Source: Druceiella hillmani | Taxonomy: Eukaryota; Arthropoda; Insecta; Lepidoptera; Hepialidae | Direction of reading: 5' to 3' | NCBI GenBank assembly: GCA_039881145.1 | Contig: JAYKKI010000037.1 | Span: 19,589,001 to 19,653,000 of the forward strand | DNA: 64,000 bases | Part shown: positions 1-64,000 of the stretch, piece by piece | How positions within the stretch are numbered: position 1 is the stretch's first letter | How the letters are laid out: the number at the start of each line of letters is the position of its first letter | The notes under the pieces: model-generated | Seen by the model: the letters and a program-made list of their open reading frames with translations, nothing else | Told to the model about the DNA's origin: nothing | The model's database searches: none | Made by a program: the position numbers and the translations under genes

Positions 1-3000
1 AATAACAATAAGTTTTAATTTTATATTGTGTTGAATTATAGCCGATTTTAATGTTCTTGCAAACTGGGATTATGGAATTTTATAAGTAATTCACAAATAT
101 AGATTGGAATATTTATATTATATTGAACGTTAATTTTAATTTAAGCGCATTGACCATATTGAAATACAGATAAGGTAAATCTCATGGTAAGGCATACGAA
201 ATAAAACAAATTTTTGACGTAAGGATATTAGCTATTATAATCAATGATTACCCAGAATATAACCCACTAGAACCAGTATCTAGGTAATGTACAATTATTT
301 CATGTATAGGAATAGGTTAAAGAAGAAGCTTAAAAACGACCTCACTTAAATATATTAGTAACACTTATTTCAGTGGTTACAGGACTTATTGAATTTTAGA
401 ATGAAATACGTCTTATTAAGTAATACACATTGTCTTTTCTAAAAGATACTAAATTTCTGGTAAAAGTTTTGCCCCAATGAGAAGTTTAGAAAAGTTAAGT
501 TCCTTGAGCAAAGCAGATAAATTTAAATTCCTTGAAATATATTCATAATTGACAGAAACAACACCATAAACTTAATACTTTTCAATAAAAGTAGTAATTT
601 TAAGTAATTATAATCTTTCATTGCATGTCAAATATCAATTTTAACTTTGTTTAATTAGATTTCAAAAATTTACATTTAAAATTAATCCTGTATATCAATA
701 TAAGCCTATCTAACAATTTGACCAATTTGTTATGTGTTTGTTAGATACAAAATTAACAGGAACCATTAAACCGATATTGTACATGCTCGTATTTTGTCGA
801 CTTCAGTCAGGTAATTGTTAATTTCCTTTTACTTTGCCTGAAAGCACTTATTTTTGTTAATAAAATAGTTTTAAGTGAGATAATGATAAAGTGATGCATT
901 ATTAATGAAAACAATAGAGCGTTAAAAGTTTTCAAATATTTAATTAATTAAACAGGATTTTTCTCGGTCCTCCTATTACGCGATAACAGCACTAGAGAGA
1001 GACGGATTCAAATTCATCAAAAAAAGATACTTTCGCCATATATACATATCGGCGCTAATAATTTACTTATTGATGTACAAACCCTGAACCCCTTTGGGCT
1101 GGGTTCTCTTGGTCAATCTTCCAATGTTCTGTTAATATTTGTTTTATTTACCACTATGGGGTCCTTGAGACAATTTTCTGTTCCCTTTTTATTATGCAAT
1201 AAATCCATGTTAAAAGTATGTTTAATAAAAAATGAATTTCCTGTTACTCCATATTTTAAAATTTGTCGTTCCAAATTCGATATAAAGTTCTATGTACACT
1301 GTTTTTTGTTGGTGGGCTTAATATAAGGTCACTTGATCAACAATTGTGTAAACTGGTATTGTTGAAGTTTGGCGTTCTGTGCTAGCTTTCTCCACTGAAC
1401 ATTATTTCTGTAGAATTCTTCCAGCAGTTGTTGTTCTTTTAAATTGATTAGGATTTAGTTTTCATTTTTTAAAGTTTATCATGCATGCCAGATAATTTTT
1501 TTTGTTTTTGCTTTATTTCGTTTTTCTAAATATTACAAAACTTTAATTATAATTTTGCTTCATAGTTTGTTTTAAATGAAAAGTGTTGCTAACATTAAAA
1601 AACATACTTTTTTATGTTTTTACTACACAAATGTCAATATTACGATTCCATAGATTTAATTCTATAGCCGCGTACACACATATAAAGTCTAGAAATATTG
1701 TTGAAAATGCAAAAATATTTCCAATATTTGTATTACCAAGAAAGTGGAAACTTTTCAAACGAGGTATACTTATTAACATTATTCGTTACTCTTTTTTTGC
1801 CTTCAGCCGCACACTTTGTTGTGACTGTTTTGAATTATGAAACTTTATTACTTTTATTTATTCCTTTTTATAAACCAAAATTGTTCTTCCATATAAATCT
1901 ATTGTTCGTTTCTAAGAAAAAAATTACAAAGAATATTTTATTTATCATAACCTTGACTATCGCTGCTGCAAATATTAAAGAGGCCATTCACTTCTAATTA
2001 AGTCGAGTTGGAAATTTGCTTTACAATTGGAGTATTCGCAATTAATATTTTCCTCGGCAGATGCTTTTTGATGTCTGGAGCCAAGGAGCTTACTTGACTA
2101 ACAATTAACGTTTATTACGTAATTGAGATGGAGAAAATTAACAACCAAACAGTCCAAAATATTTTTATAAAATATCTATATTATAAACTAATTTATAAAC
2201 GAAGGACGGATTTAAGCATGGAATATTTTTATACCTTTCCGAATGTTCTACATTGAAGTATACCATCAAAGCATTTCTATGCATTCTTAAGATTTATAAA
2301 TTCGTCACACCATTCCCGTTTGATTTACGAAATTACTACTTATTATACAAATTTAACTCTTGTTACAAATATTGCTGTTTCCACGATAACATTTGAAACT
2401 AATTCGATCATTGACAGGTAAAAAAACAAAAATACGTTTATTCTTCCTACTGACATCTGGAGTTTTTCCCATGAGATTAAAAGAAAAAATAGGTATAAAT
2501 TACATTTTTTTGACGTTTTTTTCCCTAAATATTATGATATTCTGTATGAAGTGAAAACATAAATTCGATGTTAAATTTGGTTTCATGTCAATTCATTATC
2601 ACAGTTGTATATTACAAAAATGATTACATATTACAGATTTCCAAAAGAAAGTAAATTTTAAAAATATGTCACTTTTGTTATAAAGTTGATTTCGCAGGCG
2701 CGTTCGAGAGTATTTATCACCTCATCTCAGTCGGTAAAATAATAATATGGTATTTAACAAAGCAGTCGAATATACAATTTTCAATTTATTATATTTTGAG
2801 AAATAACTTCCACTTAAGCAGAAATTTGTATTAGGAGAAATAGTTAAAGTAAAAGTACTTACAGATATTGAAGTTTACTCAACTTTTGTTTGATGTAATT
2901 AAGAGTTTCCATAAAACAATTATTTATATTCTAAACGATTCAATAGATATATATTCATATACCGTAAAAAACATTCAAATAATTTTTTGTAATGGTTTGT

Positions 3001-3010
3001 TATTTATATA
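1..3010. other. AT-rich non-coding stretch
   Basis: I see no gene or recognisable element here. Two overlapping frames around 1583-1997 are open for 85-99 codons, but they are rich in Phe, Leu, Ile and Lys as expected by chance from T-rich and A-rich DNA, and I recognise no motif in them. The segment about 960-1200 is slightly less AT-rich than its surroundings without showing a family I can name. Confidence 0.5.
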
Positions 3011-3015
3011 TAAAG

Positions 3016-3140
3016 ACTAGCCTTCCGCCCGCGGTTTCGTCCGCGTGGACTATACGATTTTGGTTGTTCCGTTTTCTCCCGTTAAAATATAGCCTATATC
3101 ACTCGTTGATAATGTAGTGTTCTACAAGTGAAAGAACTAT
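3016..3140 (+). mobile_element. RTE-type LINE (or derived SINE) tail fragment
   Basis: The run GCCTTCCGCCCGCGGTTTCG starting near 3020, followed by a phrase around 3088 reading TATAGCCTATATCACTCG, matches the widely dispersed tail found in insect RTE-clade LINEs and SINEs that share it. Its GC content contrasts sharply with the flanks. The usual continuation (a phrase about an upcoming priming site near a final short repeat) is missing; the copy runs into a (TA)n tract at 3149-3168. This is a truncated, old copy. The family assignment is from memory of this common motif. Confidence 0.5.
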
Positions 3141-3170
3141 ATGTGTGTATATATATATATATATATAGTT

Positions 3171-4671
3171 ACAATGACGAACGTTTTTTTGGAAAATCAG
3201 GAAAAACGCAAGGTTATTATTTTCAAATACAATAACTTACTCGTATAATGCGCGTATGTTTTTGCATTTTAAAATAACTAAATTACTCTCAATTGAAATA
3301 CTAAACGCTCATTGTATACATTAAAAAAAATACACTGATTATATACAAAAACATACACGTATTATATTTAATCATACTCTAAAACACTTAAAACATTGAA
3401 TTTGTAACAATTTAAACGATACACTCCGTGTCAGACGGTGAACTCACTTGGTTTTTTTATGATAAAGGGTAAAGATTCTTTCCGAACTTTTCAAAACAAT
3501 TCTTTCATACCCCAATCTAACAGTATTGCATACTTATTCACACAAACACGAACCTGGTTTTGAGCCTCTCCAATGAGAAATGACAAAATATTTTCTTATT
3601 TAAACCTAGTAATAACTTCGGAAGGAATGTTTTGTCATATCGTATACTGAATTAATTTCATAAATATTTACATAGTAAGAATAATTATTTAAACCAGCGT
3701 TATATCGATTTCGTCATTTTAAAATACCGTTACAATATAATCAGTTACGGTTTTTGTAGTTAAAAAAATAGTATGCTTGATTTTTAAAATCATAGATTGA
3801 CTAGTTCAGTTTCAAAATAAAAAGGATGGACGGTCCCGTAACTATTGGCCCTCGATAATAAAAATATTTTTACATTAAATAGAAGTAAATTTTACTTTTA
3901 TGTAAGGAAAAATGAAAAGGTCTCTCGAAAGCGAAGGCTCTCACAACACGCAAATAAAACTTAATGCCCGCGCATGTCTGTGCATTCGATAAAATATTCG
4001 GAGCCGCTATTGCAACGCTTGCCTCTCCCGAATCTGGCTAAATGGATGTATTTTGCTTAAATCGGATAATTTGTTATCCCAGAATGCAATCTGGTTAAGA
4101 CTTAAAAGATAAATGGTGCTACAAATAGTCTTGGATAAAAAGTAACTTGAGTCAATGTGCTCTAACTATACATGTTAAAAAAAATATAGAACAAATCGTG
4201 CTCTAAGTATTTTGAGACGAACTACTGCTTAATTTTTAATAATAACTATTTTTTCGTATTTTATTTCAAAAGCAAGATGAAGAGGAAATTGTGAATACAT
4301 AAATGAAGATTTCTGTTCCGACACAATTCGTGAAGACATTATAGGCATCATCTGACTTTCAGCACAATTATTTTATTTTTATTTGTTATTATGTTCCGTA
4401 AATATGGACACTGCATAATTAGAATAAAAGTAGTGGAAAGGTCAACCACTTGTGTTGGAGATATCTAGTGTAACTATCAATAAGAAGTTATTATTTTATA
4501 TCTTTACTTCAAAATGGCCAAACTTCATCACAAATTTTAAAGAAAAATATTAATTAAACACTATCAAATATTAGACTGTATCTTCATAGGCTATATAATA
4601 AAATATTTGATACCGGCGACCTTATTTTCGTAGAAATAAATTATTTTTTCTTTTTGCCCTTCACCAATCTT
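3171..4671. other. Non-coding stretch with one less AT-rich island
   Basis: No gene is visible. The segment about 3905-4095 has a locally higher GC content and mixed sequence (for example GCCGCTATTGCAACGCTTGC near 4002), the kind of texture seen in conserved non-coding elements, but nothing in the sequence alone proves constraint. Confidence 0.35.
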
Positions 4672-5818
4672 TAAGATATTACTCTTTCACGACCTCTCAG
4701 TACACACTTTTCTCGGTTTTTATCTTTGGCTGGAAGATGATTGTCAAGTAAACTGACTCTGGAATACGGCCAGGAGACACAGTCACTTCTCAGGTCTACA
4801 CTAGCTAATTTCAAACTCTACTCCTTATTTATAGTGACAACAGAGTAAACCATTACAGGAAATTGTAGACGCTTGAATATAGTAATTGAGCATAATAATT
4901 GCTATAGCAGTAGTTTGATGGGATCAGAGGAATTTGTGAGGTGAAGGTTTATTTTTAATTGATGCCTGTGATAACCTTGGCTTTGTTTACGTGTTTGTCC
5001 AGAATTTTCACCTCATGTCTAGTACCATCATATAGACTCGGTGAAATTTCAGTATTACTTTGTGAGCCATAGTCCACTCATCGCAATCGAAAACATTATT
5101 TTATGAAGCACCTGAGCCGTGTCACTCTATTCAGAGATGTTACAAAATGCAAACTTTGAATAATTTAGGTTGAGAGGTAACTTGAAGGCGTAGTAAGGTG
5201 TCCCACCTCCTTCCATCAAAGTAGTTGCAATACCTGAAGAAACAAGGGCAATGACAATTTTCCTTTCGCTCCTAATTATGATAAGCAACATATTGATCAG
5301 AACCGTTTTTCAAGTGACATCAAGAAAAATAACCCCCCAAAATTAATAGCAATGCTATGCAGGATTTCGTCGCAAAAATAGTTCTTTGTTCTTAATTTAA
5401 TTTTCGAAGTTTTGAAGCAAAAAGTTCTGTCAACTGAATACCATTAAAAATTGCTGATTCAAGTATTAATGATTGCCGCAAACGCACTTTAATCTCGTGA
5501 ATGTTTTAGAAGTTTAATCTATTCAATTGTTTTACCTGACGTAGATCTGACAGTTTCATCAAAAAGTATAAGATATTGGTTTTAAGCAATGTCAAGTACT
5601 AATTAAAAATTTTCACGCTCTCTCTCCATTTGGCATCTATCGTTTGCAAGGTAATCTCGGTATTTGCTATAAAATTTTGGGCGATTTTCAATTTGGCAGA
5701 AAATCAACATGACGGTAAATATCTCATTCAGTTCATTTCGGAAATCAGAGATCGAAGCTTCTTCTAGACTGCGGTCCCAGTATGCATGGTTCACCAGTAA
5801 GTCAATATCTGCGTGTTG
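4672..5818 (-). pseudogene. Decayed Helitron Pif1-type helicase, internally deleted
   Basis: Reading the minus strand from 5818 down, the frames give Helitron helicase landmarks in the expected order. First comes the linker before the helicase (WDRSLEEASISDFRNELNEI at about 5776-5720, then VMLIFCQIEN). Next, around 5360-5160, is a degraded Walker A neighbourhood followed by SSGIATTLMEGGG and FKLPLNLNYS. Then DEWTMAHKVIL appears around 5080, equivalent to the Walker B region. Finally, after a deletion, the C-terminal helicase block has FKRLQFPV, VTINK, SLKLASVDLRSDC and PAKDKNREKC at about 4875-4700. Stops and frameshifts break every block and the Walker A GKT core is not intact, so it cannot work as a helicase. 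The upstream edge at 5818 looks like a splice acceptor (TATTTTTTAG then G), which could be chance or an ancestral intron. No Helitron ends were found. Confidence 0.75.
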
Positions 5819-8800
5819 CCTAAAAAATATTCACGTTTAGGAATTATAAAGCAGGTACTGTTATTAAATAAAGTAAATTACGATCGTATTTTTATCATCA
5901 CGGCTGACACAAAAATAAAACTTCAATCGTTTGTTTTTTTTTTAATTTAATATTCCTTTATTCTAAATATATAACTTCTTTTATGAAAAAATATTGCCAA
6001 CAAAACTTGTAAAAACTCCTTAACATGGGCCGCTATACGCTAATATGTATTTTAAATCCTGACTTCGTCAGTAACTTTCGATAAACGTGTGCAACGTTTA
6101 TCAACGTCATAATACAATTTTAGGTATTTTCAATTACGCCGACTTGGATTATGGTAGGATTTATGGTACTTGGATTATGGTAGGATTTATGGTCAGTTTT
6201 TTTTAATTGGAAATAAATAAAGTAACGTTAATCAAATTTGATGTCATTCTCCGTTGGTTTGATTTCGAATGATTATGTCGTTAGGCTACAACACCGAAAA
6301 ATTATCATTTAGCAATTTCATTACAGTTTAGATACTATGTTATTTATTTTTTTCCCTATTGAATATTATTTTTCCATTTTACCTAGAGAAATTATTTTTT
6401 CACAATGATTGTTTCTCACTCCTTCGCATGTATGTAGCTATAACCGAATGAAAATTTTATAATATATTTTTTCTCAATTTCCCCTAACCAATTGAATTTA
6501 AAATTTGGCCTACGAACGTAATAATAAAATATGTATGATTAAAAAATTAGACATTAAATATTACGACTTTTTGTATAACTTACAACTACAAAATGATGCC
6601 GTTAAAATGGTGAAAGAATTTTTGATTAAAATTGTAAATACTTTCAATGATAACATTGAAAATGTTTTATTTAAAAAAAAAGACAAGTATTTTTTGTATG
6701 TGAGATAGACGGATGAAATAGTGAACTACTAAATATGTGCTGTTAATAAATAACGAAGGATTCAAATCTACAGTCAATAATTTTGACACGTGTTATTAAT
6801 TCAATTTAGTAATAGAACTTGTGTTATAAGCAAAAAGTTCTTCAGCTGTTTTAGTACATTTATATTATTTTGGAACAACTTTTAATTCTTTTTATCTGAT
6901 TTTATTCTAAACGTATTTGTCTTAAAGATGCTAAAAAGACAATTTTTTTTTCAGATCGGCTAAATATTGGACACTGTACATCATAAAAACCAATTCTGTA
7001 CAAGATGGTCATATTTCTTACATTCATCGAAATAAAGTATAAAAATTGACACATTTTCAAGTTTATGAAAATATATCAACTTAATGACTAACAAGACAAT
7101 TGAATTAACAATATGTATATTTTCGGGAAAAAAATACGTTTACTATAATCCAATCATTATTGCATTATAACGAATTGAAGTGAAGCGCTCACAAAAAGTT
7201 ACATATATTATCAAAATATCGGACATATTTAAGACATATACTATAAATTACTAAAAACAATTGTGGAAATTAAAATTTAAACCTTACCGTAATAACGTTT
7301 TTAAAAATCAATAAAACGTAAATTTTCATTCTTTCGCCTAAAATCTGGCGAATTCGCAAACACATCACGATGTCCTCCATAGTCGATGCACTTGTCACTT
7401 TATTCACTTTTGCCAAGAATAAGGGATAATAATAAAATTTAGTAATTTTCTCACGTGGTAATAAAGAATCTGAAAATCGGTTGCATTTTCTTTGTTGGTG
7501 AGAAAATTTTTTTGAAAAAAAATGTATCATTTCTTCCTAGATTTCCATATTTTGAGTGGTCTAATTGGAGGGGTGAATGAATAGGTTAGGACACAAAATT
7601 GTTTATTAATGTTTGTGTTGCTACTAAGATTATTTCCCGATTACTTAAATTCTTTCAATAAATTTATTATTGCCTTCACGGATTTCATAAATGTTCAGTA
7701 CAGTATATTCAACGCGCATTACATAAATATTCATTACTAATAATATAAATAAGAGCATAGTTCTTAATATTTACGATTAACACACTTTGGTTTTAGTATA
7801 TTTTAAATATAACTAATTTAAAGTTAAGTTTATAGAAAATTTTATCGACTTATTTTATTTCCTTTATCACAATTTCAAGTTGTGAGTTAAAATTTAGGTT
7901 AACGTTAAAAATTTATTGAGTCAAGAGATTAAAACTTAACGTTTCCATCGTTTCATCCATTATAAATTGTGAGGTCATGTTTACTAATAACATTGTATTC
8001 TACAAAAGCGAACGAGGAAAGGAGATATAGAATTCTTCTAACAATTTTTATCACATTAACTGCGTGAGAAGCTCATAACTCGCTTAATTTTTAATTAAAT
8101 TGAGTAATTAGTTACGTAAATCGTATTCTCATGAACCAAAAATCTATGTCCGTGGCAGAAGAAAGAGTAAAAGAAAAATTGTTTTTTTTTCTAGTATAAT
8201 ATTAGGAATGATTAGGCGTCTACCCCCAAAATATCGTAGATATTTAAAAACATGCCGTATATATAAATTACACAGTCGTATTGATGTGTTTGAATTTTAG
8301 CAATTAGATGCTTTAATCATTTTTATTTTCTCCCTTATTTCCCGTTAGTGTACGGGAATACTGTGTGCAAAGGAGGGAAAGATCCATTAACTATGCTAGT
8401 AGTTTTATCTAAAGGTAATTGAAAAAGAAGCAAGCAGAAAATTCGAATAAGTCGGACGCAAGAGGGGACCGTTTATTTTGAACATGGACTTAAGTGAAGA
8501 TACACCAAAGAGAGAAATAGTCAGGAAATCAGGACACTTTACACAAGAGTAGGAAATTCAATTTCGGCGCTGATTGAGCTTAATTGAGTTTCGTGTCCAT
8601 TTGTAAGGTTTTCTACTCGTGCTGAATCCGAAAATATTGTATGCACTACGGAGTAAAATCTGTTGCTACAAGGGCAGAACTTAAATACAAGAATTTTTAT
8701 ATCGATAGCGAGATAACCGAAAAGATTTTCAAGTACAATATTAATGAAGTAGGTTTAGACCTTACTATCCTAAAACAAAACAATATTTCTATTGTAATGA

Positions 8801-11164
8801 CGTTATTTCTACTACAACGATAAATAAAAATTACGTACACCTGAACTGAAAGTATATTTTGAGCCGTCATGTTTAGCAAGAGGCATTAAATTGAAGTAAA
8901 AAAAATATTAAAGAATAGAAAATATTAAAGTAAAATTACTTTGAGTACCTCTACGAAGATTTACTTATTTAATAATAATTGGCATTTTAATGAGGAAAGT
9001 AACGATTGATAGCGTGTGCTTTGGTGATAAAATTTGAATAATAAGTTTAAAAAAACAACAATTCAGTTGCTATAATGGAAATATTTGAGAAACTTGTTGC
9101 AAACTGTGAATCGGGTAGTCTGTAAGTCCGTAAAAATTTCGCAATACTCAACAAAGTGACGAAATGTGAAATCTATTTTACTATTGTAGATTCTAAAACA
9201 TTCTATGTAGGTACATAATTCGAAATAATTCCATTAAAACTTCTCGCCGAATTTCCCAAAAAAAAAGAAGTAAAACACTCATGCCTTTTTTTACATTTTG
9301 TAACTATTTTCATAGATTTGTTTTCTTTTAATTTGTGTTTATATTTTATGAAAAAATATATTTAAAAAACTAAGTATAAAAGATTATATAATCTGTCTAA
9401 AGCTTAACGTAATATCAAATCTAGTGACTTAATAATTTTTGTAAGTGTCAAAAGAATACAGAAATTGATATAAACCTAGACCGGTTTTTAGTTAACTAAA
9501 TTGCCTAAAATCTTAGGTTTTACGAATGACTATAATATTACGGTAACGACCACAAACAAAATCAAAGTAATCCGTGTAGGATAATATTCTATAAAAGTAT
9601 CCGTCGACAACATGTACTTGAATCAGATCGAAATTTAAATTTTATAGGTAATACGACCAATTTAAGTGAATACGACAAATAAAAATTACTGACCGGTAAT
9701 ACGACCAATTTAAGTGACGGTAAGTACAACGGATTAATTAAGTCAGTGTTGTGCAATACATTTTGATAGAAATAAAAGCTAAGGTAATATTTTTTGCTAA
9801 ATGAGATTTTTACCAAGCGATGTAAAGGGACTAATAAGTTAAAACAGATCTACTGTAGAAAGGGACATATTAGAATTTTTATAAACATTAGTGCCAAGAC
9901 TTGGGTAAATTGAATTAAAATTTAAATTTATACAAGTTAATTTGTGAAGGCATTCACAGCTTGTGATACTTCATTAAAATTTCTTGACGTTTTTTTCCCT
10001 AGATTATTTTCATTTCGATTGTAATTTATTTTATTCATGAAAATTTATAACCAATGTAATAAGTAAGCAGAATAATACTAAATAATGTAAAACAATATTA
10101 ATGATAATTTTCAGATAACAACAAGGGGCGAATCCAGTTGCTAATTGCCTCAATTAAGCGATGTGAAGCACCGCGAATTGTAATCGTTATTACCGGTTCG
10201 ATACTCTTTCTTATTAATTGCTGGAAGTATTACCGCGTTTATGGACGAGCTTAAATCCATTGAGTTATCGGAATATCATATTGAAATGAAATATTTTGAA
10301 AGTAATTTATCCCACATCTATGTATCAAAATAAGCTGATCGTTGAGGAAAAATAATTAAAGCTAATCATAGAAGTCTATGCATTATAAGTATTACAACTA
10401 AGTAATTGGGATTAGAATTAGAGCCAATATTTCTAATAACGAAATTTGTTCGATATTTTAAATGATTTTTGCAAACGTAAACTCTAACAAAAGTTGTCCT
10501 ATGTCTGCCCATATATTGGAAGTTTTGTCTTATTAATTCTGTCTTAATAATTTGTGAAATATACATTTCAGATTAACCTCAATATAATTATAACCATAGA
10601 TTTTTTATTCCGATATAGTTAGATATTTTATAAAATAATGAGGCAATATTTATTATAGCACTTCGAAATAACAAACACAGCATTTAATATGTTACGGGAA
10701 GTAAGTCTTAAATAAATTGTTTATATTTTATGATATATACTGATGATGGATAATATTTTTGAAGTGAAAACTTCTTTAAGCGCGTGAGCGATTTTTGGTA
10801 GGGGAAAATATTATGGGTTCGCGTCAGCAATATACCAATGTTAACAGTATTAGCATGAAGTATTGTGCATATTAGCGCTTTGTATATCTATACAATTAAA
10901 GTTAAATTAACTATGTGGAAAGCTCAATGTGCGTATTGTTTAAATTGTGTTTTATTTAGATTATTATTTTAATTGCTTAATTGTAGGATCACTAAGCAAC
11001 ACGACAGTGAGTAATAAATATGTTACTATTTTACATAGAAATAATACGATAGAAATAAAAATACTATGTGAAAATAATATAAGTATATATTAGTTATTAT
11101 TTTAATTAATTTGTATTTATGTTTTGTACTGGGTTTACGAAGCCATAATCTGTTTTAAATAATA
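5819..11164. other. AT-rich non-coding stretch
   Basis: Short open frames at 6505-6708, 7270-7530 (minus), 8641-8823, 9589-9816 (minus) and 10366-10566 (minus) show no family motif, no signal peptide and AT-driven composition, so I treat them as chance. The stretch about 10110-10260 is less AT-rich and contains several TAAT/CAATTA-type sites; it could be a regulatory element but nothing proves it. Confidence 0.45.
6142..6193. repeat. Perfect tandem duplication of a 26-bp unit
   Basis: The 26-bp unit beginning ACTTGGATTATGGTAGGATT occurs twice back to back (6142-6167 and 6168-6193) with no mismatch. It looks like a recent slippage or small duplication event in otherwise unique sequence. Confidence 0.9.
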
Positions 11165-11213
11165 AAATTATATAAATTTTATTAGTTAAAAACTAATAAA
11201 ATTTATATAATTT
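11165..11213. repeat. Perfect 49-bp palindrome (23-bp arms, 3-nt centre)
   Basis: The left arm 11165-11187 (AAATTATATAAATTTTATTA then GTT) is exactly complementary to 11191-11213, with AAA between. Being almost pure A/T it could arise from a small foldback insertion or a template-switch event. No target duplication or longer terminal repeats are visible. Confidence 0.85.
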
Positions 11214-12438
11214 AACTATTAAAATAATAAAAAAAGGATATAACTTTCAATTTTCAAGGGTGTTTGATTAATTTCTCAAGTTATAAATCATTGGAGATTA
11301 AGTTAGTGTTTATGTAATACCCTTTTTCCTTTCATTTAATAAATGGGTTTTTTATTTGTAGTTTCTTTAAAACAATAGGATTCGACAATTGATTACGTAT
11401 TAACTAACATGTCCTCTTGCATGCATCATAAATTGAGTTCAAGTTAATAAACAAAACAAACTTTACTCTGTTTTCTAGTTCAGTGAATAGATCACGTTTA
11501 CTAAAACAAGGTACTTTTCGTTACCTTAAACGGGCTACTTACATTACGATTAATTATTTCTTTAGACCTGCAGCATTAATTATAATGATAAAGCTTTCAA
11601 CGATCTGTAATGAAATGACTACCTGGCTGTAATGAAATCAGTACTGACTTGGAGGAGATAATGACGAAATATTCAAGATCCTTGTTGGCAATAATTACTA
11701 AAATATTTCAAATGTTAGGAAATATTAATTATCATTAGGTTAAATAATTTTCTGCCAAAAAGTCTAGGTATAAGAAGGTTAAACGTGAAATAATTTTTTT
11801 TAATAATATAATTTAAAAACCTTCCTGTAAATTATTCTTGTCATAATTAAATAGAGTTACTAATTATTTACGTAACCAACTGAATATTATATTCAATTAT
11901 TTAATATTTTTGTTTACAAAAATTGTAAAAAAACACAATCTGAAATAAAGACGGTATATTTATAAATTGTTTTAACAAACTAACAATCACTGACTGACTA
12001 AATATCATTTCGTAAATTCAGATTTACTTATTACTAACCTAAATGTTCGAATACTTTTAACAAGTCGTCTAAATAGGTGATACCGGTCATTCTTATTTTC
12101 ATAATCTTGTATTCTAAAATTTCAAATAACACAATATCAACTCACATTTATTCTCCTAAGTTTTGTACAAAATGAATAAATATAAACAGATTTTACATAG
12201 TAATGGTTAATATTTAAACTCGGAGAATGTGTTGAATCAGAGAATGTAAATATACTCTCGACAACTCGCTTGGGAATCGATCAAAGGCTTTCACATACGC
12301 TTCAAAGAAGGCATGCACCAGTCATTGATTTATTCATTCACCTTTAATCCACGCTCCACTTCTCTGAAGTGTTTTATATTTCAGCGACATTCAATAAAGT
12401 CAACGCGTTGACATCATTTCTTTGTTTCTTATTTTCAG

Positions 12439-12465
12439 GAAAATCGGGAAGGCCGAAGAAAATTG
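12439..12465 (+). other. Candidate 27-nt microexon encoding an AT-hook-like peptide
   Basis: A good 3' splice signal (TTTGTTTCTTATTTTCAG, 12421-12438) is followed by 27 nt and then by a plausible donor (G then GTAATT from 12466). The length is a multiple of three. In the phase where two bases complete the first codon the peptide reads KSGRPKKI, an AT-hook core of the GRP type flanked by basic residues. The 200 bp upstream (about 12235-12425) are less AT-rich than the surroundings and contain two ATCAAAG/TTCAAAG boxes, consistent with constrained sequence. No neighbouring exon can be identified in the window, so this is a suggestion only; chance splice-like signals are common. Confidence 0.25.
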
Positions 12466-12593
12466 GTAATTATATTTCTATTTTTCATGAATTATTCCAG
12501 AGCTATTAAAAGTATTTTTTAAGATTATTTTTTTTCAAATAACTTCAAATTACTAAGGTAACATATTGTTTATTTTTTCTTATACTTGAAAAT

Positions 12594-12901
12594 AATTAAA
12601 TTTTTCTCAACAAAATGAAACTGTATAATGTAGTATTATTTCGACTTTATTTAAATTCTTTATTACGACCTAGGTTACGGTATACGACCTAGATTTCGTT
12701 ATATCTTTACAAATTGCCCACAACTGTGGGCAATTTCTAAGATTCTTGTATTTACGTGGTGTGAATTTATAAAGATATTTACAATTTATCCACCTGAAGA
12801 TGTTGTTATGCAACGAAACCTAGGTTGTGGCAAAGAATTTAAATAAAGTAGAAACAATACTACATATCACGCAGTTTCATTTAGTTTAGAAAAACTTGAT
12901 T
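12594..12901. mobile_element. Inverted-repeat element resembling head-to-head Penelope-like ends
   Basis: About 80 bp at each end are inverted copies. The left side reads inward from 12594 through CTTTATTTAAATTCTTTATT, and the right side carries its complement ending at 12901. The shared core read outward is CCTAGGT, then AAAGAATTTAAATAAAGT, AATACTAC and CAGTTTCATTT. The left arm has an extra partial duplication (CTAGGT occurs twice). The middle holds a perfect 26-bp palindrome at 12711-12736 (AAATTGCCCACA, AC, then the complement). The right arm contains a hammerhead-type fold. Penelope-like elements are known for inverted, rearranged long repeats that carry hammerheads, which is why I favour that origin; a MITE or foldback element is the alternative. 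No coding sequence is present. Confidence 0.5.
12790..12830 (+). ncRNA. Hammerhead ribozyme motif (type I layout, minimal stem III)
   Basis: All conserved core positions can be placed. CTGAAGA (12794-12800) fits CUGANGA and GAAA sits at 12815-12818. Stem I pairs CCAC (12790-12793) with GTGG (12827-12830). Stem II pairs GTTG (12802-12805) with CAAC (12811-12814) around a five-base loop, with T12801 bulged. Stem III pairs ACC (12818-12820) with GGT (12823-12825), leaving T12826 as the base preceding the expected cleavage site. Stem III is the palindrome ACCTAGGT with an impossibly small loop, so folding as a dimer is more likely than as a monomer, as reported for hammerheads of Penelope-like elements. 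The bulge in stem II and U rather than C at the cleavage position may weaken activity. Confidence 0.55.
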
Positions 12902-15900
12902 ATAATGTGTGCGATAATGTTATTCGTATGCTTGAAATAAGCGTTTATGGTCGGAAGCCAATAAAAAGTAAATATGCCTTGTTATTATTTTTAAATTACA
13001 GTTTTTTGCGAAATAATTTGTTTTTCTTATATTTTCAAAATATAAAAAAGAAATTCTTTGTGTGACACGGCGTTCCTATAACTATTACATTGTCTTGTTT
13101 ATTTTACTATTATTAGAAGAAGCAATAAAACGTTGTATCCTTATTGAAAAGAAAATATAACGATAAATCATTTCTGTATTTACGAATAAAAATTAAATTT
13201 TTCAGATATTTAATTTTTTTAGCGTTAAGTTTAGATCTATAATATTTATATCAATTAATAAGTATAATAGTGCAGATTTGTTAACCGTAAATATATATAT
13301 ATATATATATATACATATAGGTATGTATGTATATATATATATATAGTCTTTGAGATTACGTCGAAACACATTAATAAACACCGATAAAAAACCCTCACAT
13401 TTTTTCAAAACCAACATAGCAATCTGTAAATGAGTATGTTTGTATGTACATTTGTAGGTACGTACATGTGTATTTTCTTTTCGTGAGTTAATTTTTCATT
13501 GCTTTTAGAATTATCATTTTGTAAATAGCTGTTAGTTACATAAAAAAAATGGTTTCACTATCCAAAAACGGTACCATTCTCGAGATATGTCCTGATAATT
13601 TTCGGCGAAGTCACGAGAAAAAAACCTATTCAATTTGAACTGAATAAATATCAGGGTTTTTCCCTTTGGTATATAGATTACACTATTGTTTTTTATTAAA
13701 ATCAGAAACGGTTACGTGTGTGTGTGCGTGCATTTGCAGTGTGCGTGTGTGTGCGTGTGTAAAAGGAGTCACTCTCCGTGAGCGTTTAAAGTCTGTAGTA
13801 TTGTATCATGAACGGATTGCAAAACATGTGTTTCATTTCAATAAAGAAAAAAAATAATTTCAAATTTACGTAAGTCATTAGCATGGAAATATATCAACCA
13901 TAGCTTTTATTTCTATAAACTTAATAAATGTAGTAATCTTGCATAAAAGCAACATAAACTACAATTACTTTACGCCTTCTTAGCGAGGCGACATTACAAA
14001 CTTCTTCTTTCTATTACATAATTATACAAAAGAAAAGGATCAGGTAAAATATTAAAAAACAATGGTTATGTCTACCTAATTCGGGTAATGTCGTGATTTT
14101 CCATAAAAGTCTACTTTATCGATATCAATGTTTTGTTCAAATTACTAATTAAGCCTCTTATGAAAATGCATGGCACATTATTTACATGTAGAAACCGAAT
14201 GTGTTTTCATTAAAAACATTGGTAAAAACAAATTTCGTCTATCAAATTCAACAAAATATATTTCTGTACAAAATTCAAAATATAGAATTAATTATTACGT
14301 ACAAAAAAGTCTTAAATAACATATCATATAATTGGATCTAGTAAGTAGACTTAAAAATAAAAATTCATAAACGTAATTTTGTTAAAAAATTGTATTTAGA
14401 AAAATAAATAGTTAAAATATATTAAAAATATACATCTGAAAATAAATCATAAAATTAGTAAGAAACTAAAAATAGTTAGATTGTACTAAAATAGCTGGAG
14501 AACTTGCAATTTGTAGTAAATAAGCTGTTATTGAATGGAAATAATAACTCATATCAAAAGTATCAAGCATGTGTTTGAATCCATGGTAATTCATTAATAG
14601 CATTAATTTTTTTAATAGTATTTATTTAGCATTATAATTAACTATTTACCGGTTTTCTGTTTAACCGACACGCTTTGCTTCTCTTTATAACTTGCCTCTT
14701 ATAAATTGTAAATTCTTTTGTGATATTTAACCCAAAAAAGATTTCCTCCTTTTTTTAAATAAAATGTTTTTAGAAAAAGGAGAACGCCTTTGTAGCATTT
14801 CAATTTTGATCAAACATTTTTGTTTTGTTGGCTTTGGAATTATTTGGAACTTTTAAATCGTAATAAAAAATATCGTGATAAATAATAAATAAAAAGTCTC
14901 AAAAATGTATGTTCAATTATTTTTATTGAATTCTATTATACGTATCATGTACATGTACATTAGATGTATAATATACATATGGTCAATTTCAAGTCAATTG
15001 GTGGTAGGAAGGTGAATAAAATGGATTAAGACATTTACATTCTGGTATAATTTCTTTACCTCAATTATTAAAAAACAAGAAAGGTAAAAGAAATAAATAA
15101 CATAATATCTCAACTGTAAATAATTGCTAAATGACAATTTGTTGGCGTTGTAGTTTAACTTTATAAACACTTAAAAACAAAATCTGTTTTTTGAAAGCTG
15201 AGACAATCTTTCTTATAATAGTTTATTTATTTTATATTAATACAAAAAAACATGTATTGCTGTGCGGGCTGATTCTACCGGTGAACTTGTACATCGAAGT
15301 ACGTGGTAAATGCATTCTTATTCAGCTGAAATTACTAATAAAGTTAGGATTTATAGTATTAGCATTCAGCGGTTTTTAGGTTAATCAATATTATTTGAGT
15401 TCTACGTACACAAAATGCGTTAAAATTATTATATTATAGATAATGTGGTTATGTATTACGCACAGATAATACTTTAGCTTGAATGCCATTTTTTTATAAA
15501 ATTTTTTGAAATTTGTAAATGTACTGACGGCGGAATGTGTCGATTATAGAGATGGCTTTTAATGATTTGAATATATAATTTGAAGCTATCAAACAAATAA
15601 TCCTTCGTATCTTTGAGGAAATAAATATGAAAATAAATAAATACTAGGTTGATAGAATAGGTCATACATTAATATTTACATACATACATTAATTGACAAA
15701 ATCCTTAGTTTCAAAAGTAATCAGAATGTGTTTATAAATAACATTGTAATCAAACCTTTCATGTCTAATGTGTGTCACGCAAATTCAGCTTTAGCTTAAA
15801 TTATTATAACTTATTTTAATGACAATTATTGTAAAAGGGTCAGTGCAAATGATTCACATAAACTTTACGCGTTTTAGATATTCTCACATATTACTCTCAC

Positions 15901-16190
15901 AGTAATACAGATATAAAGTAATCAGAACTGTTGAATCTGTTCGAAAATATTATTTTATTCTAATTGTGTATTTCCAACGTAAAACATAATGGTCGAAATT
16001 TTCACGTGGAGTTCATGTTGAGTAAATCTTAGACTGGTGAAGCAAATACACATGAAAAAATTATGATTTGCTATATTAAAATCAGTTTGAAAATAAACAA
16101 ACATGATTTCATTTCTTTTGTACGCATGTACAAACTAATTTTCTAACACAAACATGTATGCAATAAAATTAAATACTTATAAAACTAGAC
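12902..16190. other. AT-rich non-coding stretch with simple repeats
   Basis: Simple repeats are a (TA)n tract in two blocks at about 13291-13346 and a TG-rich tract at about 13713-13760. Open frames at 13202-13417 (minus), 13666-13857 and 15191-15379 are driven by these repeats or by composition. I see no gene or transposon signature. Confidence 0.5.
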
Positions 16191-16231
16191 AATTACTTGC
16201 GCTCATTACACGTGTAATGAGCAAAGTAATT
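16191..16231. repeat. 41-bp palindrome with perfect 22-bp core centred on CACGTG
   Basis: GCTCATTACA (16201-16210) is followed directly by its complement CGTGTAATGAGC, giving a perfect 22-bp palindrome at 16201-16222 with a central CACGTG. Complementarity continues outward with one extra base on the right arm (AATTACTT at 16191-16198 against AAGTAATT at 16224-16231). CACGTG is an E-box, but a palindrome this long is more likely a structural relic than a simple binding site. Confidence 0.75.
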
Positions 16232-17359
16232 ATATGAAAGGAAGTAAATATATCGAATTAGGTGACATTGAGCAATTTGACATAATTTTTTAAATTTAAT
16301 TGTGTATCTAACAATTTCAATGTACGTACTAATATAAAAAACGAATTTATCACTATACGATCAGTCAGCTGTAGTTATGAAATAAACTCGCTATAAGAAG
16401 TCTGTTTACAGTTTGATGTAATAATTTCTAAACATTCGTAAAAATATATGTATACACATATGTATTAACTGGGTCTTTATATATGTACCCATATGAAATA
16501 GATTTGGAGAACTACAATAATATATGAGAGAAGGAAGGTGAGTTAATAATAAAAGACTTGAAAACTTTCATTATATATTCTACCTACCTTCCTACGTGCA
16601 GACGAATCCGTAATCAGGAATTTCAATTTAAATTATTATCATATTTAGCATAAATATTAATTTCACAAGTTTGTTTTGATATTGAATATAGTTATTACCA
16701 GTTAAGATATCAAAGTTTCGGGTATAAATAACAGTTAACAACGGTTAAATTCTAGACGCAAGTTGCGAGTCGTTGCCGCTATAAAAGTGAAACTATCATC
16801 GACTACTGACCTGCAGAAGTAGCTGTGCATATCCAGACCTCAGCAGTAACTATTGGCAAGTTTACTAATTTTATCACTTTATTCTTAGTTACACATAGAT
16901 TGCATACACATTTCACTTCAGCCAAAATTAATATCCTGTTTAAGACACTGAAAAGATATTAGTGATCTGTAATTTCACTAAGCAATTTATATAACTACAC
17001 CAATCTATTGTATTGACTTAACCACTAACCACTGGAGACTAAGTTGATTGAATAGCAGACCTTTACCAAATAGAACACTACCATACAAGTTCTTTAAAAA
17101 TACGACACTGAAGAAAGTGTCAAAATCGGCAATTAATAATTTGCTAAACAGCGCCACCGCTAACGGCACCGCAGATGAACAGCGCCGCCTACTGACAACA
17201 TCTTAAAGTTTTAAGACCAACGAACTTATTTTGATAACGGTGTAATTAGTAATATTAAGTCATCGGTAGATGGCACAATATAATTGAGATAAATTTAACG
17301 TTCACTCAATTGGTATACCATATTAAGCGTACATTATAATTAATTTCATTGAATCAACT

Positions 17360-18358
17360 ATGAACTGCTCTAATTGCTCCAAATATTGCCAGGACACTGA
17401 AGGGTTAAAATGTGCTAAATGTACATTAAAATTTCATTACACGTGCATCGGAATGGGAGAGAAAGATTTCAAAAAAATGCTCCCGATGAACAAAGGTAAA
17501 TGGAAATGTCCAACATGTAAAATTCGGCAGAACACGAAAATAGTAGCTTCGCCGTCATCATCTGTCAGCTCAGAAATATTTCCGATTGATTTTGAACGTT
17601 ATATAACACATATCGATACAAAAATTGATAAATTTGCGACTACCTTCACAGAAAAAATTAAAAATGATTTAAAGGAATTAGTGATTGGCTCAATTAAAAC
17701 CGAACTAAATGCAATTAAAGAAAAAATCACGTCACTGGAAGGATTCGAAAAGTCTTTGGAATTCCATACTGCCGAACAAGATCGCCTAAAGGCAATAATA
17801 GCGGACAATAACAAAACCATAGACAGTTTAAAGGCTTCCAGTGACTTGATGCGAAAAGAATTCGACTTATTAAAATCGAAAATTGAAGAACTTGAACAAA
17901 CAGCTCGTCAATGTAACATCGAAATACAAAACGTTCCTGAGAATAAAAGTGAGAATATTCAAAATATAGTGGCTAATTTAGCAGTAGCCTTAAACGTACA
18001 CATACCTCTGGAGCAAGTACGAAGTGCACATCGCGTTGCTACCGGAAGTTTGGACCGCTCGCGTAACATCGTGATACAACTGGCTACGCGACGCCTGCGT
18101 GACGATATTCTAGTGGCGGCACGTGTGCGTCGCTCTCTCACAACACGCTCTCTTCAGCTCTCAGTGCCCGAACAAAAAATTTATATAAATGAACATCTTA
18201 CGTTACACAAAAAAATACTTCACGCAAAAGTACGTGCCGCGAAAAAACAGAAAGGCTACGAGTATGTTTGGGTACGAAATGGCAAAATTTATGTGAGGAA
18301 AAGTGCCGGGGATAAGTCTTTCGTAATCAAGTGTGAAAGCGATATCCAGAAAATGTGA
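17360..18358 (+). CDS. LINE ORF1 protein: PHD finger, coiled coil, FP/L1-ORF1-like C-terminus
   Basis: This 332-residue protein should bind the LINE RNA and package it as a ribonucleoprotein in the cytoplasm. Residues 3-53 form a PHD-type zinc finger: C3-x2-C6, C18-x2-C21, H26-x2-C29, W48 and C50-x2-C53. Residues about 85-190 are Lys/Glu-rich with heptad-like Leu/Ile spacing, a probable trimerising coiled coil. Residues about 185-330 (starting near RQCNIEIQNVPE and including EQVRSAHRVATG, IVIQLATRRLRDDIL and YINEHLT) match the FP/L1-ORF1-type single-strand nucleic-acid-binding fold, and basic residues are dense at 240-310. The ATG at 17360 is the first Met before the zinc finger. The stop is TGA followed by CTA, a leaky context, and the same frame stays open to 18652. 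What the PHD finger binds is unknown. Confidence 0.85.
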   Translation: MNCSNCSKYCQDTEGLKCAKCTLKFHYTCIGMGEKDFKKMLPMNKGKWKCPTCKIRQNTKIVASPSSSVSSEIFPIDFERYITHIDTKIDKFATTFTEKIKNDLKELVIGSIKTELNAIKEKITSLEGFEKSLEFHTAEQDRLKAIIADNNKTIDSLKASSDLMRKEFDLLKSKIEELEQTARQCNIEIQNVPENKSENIQNIVANLAVALNVHIPLEQVRSAHRVATGSLDRSRNIVIQLATRRLRDDILVAARVRRSLTTRSLQLSVPEQKIYINEHLTLHKKILHAKVRAAKKQKGYEYVWVRNGKIYVRKSAGDKSFVIKCESDIQKM

Positions 18359-18652
18359 CTATTTTTTTATCTCAAAATTACCTGTGTGTTATGTGTAATA
18401 TGTGTAGAATGTAATCATTTAAGCTCTAGTGTTGATATTAATCACTTTCCCATGTTATTCACGATTGGAAATAATTTGAATTATTATTATACAGTCAAAC
18501 AAAGTCGAAAATTTAGATATTGTTATAGTATCCAACTCCTGTATAGTTTCTTTGTCGATCTGTTAGTGTTATGTTTGTATTGTAATTGTCTGCTGGATAG
18601 GTTTCAGCTATTTTGTATTTCATTGTATTTTATTTCATTTATTCCAAGTTAA
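18359..18652 (+). other. In-frame open extension downstream of the ORF1 stop
   Basis: After TGA at 18356-18358 the ORF1 frame continues for 97 sense codons (LFFYLKITC..., then CVICVECN, ending ISFIPS) to a stop at 18650-18652, 22 nt before the ORF2 ATG. The peptide would be hydrophobic and rich in Cys, Tyr and Phe. UGA-CUA is the best-known metazoan readthrough context, so a minor extended ORF1 product is conceivable. The extension could equally be chance: open frames of this size occur elsewhere in the window. It also serves as the spacer across which ORF2 must be reinitiated. Confidence 0.4.
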
Positions 18653-18674
18653 ACTAACCATTCGTTTGTAAAAT

Positions 18675-21560
18675 ATGAACGAACTAGTAAAATTATCAGT
18701 TTATTATCAAAATTGTGGCGGAATTAAAACCAAGACTAATGAACTGCGCATGAATATTCGAACAAATAACTACGACGTAATCGTACTTGTCGAAACTTGG
18801 CTTCACCAAAACATATTTGACGCCGAGTTCATAGACGACCGATACACGGTGTTTCGACGTGATCGAAATCTATCCAGTAGCATTAAATCGTATGGAGGTG
18901 GAATTGTTATTGCGGTTATGACAAAGCTTATTGCAAAGCGTTGCCGTCAATGGGAAAACGAGGATTTGGAGGAACTATTTATTTCTTTGCGAATGAAGAA
19001 TTTCTCCCTTGTATTATGTGCTGTTTATATTCCACCGAAATTTTCGCAAAATATCTATAAAAAACATTTCTGCAATTTACAAAATTTATATACTGATAAT
19101 TTTAGTAACCACATATTAATTGTTGGTGATTACAATATTCCAACCCTAAATTATCAGTTTATGGAAAATTGTCCCTATGGCATCATAAATGACAGCTTTG
19201 ACCCCTTAGTTGCCCTTGTTACTGGTGTCACCTCGTTCATGAAATTGGAACAGCTTAATTACCTTAAAAATTGTAATAACAGGACTCTCGATCTCGCACT
19301 GAGTAATTGTAAATGTAAACTCTCTTCTGCGGAACCATTACTTCGTGAGGACCGCCATCATCCTACTTTCCTCCTCACAATTGATTGCTGTCCAGAGGTC
19401 GCGATGAAAAAGGCTGACAATTCAAAGTACAATTTCCGCAAGTGCGACTATACTGCAATCAATAAAGAGCTAGAATCCATAAACTGGGAAAAGGAGTTCC
19501 ACCAGCTTTCAGCTACCTGCGCTGTGGATAGATTTTATATTATTATTTTTGATATTATCAATAAATTAGTTACAAAGAAACCACAAAAATCCAGGAAACA
19601 TCCAACTTGGTACACTCCTAAATTGATACAGATAAGTAAACGTAAAGAAAAATTTTGGGTAAAATGGAAATTATACGGTAACTTCTCCGATTACTTAAAT
19701 TTCTCTAAGTTAAGAAGTCAATTTAAGAAAATATCTCGGTCTTGTTTTCGTGACTACGTCCACAATACTGAGAAACTTATTAATAACAACGTAAAAGGTT
19801 TCTGGTCATACGTGTCATCACTAAAGAAGTCAGAAGGATACCCATCGTCGATGAATTTCGAAGGTTATGAATCGAATGACATTCAAATGATATGCCAAAT
19901 GTTTTCTGAGTTCTTCAAATCTACATTTGAACGGAACCCACCTCTAGATCCAAATAATATTTGTGAATCCTTCGAACAAAACCTACCTCCTCATCACAAT
20001 TTAGCACTTCAGATGGATATTAATATCACCTCCATCCGCTTCCAAAGAGATGAAATAACTAATGCCCTCAAGAAAATCAATCCCAATAAGGGAGCAGGTC
20101 CAGACAACATTGAACCTATATTTCTCAAAAACACACACGATACGATTTCTGCTCCACTCACTATAATATTTAATATGTGTATCTCGCAGGGTACGTTTCC
20201 CGGGTGCTGGAAAGATGCACATATAATACCAGTATATAAATCTGGGAGTAAACAATCTGTCGAAAATTATCGGCCTATATCCATTTTGTCAGCAGTGTCT
20301 AAGGTATTTGAAAAAGTGGTTCACAATAGGATTTATCCGACATTGCATCGGCATATTATTGAGGAGCAGCATGGATTCGTACGGAACCGGTCAACATTAA
20401 CCAACCTGTTATTGTACACGCAATATCTCTTTAAATCTATGGATTGCAGGACACAGGTTGATTCCATCTACACAGATTTTAAAAAAGCTTTCGACAAGGT
20501 TGATCATCTCATATTGCTAAAAAAACTCTCTTTTAACGGTATAAAGGGCAATTTACTTCGTTGGTTCGTCTCCTATCTCAGCAACCGGCAACAAGCAGTA
20601 AAAATTAACGGTTTTATATCACCTCATGTTCCCGTCACTTCAGGGGTACCTCAAGGTTCCATATTGGGTCCCTTTTTGTTTATCATCTTTATAAATGACA
20701 TCAGCAATTGTTTTAAACACAGCAAGTTCCTGTTATATGCTGACGACCTAAAGATTTTCTCCAAAATAAGAGATTCTTCTGATCATTCGAAGTTACAAGA
20801 AGATCTTAAAAGACTAGATGCGTATTGCAGAATAAACAAGATACAATTAAGTCATAGTAAGTGTAAATCGATCACCTTTTCTAAAAATAAGACAATCTAT
20901 TTTCATACCTATGACATAGGTGGTCATTCTTTGGAATCTATTAATTGCATACGTGACCTTGGTGTAATGTTTGATCAAAAGCTACATTTTGATTTTCACG
21001 TAAAGCAGATCACATCGCGAGCTTATGCTTTGCTAGGCTTTGTTTTACGAACTACCAAACCCTTTAAGCAAATGAGAACGTATCGCATCCTCTACACAAG
21101 TCTTGTGCGATCTCAACTTGAATATGCTGTTGCCGTCTGGAATCCTTACTATCTTACATATTCTGATATGATCGAAAGAGTGCAAAAACGATTTATACGT
21201 ACATTGCAATATCGCTTCAATACACCCAAAATAGACTATTATAATGCATTGGATACATTCAAATACCGTACTCTCCACGAAAGGCGTATCGAACTCGGAG
21301 CAATTGTACTTTATAATATTTGCCATAGTTGTTATGATTGCGCCGATATAGTGAATCAGTTGCAGTTTCGTGTGCCAGGGAGAGCGACCCGTAGCATCGC
21401 ACTGTTCCATCTACCTACCGCTCGTACTAATGCTGGTGCTCGTGTACCACTACGCAGGCTTTGTGATGATTGCGACGGAAAATTTCATTCTCTAGATATA
21501 TTTGCCAGCTCAGTATTTCAATACAAACAGTCAGTTAAACGGATACTATACAACCATTAG
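18675..21560 (+). CDS. LINE ORF2: AP endonuclease plus reverse transcriptase
   Basis: This 961-residue polyprotein nicks the target DNA and reverse-transcribes the LINE RNA at the nick. Residues 1-240 are an exonuclease-endonuclease-phosphatase fold: N13 in YYQNCGG, E40 in LVETWL, D152 and N154 in VGDYNIP, and H229 in DRHHPTF. In many relatives a His directly before Pro occupies this last place. Reverse transcriptase spans about 450-740: NKGAGPDNIEP, YRPISILSAVSKVFEKVV, motif A TDFKKAFDKVDH with D601, GVPQGSILGPFLF, and FLLYADD with catalytic D690 and D691. The remainder (RSQLEYAVAVWNPY, MIERVQKRFIRTL) is the C-terminal region typical of CR1/Jockey elements. No RNase H domain is visible. All catalytic residues I can place are present, so it may be functional. 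Confidence 0.92.
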   Translation: MNELVKLSVYYQNCGGIKTKTNELRMNIRTNNYDVIVLVETWLHQNIFDAEFIDDRYTVFRRDRNLSSSIKSYGGGIVIAVMTKLIAKRCRQWENEDLEELFISLRMKNFSLVLCAVYIPPKFSQNIYKKHFCNLQNLYTDNFSNHILIVGDYNIPTLNYQFMENCPYGIINDSFDPLVALVTGVTSFMKLEQLNYLKNCNNRTLDLALSNCKCKLSSAEPLLREDRHHPTFLLTIDCCPEVAMKKADNSKYNFRKCDYTAINKELESINWEKEFHQLSATCAVDRFYIIIFDIINKLVTKKPQKSRKHPTWYTPKLIQISKRKEKFWVKWKLYGNFSDYLNFSKLRSQFKKISRSCFRDYVHNTEKLINNNVKGFWSYVSSLKKSEGYPSSMNFEGYESNDIQMICQMFSEFFKSTFERNPPLDPNNICESFEQNLPPHHNLALQMDINITSIRFQRDEITNALKKINPNKGAGPDNIEPIFLKNTHDTISAPLTIIFNMCISQGTFPGCWKDAHIIPVYKSGSKQSVENYRPISILSAVSKVFEKVVHNRIYPTLHRHIIEEQHGFVRNRSTLTNLLLYTQYLFKSMDCRTQVDSIYTDFKKAFDKVDHLILLKKLSFNGIKGNLLRWFVSYLSNRQQAVKINGFISPHVPVTSGVPQGSILGPFLFIIFINDISNCFKHSKFLLYADDLKIFSKIRDSSDHSKLQEDLKRLDAYCRINKIQLSHSKCKSITFSKNKTIYFHTYDIGGHSLESINCIRDLGVMFDQKLHFDFHVKQITSRAYALLGFVLRTTKPFKQMRTYRILYTSLVRSQLEYAVAVWNPYYLTYSDMIERVQKRFIRTLQYRFNTPKIDYYNALDTFKYRTLHERRIELGAIVLYNICHSCYDCADIVNQLQFRVPGRATRSIALFHLPTARTNAGARVPLRRLCDDCDGKFHSLDIFASSVFQYKQSVKRILYNH

Positions 21561-21965
21561 TCCTTTGAAAGCATTGACACTACATTTTCATTTATTCAAA
21601 TCGACGTGATATTCTGTTTTTTTTTCTTTTTATTTAATCGATATTATTATGGGTGGGATAGTGATTACTATTAATTCTATTATTGATAACTGTACTGTCA
21701 TTTCAATAGTTATTGCTTGATTGTTAAAAATATTACTTTATTAAAATGTAATTTGATATATTATAAAATTTCTAATATTTAATGTATCATGGAAATATCT
21801 AGAAGGGACTGAGGATATATGTACGTAGAATATTACTTTCATGTGGGAATGTTAGGATATAAGTTAACCTTATTGTCAAAAAACTCTTATTTTGTATTTC
21901 ACTATGACTTGTATCTGTTTTTTCTCCATAGGTGATAAATAAATAAATAAAAAAAAAAAAAAAAA
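21561..21965 (+). other. LINE 3' untranslated region and A tail
   Basis: About 375 bp of AT-rich sequence end in GGTGATAAATAAATAAATAA and a run of A to 21965. Reverse transcription is expected to start from this tail. The clean A run marks the 3' boundary of the insertion. Confidence 0.75.
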
Positions 21966-21970
21966 GAAAT

Positions 21971-21998
21971 GTATCTTGGCAAAGCATTGCCAAGATAC
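21971..21998. repeat. Perfect 12-bp inverted repeat just after the LINE tail
   Basis: GTATCTTGGCAA (21971-21982) and its complement (21987-21998) flank AGCA, 5 bp after the A tail ends. It could be the insertion site (a small palindrome used as target) or a structure made during insertion. It has no T run after it and is not a terminator in the bacterial sense. Confidence 0.85.
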
Positions 21999-22514
21999 TT
22001 TGTTAATAGTCTAAAATACGTAATTTGTAAAAAAGTTTAACATATTACTTAGACGTGTGTACTGTAAATGAATAAACTTAGACATGGCTACTGTTAATAA
22101 ACTTTTAAAGGATATTTGAACTTATCTAGTAATAGATTAGGCAGTATTATAGTACAAGAAATATGTTATCCTTTTATTTTATAATATTTTTATCACAAAC
22201 ATCTGTCCCTCAAGGTTGATGGAGTTGAGATTGCAAATGTGTTTATAAATCTGATTTGGCATACATGAAAATTTTCAATCTTATTTAGTTTAAAGAAAAC
22301 AATGTACAAAAAAACGATGTCTTCAAAAATTACGGCTTGGACTCTATTATAAAAAATGGATTAGAAATATGCGTATGAAGAAATGCCCAATAGTTGGTTG
22401 TCAAACATAAAATTTATAACCTCACTGCGCAATCCTACGCGCATTTCAAATTTTCCATTTTTTTTTCAACTTTTCCATTTGAAAAGTCAGTGTTTGAGAT
22501 TACTAAGAATAATG

Positions 22515-23073
22515 AAAAATATAAATATAAATATAAATATAAATATAAATATAAATATAAATATAAATATAAATATAAATATAAATATAAATATAAATAT
22601 AAATATAAATATAAATATAAATATAAATATAAATATAAATATAAATATAAATATAAATATAAATATAAATATAAATATAAATATAAATATAAATATAAAT
22701 ATAAATATAAATATAAATATAAATATAAATATGAATATAAATATAAATATGAATATAAATATGAATATAAATATAAATATAAATATAAACATAAATATAA
22801 ATATAAATATAAATATAAATATAAATATAAATATAAATATAAATATAAATATAAATATAAATATAAATATAAATATAAATATAAATATAAATATAAATAT
22901 AAATATAAATATAAATATAAATATAAATGTAAATATAAATGTAAATATAAATGTAAATGTAAATATAAATATAAATATAAATATAAATATAAATATAAAT
23001 ATAAATATAAATATAAATATAAATATAAATATAAATATAAATATAAATATAAATGTAAATATAAATATAAATA
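22515..23073. repeat. Hexanucleotide microsatellite (AAATAT)n, about 93 units
   Basis: About 560 bp of AAATAT units with a few variants. GAATAT units cluster at 22731-22765, one AAACAT lies near 22790, and AAATGT units cluster at 22925-22960 with another near 23053. Long homogeneous blocks lie between the variant clusters, as expected from repeated slippage or unequal exchange that spreads variants locally. Because six is a multiple of three, all frames stay open and yield spurious Asn-Ile, Lys-Tyr and Phe-Ile polymers; these are not genes. The sequence on both sides (22000-22514 and 23074-23589) is AT-rich and shows no gene. Confidence 0.95.
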
Positions 23074-23584
23074 ATAAAAATAATGAAATCGAAAAAATTA
23101 TAACTACTTTCTTGACTAAGTACACTTTTTCATAGAACCTTTTTCAAATCATTTTCTTTAATGTTTTAATTATAAGTTATGAATTTGTTTTCACTCGGTA
23201 TTTGAAACTTTATGGTAATAATATTTGTGTTCAATTTTTTTATAATTATTCATAATAATTACTATAGGTGTGTTCTAGGATAAGATAAAAGTATAATGTT
23301 GAGAAACTCTGCATTTCGCGGCCATGAGTACAACTTACATTGCAATAATATAAGTAATTATGTAGTACAAAGAGTTAATTTTTTTGGTTTAAACAACAAT
23401 TTTTATATATATTACAACAGTTGCGAAATTAATTAAAATGCATTATAAAAAACATTACCTGATTACAGAGTTGAATGTAATAAGTGAGGAAGATTGCTTC
23501 GTTAATGAATTGCAATTTTTAAACTGTTATAGTATCTTTAATATATACACTGTATGAAATAAATTACTGTATATAATAATTTAC

Positions 23585-23589
<5 letters not shown>

Positions 23590-23663
<74 letters not shown>

Positions 23664-23664
23664 C
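23590..23664. repeat. (TA)n microsatellite
   Basis: About 37 TA dinucleotides with one TG interruption near 23650. It is one of several long (TA)n tracts in the window. Confidence 0.95.
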
Positions 23665-26577
23665 TAATAAATTATATATAAATTAAAATTGTGGCCTTGA
23701 TGAAGCTCAGAGATTATTATATACATATTTATTCCTGACTTTATCTGTGAACGATATGAATATATAAAAATTATAGTTTATAAATCTTTTACAAGTTTTA
23801 CCCATCTTGTTTTCAACACTATTGTGGATTATGCCTTCTGGATATTATTAATATGTTATTTCAATGGTATACAGGTCCATTTAAATATCTCTGTAAGTCA
23901 TTGGGAAATTATCATTTAAAGTATCTTTTCCGCGAAAAAATACGCATAGGAAAAAGCGCGGAATAAAACGATGAATAATTTACTGCAGTCCTGCGTTAGT
24001 ATATCGGTACAAAATTATTTAATTACAAACAATTCAACAATAAATATCTTATTCGTATATGATATCTTAATAATTTGTAAACATATTCTTTTGTAGCTAC
24101 ATATATGGAAAGGTATTATGTTCTATAGGTATTTATTTTTGTTCAATGTACAAAGAACTTTCTCACTTTTTCAAATATATGAAACAATTACATGTATTAT
24201 GTAAAATATGTATAAAATTATTTTACATGAGCGGTAATTAGACGGTTCATATATTAATTAATATAAATTCGTAATGTTATGAACGGAAATTCTAAACAAA
24301 ATAATTTCAATTTCATTAATTAAATTTTGTTTTTTTTCTTCAAAGTAGAATAGAAACATCTACAAGAATAATAATTAACTCAATGTTACATGTAAAATGT
24401 AAGTTCTTACATGTTCAACTTTTTCCTTTCTAATAAAAACCAAACTGTCTGTCTGTTCTTACCATAACTAAGTTTTAGAAAATCGCTTTATAATATTCTT
24501 TCGAGGGTATAAATTAATAGTATAAACGGGTCTTTTGTACTTTGTTCTAGATATGGGTTTTTCCTGCTCTTAGACAAGCTCTTAAATACTTAGTTTTGAC
24601 AAAGGTTTCATAAAGATATATGTTTTATGTTTAGAATAAATGTAAGCTAAAATAAGCCCGACTTTACCAATTTTTTTTACGTAAAAGACCTTTTGGTTGG
24701 GACGAACAAAGGACTAATAAAATTTATTTTAGGACAAATGGCCAAATATTGTATGATGAAAGTCGTATATTGGACGGCTGAGTTACAATAGGGAATTAGT
24801 GTTACGAAAAACTACAAAAAGAGCTATCTCTATATCAAGTTCGTAAAATGTTTCGTGAAAAATGAAATCGATAACGCATGACGCAGTATTTTTAGAAACC
24901 TTTTAGTATTTTAAATTATAAGAAAACTTTAGAATTGACAGTGTTTAAATTAAAGTATTTAAGAAAAAACTTAAGTTCAAAGGGAAAGTAATAAAAGTAA
25001 TAGAACCAAAAAACCGGTTTTCGAAACAAATTGCTGGTAAAATACTAGTAGATTCTGTAAGATCTAGGGTAATATATCAACTAGGTTTTATCACAATTGA
25101 CCAACTCAAAAGAAGATAAGTCCATTTAATGTTTGAATACAAAGCGTACCTAAGTAAAAAAGTTAACTTTTATAATTAATTATTAGATGACATTACGTCT
25201 ATAAACCATAGAGTTAATATTGTCTATAGACAGATACCCGAATGACATCGTGGCCACAGTTAGTTCACAGTTAAATTATAGTGAATTTGCAGGAATAAGA
25301 AATAATGTACACGATTTATAATAAATTTAAGAGTTTTCGCCAAAGACAGATATTTACGTTTATTAATGTTTAAATTGAATTATAATAAAAGCAAAATAGT
25401 TTACATATTAGGAAATTGTTATGTTAACATTATAGAGATAAAATTTGAAACAAATAATCTGAATTAGATTTATGAGTTTTTAGTTATTGCAAATTATGGA
25501 TTTTTTTTGAGAAATCGAAAAAAATTGGAGCGTCGAAAGAACGAAAATTTTTAACAATTATCATTGTAAGTCATAATTATTTCTGTTAATATTGGATATC
25601 TAATTTAAATGACCCATTATTTTTGATGATTGATAACATATGTTAAATAATTCGATGTATAAACCTTTTAATCAGATTGAATTTGAATTTGATGTTACGA
25701 ATATTCAGAGGTAAAAAAAAATAATGGGATTATGTAAAATCAGAAATTTCCAATACATTCCTTTTACTTATTTCAGAAATATAAGGTAAATACATTTAGA
25801 ATCTTCCTGAATTATTTTATTAACAAAATCAGTCCTATGAAGGTATAAATCCTACGTTATATATTGATGAAATCGATTTGATTCTAGCTATCGACCTGCT
25901 GTTCATCTTTGGTGACACTGAAAGTCATTTGTATTTTGAAATTTATTTTATGAATTCCAAATGAAAAGAGATACTGGGTTTTATGATGTACCTATCGCAC
26001 ATAACTTAACATTTCATCTTTACGTAAAATCAGAATGTAGCACCAAATTGTCCAAGGAATGCTCCATTATTCTATTGCCTTTAGTCACTAAATAAACTGG
26101 CGCATTCATACCAAAAAAAGTATTGTTTACGTGGTTAGTAAAAATGAAATATCGAAGTTTTTTTTACTACGCTAAAGAATTTAAAACTATCGGGCGTCTC
26201 ACATCTAGAGTAGCATTATCGATCCTGAAACGTATTGATATTCGAAAGTAATAAAACTTACAAATCAAATTTGTAAATATAATAACACATTGAAATACAA
26301 TATTTGGACTGAAGATGCGGCCAGTTTTTTTAGATCAAAATTAAATTATCCACCGTAACAGTAAATTATGAAATTTCGAATGATTTGTTTCTAAATTTCT
26401 TTACTTACACATTCCGATAGTATCATATTTATTTTTAAAGTATTCAGGGTAATTATTCTCATATAACTATGTACTTTAAATCGGGAAAAAAAATTTACAT
26501 AACTGGGGATTCACTTTTATTCGTGGATTAATTTTTTTGTCTCTAGTTTTAAATATTTGAGAGATCGTCACATGTTA

Positions 26578-26629
26578 TATAAAAGAATTCTCAACCACGG
26601 TTAGGTCCATGATTGAGAATTATTTTATA
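26578..26629. repeat. Imperfect 52-nt hairpin
   Basis: Arms 26578-26600 and 26607-26629 pair over 23 positions with three mismatches around the loop TTAGGT. It is a possible foldback remnant; the stem length would also suit a short structured RNA, but no transcription evidence exists here. Confidence 0.6.
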
Positions 26630-26923
26630 CTACTACAAAGAAAATGGACATAATATGTTCTTTATTTATTAGAAAGTCTCCAACTTCTGTATTAAGTAAA
26701 ATTTAACTTTAGAAAGACTTTTTTCTCCGTAAAAGTTCCAAAGTAATTTTTGAAGAATCACACAAATACAATTCTGCCTAAAATGTAAAAAATTATAATC
26801 AATTTATAAACATTTACACAACAGTAGCGATGTAGTTAATTTTGAAAATAAACCTGAGTGGTGATAATTTCCAAATATTACTGTACGAACTGCTAAATAT
26901 ATTGATAATTTACACACATATAA

Positions 26924-26990
<67 letters not shown>
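26924..26990. repeat. (TA)n microsatellite
   Basis: About 30 TA dinucleotides with one CA interruption near the left end. Confidence 0.95.
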
Positions 26991-26994
<4 letters not shown>

Positions 26995-28404
26995 CACCTG
27001 ATCGTTCCGTAAAATAGTGCGCTGTGTGAAGTCAAATAATCAGACTACCTAGTCCTGTAAATTTACTTGTAAGGTATATTTTCAGTGAGATTTTTTGTGC
27101 AACCTGCGGGTTTATTTTCTTAATCGGATGGTTATTTAAACAGCACGAAATATATGTACATTATATGTGACGTATAAATTAGCAAATAAAACATGACTTG
27201 GTTCGAAAAGGTCTGAGGGGTGCAGGTTAATGGAAATGTAAACGTACGCGGCCTGACGAGATTACGCGCGTGCGTTATGTTTGTACGTAATTAAAATTTA
27301 TTATAACCCGGCCATGAAAGCAAAGGTAAATATTATGGATGTAACAAAAATATATACGCATTGATATAAATACTTAAGAATTTTGCATAATGTTTACTGA
27401 ATAAAATATTTCAGTTCTTTAATAGTGTTAACTTTTATATTTCATCATTTAAGGAATTCATAAAATTTACTCAGATTTGGCACCAATGCTTAATATTATA
27501 CCAAATAAAATACTTGTGTAATAATTTTTAAGGCAGAGGTAAATTAAAATTAGGGACATGCCTTTTAATTAAAATTTTACACTTATAAAATATGACGAAA
27601 TATTTATGAATATCTATAGATCTGAATTTATGATCCTTTTCTTCGTAATAACGTAATAACTACTTTTAAAACTCAGAGACGGATTTTCTCTTCTGTAATA
27701 AATGAACATGTTTGTTGAAAAATAATATGTAATCAGATACTATAAATATTTTCCTTCTTTTGACGATTACTTAGTCAATAAGCTAGGTTCACAAAATAAG
27801 TTTCAATCTATGATTCATAATATTTGCATGTTTAGTCGCAATCATATAAGCAAACTGAAAGTAAATATTACGTTTCGATATATATTTTTTACTGTAGTAA
27901 TTCATACCTATTTTTTTGTAATTTTATAACCATGATAATCAAGATCCAATTGCTAGTTGATTGCAATAGACGGTGAAATTTTAAAAATCACTGAATAGTG
28001 AAAAAATGTGCAACGTTTTAGAACTATGCGACAATAAAATAGGAGCAGACAAATAGTTTTATATTGTTATGGTGAAAAATGAACATTTGGTCTTGAAAGA
28101 AGTTACTTTATTATTATTGAATTTACAATGCAAATATTACGCTTTTGTTTTACGTGAAATAAAAAATGGTTAAATGTGGAATAGACGTCTTAGGCTACAA
28201 TCCACGACACATTTGCTGGAACCGACATCTCGTGAATTGTGGAGCGAAAAACGTTTTCGTAACGTATTGTTGGATTTGAGTTGCGTGTAATATAATATTT
28301 ATGCGTCCGGATCTTTGATGTTATAAAGTAAGTGCTTATACTTTATATGTATGATTGATAAGTATGTATATATATTAAATACAAATATTTAAACTTAAAT
28401 CATT

Positions 28405-29880
28405 ATGTTATGTTTTCTGGACGTGCCACGTAAGTACGAGCGCAAAGTAGGGGCGTGTGGACCGAAGACGCTCTTAAAGATGCTTTTGAAGACATGAGAC
28501 AAGAGAAATCCTTTTTTAATGAAATATTTCGTTGTTACGGTATTTTATCTAGAATACTAAGGAGACGATTTAAAAAACAAGATACAAACAAAATTACATC
28601 AGGTAGGTATCTAGGTTTTTGAAAATTGAAATACTCATCTCATTTATTTTCTCTTTTTGTGGATGTGCTACGTAAGTACGTCCAAAAAGTAAGGACACGG
28701 CCTCGAAGCGTGTGAACCGGAGATGCCCTTAAAGGTTCTTTTGAAAACATGAAACAAATGTTACAGCATTTTATTTAAAACCCTTAGGAGACAATTTGAG
28801 AAACAAGATACAAAAAGAATTACACCAGAGAAGTACCTAGGTTTTTGGAAATACATAAGTATTTAAATTTATAAGTATTTATTATTAAACTTGACAAAGA
28901 AACTCGTTTAGCTGGACTTTATTGGCTACATTCCTTTTTGGACCGTAATCCAGACCTTAGATTCGCTTACTTTAGATTTTATTAGATTCTTTTACTTTCG
29001 CTACCGGTTAAATACCCGAGCTCTAGCAAAAGTTAGCCTTTTGCTAACTTTCTTCTTTCTTCTATCTTCTTTTAGCTCGGGTATTTAACCGTGAGAAAGT
29101 TAATAAGATGTTTGAGTTCTTGCTTCAGGTTTTGATAGAGCAAGATCTACTGGACCAACCTGATCATATATTTACCATTGATAAACTGGTGTTTAGTTAA
29201 ATAATAAACCTGGAAAAGTTATTGCTACGAAGAGTATGACATCAGTTCATTAAGTAACATCCGTGGTTAAAGGCGAGACATAGTCAATAATAGCATGCTA
29301 TAATAATGTTGGAAATATTTTCCCTGCAATTATTATTATAAAGAAAGCAAACATAAAGCAAGAATTTCATGGTGGACTTCTCTTTAGTTCAGATCTTTAC
29401 AAGAGCAGGAAATCTACTTGTGTTAATGCAGAGTTAATCCAGAAGTGGCTAGTGCAAAATATATACCTTGAAACCCTCAATGTAAAGTTATATTATTTTA
29501 GATGGGCATTCATCCCACACTAATTCTGCTGAAATTATTAAAGACTGCATAATAAAATAGTATAATCTCCTTTTTTATCAAATTACAGCACACGAGGTTT
29601 ACAATCTTTAAACTATAGCTTTTTCAAGCCTTTGAAAATATTTTATGCAACCGAGGTTTAAAACTGGATACATGTAAACAAAGAAAATAAAATAAGTCAG
29701 CCCACATCCCATAATGATATTTCGGGGTATAGAGATTGCAATATTTACTCATATACACTATTTTCTATGAAAGAGACAAAACACTTTCAAATGAATTATA
29801 ATTTTTCAAAAAAGAGTTGAAAACGTCATTTTCTCAGGAACTGTTTGATGTTAGAACACCTGTAATAGAAATAGGCCTTG
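28405..29880 (+). pseudogene. pogo/Tigger-family transposase relic
   Basis: Spliced across many frameshifts and stops, the plus strand gives the order of a pogo-type transposase. First is an N-terminal Psq-like helix-turn-helix (WTEDALKDAFEDMRQEK and RILRRRFKKQDTNKIT, 28450-28600). A second diverged copy of the same stretch follows at about 28645-28865. Then come the CENP-B-type segment (GLYWLHSFLDRNPDLRF, about 28915-28970) and the DDE core: EQDLLDQPDHIFTIDK near 29140-29185, NNKPGKV remnants near 29200, VTS plus KGET near 29260, and SFFKPLK-like sequence near 29615. Pogo transposases cut and paste DNA at TA targets. Here the first catalytic region has IDK where relatives have an acidic pair, and stops are frequent. 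No terminal inverted repeats were identified. Confidence 0.8.
29005..29091. repeat. Nested inverted repeat inside the pogo relic
   Basis: Outer arms CGGTTAAATACCCGAGCT (29005-29022) and its exact complement (29074-29091) enclose inner arms AAAGTTAGC (29029-29037) and GCTAACTTT (29043-29051). The right outer arm encodes transposase residues (LARVFNRE in frame), so the left arm is an inverted duplicate of coding sequence. A replication template switch is the simplest explanation. Confidence 0.85.
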
Positions 29881-32800
29881 AACCACGCAATATAAACAGT
29901 AAGTAAGAAATATTTTCCATTTATTTGTTTTAAATTTTAGGATGTTTAGATTTTATTTTTTTCAATACATGATAAAATTTAGTTTAAAATTGTATTATGT
30001 ACAAAAATTCAAATTTTTTTTTCAATGTCATTATTATTCCTTAAGTCATTGTTTTTTACATGTTTTATTAGCTTGACTTTTATATATGTATGTAAGTGTG
30101 AATATGACGGAATCCTTCATCTAAATTTTTACCCACTCCCTGACGTCAGAATTATTAAAAATTTTGCATACGTATTAAGAACCAATGAAAATTACAATAA
30201 TTAAAAAAATAGAAAAACCTCAAAATACCTTCTTTTAGCCTTGAAAGAAAAACTTCTATAGCTAATTAAAACTTAAAGACACACTTTCGTAGCCATATGA
30301 ACTAAAAGATCAAAATAATTTTTGAATATGAAGATTTAAGTCAGAAACGAAAAAAATGTCTCACAGTTCGGTTAGATTAATTTATTGGAATAGCTTGAAA
30401 TAAGAATGTACATAATAACCAATTCCTTTATTATTGATTAGATTTATATTACTTACATAACATACATAACACCACATTCCATTGCCACAGTAACGGTGAA
30501 TTAGTTGTAAAGAGACTACATAGAAATAAGAGCTAAGGTCGTAACCAATCTCGAAACCGATGGTTTGGATAGTCCGATTATATTTTATTGTGACACTGAA
30601 TAGTACCCGGGATGAGAATAAAAATGAGCCACAATTGAATTTTCTATTTTATCTTTTAGTTGATGTGATATGATGGTAAGTACGTACTAGTATAATTTGT
30701 TCATTCGCGGATCAACAAAGTTTCAAGAAGGATCAAATCGAACAACGATGACCCCTTTGGTAACGCCCTGATAAGAACTGAGAAATATATGACGTCGGTG
30801 AGGTTAAAATTTTGTAACGTACACTGAAATGAAAATGATTGTTTAAATTAACATCATATTATTTTATTTCATGTTTACCGACAACGCACCAACAATGATT
30901 TTTTTATATTTCCACCTTGCTGTCATATGAATAAATGGATCTAATTTCCTGATTGTATCTCATATAGGAAATTAAAAGTTTTTAACAAAACTGACACTTT
31001 TTTCATAATTATTGATTGCAATAAAAACATACAACGTTTTTCCCACAAATCTCTAATTTTTAAATAGGTTGGAATAAAATTAAAAAAATACGAATACAAT
31101 TGGGATAATGTATACTATATTAAATTAATAAAAATGGATAATGAATGTTATAACTAAAAAAATTGCTTGGAAACGTTTATTGCTGTGTAAAATATTCAAA
31201 TAAAAAAAATATTCACACAATTTTGCACTCAATATTGCTCACAATTGCAATATAAACAAAAGCTAAAGATGTAGTGTGTAAGTAGTTTTATGAGCCATAA
31301 TTACCAGAAAAAAAAACCAATTTGCGTTTAATAGTAAAAAATAACATTACTTTTTTTGTGTCGATATTAAATTTATCCAAAGAGATTTTATTTCGTAATT
31401 ACTGAAAATATTAATGCTGTTAGCAAAAATATCAAAAAAATTTTCTTTCACTCCCAAACTTTTTAATTATGCGTGTTTCAAATTTGAATGAAATTATGAT
31501 ATTGGCATATAGTAAATGCCACAGAGGAAAAATGTTTTAATGAAATTGCATTAATAAAGCAAAGAGATAAATGCAAGCAAGTTATTTCTCTTACGCCTGT
31601 GAAATATACGCTAGACAATATAAAAACATTAAAATATCGTATTGATCGAACTGAAATTGTTAATTAGTTTTCACCGTGCACTGGATTACGCTCTTCATAC
31701 GGTGTTAATGCTGGGTCACCCCGATTGCCCTGCTTTCCTCTGTTTTTCTTAATTACAAAAGATATTCGCTAATTTGGTGATATTTGTGACATATCGTACA
31801 GTATATTTAGTAGTCTGAAATGCCTTATTTTCAAGTAAAATGATTTTATCTATGTAGGCATCGAAAGTTGATATCCTCGAAATATGATGAATAGTTAGTG
31901 CAAACAATATTTAAACGTCTGAAGAAAATCTTAAAATAATTTATACAAACCTCATATATCTCGCAATGTTTTAATTTCAAGTAAATTAGGCAGTTGTGAC
32001 GCGTATGGCTATAGTTTTTTTCCACTGCCAAGTATGCACTACTCATAATGAACTAGTACGAGTAGTGCATGGCATCACCAAAAGGATAATCAAGTCACTT
32101 TTACTTCACATACATGGTAAATTTATTATTATGTTCCAAACTCTACTTTGTACCCTTGCATACTCTATACTATTTAGAAGTGATCTATTTCCAAAATTAG
32201 TATATTTTCAGAGAACCGGGATCTAGTCAATGCGATAACTCAATATCATTCTAATTGTTTTAATCAGTCTTGAATGAAATCTAAACAATGTCCCCATAGT
32301 AACAGAAGAATAATAGTAGCGTTGAGGATAAATTCCAACGTTAATTTTTATGAAAAGTGGGAATTATATAACAACATTATTAATTGGGACGCTAACTAAA
32401 TTTTGTAAGCCTAATATATCGTTACTTATTTTTTACTATTGGAGATAACTGGACAAGTTAGTCAAATATCCTAATTAGTATAAAAAATTATGATATATAA
32501 ATGTATTAGGCCCAAAAATAAAGTTAAAACTGGTTTTTACCTAACAATATTTAAAAATTCAGTTAGGTGTAGTTCCTTTAAAATAATTTAAAAAGAAGCA
32601 GTTCTACTTTTAGTGATTTACATAGAACCATTAATAGAATTTTGCAATAAAGGAACAATAGAATTTTATATGGATAAATGAACGATAGAATTTTATATGG
32701 TAAATATACCTTCGCGCTTGTTTATATCTTTACGTGTACATAATTCTCACAGTGTTATATTCAGCAAAGTTTACTTTCTCAAAACATTGAATAAATAAGA

Positions 32801-34840
32801 CAATGACTGTAGCAATATGGCACACTATCATCCTATTATTTTGAGGTGATGTCATGATTTTCCAAATAACAGTATATAAAAGTGCAAATAAGTCTGTTTG
32901 AAACCAAGATCATTAATTTGGATATATTTTACACATTTGAATATTCGATATTTTAGTCAGCCAAACCGAAAATAAGTACTCATTTTTTCAAATTGCTATG
33001 TAAAAATATAATTTTTTAACATTGCTATCATATGAATTTATGTAATTTTTTATTTCTTTTGTAATAATGCTATGGACATACTGACATAAATGGAATAATT
33101 AACTGTTTCTTACTCAATAATGATTTCTGATCAACATACACTAGACACACTAAGACTTGAAATAATTAAATGGATAAACATATTCAAGAGCAGTAATTAA
33201 AACTCATTGAAAATATTCAACGAATTCTCATAATAACCACGTCATCAAAAAATAATATTTTCGCGAGACAAAAAACACAAAACGAAAAATTAATACTTAG
33301 TAAAAAATGTTTGTGTATATAATCTAAAATGTAAGACATAACTCCACTAAATTTTTCCTTGAGATATTAATGAAAGCCCCGGGGATTAATAACTCAGTAT
33401 ACGCGAAAAAAACAATGTTATGAATGATTCAATTAGCCGAATGTAGTATTGGTGTAAAAAAAATAATAATATTTTTTATTGGCCCAAAGGAAGTTAAGAT
33501 ATTATATATTCCAAGCAATAAGAACAAATTAAAGTGTGCCTCTTTCACATCCTTTGTTATGCGTATGTGTTGTATTTTATTTTATGACAGAATTGTAATA
33601 ATCTATTCTATTATTTAATTACAAGTATTTTATTACTTTTCTGTTACTTTCTCTATTTTAACGGGCCTTTTAAAACCTTTGAAATATTGGTATTTTTTAA
33701 TTTTCAAGAAATTTAATTATTTTTGTAAGATACTTTTTAAGGAGAAAACATAATAAATGTCGCAGTGTTTGACATAATTATGAAATAATTGCAACTGGTA
33801 AAAAAATTTGTTTCTCTTCTTCGTTCGTTCGTTCTATTATTTAGATTATTTTAGATCATAGAATATCAACGTTTGTATTTTTTACATAAATATTTTTAGG
33901 TATGTAAATGAAACAAACATTATTTTTTCTCCTTTTAAAAATACCGCTTCCTAGGATCGCAATTAATATTAAAAACAATCAAATTTTATTAAGGGTTGGT
34001 GTTGACGCTATTGCTAACAAACGACTGTTAATATAGTGAAATATCTGTGAATATTGTAGAGATGTGGAAACGGGTATGGATTTTGGAATTGACACAAAAT
34101 CGCTAAAATACTTAAATGTTCAATAATACTTAAAGTATTCAACAAATATTTTTAAGCAAATTTCACAAGAAGTAAAAGTTCTTTAAGAAAAAATACGCGA
34201 AAATAATAAAGGAAACCCGCCAATCCACTTTTTTCGGACTGAACTATTAATTTCAATCACATTCCTAAAATATCGAAAATAGCTGATACGGTAAAATACT
34301 TTTTAGCACCCCTTAAAAATAAAAGTACAGTTAAATTTTCTTTTATGTGTAAATGTGTATACATGTGTTTTGCTCTGTATTTCCATTAGCGAATGTTAAT
34401 ATTTTAAGGTACAAAAAGTTTATTACTTTAAGTTATTACGAAAACTAAAATATTTCCCAAATACTTTCTCTGTTATAACAGAAATGCGAACTGCATCAGC
34501 ATATAAATTTACACCGTACGTATTCGTCACTAATAATGTCCCACGTTACATTTTGCAATTTATTTTATTTTACTTTACACGCTTTTCTTAATTGTTTCAC
34601 CTGCCCGCACATCAACTTCCCTCATATTATTGTATTATTAAAAATAAATATAAGATGCGACGGCATACGCCACAAATTGAAAAAAAGAAAATTAGGTCGG
34701 AAAAACGTCAGATGTCTGTCTGTAGGAGCATTTGGGCTTAATATCGTTATGATTTCCTGGTCGCTGAAACTAAAGTTAATTTGACATTCGATTTCATGTC
34801 GGTTTTTAAATAACCTGGACAAACGCCCGTGTCGTAAGTT
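29881..34840. other. AT-rich non-coding stretch
   Basis: No gene is recognised. Small items are a TGACGTCA site near 30141, a 10-bp inverted repeat (TGCACTACTC at 32035-32044 with its complement at 32060-32069), and a short direct repeat around 32650-32700 (ATAGAATTTTATATGG twice). The open frames at 33424-33618 and 34536-34784 (and 34622-34936 on the minus strand) match nothing I know. Confidence 0.45.
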
Positions 34841-35386
34841 ATTTCTCATAAACTCAGCATTTAATTTACAGTTTATAATAAAGTACCAGTATATAATAAA
34901 GTAAAGTACAGTATTTTTGATAAATCGTTGCCCCATTTTTTATGTAAGTATTGACAAAACATATTACGTAATTAACATTTTAGCTTTTCATAAGTGGTAA
35001 AGTAATATTCAATGCAATTACCAACTAAATAAAAACAAACTAAAAGAGGAAAGAAATTAAAACTAGTTAATCGTTTATTTTTGGTAAACAAAAATATTAC
35101 AAATCATTGTTGCACCAAAAAAAAAAATTAATCGAATAGGCCCCAAAAAGGTAAGATTTTCCATTTTGCTTTTTGCCTAATCATCTTTGTGGGACATTAT
35201 AATAAACTGGTTGTTATTACAAACCAATAAGTGACATTTTACCTTCTATGTTATTGGATATATTGGGGAAAAATGAAACAAGATTGATTTTTGCCACGAT
35301 ATTCAATAACATTGAAGCTTTCGTAAACCATATAAACTTTTAAGAGTACCATATCATTGGTACCTACAGTTTACTGAGTAAATACT
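34841..35386. repeat. Interspersed repeat, copy A (about 546 bp)
   Basis: This copy aligns almost base for base with 37161-37696, in the same orientation, from ATTTCTCATAAACTCAGCAT to GAGTAAATACT. Differences are scattered substitutions and a 10-bp insertion near 35363 (TACCTACAGTTTACTGAG against TACTGAG). Identity looks about 95 percent by eye. No coding capacity, terminal repeat or target duplication is clear. A local segmental duplication or two insertions of one non-autonomous family are both possible. Confidence 0.9.
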
Positions 35387-37160
35387 ACCTTATATTTGTT
35401 TGGTATATGAATGTAGCTACAAATCTCACCGGTATCACTAGTTTTAGACGACTTTCAAGGTTATACTGCCATTTATTATCTGGGAAGTATGGATTCTGCA
35501 GTTTATAAACAACGGATAATTATTTTATATCCGTTCAGTGATGACCGATTGAATCAAGTACCCAGAAGACGGTAATGTGTTATATCCCTACACAAATTAC
35601 ATTTAAAATAATATTTTAACCTATAGAATAAAATTAATGGCAATCATTTTCTTTTGGTTTAAAATGTATATAAAGTTTAACATAAGTATAGGTATTATTT
35701 ATTAAATAAATATTTCTAATACCCATAAATATTTTTAAATGTATGAAATAAATAAATACGCAGTCTCGACAAAACACCTTTTAAAATGAAAAACATTTTA
35801 AAGCAAAAAATAAAGTAAATGATCAATTATCTCTGGTTTACTGCCTTATGTGGAAACTATTTTCAAAGTTTTACTTTTTACTGCAGACTTATATCAACGT
35901 ATATCGTTATAACAAACAGGCGTTATGTATCGTCGTAAAATTGACTTCTGCGTTCTGCTTTATTTGACTTATTTAAAATTGAAGAGCAATTGTTTAATTT
36001 ACTCTCGAATGGGTTTGAAAATAAATAATATACCAATAATTTGGCAGTTGAAATATTCGAATAAAATTAAGTATATTTTAACGAATGATTAAAACAGTAA
36101 GTTTATAGATTAAAACAACAGTTTAACTGTTGTTAAATGTGTTTACGAAAAAGTTTGGAACATAAAACTTATTTGTCAAATATTACTAAAGTTCTACTGA
36201 AATAGTTATTGTCCGATTCTCATATTTTGATTCTTATTTAAATATTGAATAGTTCCCATTTTTTTTACCTATTTGAACTCACAAAACATCTCCTTCCTGC
36301 AAAATTTTTATAATTTTTTGAATTGTGTGACATCAAAAGCATATTTTCAAATATTTTTCCAAAAATCGTATTTTTAGTAAAGAGTGAGTCTCAGATATTC
36401 TTATATGTTTTTCAAGTTTGTTATTTCAAGATTATTTATCTTTTATTTATTCTCGTATAATCAACAATCCAACCAATTTTTTTTTCAGTTCTTATTAATA
36501 GATTTTATCCACATAATTCAGACTATATGGATTAAATATTTAATTTGAATATATTGGAATTTGAAAAATAGATTTGTCTATTTAATATATCGTACATATA
36601 AAAAGTTTTATGTCTAATTTTTTGCAGGGTCGATTAACCAAGTTATATGAAAATTGGCAGATCTTCAAATAACATCACCAAGTTTCTGTAATGTGTTCGT
36701 TGGTTTCATAGATACCGCTTTGCAATAAAATATTGCTCAAAATAATTTTTATACTTTTATCTTAACTTTGAATAGGATAAGAATTTTCATACTTTTGTGC
36801 CTTATGAAACAATGTGTTTGTGACAATATTTGTTTTTATAAAGATTAATTCTTCCCCATTATTTGTGGTCTCGAAATTTTGCGATGAACAACAAAATAGT
36901 TAAAAAACCTATCATTGTGTGATCCATCATTTCCAAAAAAGGAACCAATGAATTTTGGCGAATGAAGTACTTACTCATTGAGATTGAATATTATATATCT
37001 ATCAGTGGATTTGTTATTGTGTTAATTGAGTATAATCCGCACAAAAGTATCCTTTAATGCTATTTTTATAAGGTTTGCGAATGTAATATTGTTGTATGTC
37101 CTCCTCCCTTTCTACTATGCTCCCATCAACGCACCATCCGTTTGAACATATACAAAATAT
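35387..37160. other. AT-rich spacer between the two repeat copies
   Basis: Nothing coding is recognised. If the copies were LTRs this would be the interior, but I see no TG...CA ends, no primer-binding site after copy A and no gag or pol similarity, so I do not call an LTR element. A minus-strand open frame crossing the start of copy B (37014-37256) has no known motif. Confidence 0.45.
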
Positions 37161-37696
37161 ATTTCTGATAAACTCAGCATTTAATTTGCAGTTTATAATA
37201 AAGTAACAGTATATAATAAAGTAAAGTACAGTATTTTTGATAAATCGTTGCGCCATTTTTTATATAAGTATTAGCAAAACACATTACGTAATTAACATTT
37301 TAGCTTTTCATAAGTGGTAAAGTAATATTCAATGCAATTACCAACTAAATAAAAACAAACTGAAAGAGGAAAAAAATTAAAACTAGTTAATCGTTTGTTT
37401 TTGGTAAACAAAAATATTACAAACCATTGTTGCACCAAAAAAAAAAATTAATCGAATAGGCCCCAAAAAGGTAAAATTTTCCATTTTGCTTTTTGCCTAA
37501 TCATCTTTGTGGGACATTATAATAAACTGGTTGTTATTACAAACCAATACGTGACATTTTACCTTCTATGTTATTGGATACATTGGAGAAAAATGAAACA
37601 AGATTGATTTTTTGCCACGATATTCAATAACATTAAAGCTTTCGTAAACCGTATATACTTTTAAGAGTACCGTATCATTGGTACTGAGTAAATACT
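37161..37696. repeat. Interspersed repeat, copy B (about 536 bp)
   Basis: This is the second copy of the repeat at 34841-35386, same orientation, starting points 2,320 bp apart. It starts at ATTTCTGATAAACTCAGCAT and both copies lose similarity right after AAATACT. The sharp joint boundaries suggest a defined unit rather than random homology. Confidence 0.9.
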
Positions 37697-40600
37697 GTGA
37701 ACTATTTATTATTCCATAATTTTGTTTCCCGTTGAATCTTCTATGGAAGGAAATAAATATGTAAAGCCATGAATTTTCAAGACGGTAATGAATGCCAATC
37801 CAATATGGATTTACCAAAAGATACATATTCTATAATAGGACTTGTATTAATATTTATCCATAACAAAAAATAAAACTGATGACTTTCACATCATGAACAC
37901 TTCGTTTTCTTTTTGTATCAGACTATTTATGCAAGGAAAATTAGTATTTTTTGTTTATCATGTGTAAATTGTAATTATGTTTTCATACGGTGGTTTTAAG
38001 TAAAATCACAATTTAATACAAAAATCCTTTCAAATCTGCGAGGGTGAAAATACATGGCTATTCGGCAAGAATTTTTCAAATGCAAGAAGAATACAAGAGA
38101 ATCAAAAAGAAAAGAAAGATAGAGACGAATAATCCAAAAAAACAATAATTATGTCACATATGTGTAGGAAAAGGTTTTTTCAGCCCGTCTGTATATTTAT
38201 GTTTGTGATGTAAAGAAGTACAGTGACACAAATGAAGGTGAACACTGGCAAGTTTTTACTTTTCTATATTCGTAATTTTTTTACTAATCTATATTTGTTT
38301 AGAATTTACATTGGATTCCAAAGTAAATATTACCTTCACCACCGACTTCATCACCACCACCAACCTTCGCCACCGACTGTCTCAGCTAAAAATTAGTGAA
38401 GATAAAAGAGAAAAAAATTATTGATTATTAATTTTTTTACACATATTAAATTCAGTTTTTGTTAACCATTGTAACACATGTTTTTATCATCATCAAACTA
38501 ACTGGCATTAATTTAGTCTTAGGGTAATCAAAATCATCCCAAATAGCTTAGTAGAGTAGGATGCCAAAAATCGGTTAACTATAAAATACTGTCAATCTGA
38601 AGTTACTTCTCCTTGATATTTAAGGTTAACATTATAAAAGAAGTTGAAGAAAGGCTAAATCTCTGAAAGGTTTGATGGAATTACCAAGATTTGTTTAAAT
38701 CTCCGATTGAAAAATGACAGCGTTTTGAATGTCAGAGTTTCATATTTTATGTCGCTTTAAAACTTAACATTTTATAAAGGGCGTTTTAAAATTAAAAAAA
38801 AATTAAAACGAAACCTTAATTATGTTGGGAAATGTTTTCAGTGATACCTCACTTGGTAAGATGGATAAAAAATTGCTTTTACATTATATGCGTAGCGAGG
38901 TATATTTGAAAAAAATTAAAATTTTACTGTATTTTAATTGAATTCTAAATGTTAGATTAAAAAGGTTCCGATGAAATTTATTTCTTAATGAAAATTTGCG
39001 AAAGTCATTTATTACATTTCACAGATAGGCTATGACTAAATAGCCTTTTAAAATTTTATTCAAATATGTTAATATTTTATTTTATTTATTAATTCTGAAA
39101 TTTTTTACAAGATAATGCTGTAATTGGTTTGCATTTTTTATGATTTTTCTTTATAAAATATCATTGTCGCGAGACTTCTATACTTTGATTGATCTAAAAT
39201 TCCTACGAATATAAAGATTTCATAAAAATTAGGATCATTTAAAATACTATACATTTTTGGCAATTGCTAAATTCTCGAGTTAATTTTAATTACTAGAAGG
39301 AAGAAACAATTGTAATACGATATAGAAGGGGTAATCCAGTAAAATTTATTACACTCCCTACAGAATATTTCCTAATTTCGTGATCGAAGTAATTGTCGAT
39401 CTATTGGAGCTTCACAATGTCAATTACATAGACACTCCAGGCAGTCATCTCAATAAATAGGTAGTCAAATTATTTATTATTTTCTATATATATTGAAAAT
39501 TCCCCCATAATCCGTCTTAAACTGAAAGTTATACATACTATAAGACATACAGAAATGACAAAATTGTAAGACTTTTGTTTTTTTTTCTCTTTGGTTACGA
39601 AACCCTAAAAAATTTATATGGTTTTAATAACGATTCTAATATTAAAAAGTAAACCCATCATTTCGCTCATTTAAAATGAATACAATCACACTTCCTAATC
39701 TCTCTTACAGTTTTACGAGTTAAATTCTAATTATAGAGTTTATAAAATATGTTATACACGTTGTGAGTTACAAGTTTTTAGAGAAGTGTGTTCACGCAGC
39801 CGACGCCGTAAAAAGAGTTAGCGTAAATATTCGGTAACACGGAGTAAATTATATATGATGTGATCCTTACTTTAACGCTCCATGCTGAAGAATAACTTCA
39901 TCACGTCGACGTCCGACAATTGCCAACGTTTAATGGAACAAGGTCGTCGGTGGAAATTCCACCAACTTATCGCTAAACTAAAGATGGGCGCTCTGTTGAA
40001 AAAATATCTGCCTTCTACGTTAACGCATGCCCAGTCGACGGTTTCTTGTTTCAACTGTCCTTTTCTTCCTTAGCGCGTTTTATCCCGTAACATTTGGATC
40101 GGCAAACAGCGTTTAGAACCATTCCTACTTGGCTTCTTCTTTATATAATCGATTTTTGCAAGGCGTATTACATTATTATATGAACTATCATATGTTCTAT
40201 TATTTCTGATTATTGCCAATTGTTTGCATTTGAACGAAGGCAGAATTTACTTTTATATTGTGGAATATTATATACAAAAGTATTATTGGAGTGAAATTTA
40301 ATGGAAATAACCAATTATAATATAATGTGCACGTTAGTAAAGCCGCCAGTAAAAGTTAGTTTTAAATGTCTTCCCTAAAAACGTAAGTCAGAAAAAAATG
40401 TTACATATAGAAGCTATTATAACCAGGCCAGTTTTTTTTAAATGTGGTAATTATAATATTTTAATTTATGATATTCATTACATTGAAAAATATATGTATT
40501 TCATTTTATGATCGTAAACGAATATTACGTATGTCATGACATTAACAATAAATTGTGCGAAGTTTCACCGAAAAAATGCAAAAGTCAAGATTGGCGCGCC

Positions 40601-41101
40601 GCTGATCAAATGTTTGATAATCTATCTCCGTTACCGCGTGTGATGATTCCTTATTTCAATGGTCCTATTCCATGTTAGCACATTTTAACTTATAATATTA
40701 AGATCAGCAATCACATAATATTCGGCGGCCAGAGACGTTACAATTTGTTTATTGGACCGATTTTTGTAGAACGTGTACATTATAATCTTAAATATCATAT
40801 GTTCTATTTTCTTCGAACTTTTGAACTTAAATCCTGAAGAATCGATTTTTGTATACCGCGTTTACTATGAAGTTTTATGAGGAGTAAAATCAGAAGTTTA
40901 GAGTATACGAAGTTCGAAAGTCGGCTAGAAATAACATATTTGAAACTTACATTATAAATGAATTTTTGTTTCAGCGAAACCTATAAATGGTTTATTTCAT
41001 CAGTCTTCCAAAAATATCTACAATTTACAGTAACAGAAAACGCTAACTCCTTTCATTAGTATGCAAATCTAATTAGATACTGAAACATCCTAGTAAGCTT
41101 C

Positions 41102-41145
41102 TATAATTATATTAACGTACTCGTATAATTATATTAACGTACTCG
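41102..41145. repeat. Perfect tandem duplication of a 22-bp unit
   Basis: Two identical 22-bp units, 41102-41123 and 41124-41145, directly before a less AT-rich segment. Confidence 0.9.
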
Positions 41146-42100
41146 TATGTTCACTCGCTTGTATGTTCGTTTGGGTAGGCGCGGCTTGCGATTTGCCTTC
41201 CTTTATTTTAGTGCGCGCCGCTGTTTTCGCCTGCATGTATACAACCCCGTGAGAATGAACCTACCATTAAGTCAGCTGTGCTATAAGCGTTTGCTTGTAG
41301 TGTGGAAATTTATAAAATACAGTTTATTTTTTTTGTAGCTAATATAATATACTATAGTGTAATTTGATGGAAATATAAGGAGTACTTTTATTTCTTTATT
41401 TATAAGTGAACCGTTTGTACGTGTTGTATATGCTATGTGTATTTCTAATCAGCAAAGAAAACGCATGGTATCTAATTTTAATTTGTTCTATAATCGAATA
41501 AGTTATATGTTTTTTTTACCCTCTTACATTAATTTTATATTTTAATAGTGAAAACAAAATAAACAGCCAGGGGGCATAAAAACTGGTATTTGAATTTAGG
41601 AAAGAAATAAATTGGAATAAAATGAATTTTATATTTTAACACATACTTAAAGTCCTATATTGTAAACAATTTTATAGTAATAACCCAGTTAGTTTACGTG
41701 ACGCTCAAATAAATAGATAATGGAAAGCGATTATAAAAAAATTGATATGTGGTTGAGAAATTTGATGTTGCTTTTCGTGACCATTGAAACCCAAATAATG
41801 TATTCCACTATTTTTTCCACAAATATCTTCAAAGCACCTTTCCGGTACAATATTAAAATAATAATAACAACCGGTAAATCTCTTTTAACATAATTTTTAC
41901 CCTAAATTAGAATGCTATTTTATATTCTTAATTCATTTTCCAACTAACGTATTAAAGAAATAAATAAGGTAGTAGGTTTGTTACTTTGACCGGCTTCAGA
42001 AATTTTATTTTATTATTTATTTTGGATATCTCTTTTATCTTACATAAATATGTTAGAGCGCAGGAATGAAAATAATTTACCACACTATAATAAACTGATC

Positions 42101-42184
42101 TGTATCGGAATAATTCATCGTGTATCCCGTCTCGGATACGCGATGAATTATAATACGAATTTCGTTTCCCGTATCGGAATAATT
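42101..42184. repeat. 17-bp hairpin flanked by 14-bp direct repeats
   Basis: Arms 42111-42127 and 42134-42150 pair fully (one G-U) around a six-base loop. GTATCGGAATAATT occurs at 42102-42115 and again at about 42171-42184, so similar sequence appears three times, once inverted. It looks like a small rearranged repeat; a structured RNA is less likely but cannot be excluded. Confidence 0.7.
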
Positions 42185-43354
42185 ATATGAATCTCTTAAA
42201 CTTTTTTAATGAATGCTTTATATCAGATTGTAATTATTTATATAGTTTATATGATTTTTCTTCACAATAATGTATACAATATAAATAAATACATAATTTA
42301 TACTGTATTGTACCAAATTTCTATCTCTGCAGGCATCATGTCTGTAAATTGTATCATATATAGTACTTTAGTAAATTTATTATATTTCAGTACCACTTTA
42401 GTCTCCCTATCATTGTGTTTTCACGATAGGTCATGATTTGTATTTTAAAAGATTGGGAATGGTACTAGACGATAAAAAAATATTTTTTCGTATGGTTAAA
42501 TCATTTGATAAAGCTTTGTACTGAAATCCTATATTAGCCATTTTGAAACATGTTTATTGATATTTCGCGGGGACGTAAAATTAGAAGATTTTCAAAACTA
42601 AGTTAATTTATTTACCCTCATTTTGTAGCTTGACTATCGCGATTTATTACTTTATTATTATTTACTAGGGCTGAATCTATCTTACTGAAATTTATAAATG
42701 AAGAAACAAACAAAATTAAAATCACTGTGTGCGAAAAAATAATGTGACCCTGATTTGGTTTTGATTATCTTAAAATTCTTCTATTTTTCTTCAGTTTTCA
42801 CCATAAATGTAAAATCACTCGAAAAGCGAAAAGAAATGCTGATTATATAATAATTTCGTAATGACTGAGCAACTTATTTCATATTTGTTTTCACGAAATT
42901 ATCATTTATTAATTAAAACTATTAAAGGCCTATAAGTATGCTTTATTGTAAAATTTCAATAATTTAATTGCCTTTGGAACAATTCTTATTCGTATATAAT
43001 TAATCGAGATGGCTTAACTGAACCTGAATTGTTTCATCTTGTCTTGTAATTAAAAAGGTCTACAGTCTCTTCATTTATAATAAATAATTGGCATTTATAC
43101 TTCGTCACTTGGCATTGCACATCTTTATGATTACACCCGTAAAGTTTTTAAATGATTGGTTGTGAAGAATTCACTGGTCATCCAAATTTAAAATTTTTTG
43201 TTATACCGTTTCTGTTGTTACACTTCAAATCTATTATAGGAATTCCTTCCTATAATAAATTTAAAATAAAAGTAGAATTTGTATAACACATCAGGTCACA
43301 TTGTAACAATTTTTTGAAAAAATGCTAAAAAGTGAATATTTTGTAGGAGTAGCA

Positions 43355-44385
43355 CGTTAAACAAATTCACGACTTTCTTGAATTTTTAGCGTATAAAATA
43401 TTCCTCTTCAGTATCCAAGAGTAATCGGCCAATATGTCTCGACTTCATTTGCCGTGGTATCTCTTTTCTTTGGCTAATGTGTTCTGATGGAAATGTTCAT
43501 GATCATTATTGAATTATTTTATATATACAGGGAAAAGTTCAAATAAAAATCCAAAAACTGGATTTTGTTTCATATGGTACTTTATGGGTTATTAAAGGTC
43601 AAAAATCAATCTTTGTAATTTTTAGCTTTGTTTCTAAGAATATCTTTAACCATATTTTTTAAACATACAAACGGGTTTTCCCATGAATAACATTTTTGTT
43701 TAAAGATAAAGTTTTTAATTAATTTCCTCTTTTGTGGTTCAACAAATATTTTATATATATTAATAACTTTGAAAGTAGTATTGACGTTTATTGAGAGCTT
43801 TTTTGTTAAATATAAAAATCCTCTGTCAGTTTTGTCTATGACTTTGACAAAATTTTTAACAAATTGCGCGCTAAGTTATTTAGGAGACATTGTGTTATTA
43901 AGGAGTATTGAATTAATTTGGAAATGCTAGGTTACTAAGTGTTATGTTTCATGTACTCATGAGCAGAAAGTAAGCTCAGGGGCATAGTTTATTTATCTGA
44001 TTCTACACTTTTTGGAGGTGTTGGTAAAGACGTCTCCTCACTCTGATATTTGATTGCTTGTTTCGTTTTACTGTTAAAACCTTTAACTGCAGTCGAGCAA
44101 AAATAACAGCCTGATACGTGATCTTTTGGTTCAGCTCATATGATTGAAACGGCAGAGTTTATGCAACATGTTCCCCTAGCCCATTTAGTCACCATTCAGG
44201 AAACCAATATTGATCTGGATGGTACACCAAAATATTAAATATCTCTAAAATAATGCTTCTTGAAAATCCAAAATATTCAAAATAACACTTCTTGACAGAA
44301 TTTGTGGATTTCTCCATTTACTAGTTAATGTAAGTTCTCCACACTCGTAACAAAAAACGTTTATACGAGTTTTAGGCATTCTCAT
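43355..44385 (-). pseudogene. Relic of a multicopy arthropod gene family of unknown function
   Basis: Minus-strand frames give in order: an N-terminal Met and FCYECGELTLTSK (44385-44310), with a Cys pair that may bind zinc; AVSII, a stop, then AEPKDHVSGCYFC and STAVKGFNSKTKQAIKY (about 44165-44050); FVKVIDKTDRGFLYLTKKL (about 43850-43790); IFVEPQKRKLIKN; LKNMVKDILRNKAKNYKD; KIQFLDFYLNF; and KRYHGK, a stop, then LADYSWILKRN (about 43455-43400). I know this order of motifs from uncharacterised predicted proteins present in many copies in arthropod genomes, which suggests mobility, but no function is established to my knowledge. The middle of the family (between the CYFC block and FVKV) is deleted here, and stops and frameshifts are frequent. 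It is a dead copy with no flanking repeats seen. Confidence 0.65.
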
Positions 44386-46507
44386 CGATGTACATTACTG
44401 AAATTAAAACAAAAAATGCTATTATTTTAAGATAACTAATTTTCAAAACAATGTTATCAACGATCTTCTCTAATAACGTGAATTATGTGACTATTACTAT
44501 TACAAAAAACTGAGGATAATCGAACAAAAACATTTGTGGTTTTTTAATGAAAGTAAGTAGGTGAACATAAATTACATAATAATGTAAGTGTACCAAAAAT
44601 CAAATTGACTAATAATTTTTATGTAAATACAGTAATGCTAATAAAACTCAAATATATTATTATTTATAGAAATTAGTGTGAACGACATCTAATCCAATTA
44701 GGTCATCTAATTTAAAAAGAAACATGTAATTTTTCTTATGCAATAAATTATATCTGGCTTTAATTATATAAAACTGAAAACCAATTAACAACTTAAAATA
44801 ATCAGCGTAACTAATAAGAGAATGCCTGTATGAACACATTTTTTAATACAAAATATAGTGCTTTCTTTATATACTTTGATGTAATATAATCTCACCTTTA
44901 TGTTAATTTTATAAGACTATGAAAGAAAAAGGCGACAAATTGTGATAATAAGGTTGACACGCACGCGAGTCACTTCGGTGGTGAAAAGATGATTAAATGC
45001 AAATGACGCGCTCCTATTTTAGCCTTGCTGAATCTGCAAGATATTTTGGGCGGCCCAAAGTCCAATTATTTTCTATGCTGGTAACTGTGTAAATATAATA
45101 CCACCACGAGTACGATATAATCTTATTTTGATAGTCAAAAGTAGTTTCCTTTGAAATAAAATTGCGACCTAAACTACTATTTCATTTGAACATTTCTGTC
45201 ATTTAATTTAATTTCACTCTTGCTATTTTCATGAAAAGTCCATGCAGTATTACTTTAAATGAAATCCCTGAGCGTTTTCTTTATTATTATATTTTTGATT
45301 TAAATTAATTTTTTTGTGTTTTCTATCATCCATCTTCATTTATGTTCATGATGTTCACTACATTAGATTGAACAGATAATTAAATCTAGCCGGATAGTAC
45401 TTGAGAAACTAATGTTATCGGTTAAGTTATACCGCGTTATAATCTTAAGTTTTTATTGCTCGTTCATGAATAGTGTGCCATGAATATTAGCTTGCTTCCA
45501 CTGTGTTAAACTTTTCTAAGAAAATTAAGATTGATGTAAAATCGTTAAATAGTATAAAATTCTGTACTGTGGTTATTTGTACGATAAAAATACTGGACAG
45601 CTTGAGTGAATCTGGAGTAATTCTGTAGGCTATGTTTAATAACCAGAATATTTCTTGTTTGCTTTTACGCATAGTAGCTCCGAACACAGATGGTGCAAAG
45701 TAATTTTGGATTATGCTGATAGTTGTATTATACAATTTTTTCTAAGAGCTTTACTTGATTTTTCCAGTGTTATCCTACTGGCTCAATGACTTATGTATCA
45801 AATGTAATAATAAATATTTAGAAAAGTCAATATAATAATTTAACGTGAAATTAATTTATCAACTGAATTTGAGTAACCAAATTAAAATTATGTTTAATAG
45901 TTATTACACACTTCTCACGTATTGTAGTATTTGGTGTTTATAGAAAGTCCGGTAATGATTTTTTATAATGATTATAAGTACTCATTAACAAAAATGTGAT
46001 TAATTTGATTAGTCAAATTTATTTCCTTCCACACTCACATCAAATCTAACTTAGTTTTTTCGTAAGTTGTATCAGATGAAAAAATTTAATGAAGGAAAAA
46101 ATGATTAATTTAATTCCGTTGTGATGCTGTAAATTATATTCCGATCATACTTTTGCTATTAAAAACCGCAAAAAGGAGTAAAGGTTTTAAGTCTTGCATT
46201 TTACAAGAGTATATCAGAGACAGTCGAGGATAATTGGAAAAGGAGTCACAGGCCAATCTATGACCGGGTAGCGAATAAAATTACGACCTACATAAAAAAT
46301 CTTTTATTTTTCGACATCTAGATAAGTTTTTAAAATAAGTGGAAATGGCTATTTTAAGTGCCACTTGTATAAATTATGTCTAATTGTTCATTTTTTCTGG
46401 CTAAGTATAACTGATTAGTGAGTTTTTTCAAATATTTATAATATTTTATGCCATCACATTTCTCTTATGAGTCCATTTTTAGAAATGGTAATTTATTTCA
46501 AAAAGAA

Positions 46508-46569
<62 letters not shown>

Positions 46570-49500
46570 AAACTAAATATGATAAAAAACTAGCTATCTC
46601 CAACTATAAAAAAAGGATTGCAACTTAACCACGAAAGGGGGTAAATACCCATGTTTAGATTATCACTCAAATGAATTGCTTTTCTTGATAAATATTAAAT
46701 ACTGTTAATTGAAGTGATAAATGAAATTTAGGGTAAGAGAAAACTTTTACAATATTTGAAATTTCAACAAATGATTTTGCCTTTGAATATGTATACTAGT
46801 GACCCGGGTCAGCTACATAAGGATACGTTTTATGGTAAACAAACATAGCGTTTAAAGCGTTGTTTTATTTATTGTTTCTGCAAGCTTAGAAAACTAAGTA
46901 TACAGTGGCATACTTATTTCTGCAAGAGCAATCTCTTACAGCCAACCATAATGAATTGGATGAGAACATTAATTGCTGTAGCAGACTGTAAGTGATTTTT
47001 AAACATTAATTAATTCTACTAAACATATATAATATTATGTGGTAATAAAATAATTTTAATTAAAAACTAAAGCAATGAAATAGGAGTTATTTTAGTTCGC
47101 AGCGGAAGAAAATTATGAAGCCATTTGAGAGAGTGTACTTAGAAGAAAATCTTACGAATAATATCATTTACTTGAGAATACCAACTCTAAAGTATATTTG
47201 CCCGTAGTAACAAAACGATTCGCACGAACAACTCATGCAGATATAATTAAGCTATTTAAATAAAATGTTTAATATATATATTTCTTATTCCAAGAACATA
47301 ATCCTACTATCCCCCTCACCATTGCATCAAAGGTCATTGCAATGAGTATTTCTTTTATTTACTTTGTAGTATAACTTTTATTTACTTTGAACCATTTTCA
47401 TTTCTTTTAAACTATTAATTTAATTACATTGAAAAGGGCCAAATGATCTATCGAAAGTGCATAAATTTATCACCATATTTATATTGAATAGGATTAATAA
47501 ATTACCCTAAACATTGCCACTCTTTTTCCTCGTATTTTTGAAACTAAAAACCGTTATCGTGGGGTTTCTATAAAAATAGATAATTTCTGTTGTGTAGAAT
47601 TTTTAATTATCTGTAATTCCGCTACGCATATTATTAATTTATCTGTAATCTTTTTTGTCAGCATCAGCCACTTTTTCACAGCCCGCATTGACTCACTACT
47701 ATATGACATCACTATTTCTAAAAAAAAATCAGTATATGTACATACTACATAGTCTATGATAATTTGGAAACCATAAGCTTTAAAAGAAATAATTATATCT
47801 ATAAAGAATTATATAAACAGGCAAAAGTTTTCTCTTTGTGGACATCTTTTTGCTAGAATACATGTATCAAGTATTACAAAATTTTAAAAAAATTATGTTC
47901 ATTAACTATACAACTCCTTTCTTTGACTGTACAATAGGCAAAATAACTCTAAAATTGCTCGGTCAATTTAATAAATATGTAAAATATATTGGTATATCTT
48001 ATTATATTTTTACCAACCAGATTTAAAAAATGATATTTTATTGGAAATTTGAAAAGAGGTAAATATGAAAAATTAATATATGAATAAAACCATTACATGT
48101 TTTGTAATGTTTAATCGAATTTTATAGTCTCGGGGGAAAAAAAACAAAAAAATATTATTTTTAATAAGCTTTGTTTCTTTACGTTGCTGAAGCTTAAACT
48201 TTATTTTAATTTTCTCAGCTATTTGTCAGGTATTTGTCATAGAATTTTAGACCCTTTTCAAAATTATAAGTAATAATCGAGCAATCAGTAAAATTAAAAA
48301 AAATAAAAACAATTTCTTTACGATAAACCTTTAGGAATTGTGAAGTTTATAATGATAAAAGAATCATAATCATGCCATTATTCATAACATGATTTATAAT
48401 GCCTTGTAAAAGGCATTGCATTAGTATGAAACGAAAGTAGAGCCTGTGATTCTAATGAATAATGTAGAGCTAAACCGCTAACCATTAAACATTTACTTTT
48501 ACTTCTAAGGGTAATTGGCTTCCCACAAAGGGTAATTGGCTTTTCCAGCCTTTTCAAATGCGCCTTGCATTATTTATGATGAAGCAATACGAAATTCTGT
48601 TTTACTCCGTTCCTTTGACAAGTATTCTAATCGATAAATGTTTGATTTTGCTGAAGTACATAGAGAACTAAAATTTACATCAAATAGATCTGTTACTACT
48701 ATAACTACGTTGATATATAATTGCATGCCTAAAAATCCTCAACATATAAATACGTATACATATATTTATGTAAACAAATTCATATACATATATTTTAATA
48801 TATTTGCTGATCGCTGCTATGAAAGACTTAGCATCACACACAATTGTTATGTGTATAAACAAATTGCTATAAACTACTGTCTATTGCGGAAATCCCGAAA
48901 AGTTGAGCAAAGATATTAATTTGTAATTTCCATAGAGAAAATAGTAGATAATGTAATAAAAAGTAAACCGCGTAACGACCGCCTTCATTCACAGAACGGG
49001 AGCGATAGAAAAATTTCTTCAATTTCAATTCTGAATTGAGCTTTATATGTATTATAAAAATCCTGGAATTTTATAGAAAATTGTTGAAAACGTAATAATT
49101 ATCATACTGATAATATAAGTCCTGAAAAAGCCTTATTCTCCACATACGGTTTTCAACCCACAATCATCCCATTAATGTTATCGAAATACTTCCAGATATC
49201 GGAAAATCCTATAAAAAGTAAAAATAAATGAAACTAAATTGATAAATGACTTGTTCAGGCACAAAAATTCGACGAGCGCTAATATCCTCTAGTTTTAAGA
49301 CTAAGAATCCTATTATAAGCGATGTGCACTATATCTAAGGCATCATATTCCATAAACACTGGCGATTTCCTTGATATTTCCGAGATCACTGACACAAAAA
49401 TAAAAACCCATACCATGTATCCTTATCGAAAGCTTCATATCTCTCGCCTCATTGCCTCTATTAGCAGACTCCGGTTCGCCGGTCAGCCTTCTTAAATAAA

Positions 49501-49784
49501 CATTTTTAATGTAAAATCTAATCCTAAAAACGAGCTTAATAAATTCAAAGGAATCCCTGAAAAGAATGAATCTCAACACTAGGTCATTTCAAACTAAGAT
49601 TATACATATAACCGCTTAAATTTACATGTAATTAATTTCTCCGCATAAGACAAATAATATACCTTATTATGCATTACAGATAATGATATGTTAAAATATT
49701 TTGACTGAAAAATAGATTACATTCGCGATATTCGAAAAATATAAAAATGGGATCTGAAACTTAATTTTTCAGATCCTACAAATT
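44386..49784. other. AT-rich non-coding stretch
   Basis: No gene is recognised. A (TA)n tract lies at 46509-46565. Around 46795-46900 the sequence starting ACTAGTGACCCGGGTCAGCT resembles another dispersed insect LINE/SINE tail, weakly. The segment 44940-45060 is less AT-rich and contains ATGCAAAT and several CpG; it may be regulatory. Short items are a doubled GGGTAATTGGCTT near 48510-48545 and a 10-bp inverted repeat GGATCTGAAA at 49750-49759 with its complement at 49767-49776. Confidence 0.4.
46509..46565. repeat. (TA)n microsatellite
   Basis: About 27 TA dinucleotides with one CA interruption. Confidence 0.95.
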
Positions 49785-49979
49785 TTGTCCATAACCGAAA
49801 AAAATGTCAAATTCATAATAACTGATGAACAAGGATATCTTATTGATCAATATCATTCCAACGATCTATTAATTGTAAATTTCGTAATTAATGTTGAGGA
49901 TAAAAAAACAACTATTATCTGTATAATAAACATTTCTGAACGTCACATATTACTAAAAGAAAACTTTAAGAAAAAATAA
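49785..49979 (+). other. Short open frame before the Gypsy relic, unrecognised
   Basis: This 64-codon frame reads SITEKNVKFIITDEQGYLID and then a hydrophilic stretch ending in Lys residues. The ITDEQGYLID phrase resembles a recurring motif in structural proteins of some large DNA transposons, but the match is too short to call. It may instead be part of the neighbouring retrotransposon relic. There is no other support. Confidence 0.2.
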
Positions 49980-50026
49980 TTCCATTTGAATTCCTGTATT
50001 CTCCGTAATCTACTAAATCTTGTGAC

Positions 50027-52020
50027 GTGTCTATCTATGAAAAGCTCAATTTTCTATATCCCACTCAAGTTGTCCTCAACAAATTGAGAGAGTTTTATAT
50101 AAATTTCAGAGGAGAAAACGACTTTTACGAGGGGTGCGCTTTGCTTTCCAATTTTTTTCATAATCATGGAGATAAGCTAATATATACGAACGACACAAAA
50201 CGTGAAATCAAAACCTACCCCAACTCTTCTATGCATGCCAAAACGTGTAGAATACCAGATATTCCGAAAGCGGTAGAAACAAATAGATTAAATACTAGAA
50301 CAGGGTGTAAAAAAGTCTTACCCATCTTTACGATCTTCACCAATTTGGGTGGTGACCAAGAAATTAGATGCTTCGGGGGAATGAAAATGGAAAGTTTCTA
50401 CTCACTGTCTTAAACGCAGTGATGAGAGCAAGATTTACCCATATCATAAATCGTGAAATCCTTGATCAGATGGCCAATAGCAAATATCTTTCCACCCTCG
50501 TTTTCTCGTCAAAATTTTGTCAAATTCCAGTTAACGAAAAAAAAGCAATATTAATTCGTAAGACAAATATTTGTCTTAATTTTTATTCATAGTGAATAAA
50601 AATTAAGTGATAGTGAATTTCTATAAAATTGACGTCATATATATTCAATATTTACAAACATTAGGATTCAAAAATTTCCACTCCATTTTTTAATGTTTAA
50701 TGAACATAGATTTATCTGAAATGCGCTATTTCGTATGTGTAAGAATATCGTTATGTATTGACATAACCCGAGATTTTACATCGATAAGTTGTCACATGTT
50801 TTTCAAAACGTAAGAGAATGTAATCTAAATTTCCAACCCAACAAGTGTGAATTACTGAGATACGAAGTCATGGATCCGAATCTTTAAAAGATTAAAACCA
50901 CTAAGGATTTTCCGATTCCAAGTCACTCTACATGAATGCATTTTTTCTGGATCTAATTTCTTATAAAAGAATATACATTTCTGATTTTTCGAGACTAAAC
51001 TTTAAACCTGATTTTTTCGAGACTAAACTTTAAACCTCACCCTCTGAAAAATGAAACCCAACGACTACAATAAAAACAACTAGTCTTCAACACACAGAAA
51101 CAGAAATTCACTTCAACTCTCACACTTAGTTACCCTAAGTGTACGAAACTATATATTACTTCTTACGACGTATCTAATTATGCCATTGTTGCCGTATTAC
51201 AAGGTTCAATTGGAAAAAAAACAGACATGTAGCATATGCATCGCACACATTAAATGAATGTAATTGTAACCTGAATGTGCATAGAAGGAAATTCTAGCAA
51301 TTTTATTGGCCTGTAAAACCTCCCGTTCTAATTAGCTGCACGCAAATTCCAAGTTATCACTGTACTCAAGTGGTTTTACAATCATAAGGAATCCAACAGC
51401 AAAATACAGCGTTGGCGCCTTAAATTCATTCCATTCTGAAAAATTAAATCTATCTTTGACTTGCCAGATATTTCATAACCTTCCCAAATTTATAAAACTA
51501 ATAACCTATCAACTCAGTCGAAAAATAATAGAGCTCCTGTGTAGACCAAAGCTACATCTGCAATCTTCTTGCAGCATATATCGTTTCATATTGTTGGCCT
51601 TTTACCAATATTTAGTGAAATCAAAGTGAAATTTATACTTACTATTCAAAATAAACTCATTAAATTTTCTGTCTTTTATCCGACACATGGTGTTTTATCA
51701 AAATATACAAGCGAATGTCTCATCGATTTTATTTCCCTATTCAATGTACGCCGATCTTTACTGCCCAAGTAACAAATTTCATGACAGATGTATTCAGAAA
51801 AACTTGTGACTTTTTTTAAATTAAGCAACTATGGTCATCACAATATCACCTCGGAACCAAAGTGCAGTCACTCTACGCTCAAGGTATATCTGAATTGTTT
51901 TGTTAATAAAAATTAAGATTCCTGGTTCCGTTATAAATAAATCTATGTTAGCATATGTTTCCGCTGTATACGCACCTATCATACATTTTATAACGCATTT
52001 TACACTTGATGTCAATATTT
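50027..52020 (+). pseudogene. Gypsy-type LTR retrotransposon pol relic (RT, RNase H, integrase)
   Basis: Across frames the plus strand shows the pol order of Ty3/Gypsy elements (17.6/297-like). First is the region before RT (GDKLIYTNDTKREIKTYP, about 50170-50220). RT follows: ILDQMANSKYLSTLVFSSKF at about 50460-50515, where the catalytic Asp of motif A is replaced (LVF where relatives have an LDL-type phrase). Then come LSHVFQNVRECNLNFQPNKC (about 50785-50850), KDFPIP near 50905, and RNase H remnants (SYDVSNYAIVAVLQGSIGKK, about 51160-51225). Integrase core pieces close the order: IVGLLPIFSE and KFILTIQNKLIKFSVFYPTH at about 51585-51690, TSECLIDFISLF, then VFRKTCDFF. A 27-bp tandem duplication at 50981-51035 and many stops show decay. 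No LTRs, gag or env were found; the YADD region is lost. Confidence 0.8.
50981..51035. repeat. Tandem duplication of about 27 bp inside the Gypsy relic
   Basis: The unit beginning CTGATTTTTCGAGACTAAAC occurs at 50981-51007 and again, with one added T, at 51008-51035. Confidence 0.85.
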
Positions 52021-52192
52021 GTATCTAATTGATTTTGCCTATTTATTCGTTTCTTCTGTTAAAAAGACTGTTAACATTACATTATGTCCATAATAGCAAT
52101 ATTTATTATGATTGCACTCAATATTTACAAATATGCGGGATAACGACTTTTTACGTGGAATTTGTACCACTTTTATCACTTGAAATTGTTCT

Positions 52193-52194
<2 letters not shown>

Positions 52195-52246
<52 letters not shown>

Positions 52247-52266
52247 GTGTGTGTGTATACATGTAT
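52195..52266. repeat. Compound (TA)n(TG)n microsatellite
   Basis: About 23 TA units run into about six TG units and a TATG-type fringe. The overlapping open frames are Tyr-Ile polymers and not genes. Confidence 0.95.
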
Positions 52267-55200
52267 GTATATAAAATCGATTTTACTCTAATGAAAAAGA
52301 ATACTACCACAATTTCTTTTTCGAACGACATTTTTTCTCATTCAAAAATTACTTTTAGTAACACTTCATTTGGAAAATGAGGTTTAACACTTTATAAAAA
52401 TAAGCACTGGATTTTATTGTTAATTTAAAAATTCATACATAATTTTAAATTACAAACCGATATACAAAATAAATCGTATCACTTAAAGATCCTTGTATTA
52501 CTGATATAGCATAAGGTAATAAACAAATTTGCAGGATTTTGAAAAAAGTAGTTTTGAAATTCTTACCGAATTTTAAGTTTTCCAAAACTATATTTTTTCG
52601 GAATTTTAGGTAGGATAATTCTAAGAAAGTGAATATATCAACAAAAATTATCCTCTGCATTTCCTCTCCTATCTCCAAAAATACAGAAATTAAAATAAAA
52701 AAAAGGTTTACCAAAACTTAATTTACACCTGACGAGAAAACTAGTGCCAATTCAGAATCGAATATATTTTTACAAATTGATAATAGTTTTATAATTGTCA
52801 TAGAGGTATATCTATGCAATCAATAATATTGTAATTTCAGTGATGTCATACAGTCCGTCACCCGAAAATTGTGATTCCAATAATGTCTTACAGTTTGTTC
52901 AATTATATAGAATTTAGTTAGAGTTTTAAAAATGTTCAGTTCATCCAAACAACCGTAAAACGTCCATACTACGCCAGAGCAAAAAAATCATAACGTGAAA
53001 TGACGCATTTCCTTCATTTCTGTTTTAGTTTGCCTTTTTCGTTTCATTGTCATTGTTTATAAATTTTTAATAGTGTTTATTTAACTTCATTTGTATGTCA
53101 GTTGCTTTACTACTTAATCCTTAAAGCAAAATGAGTTCATACCGAAAACATTGTAACATTAGGATGCATAAAAATATAAAAAACTAAAGCATAGACTAGA
53201 GTAAAACAAGGATGGGAGCCGAAGTTGGCTAACATTTCTTCAATATTCACAAAAACAAATAAGAAGAAATGATAACCCAAAAAAATACTTTCAGAGAAGG
53301 CAAGACCTGAGAGTAAATAAAAAATTGAAAATAAGACTTTAAAAGTGACTAGATCGCATCAATACCGAATCTGTTACAAACAAATGTCAGTTTGAAAGGC
53401 AATGTGTTTTGAATAACAGTAAAAGGGGCTAAATTATAAAAACACTAGGAGACTTTTACTTATAAATGAAAATACTTGGCTAACATTTCCCCAAATAAAA
53501 TAACTTAGTTTATACAGTGCAAGATAACGCATATCAGGTAAAAGTAACGTAGACATCAGAGCAAAGAAATATCCATTTATACAATGAAAAATATTGATGT
53601 GGGTAAGTTTAAATACAAAAAGAACTTGGCGTATGTTTAAATAGTGCACAACAACACATGTTGCGAGTGCGAGCAGCCAGAGACCATAAAAATACGACAT
53701 AAGACATTTATATGATGATTTTGTATCCTGTCAAGGAAAAAACATCGTTATAATATTGTGACAAGGAATAAGTCTTGATCCACTGAATTCATGAACAAAT
53801 CAATTTCATACAGGTATTCATAAAGCTTATAGAAAGGATGAAGAAGTAAATAATTTATGATATTCTGAGAGTTTTACTTTCCAAAAATACTCTAGTTTTC
53901 TACATCCATGTAAGAAGATTAGAAAAATTTATGAGTTTTTTTCGGAAGCCAATTTCCACTTATTATTTTGTAATTAACAAACTTAAAGTTAAACGAGTAA
54001 AAGTTTAGAAATGGCGAAATATAATAAAAAACTTAGTCACACATAAGCTACATCAACACATTCGAATCTTTTAATTTTGAATATTTCACTAGAAAAATTT
54101 CAAATAAATCTCCGTAACGCCCTTTTTAAAAACTAATGTGACCCACGATTTTTTTTTCTAATGTGATAATTAACCGTTTAAAACTTTTCCGAATATTGTT
54201 GCTAATTATTTTGTCCTTAAATAATTAAGGAAATTATTTGAGAAACAATCATAATTGAACAAAAAAAATAATTTGTAACAAAAACACAATACCTCCCTAT
54301 GAAAAAAGACTAAGCATATCCAGTTTTATATTCTAATAATAAAGAAATATATATTATAGCAATAATTAAAAGTAAATTATATGGATACAAAGAAAAAATG
54401 AGAAATTAAAAAGGGAATAACTTTTCAATGTGAAATAGGCTTACGTTAATATGCGATAATACTTATAAAATTAATTCACATTTAATACGATATTAAATGA
54501 AGGTTTTCTTTCTAAATTAAAACTAAATATTAGAAATAAAACTGTTAAGTATGGTTAGAACTATGAACATAAGGGCTTTGTGAGCATTTAGCAAATATTT
54601 AAGGGTGCAGAGTGTTTTCATTAAACGCAGAAAATATTAATATTATTTTTCGCCGTGTAAATATATTATATTATCTAGTATGTTCTTAACAGTTTTAAAA
54701 AGTTTGTCAATTTCCCAAAAACTATTATTTTTAGCTAAACTATATACAAACTGCTAAGAACCTTCGAAAATGGGACGATACATTTTTTGTTGACTTTTCA
54801 GCAATATTATCCACATTTTCAATAAGAAACTTAAAAAATTGTTTCGAAATCCCTTTAAAATTTTGGTTTAATATTCTTTATATAACACTGGGCAGACCTG
54901 ATCAAGACGCAGTGGTCTTAATTTCTGAATTCTGAAGTAGAGTAAAATTTATTGCGGGAGATTATTAAATCTAAAGTAGAATATGTCAATCACTATAAGA
55001 ATTATGTCAATCAATTAAATTTAACTAGATAGGAAATGACCTAGATATACGTTAATATTTTCTGAAAGAAGTAATACAGAAAATATACACAGATAAAAGC
55101 TTTTTTTATTTGCTGTTTTTATCAAATGCAAAATCAACCTCAGTGTTTTATATTGAAGTACAAAGATTGTGTGCATTTATTGATAGTGGATTGTTAAAAG

Positions 55201-56839
55201 AAAATTACAATTAATTTCCGAAACAGCCCGTTTAATTAACACGAAGAATTATTTTCAACCTATTTTTCTTGCCACTAACAAAATAAATAAACTTGTAAGT
55301 CATATTGACAACTATCTGACTTTCATGCATCACATTCGTCATAACTATTCGTTGTTTTAATTGACGCGTAATATTTTTATATTTTGCATGTATTCTTTCT
55401 TTAAAATTCTAATTTATGAAATGTATATTATGAATATTTCTATATGAATATTTACTCGTTTCAAAATTTTTTCCATAGATTATTCACATTTAGATTTTTC
55501 CCTGTCTCAAGTTTTCTTGTTTTTAAAATATTATTTCATATAAACTACAGTCTTTTTGAATAAATACCATCCTAAGGGTTTTAAATTAGTCTCCACAAGA
55601 AATTCTAAGAAAAGTGAGAATGAGAGATAGTAAAAAGTTATTTATTTCAAAACCACTTATACCTTTAAAACGTTCCCCTTTGATACAAATTTTGAGTTTT
55701 GAGAGTACTAAAAAATAAGCCACACGTTTTTTCAGCGTATGGAATAACAAGGTCCGCCGTGACTTATGCCAAATAGCAGGTTCATTTAAAACTTCAAAAT
55801 AAAATTTAAATCCAAGATAGTTCTACTAATAATCATCAGTTTAAATAGAAATGTATTATACAAATACTATGTGATACAAACTGACAGGAAATTGAATATC
55901 CGTTTTACTCTTATTTTGATTTTAACAGAGACAAAAGTGACTGACAGCCGGATCCTTCCCGGATTAATTTTCCTGTTTTAATATATATTATAAACTGCAC
56001 CGTTTTGCCGTATCTGTAATTTAAATAAAACGAAACAGTAATGTAAAAAGAGTGGGCAAGGAAAACAAATAAAGTATAGAGTGCGGGCGCTAACGATCTC
56101 AGTTATAATTGCGTAATGTGACTGGTCCGTTAATGAAGGCGGAACCTTAGGGTGTAGTTGTGAACATCTGAACAGTCATTACTTTGTTTAATCACACAAA
56201 AGTAACGGATCAAGTTTCGAATATGTGAACTTTAAAGATATGTTTCTAACATTATGTCGTTCCATAAAACTCCTTCGGGAAAAATAACTTTATATACTTG
56301 TTAATCTTTGAAAAACATTACCAACGGATAAATAATTGTTAATATTTATTATATATTTATATCAAGTTGATCAAAGGATATTTATGTCTTCATACGTATG
56401 CATACATGCTCTGTGTACGTGTGCATGCGTGTATTTGTGATGTCATCGGCGAAACCAAAAAAAACGATATAGCTAATTGTTGTTCTGTTTTACCCTAAAT
56501 AAACAATTTTGGTTGCTCTTGAATTATATAAAAATGTTCAAATATTCCAAAATATGTATACACTGCCCACAGCTCTCTCCGAGTGGAAATTTTGATATTG
56601 AAACTTCTGTGAGCCCCAGCTATCTTACCTATTTATAGTACCCCAAGACACTCATCATAAATATTAACATAGTTTTATTCTTCATCTTAGATTAAAAAAA
56701 AAACTTTCTAGAATAAACCACTTACACACTAGCAAAATCGGCATCAAAATCAATCCAACAAATGTCAAATTATAATCGAAGAGACAAAAATACAGACAGA
56801 CGTTTGGTCAGATATTAATAAGTTTAAAATCTTATTTTA

Positions 56840-56897
<58 letters not shown>

Positions 56898-57960
56898 TGT
56901 TCTAGAAAAGTTTGTCGTCTTTCATTTTTATTCTATAAATAACTATTTTATTTTTACCTTATGTTATCAAATTGGTGTAGAAAGCAAATAATAAATTTAC
57001 ATTTTAATGAACAAATTTGCTAGTATCACAAAGTATTTCTCGTGATATCACAAAATTAAATTTGTTCTAGGAAATCGCAATAACATTTTAGGTCGGTTAT
57101 AAAACCGGCATAAAATCTTATAATGATTTTCTTAGGATAAATATAATTTTGTTATTCATGAACCTAACTTCTATCTTTAATCTAACTTTACCTAACAATT
57201 CGAAATATATTTGTCGCTACTTAGTATTACCCGTCGTATGAATTATTATTGTACTTTGAAATACTTATTAGAAAGATTTAGCCCATGTGCTCTGTAAAGA
57301 TATTTAGTTAAAAAAAAAGTTAAGCTGACAATTAATAAATTTGAGAAGAAATGAAACCCATAAATATATATATTTCTAACTGTAGTTATTATCGTTATAA
57401 AAATTTATTATTGATATCAATTAAAAAAATATATATATATCGCAGCATTTACTTGTAAAGCAGTTGTAATGATATATGTATTCCTGTAATTTATTAATGT
57501 CTCCTTTAGTACATTAAGGGATAATATTTAGGACTTTCTATAATATTTAGGCAACGTAGCAGCTATGGATTAAAAACCTAACTACTTTTATATGATTAAT
57601 ATACTTATGTGTATTATTCCTCTCAAAATGATTTATAAATAAATTTTAATTTCTTTGAATTTTCTTCATAAAACTGTCGATGCTATTTCATTTCGTATTG
57701 AAGGGATCATAAAAGTAAAATGGAAGGAATATACATTGTTATAACTGTTCATACAATACATCTTAAAGTAAAAGTAAGAGCAGATTTATAATAATAACAA
57801 CTTATGAGATAGTGCTTTCTTACTTATTGCTCATATTTTCTGCAATATTATGTAATTGTTCTTAATAAAACAAAGTAATTCATGACCAAAGTAATTTCTA
57901 AATTCATTTAAAATCGTCATTGCATATGACATTGACCATAAGTAATGGGTATGATTCTGG
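52267..57960. other. AT-rich non-coding stretch
   Basis: A (TA)n tract lies at 56847-56895. A minus-strand open frame (53700-53434) starts with MSYFYGLWLLALATCVVVHY, which looks like a signal peptide and sits in slightly less AT-rich DNA; it then degenerates, has no donor site I trust, and I do not call it a gene. The segment 55925-56165 is less AT-rich and of mixed sequence, possibly conserved non-coding. Nothing else is recognised. Confidence 0.4.
56847..56895. repeat. (TA)n microsatellite
   Basis: About 24 TA dinucleotides without interruption. Confidence 0.95.
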
Positions 57961-58143
57961 TCATTAAATATTATAAAAGTAAGTGCACAATGTGCGTTTC
58001 GCTAAACTCAGAAACGATCACGGGAGTGTGGGTATTCCGGTACGACCAAGGAAGTTATTTGGTATGATTGCCCTCTATCTCCCATCCATGAAGAAGGTTC
58101 CCGTTTTTACCTAAGTGGCATGTCTAAGGGCAGTAAGTTTCGC

Positions 58144-58341
58144 CTTCTAGAAATTTCTAGAACAGTCCAGAACATTCAGGAGTATTCGAAAGCATCCAAC
58201 AACATTCTAGAACATCCTGGAAAATTCTAGAATGTTGTAGAATGTTTTGGAGTATCCCGGAATAGCCCAGATCATCGTGATATATTCCAGAATACTCTCG
58301 AATGTTGTGGAATATTCTGGAATATTGCGGACCATTCGAAG
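58144..58341 (+). promoter_or_regulatory. Tandem heat-shock-element array, 10-bp period, about 19-20 units
   Basis: Read in blocks of ten the sequence keeps register for about 195 bp: CTAGAACATT, CTAGAACATC, CTGGAAAATT, CTAGAATGTT, GTAGAATGTT, CCGGAATAGC, GTGGAATATT, CTGGAATATT and so on. Each block has GAA near its centre and most end in a TTC (or diverged TTN) across the junction, so GAA and TTC pentamers alternate continuously, which is the heat-shock-factor site nGAAnnTTCn. The first 19 bp (TTCTAGAAATTTCTAGAAC) make four perfect pentamers. Ordinary heat-shock promoters have a few short clusters; this array is far longer. It ends about 35 bp before a TATA box. The minus-strand open frame over it (58157-58471) reflects the periodicity and is not a gene. 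Confidence 0.75.
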
Positions 58342-58374
58342 CTTTTTTTGTACTAGTATACCTTTTGGTAGGGG

Positions 58375-58412
58375 TATATAAAGCAAGATCCGTCCTGTGT
58401 TCGAACATCAGT
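58375..58412 (+). promoter_or_regulatory. Core promoter: TATA box and arthropod initiator
   Basis: TATATAAA at 58375-58382 is followed 33-35 bp later by TCAGT at 58408-58412, the arthropod initiator with A58410 as likely start. The transcript leader (58410-58577) is A-rich and contains GTGAAGTGCAGTGAGTGAAT, similar in style to insect hsp70 leaders. Together with the upstream array this is the layout of a heat-shock gene promoter. Confidence 0.6.
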
Positions 58413-58577
58413 TTCTTATTCGTGAAGTGCAGTGAGTGAATAAAAACAAACGGTGAAGTGTCAGTAATCAAAATGATATAGTGACTGAATATAAATCGAA
58501 AATACAGTGTGAAATTTGTTTATAGCGAACTTAGTGTATTTTTTAATAAAAAGTTCATTTAATTTATATTTTATACA

Positions 58578-61500
58578 ATGGCCAAATATAAAAGAGAAGG
58601 AGATCTTGCCAGTTCCGAAGCAAAACGGCGAATACAAAAAGAGGAGCTTACATACCCAACGAACGAGAACGAGGACCATAGAAGAAAGCGAGAAACCGAA
58701 GAAAAACGAAATGAACGAATTGAAAAAACAAAAATTGCAACTCAATCTTATAATAAAAGACTGCAAACGCAAACCACATATAAATATAACACGCTACAAG
58801 AAGCGCAGATGAGGAAAAGTAAATAGTACAACTTAATAAATTAATCAATCCACTACGACCCGACGAAAGAATATAATAAACACAAACACATCGTAAAGAA
58901 AAGTCGATAACACTTGCCAATTTTGCAATGCGCAAAAATTCAGTACAGAAACAATAGGAATCGGTTGCATGAATGGAAAAATTCGAATACCACTACTAAG
59001 AAGTACCTCCGATGCAATTTCTATATTACCTGACCGGGAAAACTCTAGGATCAAAACACTTTCTTCAGAATATAAAAGCGTATAATGCCTGCTGCCAAAT
59101 GGCTTTTTTCGCTGTTACTTCGATCAATATTGACAGAGATGAAATCGATTATGTTTTTTTATGCAAGGATAAATCTGTCTCAAAATGGAATCATTACTAC
59201 CACTACCCGACGAAGACTACAAATTTCTGAAATAAAAATTGATCAACTATGCACAAATATCAGCAGATTGAAATAATCCAAGATGTACAGAGGATCTTAC
59301 ACAAATACAATCAGATTATTGGTATATTCAGAACAGCATTAAACCGAATGATTTCTGATGACTATATAGTTATAATTCGTGCTGATAAGAGATCACGGGG
59401 AGAAAACCAACCTTTATTTAATGCACCTTAGATAGACGAAGTTGCTGTCATAATTGTGGACAATAAAAACACAAGCTGTGACAAAATTGTACAACAAAGA
59501 AGAGACTACAACGCATTACAGAGACACATCATTCATAAGATACCCTCCAATATCCATTAATATTTCTGCACGGAGACGGGGGACATTATTTTAATGTTCA
59601 ATAAATCCAACCTGAAACAGACGGGGAAAGGAAAAAAAATTAACTTCCAAAGAGTTCTATTCTTAATTATCATAGACAATAAAACATACAATCACATTCT
59701 CAACCGTTAGATGCTGGATATACATAATCGAATGGCAAAAACGAGGAGTACCTCACTCACACAATCTCATGTGGGTTCACGAGAGAATTCATTCCATGGA
59801 TATCGACAAAATTATTATATTCCAATGCACGAAAAGATCCGAAGCTCTACAACATACTTGTGAAAAATATAATTCCGTGAATTTCATGTGGACCATTAAT
59901 CGCCAATTCGTCATGTATGAGTAATGTAAAATGTACAAAAATCTACTTAGAACCATACTTGGATGACACACAAACCGGAGATGATGGCTATTCCAAATAC
60001 AGAAAACGTTCACTCAAAAAAGGTTGCTTTACAGCAAAAATACGAATACGAGGCAGATACGAACCGGAAATAGATAATCAATGGGTAGTAATATATAACC
60101 CACTACTTTCCAAAATGTTCCAAGTACACACTAACGTAGAATACTGCAATTCAGTGAAATCCATTAAATATGTCTGTAAGTATGCGAACAAAACATGTGA
60201 TATTATTTTAAATTATCAAAGACAGGGAAAAATAAAACAGAAACGACGAGATCCTCATGTACCAAATTGGGAGATACATCAGCAGTAACGAAGCAGTGTG
60301 GCGGATTTTTGGTTTTCCTATACATGAACACGAACTATGTAACATATAACCGTGAATTTGGAAAATGAACAGAGAATTTACTTCATAAGAGCCTGCTAGA
60401 AACATTTTTCAACTTCGCCAAACGGACTCATTCACGAAAACATTACTACTTGTCGATATCCCTATCTATTATACGTGGAATACAAGAAAAACCTTTCAAT
60501 GACAAAAAAAAAGGAATTCCAGTACAGGATCATCCACGCAATATTAAAATTAACACACTAGATGTTTCTATCTCCAGATGTTGCTACACGAAATACGGGA
60601 AGCGACAAGTTTCACAGATTTCAAGACTGTTGACAGTTACCTATTTTAGTTACCTATACAAGAAGCCTCACTTAGCCTCAGGTGAACAAATCGAGACTTA
60701 TTCGCCATAATATTAACAACATGTAACCCATCAAATTCAAAACAATTATGGGGCTCCTACAAAGAGAGTATGAGTGATGACATACTATACTAAATCTGAC
60801 AAGTTTATCCAGAATCGGCCATCGAACTCAACCACGACATCTTCAATGAAAGAACTCATTCCCCTAGAAGATAAATATTTAGCAATAAAAAAACCGACCT
60901 TAGTACAACTTGGGATGCGTGCACCACCATAAGGTACCTTCAGTGGGCTAAACGTCGAAATTACAAGAAAAAAAAACTAAAATACCAACGAACTACTGCA
61001 ATACATTGCTCATAACAACTCACTCTTCAATGACAATAAACTCAAGTCACTTCCAGCTATTTCCAAATCAACATCGGGAGACAAAATCAATGCACACTTA
61101 AAAAAATCACATCTCTGGCCACACATATAAATACTGCGACAAACAGAGGGGGTTAGTCTATAAAAGGAGTAAACAATAGCACATTTTGCTCAAAAACTTT
61201 TACAACCAGGAGAAGGTACATATCCTAATGACCAGACGACCGGCCTCGTTGACATCTATAATGATTTCTGCGACGAGCCACTACTGATAACGAACTTAGA
61301 CCAAATTTATTCAAATATTGTTTACTATACTAATCTAGAGTGGCCAATTCAAAGCGCAATTTTGTTATTATTGTCGACGATATCAAATTTAATATACAAA
61401 AACAAAAGTGTCAACTTCAGTATATACTTTTTAAACTTTTTGCAAGTACCAGGAATGCCATTAGACTGCCTTTGTCTGAAAATTGCATCTCCGATCATAC

Positions 61501-61847
61501 TACTCAAAAATCTCAACTCATCAAAACTATGTAAAGGAACAAGGATGATCGAGCTATCAAATAACATCATTGAAGCCGAACTTATGACAGAAAAGGGCAG
61601 TATTTATCCCCAGATTACCACTGATTTCCACTGAACTGCCATTGCAATTTAAAAGACTGCAATTTCCAATCAAATTAACAAAGCGCAAGAACAAACTTTA
61701 AAACATTGCGGCATTAACCTCAAAGAATCATGCTTTTCTCACGGTCAATTATACGAAGCTCGGTCTAGAGTAGGAAATTCGACAAATTTGTACATATATA
61801 CCCCGGATAATAAAATGAAAAACGGTATTTACAAACCAGTACTGTAA
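58578..61847 (+). pseudogene. Helitron Rep/helicase relic
   Basis: The ATG at 58578 opens an 82-codon frame (MAKYKREGDLASSEAKRRIQ, then charged sequence) like Helitron N-termini, and stops at 58826. Across frames follow AVIIVDNKNTSCDKIV and QQRRDYNALQRHI (about 59450-59530) and the Rep HUH site VPHSHNLMW (59748-59774; both His kept). An open 123-codon piece at 59917-60288 contains DDTQTGDDGYSKYRKR and the two-tyrosine motif IKYVCKYANK (Tyr codons at 60169 and 60181). Then come LFAIILTTC and LEDKYLAIKK before the helicase. After NNSLFNDNKLKSLPAI (about 61060) the Walker A and B region is deleted; sequence resumes at SHLWPHI (about 61110), QTTGLVDIYNDFCDEPLL (about 61238) and LKIASPIILLKNLNSSKLCK (about 61477). 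It ends in CFSHGQLYEARSRVGNSTNL, YIYTPDNK and a stop at 61845-61847. Frameshifts and stops are scattered throughout. It is nuclease-like in residues but dead. Confidence 0.88.
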
Positions 61848-64000
61848 ATCGTGAAAATATGTTCGCAATGAAAAATGTTCATCTTTTATATTTTAAAGTT
61901 TATCCTTTCATTCCAACTACCACAAGATCTCGCATCAACTCTCTGAGCAAAGTCGGCTATCCCAGCTTGTATTTCAATAAATCTTATCCACATTCTTCAA
62001 AGACTCATTGAGATAATTTCAAAAATTATTGCAAAAGAGGCACAATAGTATAAATTCAAACCGTAATTTATTTTTTTAATAAAAACTTTATATGATTTTA
62101 AAAACATTAATCATTTTTATAGTTGCAGTTACGCCATTAAAAGTCTAACTTAGGATCTTGAAAGCTAAAAGAGCTGTAGGGCCGATAGCACAATGATTCT
62201 AACGATGAAAAAAATATGAATAACAAAATATTAAAAGTTACACCCAAAACACTTAAGTTCTGTATATTTATATTTTATTGGTAACGGATCAGCTTACTTT
62301 AAGCTACTTATTTTAGTGCTGAACGTATTACAAAATCACTATACGAGGTATAATACATACAAACTAAGCACTATGTCGGTGCGCTTGGAAGATTAAAGTA
62401 GATAATTTAGTTTAAGTGTGTGTGTATGTGGGTTTGGAGATTATTCTCCCTATATCTCTAAGCTTAGATTGATACTCACTCATTTCCAGTATATATTAAT
62501 ATCTAGAATATACGTATGAAATTAGAGAGTATCAATATAGGTAACACTTAAATGATATCGCATGTCGTACAATCATGTAATAAATATTTGACACGCCTTA
62601 CTTACCAGTCAGAAATTTAAACAAAATTTGTAAAAAAACAAATTGTAAATAAATAAAATATCTTTGTGATAGCAAATAAAAGGTGTAAACCCACTGAACA
62701 TTCAAATATAGTATAATAAATAAACTTATAAAGTAACCCCTTGTATTGTTCAAATTGAAATTGAAGTTTTGAAATTTTTAAGGCTTCAATTTTATCTATA
62801 CTGTTTGATAAATTCCAAGTTATGCATATTTCGTGGCATGGAATCTTACTTAGATGGATTTGTTAATACCACATTACGCATAAATACATTATTAAATTGT
62901 ATACTGAATCATTTTGCTTACAATGGTGTCATATTCTTGCTTTGGTTAACCAACTAATAAATAAAATGAATTTTGTCTTTAAAACTTAGTGACAAAATTG
63001 TCTTACAATTGGAAATACTTCCAATGTACTTAATTAAAGGAAATTCATTGAAAAAATCCGTTTCTTACTAAGATTGTAAAATATATAAACTTCAACAAAA
63101 ACTACTTGTAGTAAAAATTATATAAAACAATGTAGTAAAAACTTTGTCGCTAAATTATATTATACAAATTGTTATTACATTTAGCTTTATTCGAATTAAT
63201 ACGTATATTTTTATTTTTTAACATAATGTTAAATTTATTTCAAATATTGTCCTGAATTTTTTTTAAAAATTGTGTTTGCAATAACATACAATTTCATTGC
63301 AAATTAACATCTATCTTAAGATAAGTACTTCAAGATAAGTATATCGATTTTCCCTTACTTCCAGTTCTTGATATACAAACCTATAGCATAGTGTGAGCTT
63401 TGATAAGTAAACAAAATATTTCTATATCTCCACCCGAAGTTTTCATTTGAAATTTTGAAAAAGAATAAATGTGCACGCGGCACGTTTTGCAAAAAATTAA
63501 GGCTAGGAAATATCTAATTAATTTAATTCTTGTAATTTACAATTTTTTTCCACGGGTCATAATTATTTTTTGAACATTTTTAATTAAACTCGTTTAAATG
63601 TTTGACCAAATAAATATTTTAATAAAACCTTACTATAAAACAAATTATACGTTTAATTTTCTAGGAATTTTTCGAATAGGAGAAATAATCATTCGGTCGT
63701 TTGTAATTTCACTGGATTCCAAATTTTTTACATCAACACATGAGCAGGGTATGAAATCATAAAATAAATTTTAACTACCCTAAAATAACATTTATATATT
63801 ATTTACTACTAAGCGAGTAACCGTCTGTGTGCGTGATACTGAGCACATTTCCAATATTCTCCTTCACTCGCTATAATCGAAACAATAAACGCAAGTAACA
63901 GAGTTCCCTGGATATCGATTCATTTTACTGAAATGCAAATTAACTTGTAACAGTGTAGCTATCGAACAAGGGATTCTATAGTGCTGCGCCTCAATGGAAG
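61848..64000. other. AT-rich non-coding stretch
   Basis: The first 200 bp may be Helitron 3' sequence. A foldback lies at 62468-62536. An open frame at 62769-62957 shows no motif. The sequence around 62175-62205 (GGGCCGATAGCACAATGATT) is less AT-rich and could be a worn SINE head, but no tRNA-like fold could be drawn. Confidence 0.4.
62468..62536. repeat. Imperfect foldback of about 69 bp
   Basis: ATTGATACTC (62468-62477) pairs exactly with GAGTATCAAT (62527-62536), and the pairing continues inward with mismatches for another 15-17 bp. It is likely a miniature foldback or hairpin remnant. Confidence 0.65.

Follow-up and report, generated by a model that had tools for sequence, protein, structure and literature searches.

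A Helitron in the Druceiella hillmani genome carries, ahead of its open frame, a long run of alternating GAA and TTC pentamers that reads as an array of heat-shock elements (HSEs), the binding motif of heat-shock factor (HSF). The locus raises the question of whether this array belongs to the Helitron, whether it serves as the element's promoter, and how it arose. We analyzed the 64-kb window (the whole stretch of 64,000 nucleotides) together with copies of the element fetched from the same genome. The features of the window copy are listed in Table 1.

Table 1. Features of the Helitron copy, in window coordinates.
Feature	Position	Strand	Basis and remarks
Helitron copy	57961..61969	+	boundaries from alignment with fetched copies, 57961 to ~61970
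Helitron 5′ terminal region, upstream of array	57961..58137	+	40-row alignment
HSE array, alternating GAA/TTC half-sites, 10-bp register	58150..58337	.	~19 units; 40-copy consensus, 20
Inverted CCAAT-like box, degenerate, tentative	58361..58369	-	consensus CCATTGGT; mutated in window
TATA box TATATAAA	58375..58382	+	motif reading, 40-copy alignment
Initiator-like TCAGT	58408..58412	+	motif reading
Putative transcribed A-rich leader	58410..58577	+	deduced from the TATA box and initiator; present in other copies
Helitron open frame, start	58578..58826	+	ATG 58578-58580; stop at 58826 in window copy
Rep fragment, Helitron_like_N	59676..59924	+	E 3e-6, 28 bits, just under curated cut-off of 28.9
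HUH motif, KRGVPHSH	59739-59762	+	pattern found in window and L021 only
Rep two-tyrosine motif, YVCKY	60169..60183	+	also in L013, L017, L018, L021, L025, L027
Helicase fragment, Pif1 2B domain (Pif1_2B_dom)	61173..61634	+	E 3.8e-9, above curated cut-off

We searched the genome with the array and TATA box as query and took the best 40 scored places of 1042 candidates, the window included, after two opposite-strand self-matches had been dropped. Twenty of these places were fetched as 10-kb stretches and 19 as further 5′ ends, and together with the window these gave an alignment of 40 rows. At its left end, where the first-pass annotation had placed the start of its feature, the element begins with TC. 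A TCA stands at this position in 21 of the 40 rows; in the others the end is truncated or mutated, or the alignment has shifted it. Of the 21 rows with TCA, 18 have TAA just before it, so the left end is uncertain by up to 3 bases. The 3′ ends of 15 of 21 copies were aligned (L010, L012, L016, L017, L024 and L025 were left out). CTAG followed by T was found in 14/15 aligned rows; the window reads CTTG followed by T (CTTG at 61966-61969). At these occupied sites, an A precedes the TC in 20 of the 21 TCA rows (G in the window), and a T follows the 3′ end in 15/15.

Domain matches were obtained from six-frame pieces downstream of the promoter. The termini, the Pif1 2B domain and the HUH and two-tyrosine motifs, which are hallmarks of Rep, bear out the identification as a Helitron. 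The window copy is ~4.0 kb long and is deleted relative to longer copies (e.g., ~6.3 kb in L013). Forward frames free of stops reach no more than 180 aa in the 20 fetched stretches and the window element, so none of the copies examined keeps an intact frame. The copies diverge from their consensus by 7 to 25%, typically ~10%. The window element belongs to an abundant Helitron family, of which it is a decayed copy; as far as sampled, the family is apparently inactive.

The pentamers keep the strict 10-bp register that had been described for them: in our reading of the sequence, the last digit of the coordinate is 0 where a GAA core begins and 5 where a TTC core begins. Of the 39 slots in the 200 bases that start at 58141, 21 hold an exact half-site; dinucleotide shuffles (n = 500) average 3.0 and never exceed 5. 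All 21 copies exceed the maximum of their own 500 shuffles (8 to 23 exact half-sites per copy, shuffle maxima 5 to 8), the weakest being L022 with 8 vs 6. The earlier estimate of roughly 19 to 20 units agrees with the window and the consensus alike. The consensus array of 40 copies comprises 40 half-sites arranged as 20 units, with 26 half-sites perfect and 14 carrying one mismatch. Exact half-sites in its main register number 15 GAA and 11 TTC, and each of the other nine phases holds 0 or 1. Tandem Repeats Finder detected only two short pieces of 20-bp period in the array, which indicates that the units have diverged and that the register is carried by the cores.

We counted as an HSE any start position from which three half-sites match in at least 8 of their 9 core letters. 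The window array holds 20 of these, compared with 30 in the remainder of the 64-kb window, and the arrays of the 40-copy set (194-222 bp) hold 10 to 24 each (median 17). As a control, the ten columns of the 10-bp register were permuted 1000 times. None of the 1000 permuted repeats attained the 20 start positions of the window array, and for each of the 21 copies at most 1 in 1000 attained the observed count. Perfect 9/9 triplets number 4 in the window array and 0 to 6 per copy, with permuted-repeat maxima of 2 to 6; this count alone is non-discriminating because permuted repeats can match the observed values. The proposition that the array scores above shuffled 10-bp repeats thus stands at the threshold of at least 8/9, in 21/21 copies; the 9/9 count does not separate the two. 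Separately, the arrays contain 21 deletions, among them three of 10 bases, one of 15, one of 20 and nine of a single base. On these counts, the idea that deletions keep the phase of the array was dropped.

The array is followed by TATATAAA, TCAGT, the A-rich leader and the ATG, in the order given by the first-pass annotation. Of the 40 copies, 32 have TATATAAA unchanged and 8 have it with one mismatch. TCAGT is an arthropod-type initiator. TATATAAA and TCAGT were both found in 24 of the 40 copies, and in 23 of these 35 bp separate the first T of the former from the A of the latter. Between the array and the TATA box, the consensus has a CCATTGGT box that is exact in 14/40 copies. The consensus frame opens with MPKRKRGGDL, its ATG being retained in 24/40 copies. 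Searched with up to 3 mismatches, the 25-base core promoter has 643 matches in the genome vs 0 for its reversed control.

The consensus layout therefore consists of ~40 contiguous half-sites in one helical register, then a TATA box ~40 bp downstream and the initiator 35 bp beyond it. From this arrangement we hold with good confidence that the Helitron family has its own promoter of the HSF type, that its Rep-helicase would be stress-driven, and that the array would have grown within the element. By analogy with its Caenorhabditis relatives, the Helitron was probably once switched on by stress. Under heat or proteotoxic stress, HSF trimers would bind the array side by side and cooperatively, and the array-bound HSF would drive transcription of the Rep-helicase. 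Such induction would tie transposition to stress. The array itself would have started as a short HSE in the element that was then duplicated in tandem, and the copies that remain may even now supply HSF sites to genes nearby.

We weighed this reading against the alternative of a neutral minisatellite that lies within the Helitron, resembles HSEs by chance and plays no promoter role. Helitrons and Helentrons often contain internal minisatellites. The first-spacer dinucleotides of the 20 consensus units are non-random (CA in 13, TG in 4, TA in 2 and AT in 1); this skew is compatible with tandem duplication of units, in line with the tandem expansion suggested at first pass, and is also what tandem duplication alone would produce in a neutral repeat. 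The difference in conservation between core and spacer columns is modest (0.894 vs 0.848 in 40 copies, p = 0.013; base-stratified p = 0.007), weakens to p = 0.056 once units 9-12, which align poorly, are left out, and has p = 0.063 with the first 21 copies. On the other hand, the array sits directly upstream of the TATA box and initiator at a fixed spacing, and every consensus half-site (40/40) retains at least two of its three core letters. The same motif is also functional in Caenorhabditis Helitron promoters, according to PMC6927752. Taken with these observations, a neutral minisatellite appears unlikely.

It had also been proposed that the element captured or evolved a heat-shock promoter, and capture in its full form would mean that array, TATA box and leader all derive from a host heat-shock gene. 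Helitrons capture gene pieces. We found 33 hsp70 matches in the host genome, including five full-length uninterrupted frames (L061-L065), and, for the HSF DNA-binding domain, two good matches and a weak one with stops. In ~770 bp upstream of each of the five hsp70 genes, HSE start positions number 1, 0, 3, 10 and 7 for L061 to L065 in turn, so that the host uses the same motif as the Helitron array, although two of the five genes have at most one HSE by this count. These HSEs are sparser per length than those of the Helitron (10 in 766 bp at L064 and 7 in 774 bp at L065, compared with 10-24 in 194-222 bp), although the 10 of L064 equal the lowest array count. The hsp70 promoters share HSE half-sites and a TATA box with the Helitron, and at L064 and L065 the HSEs, CCAAT-type boxes and TATA box come in a similar order, as capture would have it. 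The CCATTGGT box of the Helitron and the similar boxes of these two genes suggest a heat-shock-type layout, no more. L064 and L065 share a contig, and both have CCATTGG boxes as well as HSE clusters ahead of the TATA.

Sequence comparison with the hsp70 promoters, the only host promoters compared, did not reveal convincing homology of the core promoter or leader beyond the HSE motif. When the Helitron core promoter was compared with 350 bp of each of the five, its score was attained by 14 to 252 of 300 shuffles. The leader reached a score against L065 that only 1/300 shuffles attained, which would favour capture, but the match is AT-rich and gapped, and the other four promoters gave 11 to 89/300. 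The array scored well against L064 (0/300 shuffles) and L061 (2/300), but the likeness is limited to ~21-22 bp of shared HSE motif. The 5′ end of the Helitron against L062 gave an AT-rich match (3/300). As the core promoter and leader lack convincing hsp70 homology, capture of a host promoter is not supported, and we regard it as improbable.

The array-picked copies with long flanks run on into Helitron sequence in 20/20 cases. Because the 40 copies had been selected by their array, we drew two further samples. For the first, the leader was used as query, the best 40 scored of 925 places were taken, and 311 bases upstream were fetched for 20 of the 39 other places (ranks 2-22 without rank 20). 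Array sequence is present in 19/20 of these copies, though only partially in L074, L077 and L084; L091 has no array and diverges near the initiator. For the second, the helicase DNA was used as query (best 40 scored of 947), and the seven best new copies were fetched over 3.2 kb. Six of the seven have no array within the 3.2 kb examined, a reach that could miss an array moved away by a large insertion (L013 has ~4.3 kb between its array and the helicase stretch), and L069 retains a partly deleted array.

Copies without the array had been named at first pass as the sign of an unrelated flanking minisatellite. Such copies do occur among the helicase-picked ones, but they show differing break points or an internal deletion, and the leader-picked sample has array sequence in all copies but one. 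In five helicase-picked copies, the match to the window element ends upstream at differing points, from 58374 to 58958. In L070, the 5′ end is joined to Rep sequence through an internal deletion from ~58112 to ~60562. The parts upstream of the break points are mutually unmatched, except for extensions of the coding match of ~20-50 bases that L067 shares with L069 and L071, so no alternative array-free 5′ module is apparent among the helicase-picked copies. L072 has a dispersed repeat that is present also in L015, L021 and L025. The array and TATA box are integral to the Helitron: they fall between its termini and are found again in its copies. An unrelated satellite flanking a Helitron is next to impossible and was rejected, since, for all that the array is missing from L091 and some helicase-picked copies, the shared left terminus lies ~190 bp upstream of the array, with flanks that differ (by eye) beyond it, and the array accompanies nearly all leader-picked copies.

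L070 and L073 represent a derivative in which the 5′ end is fused to Rep sequence, without array or frame start. In L071 (~position 1232 as oriented), the match starts at TATATAAA, the homologue of 58374; the core promoter is present and the array is lost.

We compared the element with known systems. HSEs in Helitrons were noted at first pass for Caenorhabditis, in agreement with PMC6927752. There, Helitron1_CE and other Helitrons carry HSEs, HSF-1 binds them by ChIP, and the Rep-helicase is heat-induced; the F33H12.6 promoter has 14 HSEs, with signs of overlapping tandem HSEs. That paper describes HSE enrichment in only three Caenorhabditis species among UCSC metazoan genomes and suggests that it is possibly genus-restricted. 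Like the Caenorhabditis Helitrons so described, the present family has dense HSEs in the Rep-helicase promoter and many copies genome-wide. It differs in having one unbroken consensus array of 40 half-sites and in residing in another genome, and its heat response is predicted from sequence. The wheat Xuan-Feng Helitron Feng8 is active and has a heat-responsive promoter, tested by reporter, with a predicted nTTCnnGAAn element (PMC13286980). It thus resembles our element in placing a heat-type motif in a Helitron promoter, but it is a plant element with a predicted element and not a long array. ONSEN/ATCOPIA78 of Arabidopsis, mentioned in PMC13286980, is likewise mobile with this heat-response motif in its promoter, but is a retrotransposon and not a Helitron.

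Among the literature matches listed, as represented by titles and the starts of abstracts and with subscription papers mostly outside, we recognized no report of an arthropod Helitron with an HSE array. HSE-bearing Helitrons are therefore already known, and the lineage and the unbroken array of 40 consensus half-sites are new as far as the literature was searched. A second animal genome with a long, clean consensus array points either to Helitrons having co-opted the heat-shock response convergently or to a design that is older or has spread horizontally. With its hundreds of core-promoter matches, this one genome offers a system for asking if stress-linked transposition feeds HSF sites to genes.

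We assessed how far HSE clusters extend beyond the Helitron. Five consecutive perfect half-sites have 413 matches in the genome (205 + 208 by strand, some overlapping) vs 25 for the reversed control. Six such matches fall in Helitron copies, in 4 of 60 copies, so that strong sites of this kind are scarce in the decayed family, a point against the HSF-type reading. Extrapolated to 643 places, the Helitron share of the 413 is ~64, a rough figure from non-random samples. Counted by eye among the 100 matches listed, 23-base HSE strings recur 5, 6 and 3 times. Two HSE-bearing places, L094 and L095, have no Helitron core promoter and only short matches to Helitron copies (≤49 bases); one of these, 32 bases long, is between L095 and the Helitron coding part. 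Since these places are unlike the Helitron and the HSE strings recur, other repeats in the genome likely carry HSE clusters, on the evidence of these matches. We put forward more tentatively, as a reading that may well prove wrong, that Helitrons recruited HSE arrays independently outside Caenorhabditis and that several other repeats here are HSE-bearing as well. If true, stress-linked promoters would be a recurrent strategy of mobile elements in this genome, and much of its stock of strong HSEs would be repeat-derived. Core-promoter and 3′-end patterns had no matches in viral contigs. An exact seven-half-site HSE-like pattern was found in nine stretches of IMG/VR contigs (L033-L041) and may be due to chance.

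Further features were recorded in the window and the genome. A non-LTR retrotransposon-like pair of long open reading frames lies at 17327-21560 (+) of the window: the first, of 343 aa, matches Baculo_FP_2nd and, weakly, PHD, and the second, of 962 aa, is a reverse transcriptase. At 22517-23083, the window contains an array of the AAATAT hexamer, with 94 copies and 96% matches. Four places in nuclear contigs (L029-L032) are COX1-like mitochondrial fragments that are open under the invertebrate mitochondrial code, and L031 adjoins frames that appear copia-like by eye.
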